This document shows, in pieces, positions 1 through 24,036 of a stretch of DNA of 24,036 bases. The number at the start of each line of letters is the position of its first letter. The stretch's first letter is position 1. The notes beneath the pieces were generated by a model. It did not search any database and was not told the DNA's origin. It worked only from the letters and a program-made list of their open reading frames with translations. The DNA lies in IMG/VR virus record IMGVR_UViG_3300034012_001790, positions 1 to 24,036 of that record; one strand, 5' to 3'. A program made the position numbers and the translations under genes. Source of the DNA: a virus.

Positions 1-245
1 TTGGTAGGAGCCGTGGTGCCTCCGTACTGAACGATCCCGCCAATCGGTACGAAGATGCCACTGGCGGCCTTAGCTTGAGTTACCGCCCCGGCAGCCAGCT
101 CACTAGTGCCAACCGCACCGTCGTCAATCTGCGACGAGTTAATGCTATTGACACCCAGTACGAGGGCATCAAGGTTGTCCATAAGCTGATTGACGTTCTC
201 AGGCTGACCAGCCTGAAGCGTGTAAGGAAGTGCAACCTGCGCCAT
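1..245 (-). CDS. Tail fibre / collar-domain protein, N-terminus only
   Basis: The gene starts with ATG at 245 and runs off the left edge, so only about 81 residues are visible. It begins directly after the stop codon of the 593-aa tail protein, with no spacer. The visible part opens with MAQVALPYTLQAG, continues with a low-complexity Ala/Gly stretch (DDGAVGTSELAAGAVTQAKA) and reaches IGGIVQYGGTTAPT. That last motif matches the entry to the phage tail-collar domain (IPIGGIIQYGGTTAPTGW... type). The family forms distal tail fibres or adhesins in the virion. The position after the tail protein fits a receptor-binding or fibre role. The C-terminal part that would decide specificity lies outside the window. 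Confidence 0.7.
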   Translation of the reverse strand, partial: MAQVALPYTLQAGQPENVNQLMDNLDALVLGVNSINSSQIDDGAVGTSELAAGAVTQAKAASGIFVPIGGIVQYGGTTAPT

Positions 246-2027
246 TTACTCTCCATCCAATCGTGTAACACTCGGGATGCGCTGCTCCCGCAAGTGATGA
301 ATAACCTTTGACACTCGCCACGCTCCAGGGGAAGCTGACGAGTTGTAGATCTCAATGCCAACGTAGGCACCGCGAACTCCTTGCCTGACCAGTCTGGGCC
401 TGTTTGCCGCCGGCCTGCCCCAAGTGTCAGAGCCAGTCCCGTCACCCCACGTATCCGGGCCACCCTCATTTCCCTGCCACTTATCAAACGTGCCAGCCAG
501 CGAAACCTCTTTGACCTGCACCGACGAACTGAAGTCGTCATTTAGCGCAAAGCGAATGTCGCCAGAACCCCACACCTTTGATTCACGAACCGTCTTGTGA
601 ACTGCTGAGCCAAAGTCATTGAACGCGGTCTTGACGAAGCTGTAGATCGTCGTGGACGCGGTAGCTGACCGGGCCGCATCGGATCCAAGCCCGTCCTGAA
701 CCCTGCCGATCCGCTTGTACCCATCGGCGTAGCTGAACACCAGGTCAGGCGAGGAGCTGATCTTGAACGACGCTAGAGCCGCAGCCTGCACATCCCACAC
801 CGTCCACCAGTTGTCCCGAGGATCAAAGACAAACAGGCGGTTATTGAACGATGAGGCACCAGTCGGGACCGCAAGATAGACCTGCTGGTTGTGGTACAGC
901 ATCCGGGCCTTCTCGATGCTCCCGAACCCAATGGTGTTGCCAGAGTAGAGATCCGGCGCGGCACCGACAAACAGCGGGTTCAGAAGCTCACTGACGAGCT
1001 GCGGGTAGCCGCCGTTCGTGCGGTACACCCCATCCTGGGCCAAGAAATACACCCCGTCGGGGCCGACGCAAAGCGCCCCAGGAGCAGCCAGGCCCTTGCC
1101 GGCCTCAACAGCGCGGTAGTTGAACTCAGGATTGCCGTCGGAGTCAAGGGTCGTCCCGTAGAACACGAAGAAGCGTGTTTCCTTGAACACCAGAACGTAG
1201 TTGTCAAACGCGGCGACACCCATGATCTTCTCGCCGTCGCCGGGGTTGAGATCAACCCAGTTGTCAGTCTCAAACGTAGTCGGCACCGACGGGTTAGAGA
1301 ACCTGACCGTGGACGAGTTATCGCCCGCAACAGAGTTGGCAAAGTAGGCGTTCACCAGCCGGTTATCCCACGGAGTCACCGTCAGGAAACGGCCATCGGG
1401 AGTAAAGCCCGTGTACCCCGTGTTGCTCCAGTTAGAGCCGTCCCACCGCTGGATTGTGTCCGTCCCGTTCGCGGCGAAGATTACCTGCGAGGTCGGGCCA
1501 CCGAACCGGGCGAAGTAGTGCGGGCTCGCGGTTACTCCCGTAGTGCGAGCTGACCCGACAATCTCACCATTCGTGGAATAGACCTCCAGGCGGTTGCCGG
1601 CACCACACACAAGCTGCCTGGTTCCGCCTGTCGTGTAGAACGCGCTCAGGGAGTCGTAGCGATTCGTGGCACCGCCCGTGACTGTTGCGTTATCAGCGAT
1701 GTTTGCTGTGACACCTGTGCAGCCAGTGAAAGTTGTAGAAGTCTTGCCAGTATAAGCGACCGTAAGCGAACCAATAACTAGCGTCCCAGCCGAAGCAAAG
1801 CTGTCAGTGCTGTCCACTGTCAGTGTTGAAGCCCCGGAGCTAACAGCGCCGTTAATCAGCGTCACCGGCCCGAACGCCGCATAACCAGGGCGCTGTCTTA
1901 CACCGCCACGCTCATCGAACGTCACATTGAGAAGGTCGTACGCCTGCGTCGGCTGCATGACCTCATAGCTGTCGCGGAGATTCAGCCCACCGGAGAACGG
2001 GGCAGCGGCGACCGCGTTGTAGGGCAT
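246..2027 (-). CDS. Virion tail protein, nozzle/hub-like (593 aa)
   Basis: Its N-terminus (FSGGLNLRDS, then DLLNVTFDERGGVRQRPGY at about residues 31-49) is typical of phage tail proteins that annotate as tail tubular B, stabilisation or nozzle proteins. The body has many short beta-rich repeats such as WDGSNWSNTGYTG and DGVYFLAQDGVYR, consistent with a beta-propeller. Residues about 61-118 form an inserted module (TLTVDSTDSF, IGSLTVAYTGKTSTTFTGCTG) that recurs in many phage tail and fibre proteins as a small beta domain. The start overlaps the adaptor stop by one base (TGATG), so the genes are co-translated. By order it should sit below the adaptor in the tail. The exact family is inferred from motif appearance and gene order. 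Confidence 0.6.
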   Translation of the reverse strand: MPYNAVAAAPFSGGLNLRDSYEVMQPTQAYDLLNVTFDERGGVRQRPGYAAFGPVTLINGAVSSGASTLTVDSTDSFASAGTLVIGSLTVAYTGKTSTTFTGCTGVTANIADNATVTGGATNRYDSLSAFYTTGGTRQLVCGAGNRLEVYSTNGEIVGSARTTGVTASPHYFARFGGPTSQVIFAANGTDTIQRWDGSNWSNTGYTGFTPDGRFLTVTPWDNRLVNAYFANSVAGDNSSTVRFSNPSVPTTFETDNWVDLNPGDGEKIMGVAAFDNYVLVFKETRFFVFYGTTLDSDGNPEFNYRAVEAGKGLAAPGALCVGPDGVYFLAQDGVYRTNGGYPQLVSELLNPLFVGAAPDLYSGNTIGFGSIEKARMLYHNQQVYLAVPTGASSFNNRLFVFDPRDNWWTVWDVQAAALASFKISSSPDLVFSYADGYKRIGRVQDGLGSDAARSATASTTIYSFVKTAFNDFGSAVHKTVRESKVWGSGDIRFALNDDFSSSVQVKEVSLAGTFDKWQGNEGGPDTWGDGTGSDTWGRPAANRPRLVRQGVRGAYVGIEIYNSSASPGAWRVSKVIHHLREQRIPSVTRLDGE

Positions 2028-2953
2028 CAGCGATAGTCGGTCGAGTAGCCGTACGTCACGATCAGATCAGTGTCCTGGTGCTGCTGCACCAGCAGACGCT
2101 CGCGCATCATCTGAACCAGAGCGTCACCTTCACGCCTGACGATCTGCGCCATCTCCGGGTTATCGGAATCCATGTAGGCGCGGGCGCAGGCGTAGTCAAT
2201 GATCGCGTACTGGTAGCGCGACGGAATCTCAGGCTGATCGTCGTTGTCGGATAGCTCGCCAGCCAGGCGCAGGTAACGCACCAGCAGCGTGTCGGAACCT
2301 ACTGGATAGGTGTTCAGCGTTGTCCCTTGCGTGATATAGGCGTAATCCGGGGAGCCCGTGGCCGACAGATCCGGGTAGCTTTCAACCAGGGTGCGGCGGT
2401 CAATGAACCCAATGTTGCGGTCAGCGGTCGTGTTCGTCACCGACTCAATCGTTCCCAGGTCGCTGATAATCACCGGAGCCGGGGTGCTAACGCTCGTCTG
2501 AAGAAACGGCCAGTCGTCCATTTCCAGAATCTCCATATACGCTTGGTTGATCCACCGCTTAGCGCGGGTCACACCAGCACCGCCATCATCCAGATAGTCA
2601 AAGCCGCGAGCGTAAAACTCCGTGAGAAGCTGGGCGAACGTCATGCCAACACCCGTAGACGGCGTAACCGTCTGGGTGCCAGTCGAGGTGATCGTCAGCT
2701 CCTCGGCGGCCCAAGTGGTAGGCGAGCCGGCATCATCCCAAGTGACCTGATACTGCCCGACGCTGGCCGGGGCAGTCAGCGTGGCAACGTAGATCCCCGA
2801 CCCGCCAGGAGTCTCAACGATGTTGCCGGTAGTCCGGGCAATCGTAGTGCCGCCAACACCATCGGTGACACGGACACCAATGGTGCCGGTCAAACCAGTA
2901 GGGAATCCCGTAGCCGTGGACTCAAATGATGTTGAGGGCTTTGCGAAGATCAC
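2027..2953 (-). CDS. Head-tail adaptor with N-terminal Ig-like domain (308 aa)
   Basis: The protein has two parts. Residues 1-93 look like an immunoglobulin/big-domain fold (GVRVTDGVGG, GSGIYVATLTAP, GQYQVTWDDAG, WAAEELTI), as found in phage surface decorations. From Met104 the sequence is a helical adaptor type: MTFAQLLTEF, then TRAKRWINQAYMEILEMDDWPFL and a C-terminal ARAYMDSDNPEMAQIVRREGDAL. This C-terminal region resembles proteins that sit between portal and tail in short-tailed phages. The start is GTG at 2953, immediately after the stop of the 164-aa gene. The Ig-like extension on an adaptor is unusual. The alternative is that translation also starts near Met104. Confidence 0.6.
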   Translation of the reverse strand: MIFAKPSTSFESTATGFPTGLTGTIGVRVTDGVGGTTIARTTGNIVETPGGSGIYVATLTAPASVGQYQVTWDDAGSPTTWAAEELTITSTGTQTVTPSTGVGMTFAQLLTEFYARGFDYLDDGGAGVTRAKRWINQAYMEILEMDDWPFLQTSVSTPAPVIISDLGTIESVTNTTADRNIGFIDRRTLVESYPDLSATGSPDYAYITQGTTLNTYPVGSDTLLVRYLRLAGELSDNDDQPEIPSRYQYAIIDYACARAYMDSDNPEMAQIVRREGDALVQMMRERLLVQQHQDTDLIVTYGYSTDYR

Positions 2954-3448
2954 TTAGCTTTTCTTGCCTTTCACGCTGTTAGTCCAGCCATCCTTCATTG
3001 ACACATGCGCTCGCTGCGCGCTTTCATACCGCTCAGCAAACTCCACCTGACGCTCCTCGGCGCGGTCGCGCTTCTCGTCCTCCATGCGCCGCAGGTGAGC
3101 CTCACCCTGCCGGACAAGCCGATCAAAGTTCTCGGGCTTCGTCAGGTCGTTACGGCGCATCATTTCCAGATGCTCGCTGCCGGGCTCCACAAACTCCCCG
3201 GCTTCGCCCTGAAGCGGGTAGTAGGTAGCCATCGTCTGCTCGTTATCGCGCCTAACGTGCCAGAAGCCAGGCTTTAGACCCGGCTCGGTAGCACCCTCAG
3301 ACGCCTTGACCAGCGAGAGCTTCGGATCCATCGCCTGAAGCTCACGGTCAAAATACTTCAGCCACTCATGTCGGCGGCCAAGCCGCTCAAGCTGGCTATC
3401 AAGTTCATGGTTGATCTGGGCCGTAGGCGGCACCCAAATATCGGTCAT
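2954..3448 (-). CDS. Head-module protein of unknown function (164 aa)
   Basis: I do not recognise a family. The protein is charged and mostly helical. It starts MTDIWVPPTAQINHELDSQL, contains a short aromatic section near residues 61-80 (KPGFWHVRRD, TMATYYPLQG) and ends in a long charged helix (about residues 100-150, rich in R, E and Q) with a Lys-rich tail (VKGKKS). A strong ribosome site, AGGAGG at 3460-3455, lies seven bases before the ATG and next to the terminator that follows the capsid gene. It is therefore expressed from read-through transcripts at a lower dose than capsid but with efficient initiation. Position between capsid and adaptor suggests a head accessory or completion role. 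Confidence 0.7.
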   Translation of the reverse strand: MTDIWVPPTAQINHELDSQLERLGRRHEWLKYFDRELQAMDPKLSLVKASEGATEPGLKPGFWHVRRDNEQTMATYYPLQGEAGEFVEPGSEHLEMMRRNDLTKPENFDRLVRQGEAHLRRMEDEKRDRAEERQVEFAERYESAQRAHVSMKDGWTNSVKGKKS

Positions 3449-3462
3449 TCAATCCCTCCTAG

Positions 3463-3501
3463 AGAAAAACAAAGCGCCCCCCGCCCGAAGGCGAGGGGCG
3501 C
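3463..3501 (-). terminator. Intrinsic terminator after the major capsid gene
   Basis: On the minus strand a 12-bp stem with one mismatch (3501-3490 with 3485-3474) closes a TTCG tetraloop, and is followed by TTTGTTTTT. The stem is GC-rich. It lies seven bases after the capsid stop and just before the next ribosome site. It probably attenuates transcription, so capsid is made in excess over downstream genes. Confidence 0.85.
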
Positions 3502-3507
3502 GATGAA

Positions 3508-4716
3508 TCAGGTAAGGCCCGTAAGAGCCGCGTGGCTGTTACGACGACGGACGCCAAGCTGCATCCGGGTCGTAATCTTGCCCGCGTAGGCATCCTCACC
3601 CTGGACCCAGGCGAGAGTCTCCCCGCCCGTAATCCTTGACTGCCAGTAGGGGTCACCAGCCGACACGGTGAACAGGTCACCGATGGTCAGGAAGTAGACC
3701 GCCTCGTTCTGGCAGTCGGGAACAGCGAACAGCTTGACGCCGTTAATATCAACGCCATCAACCCCACCAGTCGGGGTGCTGTTGTCGTTCGCGTAGCGAA
3801 CCTGAGCCTGAAGCAGCGTGTACGCCTTGCGCTGCTGCTTGAGGCCCGTAATCACGAAGTCGGCCGGCTTGCCGGTCTTCTGCGCGATTACGCTGTTCTG
3901 GGTGTAGAGCAGCGCCAGAGTGATCGCCTGCGACGTTGAATCAACGCCGGCAGCAACCCACTCCGGGTAGCTCGCGGGAGCAAGACCACCGAGAGTCGCG
4001 GAAGTGGAAATGATGTTCCGCAGTCCGTTCATCTCGTACGAGGTCGAACCGCTCCGAGTCCCCTTCAGCGACACGAAAGCCGCAGAAGTGGTGGAGATAG
4101 CCGAACCGTCAATGGTGATCGTGCTGTTAGCCAGATCGACAGCGGTAATGCCAACGCCCGACGCAAGAGAGGTCGGGTTAGAGGCAGTACCGATATCAAC
4201 CTTCGCACCAACGCCAATCCAACCGCGCTCAATGGCGTTGTAGCCACTGGTCGTGTTGAGCTGAACCGTGGTGCTGGACGACGTAGTACCGCACTGGGCG
4301 ATCTGCGCCGAGCCGTCCATGAAAATCTGACGGGAGAGGTTACGGTTGAGGTCATTGACCGCGCCCGAAACCTCCTCATCGACCACGGACGCAACCGAAA
4401 GAGCATCGCCCTTCGTCTGGTCAATAGCCGAGCCCTGGATCTTCACCTGGACATGCTGGTTGGTATAGCTCCACTGAGCCTGAGCGTACGACTGGTTACC
4501 AGCCGAGTTCAGGGTGCCGCCCGAGGACGACGTAGTGGAGAAGCCCCAGTTCCGACCAATGTGGATCGGGGTCAGGGCGTACTCACCCATCTGGGTGTTC
4601 TTCAGCCGCTTAACACGGGACAGGACCGGGTTATCGTTGTAAAGCTGCTCAGCGATACGCTCCTCGGTCCAAGTCTCCTTGAGTGCGGCCTGGATGGTGC
4701 TGGGATCAGCAGGCAT
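3508..4716 (-). CDS. Major capsid protein (402 aa)
   Basis: Length, gene order (portal, scaffold, this gene, adaptor) and sequence fit a phage major head protein. The N-terminal helix MPADPSTIQAALKETWTEER is followed by ALTPIHIGRNWGFSTTSSSGGT and a Ser/Thr-rich body. The C-terminus contains a typical capsid pattern, with an SRITGGETLAWVQGEDAYAG-like section (split here) followed by a basic KITTRMQLGVRRRN end. The fold is presumably HK97-type, which is inferred from context. A GGAGGT ribosome site lies eight bases before the ATG. It has its own terminator downstream, as expected for the most abundant late product. Confidence 0.85.
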   Translation of the reverse strand: MPADPSTIQAALKETWTEERIAEQLYNDNPVLSRVKRLKNTQMGEYALTPIHIGRNWGFSTTSSSGGTLNSAGNQSYAQAQWSYTNQHVQVKIQGSAIDQTKGDALSVASVVDEEVSGAVNDLNRNLSRQIFMDGSAQIAQCGTTSSSTTVQLNTTSGYNAIERGWIGVGAKVDIGTASNPTSLASGVGITAVDLANSTITIDGSAISTTSAAFVSLKGTRSGSTSYEMNGLRNIISTSATLGGLAPASYPEWVAAGVDSTSQAITLALLYTQNSVIAQKTGKPADFVITGLKQQRKAYTLLQAQVRYANDNSTPTGGVDGVDINGVKLFAVPDCQNEAVYFLTIGDLFTVSAGDPYWQSRITGGETLAWVQGEDAYAGKITTRMQLGVRRRNSHAALTGLT

Positions 4717-4754
4717 CTAGGAGTACCTCCGGTACTTGTATTTACAAAATGACA

Positions 4755-4777
4755 AGCGATCCCAAGTAGGGATCACT
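4755..4777 (-). other. Stem-loop between scaffold and capsid genes
   Basis: The scaffold stop codon lies inside a stem-loop (arms 4777-4769 and 4763-4755, six perfect pairs GATCCC/GGGATC extended by three more including a G-U, five-base loop). It is followed by TGTCATTTTG on the minus strand, which is a poor T-tract. It could be a weak terminator or an RNA processing/stability element that separates scaffold and capsid dosage. Confidence 0.4.
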
Positions 4778-5507
4778 CGTTGGCTTCAATCAGGGCTGCA
4801 ATCCGCTTCCGGCGCTCCTCCTCGTTAGAGAAGTCAAAGCCTTCTTCGGCCTGCTCACCCTGAAGCGGCTGCCGGGGAGCCTTCTTGCTGTCGATCCACT
4901 GCTTCTGCTTAGACCCGTAAAGGTCGTCAAGCATCTGCTTCGCGGCCTCAAGCTGCGGGAAACCTTCACGATTCAGGTCCATCGTCGCTGCGATAGACAG
5001 AACCGCACGTTGCTCGGCTTCATCCTCAACTCCGAGGCGAGACATTTCCCCATCGGTAAATGACTCAATCTCCTGCAAAATGGCCTGCTCCTGCTGGGCT
5101 TCCTTGTAGGACTCCCATTCGGCAGCCAACTGGTCTACGCGAGGGTCTGCAACCGGCTCCTCAAACTCTGAGAAGTCAGACTCCAGGTTGTCCTCGTCTG
5201 CGACCTCAAAGCCCGCAGCGGCAGCCAAAGTCTCTGGCCCCACGTACTCTGCGAGCTGGCGAAGCGCATCATCGCGCATTTCTTCATCACTGAGCGCATT
5301 GAAAAACTCAGTAGCCGCTTCTGCTTCACGACGAAGCTCAGCGATTTCCTGGGTCTTGCGGGTGTAATCCGCTTGCATCGACTTGTACCGGGACTCAAGT
5401 TCCGGCGGCAGGTCTCCGCTTGCGTCAGTAAATGATTCGCTTGCCCCCTCGCCACTTACCGGGGGTGCGTCATTGACCGAATCCCCAATGGGCTGTTCGG
5501 TATCCAT
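4773..5507 (-). CDS. Capsid scaffolding protein (244 aa)
   Basis: The protein is very acidic and helical. Residues 1-40 are a disordered Ser/Pro/Asp-rich start, residues about 38-70 form a predicted coiled coil (SRYKSMQADYTRKTQEIAEL), the middle is Glu-rich, and the C-terminus is basic (EERRKRIAALIEANE). This is the usual layout of phage scaffolds, whose basic C-terminal helix contacts the capsid subunit. The gene sits between portal and major capsid genes, the standard location. The start has AAGGAG eight bases upstream. It would be inside the procapsid during assembly and then leave or be degraded; no protease gene is seen in the window. Confidence 0.8.
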   Translation of the reverse strand: MDTEQPIGDSVNDAPPVSGEGASESFTDASGDLPPELESRYKSMQADYTRKTQEIAELRREAEAATEFFNALSDEEMRDDALRQLAEYVGPETLAAAAGFEVADEDNLESDFSEFEEPVADPRVDQLAAEWESYKEAQQEQAILQEIESFTDGEMSRLGVEDEAEQRAVLSIAATMDLNREGFPQLEAAKQMLDDLYGSKQKQWIDSKKAPRQPLQGEQAEEGFDFSNEEERRKRIAALIEANE

Positions 5508-5683
5508 GTGTTTCTCCTTAGATAACAGCGATCCACAAAGGGGTTGTCGCCTATGAACCGCTCTCGCGGCCTTACCCCGAAACGGGGAAAGATCAAGTGG
5601 CAGCGCCTATCGGGGCTTTACGTACTGCCAGGGGGATTATTGGCGCGGGCCTACTGGCTCAAATCGCGCTGCCCGGACCCCCG
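5508..5683. other. 176-base gap between portal and scaffold genes
   Basis: I see no convincing gene on either strand. On the minus strand it holds a CCCCG-TTT-CGGGG hairpin (about 5574-5586) and ends with the scaffold ribosome site. It is the longest gap inside the tightly packed late operon, so it may hold an internal promoter or RNA structure, but no clear promoter hexamers are visible. Confidence 0.5.
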
Positions 5684-7678
5684 CTACTGAGGCGGGGCCG
5701 GCGGCATCCCCTCGCCGCCGAAAGCCTGCTGGTTCTGGTCGGGCATCGGCTTACCGTCCTGCGGGCGGGCAGCGTTCGCCATCCCGAGCTGCTGGGCAGC
5801 CATAGCCTGCTGCATCATCGCCTTCTGCTGCTCCTGCTGTTCCAGCCAGTCAAGTCCCTGGAGGTACAGCAGGATCGCTTCGCGCACCGCTTCAACGGCA
5901 AGCTCAAACTCCTGCGTCTTAGCGAAATCCTGAAAGATCGAACGGTGAACGGCAAGGTTGTCAATCCCTGCCCGTGGCATCCACGACGGAACATCCATCC
6001 CGTCGGGACCGGCCTGAAGGGGCTCCGCGAGAAACACTTCGGGGCCGGCAAGGATCTTCTGAATGGTGCGGTGCGCCCGGGCCACGTCCAGCTCGTAGGA
6101 GTCCACCAGGTCAGCGGCGGTTCCCTGCTCAATGGCAGCCATAGCCTTCTCAGGCTGAACCCAGCCGCGATCCGCGTAAGCCATCACGCGCTGCTCAAGC
6201 GCCTGGCGGGTGCGGGGCTCAATGCTTTCGGGGAACACCGTCACATCGACTTGCGAGCGAAGCTGAGCGCCCGTGAAGTCCTGGATGCTTTCCGGGCCAA
6301 ACCTGCCGTTGATATGGATAAGGCGAGGCTCGGAGTAGTGTTCGGCCACCAGCGTCAGGCAGTGACGCATCAGGCGCGAATGAAACTCCGCTAGGCGCTG
6401 AACGAAAGCCTGGCGAGCGGCGTTGTCGCGCTCAATCAGCACCGCCAATGCGCGACCGGAAGCATCAGTCGGCGTGTCGTTCTGGGAGGCGATGCGCTGC
6501 ATATCTCCAAGCGCCTCGCTCTTAAGCTGTGAAAGCTCCTGCGGGATCGGCGGGGTAGGCCGCCACTCAGGCTTCAAGCCATTGACGGGGTTGTAGACAA
6601 ACACCGCTCCGGGCTGATCGGTGAGCCGCTGACGCTTCGGGAACGCGCCGAGGGGAGCGAACACCTGCGGCATCAGCGCCATGTTCTTCCACTCAATCTG
6701 CTTATTGGTCGCGTCGTTGATCGTGCGCTGGGCATCCAGAAGGTGCCGGACAAGTCCCTGATCGCGGTCAGAGTCCGGGTCAAGGATGTAACTGAGCTTG
6801 TGCAGCACCGGCTCATCGACAACACCGCCCTTGCCGTCGGAGAACGGGTAAGCCTCCGGGGGGGTAATGATCTTGCCGTTAGCGATGCAGTACCGGCGTC
6901 CCTCGGGGTACTCCGCGCAGGGGCGCTCCAGGTAGTCGGTAATCATTACGAGGTCACGCTTGTCCTTATGCTCGCCCACCACGTACTCCGTGGAGGCGTC
7001 CGGCGTGACTTTCGTGCCGGGAATAAAGCCGGGCAGCGCCTTGACCTGCTCAACGCTCATGGCTCTACGCACGATGTACCAGCGGGCATCCTCAAAGCGC
7101 ACACCCGGCTCCCAGCCAACCTCGTTCGGGCCAAGAACCTCGATCCGCACATCGCCCAAACCGACAACCTGCCCGTTCTCGTCCTTCACGAACGGGGGAA
7201 CACTTGAATCCCAGTACGGCCAGGCGAAGCCCTCATCGGCTACGACGGCGTAAGTGACGACCTGCTCGGTGACGGTGCGAATATGCCACTCATCAAAGCC
7301 GTAGTAGGCAACCTTCTGGGCAACGGCAGCAGCCGACACATCATCCGGGTCGCTGGTAGACGGGTTCACCGAATAGGAGGGAACACGCTGCGTAGCGTAG
7401 GCGACCTCCTGCCGGACAATCGGCCCGATCAGGTTGCGGGTCGTACGGACCCGGTGACGGGGCTTGCCGCCCTCGCCAAAGAGAACACCCTGCTTGACCA
7501 GCCAGTTCTCCTTGTTGCGGTAGACGTACTGGTTGCCGCGCCAGAAGCTAAGACACTCGTTGCGCTCAGGTGCCTTGTCGTCAATCTGCTTCTTGCCCTT
7601 GTCGATGCGCTCGCTGATCGCCTTCGGAACATCCTGATTGAGCCCAATGGCTTTCTTCAGGTCGTCAATACCCGCCAT
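5684..7678 (-). CDS. Portal protein (664 aa)
   Basis: The protein forms the dodecameric DNA channel at one vertex of the head. Evidence is the size, the location between terminase and scaffold, and a podovirus-type portal pattern near the N-terminus: ECLSFWRGNQYVYRNKENW, then RTTRNLIGPIVRQEVAYAT and NPSTSDPDDVSAAAVAQKVA. The central region has WKNMALMPQVFAPLGAFPK and FVYNPVNGLKPEW, and the C-terminus is a Gln/Met-rich helical tail (EQQEQQKAMMQQAMAAQQ) ending in a Pro-rich stretch. I chose ATG at 7678, which overlaps the upstream stop as TGATG. A GTG one codon earlier is also possible. The long C-terminal helix suggests a barrel as in P22-like portals; this is inference. Confidence 0.85.
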   Translation of the reverse strand: MAGIDDLKKAIGLNQDVPKAISERIDKGKKQIDDKAPERNECLSFWRGNQYVYRNKENWLVKQGVLFGEGGKPRHRVRTTRNLIGPIVRQEVAYATQRVPSYSVNPSTSDPDDVSAAAVAQKVAYYGFDEWHIRTVTEQVVTYAVVADEGFAWPYWDSSVPPFVKDENGQVVGLGDVRIEVLGPNEVGWEPGVRFEDARWYIVRRAMSVEQVKALPGFIPGTKVTPDASTEYVVGEHKDKRDLVMITDYLERPCAEYPEGRRYCIANGKIITPPEAYPFSDGKGGVVDEPVLHKLSYILDPDSDRDQGLVRHLLDAQRTINDATNKQIEWKNMALMPQVFAPLGAFPKRQRLTDQPGAVFVYNPVNGLKPEWRPTPPIPQELSQLKSEALGDMQRIASQNDTPTDASGRALAVLIERDNAARQAFVQRLAEFHSRLMRHCLTLVAEHYSEPRLIHINGRFGPESIQDFTGAQLRSQVDVTVFPESIEPRTRQALEQRVMAYADRGWVQPEKAMAAIEQGTAADLVDSYELDVARAHRTIQKILAGPEVFLAEPLQAGPDGMDVPSWMPRAGIDNLAVHRSIFQDFAKTQEFELAVEAVREAILLYLQGLDWLEQQEQQKAMMQQAMAAQQLGMANAARPQDGKPMPDQNQQAFGGEGMPPAPPQ

Positions 7679-7935
7679 CACTCACCCAGCATTTCTTTAG
7701 CCATCGTGAAATCCTCATCGTCGTCAAACTCCACGAAATGCCGGGGCAGCTCAACGTCAAGAGCCTCCTGCGCCTGAACAGCATTGGCGGTCATGGGGTC
7801 TTGAATCCTCTGGAGCAGCGAGGCGCGGTCAGCAGCCGCAGCTTCACGCTCCCGCTCAATCAGGCGGGAGAAAGCAAACTGCTGATATGCGATAACAGCA
7901 AACGCCAGGGCGAGCCCGGCAAAAAGATAAATCAA
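7678..7935 (-). CDS. Small membrane-anchored protein between terminase and portal (85 aa)
   Basis: It begins with one hydrophobic helix at residues 2-18 (IYLFAGLALAFAVIAYQ), followed by a charged helix (SRLIEREREAAAADRASLLQ) and an acidic end (VEFDDDEDFTMAKEMLGE). The start is TTG at 7935, overlapping the preceding stop as TTGA; no better start is in frame. The helix-plus-coiled-coil layout resembles phage spanins or other small envelope proteins, but no partner gene is visible. Position inside the packaging-head block argues for a virion or assembly-site role. Function unknown. Confidence 0.6.
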   Translation of the reverse strand: MIYLFAGLALAFAVIAYQQFAFSRLIEREREAAAADRASLLQRIQDPMTANAVQAQEALDVELPRHFVEFDDDEDFTMAKEMLGE

Positions 7936-8300
7936 GCCTTCGCCTTCGGTTTCGCCGGCTTGCGGCCCGGGCGCTTACGCGCCGTGAACCCCGCCGACTC
8001 CATTACGTCAATCGCCTCAATGCGCTTATCGGCTTCGGAAAGCTCAAGTTCAAGCTCCTCAACCCGCGCCTCAAGACCCGCGATCTTGCCCTCAGCCTCA
8101 TACTCCATGCCGAGCTTGCGAGCAACTTCTTCGATGTAGCTGACCGACAGGTACACCCTCGGATCCACCAGCGCCGGGGTCAAGAGCGTATCCACGAAAC
8201 CCCTGGCGTCCTGGTCGCTCATCGTTGCGATGCAGTGACCGGGGGGAAGCTCACATCTGTCCACCACAACCAGCGCATCGTCCTTCGGCACAACTGCCAT
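7932..8300 (-). CDS. Unknown protein with central coiled coil (122 aa)
   Basis: No family recognised. Residues 1-65 are mixed (VVVDRCELPPGHCIATMSD, then FVDTLLTPALVDPRVYLS). Residues about 70-96 form a strong coiled coil (EAEGKIAGLEARVEELELEL). The C-terminus is highly basic and Pro/Lys-rich (KRPGRKPAKPKAKA), which suggests nucleic-acid binding. The ATG overlaps the preceding gene stop as TGATG, and its own stop overlaps the next start as TTGA. It lies between terminase and portal. Confidence 0.65.
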   Translation of the reverse strand: MAVVPKDDALVVVDRCELPPGHCIATMSDQDARGFVDTLLTPALVDPRVYLSVSYIEEVARKLGMEYEAEGKIAGLEARVEELELELSEADKRIEAIDVMESAGFTARKRPGRKPAKPKAKA

Positions 8301-8527
8301 CAGTAATCCTCCATTTCGTAACCCTGCTTCACCGCAAACTCCCGCGTCTTAATCGCGGCAGTGACAGCAAAACCCATTGGGTCATTCAACATCCTTGACC
8401 GGACTTGGCCCGAGGCCGGCGCGAACACCGCCCGGTAAAGCCCGCCCCTTACCGGAACGAACACGGAACAGGCACCAGCATCCAGCAGATCCAACGCCTC
8501 GTCGTACTGAGGGGTAAACAGGTTCAC
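8300..8527 (-). CDS. Small unknown protein downstream of the terminase (75 aa)
   Basis: The start is GTG at 8527, overlapping the terminase stop as GTGA. A longer in-frame extension upstream into the terminase exists but is less likely, because every junction here is a minimal overlap. The product reads NLFTPQYDEALDLLDAGACS, then VFVPVRGGLYRAVFAPASGQ, and ends KQGYEMEDY. The central beta-like section and short length suggest a compact single domain. No family recognised. Confidence 0.6.
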   Translation of the reverse strand: MNLFTPQYDEALDLLDAGACSVFVPVRGGLYRAVFAPASGQVRSRMLNDPMGFAVTAAIKTREFAVKQGYEMEDY

Positions 8528-10095
8528 CCCAGCTCGCCCATAGGCCCAGACTGAATCTGGTACTCCAGCATTTCGTTCTCCCACTCCGGGTCGTAGGTGT
8601 CGGGAATCCACCCGAGCTGCTGGCGGGGCTCCTCCATTTCCTCCAGCGGCTTCCACGCCCGAGCCATCAGCGCGTACCTCAAGGCATCCAGGCGGTGATC
8701 GTTGCCCTTGATTGGCTTGATAACCCCATCGTCGCGGGACTCAAGAGCGTAATCGTCTGCCTCAGCGCGAAGGCCACGGCACTCAGGATTAACCCTCAAC
8801 CGCCCCTGCTCAATGCGCTGCTTGACCTGGAAAAACCCAGCCTCAAAGTTGTTCTGCCCGTTCTGGGTGGGGATGCCCTGACGAATCAGCTCCGACTGCA
8901 CCGTGTCGCTATTGACCTGCGCCCGCTGGCGGGAAGCAGGGTCAATGACGTAAATGCACTCGCGGATCCCCCACTTCTTATTTGTGCGCTTGATCGCTTC
9001 GGCGTACTCAACGGGGGTTAGATCCTGAAGCAGTACCTCGTCAAAGACGTAGGCCACGTTGTCCTTATCGAATCCGACCCAAACCATCGCCGCGTTTCGG
9101 ATTCCAGGGTCAATCCCCACAACAACGTCCCACACCTGCCGATTAGCAGCAGACTCGTTCCCCGACCATTTCCTTGACTGGCTGGTGTACCAGTCCGTCC
9201 ACCCACCCTGCCGTCCCTTCTTGTTAGGTGGATACGGGCCGGGGGTAACGCACTTCTCAAACTCGGGATAAGCCAAACCTCCAATGTCAATGAAGTCACC
9301 GAACTCCACCGCTCGCCGCCAAACGTCCGGCTGAGCATCCAAAGCGGCCTTAACGCCGTCCTTGCTCAAGGTCGGGTTGTCGTGGATCGAACCCCGGATA
9401 ACGGTTATGTCCGGGCTCTCACGGTTCTTGTAAATCTCGCGGCGAACCCAAGTCGTGTTCGTCGTCAAGGGAGTCATGGCGAACATCTCAAAGCCGTCGT
9501 ACTGCGCCAGGCGCACCTTGCACTCGCGGCGAATCTCCCACGGCGGCGGCTCGTCATACCCGACAAGGTGCATCGAGGAACCAGCAAACATTGAGGGATC
9601 CTGCACGTAGGTCTTGAACTCAATCCACGACCCGTTAGCGAACTGAAGCATCCCAAGCTGCTTGTGATACGCCTTAGCGAACGAGTTGCCCTTCAGTGCC
9701 TTCGGGGGACACCACAAACGAAGCTCGGGAAGAATCACAGTTTCAAGCACCTGGAACGACGGACACACCAGCCGGCACTTAGTACCCGGATAATCCGTGT
9801 TCACGCCCGGAGTCCACTTCTTGAACTCCATCATCCACTCAGGCACCCACTCCGGATCCAGGCACTCAACAATCGTCCTGACCAGCAGAGCAGTCGTCTT
9901 ACCGAACCTGTTGCCCGCAAACGCCGCGATAATGCGCGTCTGAGCGTTCCAGAACGCCACCTGCTGCTCATTATCGGCGCGAACCTTATAGAGCGGATTA
10001 CCTTCAATCCGCTCGTCAAGCTCCTGAAGAAGCCTCTCAGCTTCCTCACGCTGCTCAGGGGTTAGCTGATCCAGCACCCCCTCAGGAACCTGCAC
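8524..10095 (-). CDS. terL: Terminase large subunit (523 aa)
   Basis: This is the ATP-driven DNA-packaging motor and headful or site-specific nuclease. Visible motifs are Walker A GNRFGKTT at residues 61-68, Walker B LVGYDE at 177-182, and an RNase H-like nuclease with acidic residues at Asp329 (VVGIDPG), Asp385 (IYVIDPASRQ) and Asp470 (HRLDALRYALM). Full length is normal for the family. The start is GTG at 10095, sharing a base with the upstream stop (TAGTG). It lies upstream of the portal, as in most tailed phages. The likely small subunit is not adjacent; a candidate is at 15567-16064. Motif content makes the call secure. Confidence 0.95.
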   Translation of the reverse strand: MQVPEGVLDQLTPEQREEAERLLQELDERIEGNPLYKVRADNEQQVAFWNAQTRIIAAFAGNRFGKTTALLVRTIVECLDPEWVPEWMMEFKKWTPGVNTDYPGTKCRLVCPSFQVLETVILPELRLWCPPKALKGNSFAKAYHKQLGMLQFANGSWIEFKTYVQDPSMFAGSSMHLVGYDEPPPWEIRRECKVRLAQYDGFEMFAMTPLTTNTTWVRREIYKNRESPDITVIRGSIHDNPTLSKDGVKAALDAQPDVWRRAVEFGDFIDIGGLAYPEFEKCVTPGPYPPNKKGRQGGWTDWYTSQSRKWSGNESAANRQVWDVVVGIDPGIRNAAMVWVGFDKDNVAYVFDEVLLQDLTPVEYAEAIKRTNKKWGIRECIYVIDPASRQRAQVNSDTVQSELIRQGIPTQNGQNNFEAGFFQVKQRIEQGRLRVNPECRGLRAEADDYALESRDDGVIKPIKGNDHRLDALRYALMARAWKPLEEMEEPRQQLGWIPDTYDPEWENEMLEYQIQSGPMGELG

Positions 10096-10292
10096 TACCG
10101 CTCCTTCAGCTTCTTCTCCAGCATCGCCTTCGTATCAAAAGGCTCACCCTCAGACTTCTGCTCGGGCTTCTCCTCAGGCTCGTCCTTCTCAGAGTCCTCA
10201 GACTCCTGGGGCTCGTCAGGCATCGCCTTACTCCCGGCCAAAGCCAGGATCAGCTTCTTAACCTCCTGCTCCGAGAAAGTGATCCCCGCCAT
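10095..10292 (-). CDS. Small acidic protein upstream of terminase (65 aa)
   Basis: The start is ATG at 10292 (TGATG junction); a GTG one codon earlier is possible. The protein has a short helix (ITFSEQEVKKLILALAGSKA), then a disordered acidic middle made mostly of Glu, Asp, Ser, Lys and Pro (residues about 25-50), and a basic helical end (AMLEKKLKER). No family recognised. Immediate coupling to the terminase suggests a packaging or head-related helper, but this is only context. Confidence 0.6.
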   Translation of the reverse strand: MAGITFSEQEVKKLILALAGSKAMPDEPQESEDSEKDEPEEKPEQKSEGEPFDTKAMLEKKLKER

Positions 10293-10564
10293 CACTTAAA
10301 GCCCTTCACAGTCCGAACCCACTCCTTACCGGACTTCACATACCCAGCGGCCTTGAACGCCTTACGCTTCTCAGCACGAACCTTGCGCTGAAACTCCGTC
10401 GGAGCCTCCGCGCCACCCGTCTTGGAAGCCTTCGACTTATAGCCGGCAGTCGGGGCCAAACCAACCCGAACCCACTTGCCATCAACCTTCTTCATGCCCT
10501 TGTCGTAAAAGCCCTGACGCTTAGCGGCACGACGCTTCTTCACAATCTCACTAACCGGATCCAT
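10292..10564 (-). CDS. Small basic protein with two similar halves (90 aa)
   Basis: The protein is Lys/Arg-rich and looks internally duplicated. The N-terminal half has KKRRAAKRQGFYDKGMKKVD followed by GKWVRVG. The C-terminal half has RAEKRKAFKAAGYVKSGKEW followed by VRTVKG. Both follow the pattern basic helix, G[FY], short turn, K-W-V-R. This suggests tandem copies of a 25-30-residue nucleic-acid-binding unit. The start is ATG at 10564 (TGATG junction). Function unknown; DNA binding is inferred from charge. Confidence 0.6.
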   Translation of the reverse strand: MDPVSEIVKKRRAAKRQGFYDKGMKKVDGKWVRVGLAPTAGYKSKASKTGGAEAPTEFQRKVRAEKRKAFKAAGYVKSGKEWVRTVKGFK

Positions 10565-10839
10565 CACATACCCCGCATACGGTCATAGCGCGGCAGCCGA
10601 GTCGGCTTACCCCGCATTTCACGCCCAGGCATAGCCGGCAACGAGCCCCCGCCCCGGCCAGGAATACGCAACCCACGATTAACCCGCACCCCCCGCTTAG
10701 GGGGATTCGTAGTTGCCATCGGGCCATCCTTACGCATAGCCACCAGCTTCCGAAGCAGCTCAACCTTCCGTCCCATAGACGGATCAGGCCCAAGATTCTT
10801 CTTCACAGCACCAGCAGCAACCCGCTTCATCGGATCCAT
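10564..10839 (-). CDS. Small basic Gly/Pro/Arg-rich protein (91 aa)
   Basis: The protein is strongly basic, with a first helix (MDPMKRVAAGAVKKNLG) and a second (MGRKVELLRKLVAMRKDG), then an extended Arg/Gly/Pro region (RGVRVNRGLRIPGRGGGS) to a Met/Arg-rich end. No family recognised. The opening MDP is shared with the next gene (MDPVSEIVKKR), and both carry a basic stretch, so the two may be distant duplicates. It starts directly before the stop of a 42-aa gene. Confidence 0.5.
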   Translation of the reverse strand: MDPMKRVAAGAVKKNLGPDPSMGRKVELLRKLVAMRKDGPMATTNPPKRGVRVNRGLRIPGRGGGSLPAMPGREMRGKPTRLPRYDRMRGM

Positions 10840-10968
10840 CTACTTCTTTCCCTTCTTGCGAACCAACCGACGCTTCGCATTTTTTTCACTGACCTTCCGG
10901 CAAGAACCAGGCGCACACGGCTTCACACCCGGCACACGCCCATAACCCGCCCAACAATCACAAGCCAC
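10840..10968 (-). CDS. 42-aa Cys-containing basic miniprotein
   Basis: The frame starts with GTG at 10968, immediately after the TAG of the upstream gene, and ends with TAG immediately before the ATG of the downstream gene, so it fills the interval exactly. The product has four cysteines in its first half (ACDCWAGYGR, PGVKPCAPGSC) and a basic C-terminal half ending RRLVRKKGKK. This could be a single zinc-binding knuckle with a nucleic-acid-binding tail. The exact fit and charge bias match its neighbours, but a gene this short needs proteomic support. Confidence 0.5.
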   Translation of the reverse strand: MACDCWAGYGRVPGVKPCAPGSCRKVSEKNAKRRLVRKKGKK

Positions 10969-11133
10969 CTACTCCACCGTCCCACGACGAGGATCATTCC
11001 CCTTATACGGAGCCTTATAGCCCTTCGGGAAACCGCCGAAACGACCCTTCCGCTTCATCCCGCGCCGAACAAGACGCTTGAACGCCCTCTCCCGCTTCTC
11101 GTAATAACTCTTAGACTTCATCGGACCTGGCAT
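10969..11133 (-). CDS. Small basic protein, first gene of the late operon (54 aa)
   Basis: I chose ATG at 11133 (MPGPMKSKSYYEKRER), preceded by AGAAGGG at a suitable distance. An in-frame extension upstream to 11202 lacks support. The product is extremely basic (KRLVRRGMKRKGRFGG, then GYKAPYKGNDPRRG). It is the first gene leftward of the control region. No family recognised; charge suggests DNA or RNA binding. Confidence 0.55.
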   Translation of the reverse strand: MPGPMKSKSYYEKRERAFKRLVRRGMKRKGRFGGFPKGYKAPYKGNDPRRGTVE

Positions 11134-11238
11134 CAAACACCCTTCTGAGCCACACAAAGGCTCTCTAACGACAACACAGAAAAAAGACGACCAACCACCC
11201 AACGGAGTCCCACGACACCCCTAGAGGGGTTCCATTCA

Positions 11239-11329
11239 CCCCACCCCCCCTTTTGATCTGAAAAATCTCTGGGCGTCAGGAGATATATATACGCGGGTAA
11301 CGGTGAGCCTGACCCCTCCCCTCCCCCCC
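11239..11329 (-). other. Potential G-quadruplex / polypurine tracts
   Basis: On the minus strand positions 11329-11313 read G7-A-G4-A-G4 and positions 11250-11239 read G7-T-G4. Both fit the usual four-run quadruplex pattern or come close to it. They flank the late-operon leader. A structural or regulatory role is inference. Confidence 0.45.
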
Positions 11330-11580
11330 TACCGAGGTATAAACCCGGATTCCGGTTTCTGGCCGGGGGGGTTTTCGGGTTTTGAGCCCTGCCACTAGCT
11401 CGCGCCGGCTAAAGACTCAATGATCGCAGGGGGATAAACCTATGAGGTGGATAGGTATAGCTGGGACCAGGGGCGGCGAGGTTTATACGCGGGCGCGTTA
11501 GCCGTCGGCGCTGGCCCTAAGAAACTGTTGACCGGGGCGAGGGGCGAGGGATGGCCGGCGACGTATATACGCCGGGCGGG

Positions 11581-11610
11581 TTGACACGTCCGATGCGGGC
11601 GTGATAGTGT
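11581..11610 (+). promoter_or_regulatory. Rightward sigma70-like promoter with operator-like palindrome
   Basis: TTGACA at 11581-11586 is followed after 18 bases by TAGTGT at 11605-11610, with a TG just before it. An imperfect palindrome, GTGATAGTGTCAC (11601-11613), overlaps the -10 region and may bind a repressor. The first gene of the rightward cassette starts about 40 bases downstream. Confidence 0.6.
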
Positions 11611-11649
11611 CACGCTAGTTGTGTTCGCTAACTAATGGAGGCTAGGAAT

Positions 11650-11928
11650 ATGTCGTATTCGATTGGGGATATGTTCGCGGTTCGATTCGGTACGGGTTCC
11701 GGGCGTGGCGTGTCGGTCACGGCGCCGGGGAACCTTTACATCGGGGAATGGTGCGTGGATACTGATGGCGCCTGGATTGACGGGATGCGCGAATGGCTTG
11801 GTGAGAATCCCGGCCATGATGACCGCCCCGTAATGCTGATCGCCCGTAACGGGATGATTGGCGCGACGTATTGGGATGGCGTAGAGGCTTACGCTTTCGA
11901 TCATTACGACGAAGGCGGTGCAGCGTGA
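11650..11928 (+). CDS. Unknown small acidic protein, first of rightward cassette (92 aa)
   Basis: I chose ATG at 11650, eight bases after GGAGG. An earlier in-frame ATG at 11635 overlaps the ribosome site itself and is rejected. The product begins MSYSIGDMFAVRFGTGSGRG, has a beta-rich middle (NLYIGEWCVDTDGAWIDGM) and ends acidic (YAFDHYDEGGAA). No family recognised. It is the promoter-proximal gene of a likely early operon and is coupled to the next gene by a GTGA overlap. Confidence 0.7.
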   Translation: MSYSIGDMFAVRFGTGSGRGVSVTAPGNLYIGEWCVDTDGAWIDGMREWLGENPGHDDRPVMLIARNGMIGATYWDGVEAYAFDHYDEGGAA

Positions 11929-12164
11929 CCTCGCTGCGGGAGCTAGAGGCGCTAGAAGGCGTGGAAACCTGTTGCAGCGTCATCGATCAAATGGTCGGCC
12001 GGGGTATTGCCCCTAATGAGGCTTTCCGGCAGCTGTTCGCCATCGACCCTGTAGGGATTACCGATGAGCAGAAGGATGCCCTAAGGCTTTATTGGGAGTT
12101 GTCCCGCCGTACGGAGGCGGGCCAGGCGATCCTAGACCGGGCGTACGCGAAGGTGAAGGGCTAA
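11925..12164 (+). CDS. Unknown helical protein (79 aa)
   Basis: The start is GTG at 11925 overlapping the previous stop as GTGA. The protein is mainly helical: LRELEALEGVETCCSVIDQM, then GIAPNEAFRQLFAIDPVGIT, and a C-terminal helix RTEAGQAILDRAYAKVKG. A pair of adjacent cysteines lies at residues 15-16. No family recognised. It is followed by the tRNA-like hairpin at 12166-12208. Confidence 0.65.
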   Translation: MTSLRELEALEGVETCCSVIDQMVGRGIAPNEAFRQLFAIDPVGITDEQKDALRLYWELSRRTEAGQAILDRAYAKVKG

Positions 12165-12165
12165 C

Positions 12166-12208
12166 GGGGCGAATGGTTCTGGCCGGGGTTCGATTCCCCG
12201 GCGCTCCC
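12166..12208 (+). other. tRNA-like T-arm plus acceptor minihelix
   Basis: GGTTCGATTCC lies in a perfect seven-base-pair hairpin (12182-12188 with 12196-12202) whose loop TTCGATT (12189-12195) is a canonical tRNA T-loop. The following GCGCTCC (12201-12207) can pair at six of seven positions, one of them G-U, with GGGGCGA at 12166-12172, mimicking an acceptor stem. No D-arm or anticodon arm is present, so it is not a normal tRNA. It may be an integration-derived tRNA or tmRNA 3' end, a tRNA relic or a tRNA mimic. Confidence 0.5.
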
Positions 12209-12247
12209 TCCCGCAATAAGGCGGGGCGACGAATGGAGGTTAGGACG

Positions 12248-12613
12248 ATGGAAAGCATGAGCAGTGTTGGGCGCCATGAGAAGGCTTTTTATAGCTTGCA
12301 GGCGCAGCTAGAGGAGTGGAAGGGCCAGGCCGCTAGCGACGATGGCGACGGGCCGGACTGCTACGGAATCGGGCATGAGCTAGTCAGTACGCTCACGCTC
12401 GCCGGGGGCGGCCCGTCTACGTGGATCGAATACAACCATTCGGAAGGGCGGGCGGTGTATGTAACGACTGCGCCGGATTACGCTAACCGGGGAACCGCAG
12501 CGCCGGATCGGGTTGAGCTAACCGCCGACGAATCGGACCTGGTGGCGCAATGGTTCGGGCTGGATTACGTGGAAGGGCTCACTATTGAGCCGGACGGCAC
12601 CGTTAGCCGGTAA
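12248..12613 (+). CDS. Unknown acidic protein (121 aa)
   Basis: ATG at 12248 follows GGAGGTTAG. An earlier in-frame ATG at 12233 overlaps the ribosome site and is rejected. The N-terminal half is helical (MSSVGRHEKAFYSLQAQLEE), the middle Gly-rich (GDGPDCYGIGHELVSTLTLA) and the C-terminus beta-like with a final acidic motif (DESDLVAQWFGLDYVEGLTI). No family recognised. It is followed at once by a strong terminator, so genes 11650-12613 form a transcription unit. Confidence 0.65.
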   Translation: MESMSSVGRHEKAFYSLQAQLEEWKGQAASDDGDGPDCYGIGHELVSTLTLAGGGPSTWIEYNHSEGRAVYVTTAPDYANRGTAAPDRVELTADESDLVAQWFGLDYVEGLTIEPDGTVSR

Positions 12614-12618
12614 TGACT

Positions 12619-12650
12619 AAGAGCCCTCGCCCTAGTGGCGGGGGCTCTTT
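12619..12650 (+). terminator. Strong intrinsic terminator
   Basis: An 11-bp GC-rich stem (12621-12631 with 12637-12647, one G-U) plus two A-T pairs closes a five-base loop and is followed by TTTACTTTT. It starts five bases after the stop of the 121-aa gene. The next gene begins only 20 bases later, so either read-through or another promoter is needed for it. Confidence 0.85.
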
Positions 12651-12668
12651 ACTTTTGGAGGCTAGTTT

Positions 12669-13277
12669 ATGTCCGATAAGCGGCGCGGCGCGGCTTTTCC
12701 GAAAGCGGCGCGGTACGTAAAGCCAGGCCAGGCGCAGGTACGCCTGGAGTGTTCGCTTCACGGGGTACACCATAGGGTCCGGCGATATACCCCGGACCAA
12801 GCGCGGGAGGCTTGCGCGGAGGGTGAAACCTGCCAGGCGGAAGGGAATACGTGCGGCGCGGTAATGATCCCGTCAGCGGTGGAGGATTGCGCCGAGCTTG
12901 CGCCGGACCTATTGCACCTTCACCCGGTGCATATTGAGGATGCCAGGGCGGAAGGTGAGCGCGAGCTGCGGCAGGTAGAGAGGGAGTGGAACCATTCCCC
13001 GGATCAGTGTTGCGGCGGCTGCGGGGAACCTATGCCGGCGCACCTAGACCCCGACGAGTGGTATTGCCGCCACTGTCTCCGAGTGAACGGGCGTACGGCG
13101 GAAGGTGGGCGGGAAGTGTTCGCCGCCGCGCCATTCTCCCCCGAGGTTGAGCGGTGTAACGGGCTCGCCCGGCAGAAGCCGGCCAGGGAGCGGCGGAAGG
13201 TGAGAGCCGAGCCCGAGCGGGTAAAGGTCGGGCAGATTGCGAATCCCGAGCCTGGACCCGGGGATATACCCTTCTAG
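12669..13277 (+). CDS. Zinc-ribbon protein of unknown function (202 aa)
   Basis: It has a clear zinc ribbon in the second half: Cys115-x2-Cys118 (CCGGCGEPMP) and Cys133-x2-Cys136 (WYCRHC), spaced by 14 residues. An earlier Cys/His-rich section lies at residues 28-62 (LECSLHGVHHRVRRY, then ETCQAEGNTC) and could bind a second metal ion. The start of the protein and the C-terminus are basic (MSDKRRGAAFPKAARYV; KPARERRKVRAEPERVKV), and the C-terminal tip is GPGDIPF. That tip recalls the SSB C-terminal DIPF motif used to recruit host repair proteins. This is only a resemblance. Nucleic-acid binding is inferred. Confidence 0.65.
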   Translation: MSDKRRGAAFPKAARYVKPGQAQVRLECSLHGVHHRVRRYTPDQAREACAEGETCQAEGNTCGAVMIPSAVEDCAELAPDLLHLHPVHIEDARAEGERELRQVEREWNHSPDQCCGGCGEPMPAHLDPDEWYCRHCLRVNGRTAEGGREVFAAAPFSPEVERCNGLARQKPARERRKVRAEPERVKVGQIANPEPGPGDIPF

Positions 13278-13289
13278 GGTAGTCGTCAC

Positions 13290-13318
13290 TTGACAAACAT
13301 ACTTTAGTCGTGTAAAAG
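13290..13318 (+). promoter_or_regulatory. Second rightward sigma70-like promoter
   Basis: TTGACA at 13290-13295, 17-base spacer, TAAAAG at 13313-13318. It lies in the 70-base gap before the 274-aa gene. The sequence GTCGTGTAA (13307-13315) overlaps its -10 and recurs at 23501-23509 in the repressor region, which suggests a shared operator. Confidence 0.65.
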
Positions 13319-13347
13319 AGCAGGTAACTACGAATAGGAGGCTAGTT

Positions 13348-14172
13348 ATGCAGCATGAAGTAGAGGAAACCGAAGGCGGGTATCCGCTCGCCCTGGAGCT
13401 AAGGCGCGGGCCGGTGAAGGTCGGCGTCTATTACGACGAGGTTCCCTGGAATCCCCGGAAGGAATACGACGGTGGAGTGGGGGAGATTATCCTTCACCGT
13501 GACGGATACTCACTAGGTGACGAGGGGCCGAAACAGGAGGCGTGGCTGAACCTTGCCCGCACCTATGGCGCGTATCGTAATGCTCGGTCGCTCGCCGGAT
13601 CACTGACTGAGCGGAAGGGGAGCTTGCCGGACGCTCACTGGCATACGTGGCCGGACACGGCGGCGGAAGTGGACTGGAAGGAAAGCGTGGATGTTCGTGT
13701 CCTTATTCCGCTTGACCTTCAGTTTGGCGGAAACGCCGACCCTATGTACCTGCGGCACGACTCCCCGATCATCGGGCAGAAGGCTTGCCGGGCCTATATC
13801 GGCGCGATGCTGGAAGGTGACGAGGAGCTGGACGGCTTGTACGTCGCCACCCGTGACACGGTAGAGGCCGAGTGCGGCAACATGCGCCCGGAGTCCCTGC
13901 GGAGGATGGCCGGGATCATGGAAGGCCAGCTACAGGAGTACGCCGACTACGTAGCGGGAGAAGTGTTCTATATCCGCTCCGAGGATCACAACGGCGACGA
14001 GGAAGTGGTCGGCGGATTCATAGGTGAGAAGTATGCCCGGCAGGAGGCCGAGGCCGAGCTGGACGATATGTACCGGCGATACGTGGCGGAAGTGGGCGAC
14101 GTAGCGGCCTGGGCTCGCAGCATGGGCGAAACCCTCGCCGGCACCTACCCCCCGATGGAGGTTCCGGTATGA
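13348..14172 (+). CDS. Unknown accessory protein, largest in rightward cassette (274 aa)
   Basis: The N-terminal region holds VPWNPRKEYDGGVGEIILHR (residues about 32-51) followed by DGYSLGDE. This resembles a pattern (NPR-x-x-D-N-x-G, HR-x-Y-x-LGDE) I know from uncharacterised phage proteins of Gram-positive hosts. The middle has an acidic segment with two conserved-looking sections (DLQFGGNADPMYLRHD, GAMLEGDEELDGLYVATRD). The C-terminus is helical (ARQEAEAELDDMYRRYVAEV). It has its own promoter and a GGAGGCTAG leader, so it is probably strongly expressed. The function is not known; an early host-interaction role is only inferred. Confidence 0.7.
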   Translation: MQHEVEETEGGYPLALELRRGPVKVGVYYDEVPWNPRKEYDGGVGEIILHRDGYSLGDEGPKQEAWLNLARTYGAYRNARSLAGSLTERKGSLPDAHWHTWPDTAAEVDWKESVDVRVLIPLDLQFGGNADPMYLRHDSPIIGQKACRAYIGAMLEGDEELDGLYVATRDTVEAECGNMRPESLRRMAGIMEGQLQEYADYVAGEVFYIRSEDHNGDEEVVGGFIGEKYARQEAEAELDDMYRRYVAEVGDVAAWARSMGETLAGTYPPMEVPV

Positions 14173-14321
14173 CCATCAAAGTCGTCACAAGCCGGGCAGG
14201 GATAGGACGCTGCCGGCAGTGCGGGATAAGCCCGCAACTAGTGAAGGACGGGCGCTGTTACGAGTGTCAGGACCGCGCCCCGCAACTGAAACTAACCAAC
14301 AAGGAGGCTAACGATGATTAG
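14169..14321 (+). CDS. 50-aa zinc-finger protein
   Basis: The ATG at 14169 overlaps the previous stop as ATGA. The product starts MTIKVVTSRAGIGR and has two CxxC pairs, CRQC at residues 15-18 and CYEC at 30-33, spaced by 11 residues. This is a compact zinc knuckle/ribbon. The stop (14319-14321) lies a few codons into the next gene, whose leader GGAGGCTAA is therefore inside this gene (codons for Lys-Glu-Ala-Asn). Too short for most gene finders, but coupling and cysteine spacing support it. Confidence 0.65.
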   Translation: MTIKVVTSRAGIGRCRQCGISPQLVKDGRCYECQDRAPQLKLTNKEANDD

Positions 14322-14529
14322 GCGGAAGGTGAAGGATCTGCGACCCGGCGACATATTCGACGCCTATGGCGATAAGTACGCCGACCCGGATAAAGACCCG
14401 GCGAACATATACGCCTACGAGTACGTGGAAGTGCATGAAGTGGAGCGGGAAACGCCGGATTGTGTGGGCGTATTCGGGGAAGGGTTCGCCTGCGGGTTCC
14501 CTCCCGAGCATGAAGTGTGGGTCAAGTGA
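14314..14529 (+). CDS. Unknown acidic protein (71 aa)
   Basis: ATG at 14314 after AAGGAGGCTAA, overlapping the zinc-finger gene by eight bases. The first residues are basic (MIRRKVKDLRPGDIFD), and the rest is acidic with aromatic residues (NIYAYEYVEVHEVERETPD) and ends with GEGFACGFPPEHEVWVK. VKDLRPGDIF resembles the opening of small beta-barrel phage proteins that modify or read translation/transcription signals. No family assigned. Confidence 0.65.
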   Translation: MIRRKVKDLRPGDIFDAYGDKYADPDKDPANIYAYEYVEVHEVERETPDCVGVFGEGFACGFPPEHEVWVK

Positions 14530-14609
14530 AGGACCGTGACTGGATCCTCGCGCTAGTGATCGCGGGTATCCCGTTCGCGGCAATCTGGATAACCAAAATA
14601 GGAGGCTAG
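14526..14609 (+). CDS. 27-aa single-helix membrane microprotein
   Basis: GTG at 14526 overlaps the previous stop as GTGA. The product is a charged head (KDRDW), a hydrophobic helix (ILALVIAGIPFAAIWI) and a short TKIGG end. The last codons (GGA GGC TAG) are the start-associated leader of the next gene, so the stop codon and ribosome site are the same sequence. Overlap and pure hydrophobic core make it likely real despite its length. Confidence 0.5.
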   Translation: MKDRDWILALVIAGIPFAAIWITKIGG

Positions 14610-14613
14610 AACA

Positions 14614-14832
14614 ATGGAAAGAGGACCGAGAAGGAACGCGGCGATCAAAAGCGCCGAGTGGCTAGTGAACTCACTGCGTGAAAGCGAGGACTACGGCGAG
14701 TGCGTTGCCGAGTTTGTCGCCGTCGCCCAGACAATGGGGTTCGAGTTTGATCTTGGCATGAACCAGGATCAGATCACCATCTACACCGGCTACGTCGAAG
14801 GTGACGACGGCATGAAGGAGGCGGCGGCATGA
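14614..14832 (+). CDS. Unknown acidic protein (72 aa)
   Basis: ATG at 14614, five bases after GGAGGCTAG. The product begins basic (MERGPRRNAAIKSAEWL), then is a helical acidic domain (LRESEDYGECVAEFVAVAQT) followed by an extended segment (GFEFDLGMNQDQITIYTGYV). It ends KEAAA. No family recognised. ATGA overlap with the next gene couples them. Confidence 0.65.
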   Translation: MERGPRRNAAIKSAEWLVNSLRESEDYGECVAEFVAVAQTMGFEFDLGMNQDQITIYTGYVEGDDGMKEAAA

Positions 14833-15020
14833 AGTACCTCGTAACCGTCCACAAACACGACGACCCCGACCTCCCCTACGAGGAATGGGCGCAAAGCGAC
14901 CGTGAGCTATCACGGATCGTAAACCGCATAACCCCACTCATGGAGCCCGGCGACACAATGCTCGTCACGGACCTGGACACCGGGGAAATGCAGCAGGAGC
15001 GGCGGAAGGTGCTGGCATGA
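14829..15020 (+). CDS. Unknown small protein (63 aa)
   Basis: ATGA overlap with the previous gene. It reads MKYLVTVHKHDDPDLPYEEW, a central helix (DRELSRIVNRITPLME) and GDTMLVTDLDTGEMQQERRK. The alternating beta and helix pattern suggests a small alpha-beta fold. No family recognised. Its stop is overlapped by the 25-aa membrane ORF. Confidence 0.65.
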   Translation: MKYLVTVHKHDDPDLPYEEWAQSDRELSRIVNRITPLMEPGDTMLVTDLDTGEMQQERRKVLA

Positions 15021-15094
15021 CCGCGAACATCGCAGTATTCGCAACCATATACGCCGGGATCGGGTACTGCCTGGCCCGGATCATCTGGGACTAA
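15017..15094 (+). CDS. 25-aa single-helix membrane microprotein
   Basis: ATG at 15017 overlaps the previous stop as ATGA. The product is one hydrophobic helix with Gly and aromatic residues (NIAVFATIYAGIGYCLARII) and a charged C-terminal tip (WD). It matches in layout the 27-aa gene at 14526 and the 23-aa gene at 20400. Real expression is inferred from coupling. Confidence 0.45.
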   Translation: MTANIAVFATIYAGIGYCLARIIWD

Positions 15095-15127
15095 GTAAAG
15101 TCAAACCAACACAAGGAGGCTAGACCA

Positions 15128-15316
15128 ATGACCACATGGCAGAAGGTGAAGCGAACACCAATGGACCGGGTATCCGAAGGGCTCTGGCTCAGAGTCAAGG
15201 GCGACCCTCACCGCATGAGCGACGGGGAGCTGCTGGACATGCTCCAGTCTCTCCCGCTAGAGGACGCGGTAGAGGCGATCAAGTGGGCCTACACGCCCGA
15301 GGAGGACGACGAATAG
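15128..15316 (+). CDS. Unknown small protein, last of rightward cassette (62 aa)
   Basis: ATG at 15128 after AAGGAGGCTAG. Residues 1-20 are basic (MTTWQKVKRTPMDRVSEG), the rest helical with SDGELLDMLQSLPLEDAVEA and an acidic end (YTPEEDDE). No family recognised. It is followed by the terminator at 15364-15389. Confidence 0.65.
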   Translation: MTTWQKVKRTPMDRVSEGLWLRVKGDPHRMSDGELLDMLQSLPLEDAVEAIKWAYTPEEDDE

Positions 15317-15344
15317 GGCGCGAGGTCTGGTAAGCTAACTGGAC

Positions 15345-15353
15345 CTAGCCTCC
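15345..15353 (-). repeat. Inverted copy of GGAGGCTAG at the operon end
   Basis: CTAGCCTCC on the plus strand is the exact reverse complement of the start-associated leader. It lies inside ACCTAG-CCTCCAAA-CTAGGT (15343-15362), a six-base inverted repeat. No start codon follows it on the minus strand. Confidence 0.5.
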
Positions 15354-15363
15354 AAACTAGGTA

Positions 15364-15389
15364 AGCGGCCCGCCACCTGGCGGGTCGCT
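15364..15389. terminator. Bidirectional terminator between convergent operons
   Basis: An 11-bp stem (15364-15374 with 15379-15389, one G-U) with a four-base loop lies between the last rightward gene (stop 15316) and the last leftward gene (stop at 15394). Neither side has a good T-tract, so termination strength is uncertain. Confidence 0.55.
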
Positions 15390-15393
15390 GTCG

Positions 15394-15567
15394 TTAGCGG
15401 CCCAGCTCGGTCCAGGGCCGGCCACTACCCGGCATCAGCTTCGACGTAGGCGGATACCCGAGCCCGGCCCTCACCTTCACCCCAACCGGGACAGTCGCCC
15501 GGCCAAAGGCGGAAGGTCGGCGCAGCAGGAAGTTATGCCGCAGAATATCCTCGCGGGAACGCTCCAT
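15394..15567 (-). CDS. Small basic protein, last gene of early operon (57 aa)
   Basis: ATG at 15567 overlaps the stop of the HTH gene as TGATG, and the frame runs to TAA just before the terminator. The product starts MERSREDILRHNFLLRRPSA and has an extended Gly/Pro/Arg-rich C-terminus (KVRAGLGYPPTSKLMPGSGR). No family recognised. Exact junctions support it; two of the GGCGGAAGGT repeats lie antisense in this gene and the next. Confidence 0.55.
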   Translation of the reverse strand: MERSREDILRHNFLLRRPSAFGRATVPVGVKVRAGLGYPPTSKLMPGSGRPWTELGR

Positions 15568-16064
15568 CACTCCTCCTCCTCAGCAGTAGAGTCCACAACC
15601 CCAAGCTCCCTCAGCCTGGCGATGATCTGTTCAGGCTTGCGTTCATGCTGCACGATGGCGGAAGGTCGGCCCGTCATAGCCAGCAGCTTGTCCGTCGCAA
15701 TCGCGGAAGTGGTAGCCATATTGCGGGCGGCGGCGCTCATGTCCCGAACGTCGCCGGCCTTCACCCTCGCCGACTCTTTCTCGATGGCATCATGCACAAC
15801 GTCGAGAGCGGCGGAAGCGATGGCCCGCTGCTTCGTGACGATCCGCTCCTCTAGCTCTCGGGCAGATTGCGTTGCGTGAAACTGAAGGCGGCGCGGATAG
15901 TTGTCGCGCCACTTACTGAGAGTCTTGCGGGGAACCTTGATCCCTGATGCCTCAAGATCCCGGCAGGTGCGGGTCACGTTGTAGTCGTTTAGCACTAGCT
16001 GAAGTAGCGCCTGATCCACCGTGTCGGGATCGTAGTCCCTGGTGTTGATTCGCTCTAGCTCCAT
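15567..16064 (-). CDS. Small-terminase-like HTH protein (165 aa)
   Basis: Residues about 17-53 form a helix-turn-helix (ALLQLVLNDYNVTRTCRDLE, then VPRKTLSKWRDN) of the kind found in phage terminase small subunits and related phage DNA-recognition proteins. Residues 60-115 are helical and could drive oligomerisation, and the C-terminus is acidic (LGVVDSTAEEEE). It would recognise the packaging start site and hand DNA to the large terminase, although the two genes are 5.5 kb apart and transcribed from different operons. The start has TAGGAG seven bases upstream. Alternative: an unrelated regulator. Confidence 0.5.
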   Translation of the reverse strand: MELERINTRDYDPDTVDQALLQLVLNDYNVTRTCRDLEASGIKVPRKTLSKWRDNYPRRLQFHATQSARELEERIVTKQRAIASAALDVVHDAIEKESARVKAGDVRDMSAAARNMATTSAIATDKLLAMTGRPSAIVQHERKPEQIIARLRELGVVDSTAEEEE

Positions 16065-16134
16065 GCCGTTCTCCTAAATGCGGGCATGGCAAGACGACCT
16101 GCGATGGAAACTAGCAAAGAGGCCGGACGGAAAA

Positions 16135-16551
16135 TCACACTCTCCCCTTCGCTTTCTCACGCTTACTAATCTCCTGCGCTGCCCGCTGGAAATCCTCCTC
16201 GGAATACTCCAAAGCCCACAACGGGGTCGAGCCCTCGTTGATTAGCGCCCGGTCCACGGTGTCAAGGGCCACGCTGTCAGCCTCGCGCAGCACACGCCTA
16301 ACCTGACGATCCGGCAGGCCCGTAGCCTGCGCCAGCAGCTCCACCCCACCGTAGTAGTCCAGCTTGCGCTCCATCCACTTGCGGAACGGCTCAATCGGGA
16401 GCCTGCCACCACCGGCAATCGTCTTATCCGTTGAGCCCTGCCTGGCTTTCACACACGAAATACACTGCCGGCGAAAGCCCTTGCCCCTACGGTAGAAATG
16501 GTGGGTGGTGAGCGGCCTGTCCTTACCGCACGACGAGCAGGTTCTAAGCAT
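16135..16551 (-). CDS. Zinc-finger plus helical DNA-binding-like protein (138 aa)
   Basis: The N-terminus holds a zinc motif, Cys5-x2-Cys8 and Cys30-x2-Cys33 (CSSCGKDRPLTTHHFY, then RRQCISC), as in small phage HNH-associated ribbons. Residues about 70-105 look like a helix-turn-helix (GVELLAQATGLPDRQVRRVL). An HNH nuclease motif is not complete, so I do not call it an endonuclease. It overlaps the upstream gene by eight bases. A regulator role is inferred from the HTH and zinc parts. Confidence 0.55.
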   Translation of the reverse strand: MLRTCSSCGKDRPLTTHHFYRRGKGFRRQCISCVKARQGSTDKTIAGGGRLPIEPFRKWMERKLDYYGGVELLAQATGLPDRQVRRVLREADSVALDTVDRALINEGSTPLWALEYSEEDFQRAAQEISKREKAKGRV

Positions 16552-17008
16552 CCAGTCTCCTCAATGCCTGACGGATCGCCTTCACCCCACCCTGAGCGGG
16601 GTCAAGGATGTTGATTACCTCCGGGGTTAGGCCGCGCTCCACGTAACCGAGAAGCCTGCGGTCGCGCTCCTCTTGTGTTTCCAGGGTTGCGTCACCGAAC
16701 ACGGGGGCGGTGCGATGAGCGTCCACTTCCCGCTCCAGCAGCTCCACCAGGACGGTTGCCCGGTAGCTGAAAGCCTCATACGGGTTCTCACGTACAGGCT
16801 CGTAGAGCAGGGAAGGGTCAGCGCCGGGGCCGATGCTCAGGTTCTCCGCCGAGGGGGAGCGTCGTTCCATCCCCGCTCCTCTTTGGGCGGTGAGCAGCTT
16901 GGCTTGGCGCAGCGCCTTGTCGAGCCTATGCCCGAGGCTGAGGCGCTGGCGGCGCATCACCGTCGCCTGGTGCTGGAGAACACGGAAGGCTTTGTGCTGG
17001 TCACTCAT
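16544..17008 (-). CDS. Unknown protein (154 aa)
   Basis: The N-terminus is a long basic helix (AFRVLQHQATVMRRQRLSLG, then DKALRQAKLLTAQRGAG), the middle is Pro/Ser-rich, and the C-terminus reads RLLGYVERGLTPEVINILDP and QALRRLDA. No family recognised. ATG at 17008 overlaps the methyltransferase stop by eight bases. The long amphipathic helix suggests oligomerisation. It lies between a methyltransferase and a zinc/HTH protein. Confidence 0.6.
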   Translation of the reverse strand: MSDQHKAFRVLQHQATVMRRQRLSLGHRLDKALRQAKLLTAQRGAGMERRSPSAENLSIGPGADPSLLYEPVRENPYEAFSYRATVLVELLEREVDAHRTAPVFGDATLETQEERDRRLLGYVERGLTPEVINILDPAQGGVKAIRQALRRLDA

Positions 17009-18305
17009 TCTCTACCGCCATTATCCGCCGGCCGATCCATTCAGCCACATTGCTCACGACCCCGTTGCCACAAGCTGCGTAGCGTCGAGAGTCCGGGGTC
17101 TTGTCGCCATCCACTGCCGTCCAGCCGTCCGGCCAGGACATCAGGCGCTCGCACTCGGTAGGTGTGAGGCGGCGAACCGAGGACTGGGCTACGAGGTGGT
17201 TGGCTTGGGCGCTGTTGTCGTCGGGTCCGCCAGCCATCCGGTCAAGCGCATTGGCGAGAACGTAGGTTTCCGTCTCAGGGTCAAACCGATGGTTGCCCGT
17301 CATCAGACACTTGGCGGTCGGCTCCGTAGGGACAAACAACCCAGCACCACCGAGAGCGTGCTGGTCCTCGAGCCCCATCTTTGTCCCGTAGGCCGTGTTT
17401 AGAGTTGGCGCAACTTCAGCAGGCCAAGACTTTCGCTGCTCGACGGGTGCGTTCACAAGGTTCTGGCACTCATCTCCAGAAGGGCCAGCACTTCCTGAAG
17501 TGCCCCATTTTCTAGTTATTGGTGGCGAAACGACGATTTGCTCGTCTAACCCGTTATGACCTGTTTGCTGCCCTGAACTTTTGATCAGTGAACGCATCAC
17601 GGTTTTTCCGCTAGATCCCTCAACGCCGTCTCCAGTTCCACAGGAAGCGTCCTGCCACGAGCATCGGCCCGCCTCAAGATCCCCTTCGCCGCCCGTGCCG
17701 AGAGCGCGTACCGCTCGCTCACCGTCGTCTCCAAGACATCCGACAATGAACACTCGACGGCGGCGTTGGGGGACTCCGAAGTATCTTGCGTCAGCCACCC
17801 GCCAGGAAAGGCCATACCCGATTTCGGCCAGCGTTGAGAGAACGATTCCAAAGTCTTTTCCGTTGGCAGAGGAGAGGAGCCCAACGACGTTTTCAACGAG
17901 GAGCCAAGTTGGTCGAAGCTCATCTGCGATCCGGGCGAACTCAAAGAACAGTCCTGACCGCTCGCCTGCGAGTCCTGCCCGCTTGCCTGCAACTGAGAGG
18001 TCTTGGCAGGGGAATCCCCCGCAGAGGAGATCGACACTAGGGGGCCATCCGTCCCTCCCCTTGTCGGACTGTTTGCCGCCTGAAGGGTCGGCGCCACTCC
18101 TGTCTCCGCGTAGATTCGGCTTGAGGTTGGCACTCCGCTTACCAACCCCCCGGACGTCATCGTAGATTTCGGCGTCGGGCCAATGCCATCGCAGCACTCG
18201 CCGGCACCACTCATCGACTTCTGCCTGCCACAAGACGGACATGCCTGCCCGCTCAAGCCCGAGGTCAAGTCCTCCGACTCCTGAGAAGGTCGAGCCGACA
18301 TTCAC
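17001..18305 (-). CDS. DNA (cytosine-5) methyltransferase (434 aa)
   Basis: The protein transfers a methyl group from AdoMet to cytosine C5. Motifs in order are I FSGVGGLDLGLERAG (residues 7-21), IV GGFPCQDLS with catalytic Cys100, VI ENV (138-140), VIII QRRRR (180-184), IX RLTPTECERLMSWPDGW and X GNGVVSNVAEWIGRRI near the C-terminus. The target-recognition region is about residues 210-360. I chose GTG at 18305, overlapping the upstream stop as GTGA; the GTG at 18329 is less likely. No cognate restriction enzyme is seen, so it is an orphan, probably protecting phage DNA from host enzymes. A second frame is open through most of motifs I-VIII. Confidence 0.95.
   Translation of the reverse strand: MNVGSTFSGVGGLDLGLERAGMSVLWQAEVDEWCRRVLRWHWPDAEIYDDVRGVGKRSANLKPNLRGDRSGADPSGGKQSDKGRDGWPPSVDLLCGGFPCQDLSVAGKRAGLAGERSGLFFEFARIADELRPTWLLVENVVGLLSSANGKDFGIVLSTLAEIGYGLSWRVADARYFGVPQRRRRVFIVGCLGDDGERAVRALGTGGEGDLEAGRCSWQDASCGTGDGVEGSSGKTVMRSLIKSSGQQTGHNGLDEQIVVSPPITRKWGTSGSAGPSGDECQNLVNAPVEQRKSWPAEVAPTLNTAYGTKMGLEDQHALGGAGLFVPTEPTAKCLMTGNHRFDPETETYVLANALDRMAGGPDDNSAQANHLVAQSSVRRLTPTECERLMSWPDGWTAVDGDKTPDSRRYAACGNGVVSNVAEWIGRRIMAVENE
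17597..18301 (-). CDS. Nested ORF in another frame of the methyltransferase gene (234 aa)
   Basis: An ATG at 18301 lies four bases after the methyltransferase GTG (GTGAATG), in a different frame, and stays open for 234 codons. It would be translated into a Ser-rich protein ending in motifs that I recall as recurring in phage proteins: WPKSGMAFPGGWLT, then CSLSDVLETTVSERYALS and KGILRRADARGRTLP. The pattern S-L-S-x-[IV]-L-E-T ... G-I-L-R-R-A is familiar from many phage hypothetical proteins next to or inside dcm-like genes. This may be a true overlapping gene or a side effect of conserved methyltransferase codons. A function is not known. Confidence is for a real product. Confidence 0.4.
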   Translation of the reverse strand: MSARPSQESEDLTSGLSGQACPSCGRQKSMSGAGECCDGIGPTPKSTMTSGGLVSGVPTSSRIYAETGVAPTLQAANSPTRGGTDGPLVSISSAGDSPAKTSQLQASGQDSQASGQDCSLSSPGSQMSFDQLGSSLKTSLGSSPLPTEKTLESFSQRWPKSGMAFPGGWLTQDTSESPNAAVECSLSDVLETTVSERYALSARAAKGILRRADARGRTLPVELETALRDLAEKP

Positions 18306-18448
18306 TCGTCGTCCTCTTTCGGCGGCCACCAGTCAGCGTCCAGATCGCCCCGCTCCTCCAGTCGCTCCCACTTCTCCCACTCACGTTCGACGGAGGCGTT
18401 CCAGTCGGTCAGCTCGTCACGCGGCGGATCAAAGAAGTCGTCCCTCAT
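18302..18448 (-). CDS. Small acidic Trp-rich protein (48 aa)
   Basis: ATG at 18448 overlaps the muralidase stop as ATGA. The product is MRDDFFDPPRDELTDWNASV, then a charged helix (EREWEKWERLEERGDLDAD) and WWPPKEDDE. Five Trp residues in 48 are notable. Its stop precedes two competing starts, GTG (methyltransferase) and ATG (nested frame). No family recognised. Confidence 0.6.
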   Translation of the reverse strand: MRDDFFDPPRDELTDWNASVEREWEKWERLEERGDLDADWWPPKEDDE

Positions 18449-18774
18449 CTGACCCTCCCCCAGCACGACCACGCCGAGAAACCGACGTCGCGCGCCACGC
18501 GGTTTGCCACGTTCATCTGCTGGCGCCACGTAGCGTCACCTGCGTTGCCGGGGTAGTGGCGGGGCCGCCAGCCATCCCACGTAGCGTGGAACATGCCGAG
18601 CCCGCCCTGGTAGGTCGGCCCCTGGTGGGACCAGTTGATTCCCCAGGCACCCCGACCGGGCTGCTCGCACTTGCCAATGGCAATCCAGATCCGCCAGTTG
18701 TTCGGCATCTTTGCCTCGGCAGCGGGAACCAGCAGCACCATTGAGAGTGCGCCTATGGCGACGAGTCGCTTCAC
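18445..18774 (-). CDS. Secreted Rpf-type transglycosylase (109 aa)
   Basis: Residues 1-21 are a signal peptide with positive start, hydrophobic core (LVAIGALSMVLLV) and an AEA cleavage site. The mature part matches the resuscitation-promoting-factor/transglycosylase-like domain: WIAIGKCEQPGRGAWGINW with catalytic Glu37, then YQGGLGMFHATWDGWRP and MNVANRVARDVGFSAWSCWG. Cys36 and Cys104-105 region may form the typical disulfide. Enzymes of this family cleave peptidoglycan outside the membrane and are typical of Actinobacteria. The start is GTG at 18774 in a GTGA overlap with SSB. It lies in the early operon rather than next to lysis genes, which is unusual. Confidence 0.8.
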   Translation of the reverse strand: MKRLVAIGALSMVLLVPAAEAKMPNNWRIWIAIGKCEQPGRGAWGINWSHQGPTYQGGLGMFHATWDGWRPRHYPGNAGDATWRQQMNVANRVARDVGFSAWSCWGRVR

Positions 18775-19124
18775 CAGTCGGGCGCGTCGTTAGCCCGCTC
18801 AACACGGTCAAGGGTGCGGGCCACGTTGTCAGCGACGACGACAACCTTGCTGCGCTTCTGCCCGGTTTCCTTGTCCTCCCAGGTGTCCTGCTGGAGCCTG
18901 CCGGTGACTACGACGCGGCTGCCCTTGTCCAGTCCTGCCGCGGCGACCTGCTCGCGGTCCCAACTGATTACGTCAAACCAGTTGGGGATGCTGGTCCACT
19001 CGCCGGAAGCATCGTCCTTCTTGCGGGCGTTCCAGCAGATCGAGAACTTGACTGGCCCGTTGCCGTTCTGCTCCGGGGGCCGGGCCAGGTTCCCTTCCAA
19101 CGTGACTGTGTTCGGACTTCTCAC
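18771..19124 (-). CDS. ssb: Single-stranded DNA-binding protein (117 aa)
   Basis: It has an OB-fold SSB pattern: NTVTLEGNLARPPEQ, FSICWNARKKD, NWFDVISWDREQVAAA, KGSRVVVTGRLQQDTWED and SKVVVVADNVARTL. It coats ssDNA during replication and recombination. I chose GTG at 19124, six bases after AGGAGG; the earlier ATG at 19163 lies inside the upstream gene and is less likely. The usual C-terminal DDDIPF tail for host protein recruitment is reduced to NDAPDW. It forms a module with the ATPase, nuclease and annealing genes upstream. Confidence 0.85.
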   Translation of the reverse strand: MRSPNTVTLEGNLARPPEQNGNGPVKFSICWNARKKDDASGEWTSIPNWFDVISWDREQVAAAGLDKGSRVVVTGRLQQDTWEDKETGQKRSKVVVVADNVARTLDRVERANDAPDW

Positions 19125-19134
19125 TTCATCCCTC

Positions 19135-19866
19135 CTATTGGTCGTTCCATAACTCGTCGCCACTAGGGGCGAACGCTTCGTGTACGCCGTCGTTCAGGCG
19201 AACCCAATGCTTCGGGGGGCGCCTACCGATGCGGCACTTCTCCCACCACAAGGAGCGCCTGGTGGTGTCCTTGTCGCGGGGGTGCGCCCCCATGTGGATC
19301 AGGATTTCCGGCACTGCTGCCATCGCCCCGGATCCCCGGTAGCCGCCGCTCTTGTTGCGGTGGTGCAGGATCACGATGGCGGTGTCCGTGTCCCTGGCGG
19401 CCTGCTGGAGTCCGGCGAGCAGCTTGGTTACCTCGTCTGAGTCGTTCTCATCGCCGCCCGGCCAGAGGGTGCGAAGGCTGTCCAGCACGATCAGGTCGGT
19501 GCCTAGCTCGCTGCCGGCCTCCTCCACTTCGTAGAGCTGACGTTCAAGATCAAAGCCCGCCGATGTGATCCCGACTCGTAGGTGTTCGGGGTAGCCGAGG
19601 CTGTCCAGGCGGCGGTGTACCTCGCCGTGTCCGTTCTCAGCGTCAAACACGGCGACCTTCCTGCGCTTGGCGATAGTGAAGCCAGCGGCATCCTCGCCTT
19701 CGCAGACACCGGCAGCCAGAGCCAGCGCGAGGTAGGACTTGCCTTGCCCCGGCTCACCGACCAGCATGGTCAGGGCTCCCCTGGCGCAGAAGCCTTCCAC
19801 TACCCACGGGACCGGGGGTGGCGGCGTGGCTTTCAGGTGTTCGTTGTCCAGCCATTCGACGTTCAC
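19135..19866 (-). CDS. RecA-fold ATPase, RepA/AAA_25-like (243 aa)
   Basis: Walker A is GEPGQGKS (residues 37-44), and Walker B is LIVLD (125-129), with VAVFDAENGHGE (71-82) as the usual strand-2 acidic motif. ILHHRNKSGGYRGSGAM (about 165-181) is the typical sensor/loop region of RepA-like helicase or RAD55-type ATPases. The likely role is a replicative helicase, helicase loader or recombination mediator on ssDNA; I cannot choose between them. The start is GTG at 19866 (GTGA overlap). It is followed by SSB. Confidence 0.8.
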   Translation of the reverse strand: MNVEWLDNEHLKATPPPPVPWVVEGFCARGALTMLVGEPGQGKSYLALALAAGVCEGEDAAGFTIAKRRKVAVFDAENGHGEVHRRLDSLGYPEHLRVGITSAGFDLERQLYEVEEAGSELGTDLIVLDSLRTLWPGGDENDSDEVTKLLAGLQQAARDTDTAIVILHHRNKSGGYRGSGAMAAVPEILIHMGAHPRDKDTTRRSLWWEKCRIGRRPPKHWVRLNDGVHEAFAPSGDELWNDQ

Positions 19867-20045
19867 TCCTCGCCCTCAATGCCCGTAGCAAGCCACTCGC
19901 GGTCGCGCTCAACCAGCAGCTCAACCGTCTGCGGCTCACAGCCAACTGCCCTTAGCGCCCGGCGATAAGCCTCGTAGCGAGCGTGTCCAAGCTCGTAGCG
20001 AACCGCCCACACCAGTTGCTCAACGGCGCTGTTCTTGGCGCTCAC
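19863..20045 (-). CDS. Small unknown protein (60 aa)
   Basis: GTG at 20045 overlaps the upstream stop as GTGA; a longer in-frame version upstream is rejected. It is a helical protein: SAKNSAVEQLVWAVRYELG, then YEAYRRALRAVGCEPQTVEL and REWLATGIEGEE. No family recognised. Coupled on both sides to recombination genes. Confidence 0.6.
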   Translation of the reverse strand: MSAKNSAVEQLVWAVRYELGHARYEAYRRALRAVGCEPQTVELLVERDREWLATGIEGEE

Positions 20046-20410
20046 ATCAGCTCCGTCTGCTGAAGGAACCGAAGCTCGGACTGAAGGCCAGAGCAGTGCG
20101 TTTGATCTACGCGAAGCAGGCGCTCCATCGCATCGCACTCAGCCTCAGCGGCGAGCAGCAGCGGGTACTCGTCGCCTATCTGCTGGTGGCAGATCGCCCT
20201 ACGCATTTCCTCTGAGGGCAGGCGCTCCCCGGACTGGCGGTAGCTGTCCCTGAGCTTCACTAGCTCGCGGCTCATCGCCCGCTCGTACTCGCCCTTAGCG
20301 GTGGCGAGGGTGCGGCGGGCCATCGCGTACGCCTGGCCGCGCTCCACCATTTCGCGCATCGCCCGGCCAAGCTCGGTCAGCACCATCGCGGGGGGCCGGT
20401 CAGGTTGCAT
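20042..20410 (-). CDS. Helical protein of the recombination module (122 aa)
   Basis: It is almost wholly helical and charged: LTELGRAMREMVERGQAYA, RTLATAKGEYERAMSRELVK, and EYPLLLAAEAECDAMERLLR. Similar helical proteins with an AxAxxxYxxA-type opening lie beside nucleases and SSB genes in many phages, but their role is not known to me. ATG at 20410. Two Cys-His features (CHQQIGDEY; QTHCSG) are present but no zinc motif is complete. Confidence 0.6.
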   Translation of the reverse strand: MQPDRPPAMVLTELGRAMREMVERGQAYAMARRTLATAKGEYERAMSRELVKLRDSYRQSGERLPSEEMRRAICHQQIGDEYPLLLAAEAECDAMERLLRVDQTHCSGLQSELRFLQQTELM

Positions 20411-20471
20411 CGTGGCTCCCCCACCAGAGCAGCATCGCCACGCCGAGGAACACTGCGAGCCAGAAGGTCAT
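20400..20471 (-). CDS. 23-aa single-helix membrane microprotein
   Basis: ATG at 20471 overlaps the upstream stop as ATGA, and its stop lies 9 bases into the next gene. The product is one hydrophobic helix (TFWLAVFLGVAMLLWWG) with a short SHDAT tail. It fills the otherwise unexplained 57-base gap between two coupled genes. It is the third such microprotein in the window. Support is purely positional and compositional. Confidence 0.45.
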   Translation of the reverse strand: MTFWLAVFLGVAMLLWWGSHDAT

Positions 20472-20737
20472 GCCGCCACCGGCTCGGTTACCTGTTCGGT
20501 CAGTCGCCGGAAACCCAGGTCGCTGAGGTCGCTGAGGATGTAGCTGTGAACCTCGCCCTCGCTGCCGGCGAAGCTGTAAGCCACGGCACCGGGACGCTGG
20601 CGAATGTTCACGACCCCCTTGTGCGGGCCGGGTGAGTTAGCGTCGTGCCTGGCCCACAGGACGGGCGGCACCTTGTCCCATAGTCCTTCGCCTTCAGCCC
20701 CGTCGAACGGGCCGCCGATCAGCCGGAAGGCGATCAC
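20468..20737 (-). CDS. Small unknown protein (89 aa)
   Basis: GTG at 20737 (GTGA overlap with the nuclease). It starts IAFRLIGGPFDGAEGEGLW, a pattern (RL-x-GGP-x-DG) I know from uncharacterised phage proteins of Gram-positive and actinobacterial phages. The middle has RHDANSPGPHKGVVNIRQR, and the C-terminus SYILSDLSDLGFRRL. Function unknown. Confidence 0.65.
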   Translation of the reverse strand: MIAFRLIGGPFDGAEGEGLWDKVPPVLWARHDANSPGPHKGVVNIRQRPGAVAYSFAGSEGEVHSYILSDLSDLGFRRLTEQVTEPVAA

Positions 20738-21513
20738 TTCTTCGCCGCCTTGATCCGCGCCTCACGATCCTTAGCGGAGCGGTACTGGTTCAACAGAACC
20801 TCAAAGTCCTCAAAGGTGTCGTGGCTTTCGTGGAGCTTCACGCGCCCGGACTCGGGGATGTGGACGATGGCGCATATCTCCGGCTTGCCGTCCGGGTAGC
20901 CGGCCTCAGCTTCGGCAGCCTTGTAAGCGGCAAGCTGGGGGAAATGCTGGTCGGGATAAACGCGCTTGCTCGTTTTCCAATCCAGCAGCGCGAGCTTGCC
21001 CTTGTGGTCGCCCGCCGCAAACCTGACGATGGCATCGAAGGTTCCGACGTAGCGGAACTCCACGTTGGCGGTGCGAACCTCCTGCGCCACGAACTCGGGC
21101 TCGTTGTCGAGCAGCCACTTGGCTACCCCCTGAATGCGCTTGCGATCCTCGGGCTCAAAGTCCTGCGGGTCCGGTGCCTTGCCCGTCAGGCCGTAGTCCT
21201 CAATGGCCTGGTGGACGAGGGTTCCCCGGTCGCCGGCTTTCATGAGGACGCTGTTCGGGTTCTCGTACTTCTTGACCTGTTCGTAGAACTGATCGAAGTC
21301 GCTGCCGTAGCGCAGCGCGTCCCGCTCCCGATCCCACGTATAGAAGGCGGCCTGCGCCCCCATCTTGAACCCGTACCAGGCACCCGCAGAGAACGGAACC
21401 GGCACCGTCGCCTTGACAACGGTGGTCACGGACGGGAAATCTGTCTGCCACTCGCCATCCACCTTGACCTCGTAGGCGTGGGCATCAGGGTCAAACTTGA
21501 TCTCAGGACGCAC
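20734..21513 (-). CDS. PD-(D/E)XK exonuclease, RecB/Cas4-like (259 aa)
   Basis: The catalytic core is visible: GTFDAIVRF with Asp160, LALLDWKTSK with Asp178 and Lys180, and HFPQLAAYKAA with the usual Gln/Tyr motif. His101 (GTLVHQAIEDYG) fits the N-terminal His motif of RecB/Cas4-like nucleases. It would resect dsDNA ends for the annealing protein encoded upstream. I chose GTG at 21513, with AGGAG five bases before it; an ATG at 21588 is in frame but overlaps the attP-like repeats. It is downstream of the integrase after a 237-base gap. Confidence 0.8.
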   Translation of the reverse strand: MRPEIKFDPDAHAYEVKVDGEWQTDFPSVTTVVKATVPVPFSAGAWYGFKMGAQAAFYTWDRERDALRYGSDFDQFYEQVKKYENPNSVLMKAGDRGTLVHQAIEDYGLTGKAPDPQDFEPEDRKRIQGVAKWLLDNEPEFVAQEVRTANVEFRYVGTFDAIVRFAAGDHKGKLALLDWKTSKRVYPDQHFPQLAAYKAAEAEAGYPDGKPEICAIVHIPESGRVKLHESHDTFEDFEVLLNQYRSAKDREARIKAAKK

Positions 21514-21751
21514 ACGCACTCCTCTCGTCTTGTGACGACCACTCCAGTCGTGGGGCAAACCTGGAACCTGCCCCATATGCTGCCCCATTCACGACCGACC
21601 CGGACGTACTGAGATACCCGCTTGTCGTGACCTGCCCCATACATGAAGTGTTCATCACGACTCGGACGAATCCTTCAACGGCGGGCTGTGACCGGATCAC
21701 ACGACCGATCCGGTCACGACATACAACTATCGGGGAGTTAGCTGTAATCAC
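21503..21751 (-). CDS. Possible 82-aa ORF across the attP-like gap
   Basis: GTG at 21751 shares a base with the integrase stop (TAGTG), as in the terminase junction, and the frame reads to TGA at 21503 inside the nuclease gene. The product (ITANSPIVVCRDRIGRVIRS, ... NGAAYGAGSRFAP) has no family and a repeat-driven composition. It could be incidental. It is listed because the junction type matches its neighbours. Confidence 0.25.
   Translation of the reverse strand: MITANSPIVVCRDRIGRVIRSQPAVEGFVRVVMNTSCMGQVTTSGYLSTSGSVVNGAAYGAGSRFAPRLEWSSQDERSACAS
21514..21750. other. Candidate attP region next to the integrase
   Basis: This gap follows the integrase stop. It contains an 11-8-11 inverted repeat (21688-21698 and 21707-21717, arms GTGACCGGATC) that has the size of a tyrosine-recombinase core site, three of four CTGCCCCAT repeats, and several TCACGAC/GTCGTGA motifs. 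I did not find a tRNA-derived core here. Confidence 0.45.
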
Positions 21752-21786
21752 TAGATCGCCGCGCTGTCGTCGCCCTGCTGCCCCAT
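21568..21786 (+). repeat. CTGCCCCAT repeat, four copies
   Basis: Perfect copies at 21568-21576, 21580-21588, 21632-21640 and 21778-21786 (the last in the 3' end of the integrase gene). Three are followed by ATATG, ACATG or GTATG. Spacing of 12, 52 and 146 bases fits integrase arm-type sites. Confidence 0.65.
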
Positions 21787-22842
21787 GTATGCCCCAGCGG
21801 CTTCGGCCTGGGCGATACGTGAAAGGTGGATTGCGCGATCCGGGTGGCCGTAGGTCTTGACGACCAGCTTGCCGCCGTCAGAGTGACGCATCTGCTGAGC
21901 AATCGTGTACGGGGGAAGGCCCAACTCGTTCAGCATGTAGCTGGCGAGGAAGTGGCGCAGGGCTCCGGGCGTTGCGTCAGGCAGGCCGGCGATGTGCTTG
22001 ACCGGCTTGAAGTTGTTGTGGACCGTCGCGCCGTCCATCGGCTGCCCCTCCTTGCCGGGGAACATGAACGACCCACGCCGCTGAACCGATGCTGCGGCCT
22101 GCGCTGCCGGATCGAACACATGCACAAGCCCGGTGCTGTCGTGCTTCGGGGGCAGCAGCTTACGGAGCTTGCCATGCCACTGAAACTGAACGTCGTAAAG
22201 CTCGGCGTCCTGATCGAAGAACTCCCACTGCGAGCCAGCGCCCTCCGAGGGTCGCAGCCCAAGCCAAGCAGTCCACAGGATCCACGCCCGGAACGTCGGC
22301 CCCCACTCGCCGTGAACAATCAGCGCGGCTTCGGCCAGCGCCTCAACGTCATGCTTACGCAGGAACGCCTTTGGCTTGCCCTTGCGCTGCTGGACGCTGA
22401 TCGCGTCAAACGGATCGCTGGTAATGATGCCGTCACGCTTGGCGCTGGCGAACATCGCCTTGACTTCCCTCGCGCTACTGCGGGTGTCGGGGTCAAGGGC
22501 GAACGCCGCCGCCTCAGTAGTAGTGATCGCGTCAATAGCAAGGTCGCCGTACTGCGCGACAAACCTCTTTAGGCGCTCGGCGTAGTAGTCGTTGGTCTGC
22601 TGCTTGATCTCATGGCCGGCGTGGTTGAAGCGCCGCTCAATGAACTGGTCGTGGTACTTGCGAACGGTCATTTGCCCGACCGCCCTTGATCCTGCCCGCT
22701 TAGCCAGGAACTCCAGCTCCTTCGCCTGCTCCTCGGTCTTGGGTGTTTCCATCCCGTAGTCGGCTGGGCGCACCTGGAACTTGCGGCGCAGCGTCTTGTC
22801 GTAAAGCTCGACGACCCAGAATGTTCCGCGCTGGCGGATCAT
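21751..22842 (-). CDS. int: Tyrosine integrase (363 aa)
   Basis: The protein is a site-specific recombinase. An N-terminal arm-binding region (residues 1-60; RGTFWVVELYDKTLRRKFQV) and a SAM-like core-binding domain (about 58-150) precede the catalytic domain. Catalytic residues seen are Arg197 (GLRPSEG), Arg296 (GALRHFLAS), His320 (MRHSDGG) and Tyr331 (KTYGH). The His of the usual HxLRH motif is Gly293 here. ATG at 22842 overlaps the upstream annealing-protein stop as ATGA, so integrase is made together with early recombination proteins rather than from its own promoter. The stop borders the candidate attP. Confidence 0.9.
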   Translation of the reverse strand: MIRQRGTFWVVELYDKTLRRKFQVRPADYGMETPKTEEQAKELEFLAKRAGSRAVGQMTVRKYHDQFIERRFNHAGHEIKQQTNDYYAERLKRFVAQYGDLAIDAITTTEAAAFALDPDTRSSAREVKAMFASAKRDGIITSDPFDAISVQQRKGKPKAFLRKHDVEALAEAALIVHGEWGPTFRAWILWTAWLGLRPSEGAGSQWEFFDQDAELYDVQFQWHGKLRKLLPPKHDSTGLVHVFDPAAQAAASVQRRGSFMFPGKEGQPMDGATVHNNFKPVKHIAGLPDATPGALRHFLASYMLNELGLPPYTIAQQMRHSDGGKLVVKTYGHPDRAIHLSRIAQAEAAGAYMGQQGDDSAAI

Positions 22843-23483
22843 GCGCCCTCTACCGCCACGCCTTCCTCAACCAGGGCGTCGGCCAACTGCTCAGCGGTCA
22901 TGGAGTTGTTCTTACCCATCCACGACAGCAGCTCGCCGGCCTTCTTCGACGACGGGATCTGAGCGAGCGCCTTCACCAGCGGCACGTTCGGCTCCGTGAC
23001 GCCCAGGCTGATCAACTTCATCTTGAGCTTTTCCTTGTCGCCTCCCTCGCCAGCAAGCCAGTCACGGACAAGCGGCTCCATCTGTACGGCTTCGTCCTCT
23101 CCGATCCCGCGCATTTCTGCGGCGGCTTCAGCGGCGCTGGGAAACGAGGGCTCCGACTGGAACGCCTCCATTTCCTCACGCGAAGCAATCGGCGCAGCCT
23201 TCTCACCCAGCTTCTTGGACGCAAGAAAACCGCCGAGGGCCAGAGCGCGGCCAACGGCGGTTGATTCCAACTTCTCAAGGATCTTGTCGCCCTTGCCTCG
23301 CACATCCTCCGCGTGGCCCGTAGCGAGCGGCACGTTCTGGGTGCGGTACACAACGGCCTTCACACGAAGCACCTTGTCGTCCACATCGAACACTTCAGTC
23401 GTGACGATGCCCTCCGGGTACTTCTGATGGAACTCCTGCACCCGCTCATTGACGGGAACGTAGTCGTCTAGCTTGCCGGCCAT
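22839..23483 (-). CDS. ssDNA-annealing-protein-like, ERF/Rad52-type (214 aa)
   Basis: The N-terminal half has a pattern known from phage recombinases: DYVPVNERVQEFHQKYPEG, then VLRVKAVVYRTQNVPLATGH and KLESTAVGRALALGGFLASK (residues 71-90). The last section is the E-x-S/T-A-x-GRAL helix common to ERF and Rad52-like annealing proteins of phages. The C-terminal part is helical and acidic (DWLAGEGGDKEKLKMKLISL; EQLADALVEEG). It is the first gene of the leftward early operon, with AGGAGAGGGC before the ATG and a promoter 30-60 bases upstream. With the nuclease and SSB it would form a Red-like system. The assignment rests on motif memory, not on a search. Confidence 0.6.
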   Translation of the reverse strand: MAGKLDDYVPVNERVQEFHQKYPEGIVTTEVFDVDDKVLRVKAVVYRTQNVPLATGHAEDVRGKGDKILEKLESTAVGRALALGGFLASKKLGEKAAPIASREEMEAFQSEPSFPSAAEAAAEMRGIGEDEAVQMEPLVRDWLAGEGGDKEKLKMKLISLGVTEPNVPLVKALAQIPSSKKAGELLSWMGKNNSMTAEQLADALVEEGVAVEGA

Positions 23484-23500
23484 GCCCTCTCCTGTTCGCT

Positions 23501-23540
23501 GTCGTGTAACGACACTTTACAGGACGGCAAGGCTGCCGTC
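23501..23540. promoter_or_regulatory. Operator-like palindromes over the early promoter
   Basis: GTCGT-GTA-ACGAC (23501-23513) lies just after the -10 element, and GACGGCA-AGGC-TGCCGTC (23523-23540) fills the spacer and touches the -35. Both would block RNA polymerase if bound. Likely binder is the XRE protein encoded next door; this is inference. Confidence 0.5.
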
Positions 23541-23542
23541 AA
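23514..23542 (-). promoter_or_regulatory. Leftward early promoter
   Basis: On the minus strand TTGACG (23542-23537), a 17-base spacer, and TAAAGT (23519-23514). It faces the annealing-protein gene. The spacer holds a hairpin-type inverted repeat (GACGGCA-AGGC-TGCCGTC, 23523-23540). Confidence 0.7.
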
Positions 23543-23593
23543 GTAGTCGTGGAAGCCCGCCGTCCGAATACGGGTAGATACTGATGGTGGCGA

Positions 23594-23623
23594 CAAGTCA
23601 GACTTGGTACGGTCGCAGCGACC
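23594..23623. promoter_or_regulatory. Paired 13-base palindromes before the regulator gene
   Basis: CAAGTC-A-GACTTG (23594-23606) and GGTCGC-A-GCGACC (23611-23623) are both perfect 6-1-6 palindromes with a central A, four bases apart. They lie directly before the regulator ribosome site AAGGAGG, so they fit autoregulation. Confidence 0.5.
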
Positions 23624-23639
23624 CACTTAAGGAGGGGTT

Positions 23640-23993
23640 ATGGAGGACAACCTAATCAGGAAAGGCATAGCGAGCCGGCTGCGTGATCTGCGCCACGAGA
23701 AAGGCTGGACCCAGGAGGAGGCATCCCGCAAGATCGACTGCTCCTGGCGAGCCCTACAGCGATGGGAGCGCGGCCACGCCCAGCCCACATGGGAGTCGGT
23801 CCAGCTACTCGCAAAAGGCTACGGCGTGTCCACATCCCAGATCATCGGGCAGGAACCCCTGAAGGGTAAGCCCGATTCTCTTGAGGCAAGGGTGGATCAG
23901 CTCACTCTCCAGGTGTCGAAGCTGGAGACTCAGTTGAACAATCTGTTTCAGCGGGAGCGGTGGAAAGATCAGGATGATGGAGTAGCGATATAA
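23640..23993 (+). CDS. XRE-family HTH regulator, candidate repressor (117 aa)
   Basis: Residues 8-66 form a Cro/CI-type helix-turn-helix domain: ASRLRDLRHEKGWTQEEASR, KIDCSWRALQRWERGHAQPT and WESVQLLAKGYGV. Residues 80-105 form a coiled coil (LEARVDQLTLQVSKLETQLN) that would dimerise the protein. It has no peptidase domain for RecA-dependent cleavage, so induction must work another way. AAGGAGG stands eight bases before the ATG. It diverges from the early operon, the classic place for an immunity repressor; Cro-like activity is an alternative. Confidence 0.8.
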   Translation: MEDNLIRKGIASRLRDLRHEKGWTQEEASRKIDCSWRALQRWERGHAQPTWESVQLLAKGYGVSTSQIIGQEPLKGKPDSLEARVDQLTLQVSKLETQLNNLFQRERWKDQDDGVAI

Positions 23994-24036
23994 CCTCCGT
24001 CATTTTCCCGATGATCCACTCGGGGGGAACCTCCGC
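23902..24036 (-). CDS. Possible partial gene entering from the right edge
   Basis: A minus-strand frame is open from the right edge to TGA at 23902, overlapping the 3' end of the regulator gene by 92 bases. Its product includes EVPPEWIIGKMTEVISLLH and a Thr/Pro/Ser-rich end. The first part looks protein-like. A long convergent overlap is unusual, so this is weak. Confidence 0.25.
   Translation of the reverse strand, partial: AEVPPEWIIGKMTEVISLLHHPDLSTAPAETDCSTESPASTPGE

Follow-up and report, generated by a model that had tools for sequence, protein, structure and literature searches.

The window, by which is meant the whole 24,036-nucleotide stretch of viral DNA analysed here, is a tailed-phage fragment that encodes an SU10 adaptor (2027-2953), a P22-like portal (5684-7681), a terminase (8524-10095), a transglycosylase-like protein (18445-18774), an SSB (18771-19163), an AAA ATPase (19135-19866) and a PD-(D/E)XK nuclease (20734-21588). 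Its minus strand carries a cytosine-5 (C5) DNA methyltransferase gene, here called alpha (17001-18305), with a likely GTG start at 18305 in an open reading frame (ORF) that opens at 18329. The product matches PF00145 (E = 1.6e-58) and TIGR00675 (E = 2.7e-57) and has motifs I, IV (PCQ), VI (ENV), VIII, IX and X, the last two (RRLTPTECERLMSWP and RYAACGNGVVSNVA) lying in the alpha frame at 17070-17180 on the minus strand. Motif VIII (QRRRRVF; 17748-17768, minus strand) marks the point at which the constrained frame changes from that of alpha to that of a second ORF nested within the gene. This ORF, here called beta, occupies 17597-18301 on the same strand in the +1 frame relative to alpha, begins with ATG and encodes 234 amino acids. 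A sequence-only reading of the window had proposed such a 234-codon frame inside the methyltransferase gene, and the frame exists, with the three motifs named for it (WPKSGM, SLSDVLET, and GILRRADARG) all found.

The two parts of beta differ in character. Residues 1-183 (17753-18301, minus strand) are predicted to be disordered; the frame is open there and its synonymous sites are constrained, with alpha largely dictating the amino acids. Residues 184-232 (17606-17752, minus strand; CSLSDVLE...YALSARAAKGILRRA...LP.EL..AL) are assigned to a C-terminal three-helix domain on the basis of codon-position entropy, AlphaFold2 (AF2) pLDDT and an hhalign match to the in-frame segment by which ordinary C5 methyltransferases enter their target-recognition (small) domain, hereafter the TRD-entry segment. 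Upstream of both starts lies a small gene of 75 amino acids (18302-18529, minus strand) that matches nothing in Pfam or PHROG. Its TGA overlaps the alpha GTG and adjoins the beta ATG (GAGTGAATG), so that a single GAGGA (18312-18316, minus strand), judged from sequence context to be a possible ribosome-binding site, may serve both. Translational coupling of this small gene with the two starts is likely, and the adjacent GTG and ATG are also kept in the closest relatives (L008 and L009).

Taken singly, the open frame in the window is weakly surprising and could be chance, as 5.8% of synonymous-codon permutations of alpha leave the +1 frame open for 234 codons. Across 92 non-redundant loci, there are no +1 stops in some 4,400 codons immediately preceding motif VIII, where 1-2% per codon would be expected, and stops in the +2 frame of the same loci are not consistently depleted. 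Among 38 loci chosen without reference to the nested frame, the +1 frame is open upstream for a mean of 110 codons, compared to 41 in permuted sequences, and the +2 frame for 20 on average (Fisher p about 2e-23). The cleanest evidence of selection comes from the frame-specific depletion of stops and from the loci picked without regard to the nested frame. Permutation that preserves the alpha protein gives z of about 0 upstream of the nested start and of -6 to -32 inside it, values that are read as descriptive because the selection tests share phylogeny. The drop in synonymous variation of the methyltransferase coincides exactly with the start of the nested ORF. A comparison of synonymous-site variation in both frames, which the sequence-only reading had suggested, finds constraint in alpha from the nested start onward. 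The pattern that would have spoken against a gene, an unconstrained second frame broken by stops in most homologues, is the opposite of what is seen: the +1 frame is constrained and open beyond permutation.

Codon-level patterns reveal which frame is constrained. In the 92 loci, variability tracks the nested frame from LSDVLE onward, past motif VIII; at columns of conserved A, G, L, P, and R, nested position 2 (alpha position 3) is invariant while nested position 3 is free. Alleles of phage P1, counted without two sequences that carry an insertion, show 17, 10, and 6 variable sites in the C-terminal domain at alpha positions 1, 2, and 3, which correspond to nested positions 3, 1, and 2. In the reverse permutation, with the nested protein preserved, alpha is constrained and stop-free through the first ~40 codons of the domain and is then merely kept open. 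Since alpha is also constrained under this test, the region is truly dual coding. The strongest independent conservation in the nested protein is found in its last ~50 residues. The conservation that had been claimed for upstream motifs such as WPKSGM comes in part from conserved residues of the methyltransferase itself. The idea that there is no gene, and that the frame looks conserved merely through methyltransferase conservation in GC-rich DNA, can point to upstream motifs such as W..SGM that mirror the conserved L..LGYG of alpha and to the marginal length of the window ORF by itself, but is scarcely credible given the frame-specific loss of stops, the codon-position switch, the same open length in AT-richer loci and the synonymous permutation, which rejects chance or a by-product of alpha conservation. 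The nested frame is almost certainly a selected protein-coding gene.

Relatives of the gene occur in hundreds of phages. The nested protein matched 222 phage records by tblastn and lay in the +1 frame of a methyltransferase in every record checked. Matches to the protein or its profile occupy the +1 frame of a methyltransferase at 168 of 168 loci drawn from phages, IMG/VR and GTDB genomes, and free-standing members of the family number zero among these. The proposal that an overlapping gene pair recurs across phages is thereby borne out, and the question of whether matches to the product are all nested is answered in the affirmative. Phage-type methyltransferases fetched with an alpha profile carry the nested domain in +1 in 76 of 79 cases; one of the exceptions ends at a contig edge and the other two belong to a different methyltransferase subfamily. 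All 38 of the new non-redundant phage methyltransferases chosen without using the nested frame carry it, as does phage P1, whose nested ORF of 162 amino acids is intact. The domain is absent from 71 of the 88 ordinary chromosomal methyltransferase loci sampled. A search of 295 Enterobacteriaceae genomes gave matches in 21, and those read out are of the window/P1 type with no obvious EcoHK31I system among them.

Several variants lie near this family. Clostridium methyltransferases (L280, L288, L291, L292, and L296) have a shorter nested +1 version, CSLLQILEPEVDEKYYLSEEKTQQLLSRL followed by a stop, which may represent an early stage of the domain or a reduced one. In enterobacterial L362, L363, and L373, the second half of the nested domain is altered (CAGLIPRQNRRP) and the recognition region of alpha is very short. 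In the dmt gene of an Escherichia albertii P1-like plasmid (L340, 177-3218), an in-frame insertion follows the catalytic GGTPC immediately and precedes the nested start; with its FTAGHMVLCKNGYKPIEDVCPGDYVVSHLGR and YLAGAYVGDGY, this insertion resembles an intein with a homing endonuclease. Similarly long dmt genes occur in L344, L352, and L357.

The product itself has no significant Pfam or NCBIfam family and no sequence relative in the PDB. It does match PHROG 16143 (E = 2.7e-15) and, weakly, PHROG 1008. Both families are annotated without mention of overlapping genes, PHROG 1008 as "DNA methyltransferase", and the profile of the latter holds the nested domain and an end resembling motifs IX-X within one chain. 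These matches suggest that nested-frame products probably already sit under a methyltransferase label in some phage annotations. No prior description of the nested gene in phages was found in the literature searched; split C5 methyltransferases as a kind are known, and it is their reach into a large share of phage methyltransferases that is apparently undescribed there.

How beta would be made is indicated by the position and context of its start. The distance from the nested start to motif VIII, which lies downstream, is mostly about 70-107 codons (178 in the window group). The start is usually an ATG soon after an upstream stop, and strong Shine-Dalgarno (SD) matches are found at 28% of nested starts compared to 9% of control positions. 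The start position and SD enrichment point to internal initiation rather than to a frameshift at motif VIII, and beta is accordingly predicted to be made from its own start. A programmed frameshift would move alpha ribosomes by +1 (or -2) directly past motif VIII, giving a short chain of the catalytic domain and the LSDVLE domain and no separately initiated nested protein. The sharp change of constrained frame at motif VIII would suit such a mechanism, as would the moderate amino-acid constraint and predicted disorder of the nested frame upstream of it. However, the open stretch of the nested frame reaches 70-180 codons back from motif VIII, much further than in permuted sequences; the synonymous constraint sets in at the nested start rather than at the junction; and ATG starts cluster just past the upstream stop, enriched for SD. 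A frameshift is therefore quite unlikely.

An AF2 model of beta built on 55 nested sequences leaves the N-terminal part (~180 residues) disordered, with pLDDT of about 50, and renders the C-terminal domain as a confident three-helix unit spanning residues 186-232, with pLDDT of about 97. The counterpart of this domain in ordinary C5 methyltransferases is the stretch that directly follows motif VIII, and those enzymes read it in frame. The hhalign comparison with the in-frame TRD-entry segment gives a probability of 94%, E = 8.6e-8 and a score of 40, and the best of 200 shuffled comparisons scores 18 (one 4-column artefact excluded). The homology spans about 30 columns, and the second half of the domain (GILRRA..RGK.LP) aligns less clearly. 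A single-sequence match links the nested domain to L172, where the in-frame segment reads GDILESDVDQKYTISDKLWAGHQRR, and the solved C5 methyltransferases 3lx6 and 3me5 align across the in-frame TRD-entry segment. Foldseek and VIA-align searches with the AF2 model gave no meaningful match and none to a C5 methyltransferase, an outcome that says little for a helical domain of ~50 residues. None of the phage-type alphas has the TRD-entry segment in frame; the segment is found in one frame or the other.

The arrangement of the remaining motifs varies among loci. Motifs IX and X are in alpha at 65 of the 92 loci, including the window and P1; motif IX is in the nested frame and X in alpha at 4 (L010, L011, L050, and L052); and at about 13, alpha stops early and motifs IX-X are in a further ORF, with the remainder being cut or without a layout call. 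Motifs IX-X are within the nested frame itself in L045 and L071, and outside the alpha ORF in L003, L012, L016, L037, and others. Alpha ends about 85-90 codons past motif VIII in L014, L017, L018, L020, L037, and L047, with a recurring LHES or LHQS at the C-terminus, and where alphas of this type were checked, motifs IX-X are in a separate downstream ORF, forming a three-ORF methyltransferase layout.

Together with the M.EcoHK31I layout seen in some loci, the homology of the domain to a piece of the methyltransferase makes a second-subunit role the better reading, and the nested protein is probably the beta subunit that completes a split cytosine-5 methyltransferase. One stretch of DNA would thus encode an enzyme of two polypeptides. 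Alpha would supply catalytic motifs I-VIII, and in the window also IX and X, and would be without the TRD-entry segment. Beta, starting at its own ATG adjoining or inside the alpha gene, would supply that segment from the +1 frame as its structured C-terminus. Beta would most likely bind alpha and complete the hinge between the catalytic and recognition domains, so that both chains would be needed for methylation, as is reportedly the case for M.EcoHK31I. The arrangement probably arose when indels shifted the TRD-entry segment of an ancestral methyltransferase into another frame. Dual coding, the nested start, domain homology and frame exclusivity are established from the sequences themselves, and we infer that beta is translated, binds alpha and is needed for activity.

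A true nested gene could instead do other work, for instance as a regulator of alpha, a brake on methylation or a countermeasure to host restriction. A long disordered N-terminal part joined to a small helical domain would suit a regulator, and SSB-, ATPase- and nuclease-type genes lie near by. Against this, the domain has its homologue in a methyltransferase segment, does not occur together with an in-frame copy in alpha and was found at none of the 168 loci away from a methyltransferase, and some loci carry motif IX in the nested frame. Such a function is fairly unlikely, and the roles in tuning methylation or blocking host defences raised by the sequence-only reading lack specific support.

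A broader reading, towards which we lean with some reserve, is that a large part of phage and prophage C5 methyltransferases, including P1 Dmt, are obligate two-chain enzymes whose second chain is nested and largely unannotated. The TRD-entry segment would have gone out of frame once, been kept by overprinting and then drifted between several ways of splitting the enzyme, in which the nested chain lacks IX, carries IX or carries IX-X, or a third ORF is separate. Common practice is to annotate, clone and test phage cytosine methyltransferases as single genes. Should they require a second, nested chain, constructs of alpha alone or recoded versions may test inactive, and methylation by phages such as P1 would have to be looked at afresh. 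The family would also be a widespread and directly testable example of overprinting, with a portion of an enzyme hidden in a different frame of the remainder and several evolutionary intermediates at hand.

Known C5 methyltransferases provide both likenesses and differences. The layout at these loci resembles that of M.EcoHK31I, whose smaller polypeptide (beta) is reportedly read from an alternative frame within alpha; Lee, Kam and Shaw are said to have found in 1995 that it is needed in vitro. M.EcoHK31I is an alpha/beta cytosine-5 methyltransferase (YGGCCR) in which the larger polypeptide has motifs I-VIII, X, and the TRD, and the smaller only motif IX (PMC3404938). L010, L011, L050, and L052 share this motif split, IX being nested and X staying in alpha. 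In the window and P1, by contrast, the nested frame stops before motif IX, which is in alpha. The window is therefore not strictly of the M.EcoHK31I type; its beta would work like that of M.EcoHK31I, a kinship drawn from layout rather than alignment. The genes discussed here also differ in being viral or prophage genes without a known partner nuclease. M.AquI is a C5 methyltransferase of two subunits, with the break falling in the variable region (PMC3404938). The split after motif VIII recalls it where motifs IX-X lie outside alpha (L003, L012, L016, L037, and others), as do L045 and L071, with IX-X in the nested frame; the M.AquI subunits, however, are successive pieces, whereas here one piece is nested inside alpha. 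Finally, E. coli Dcm-type and other single-chain C5 methyltransferases (TIGR00675/PF00145) use one frame and one chain, and in Dcm-type enzymes it is the in-frame TRD-entry segment DILE..V..KYILT...W..L.. that corresponds to the nested domain.
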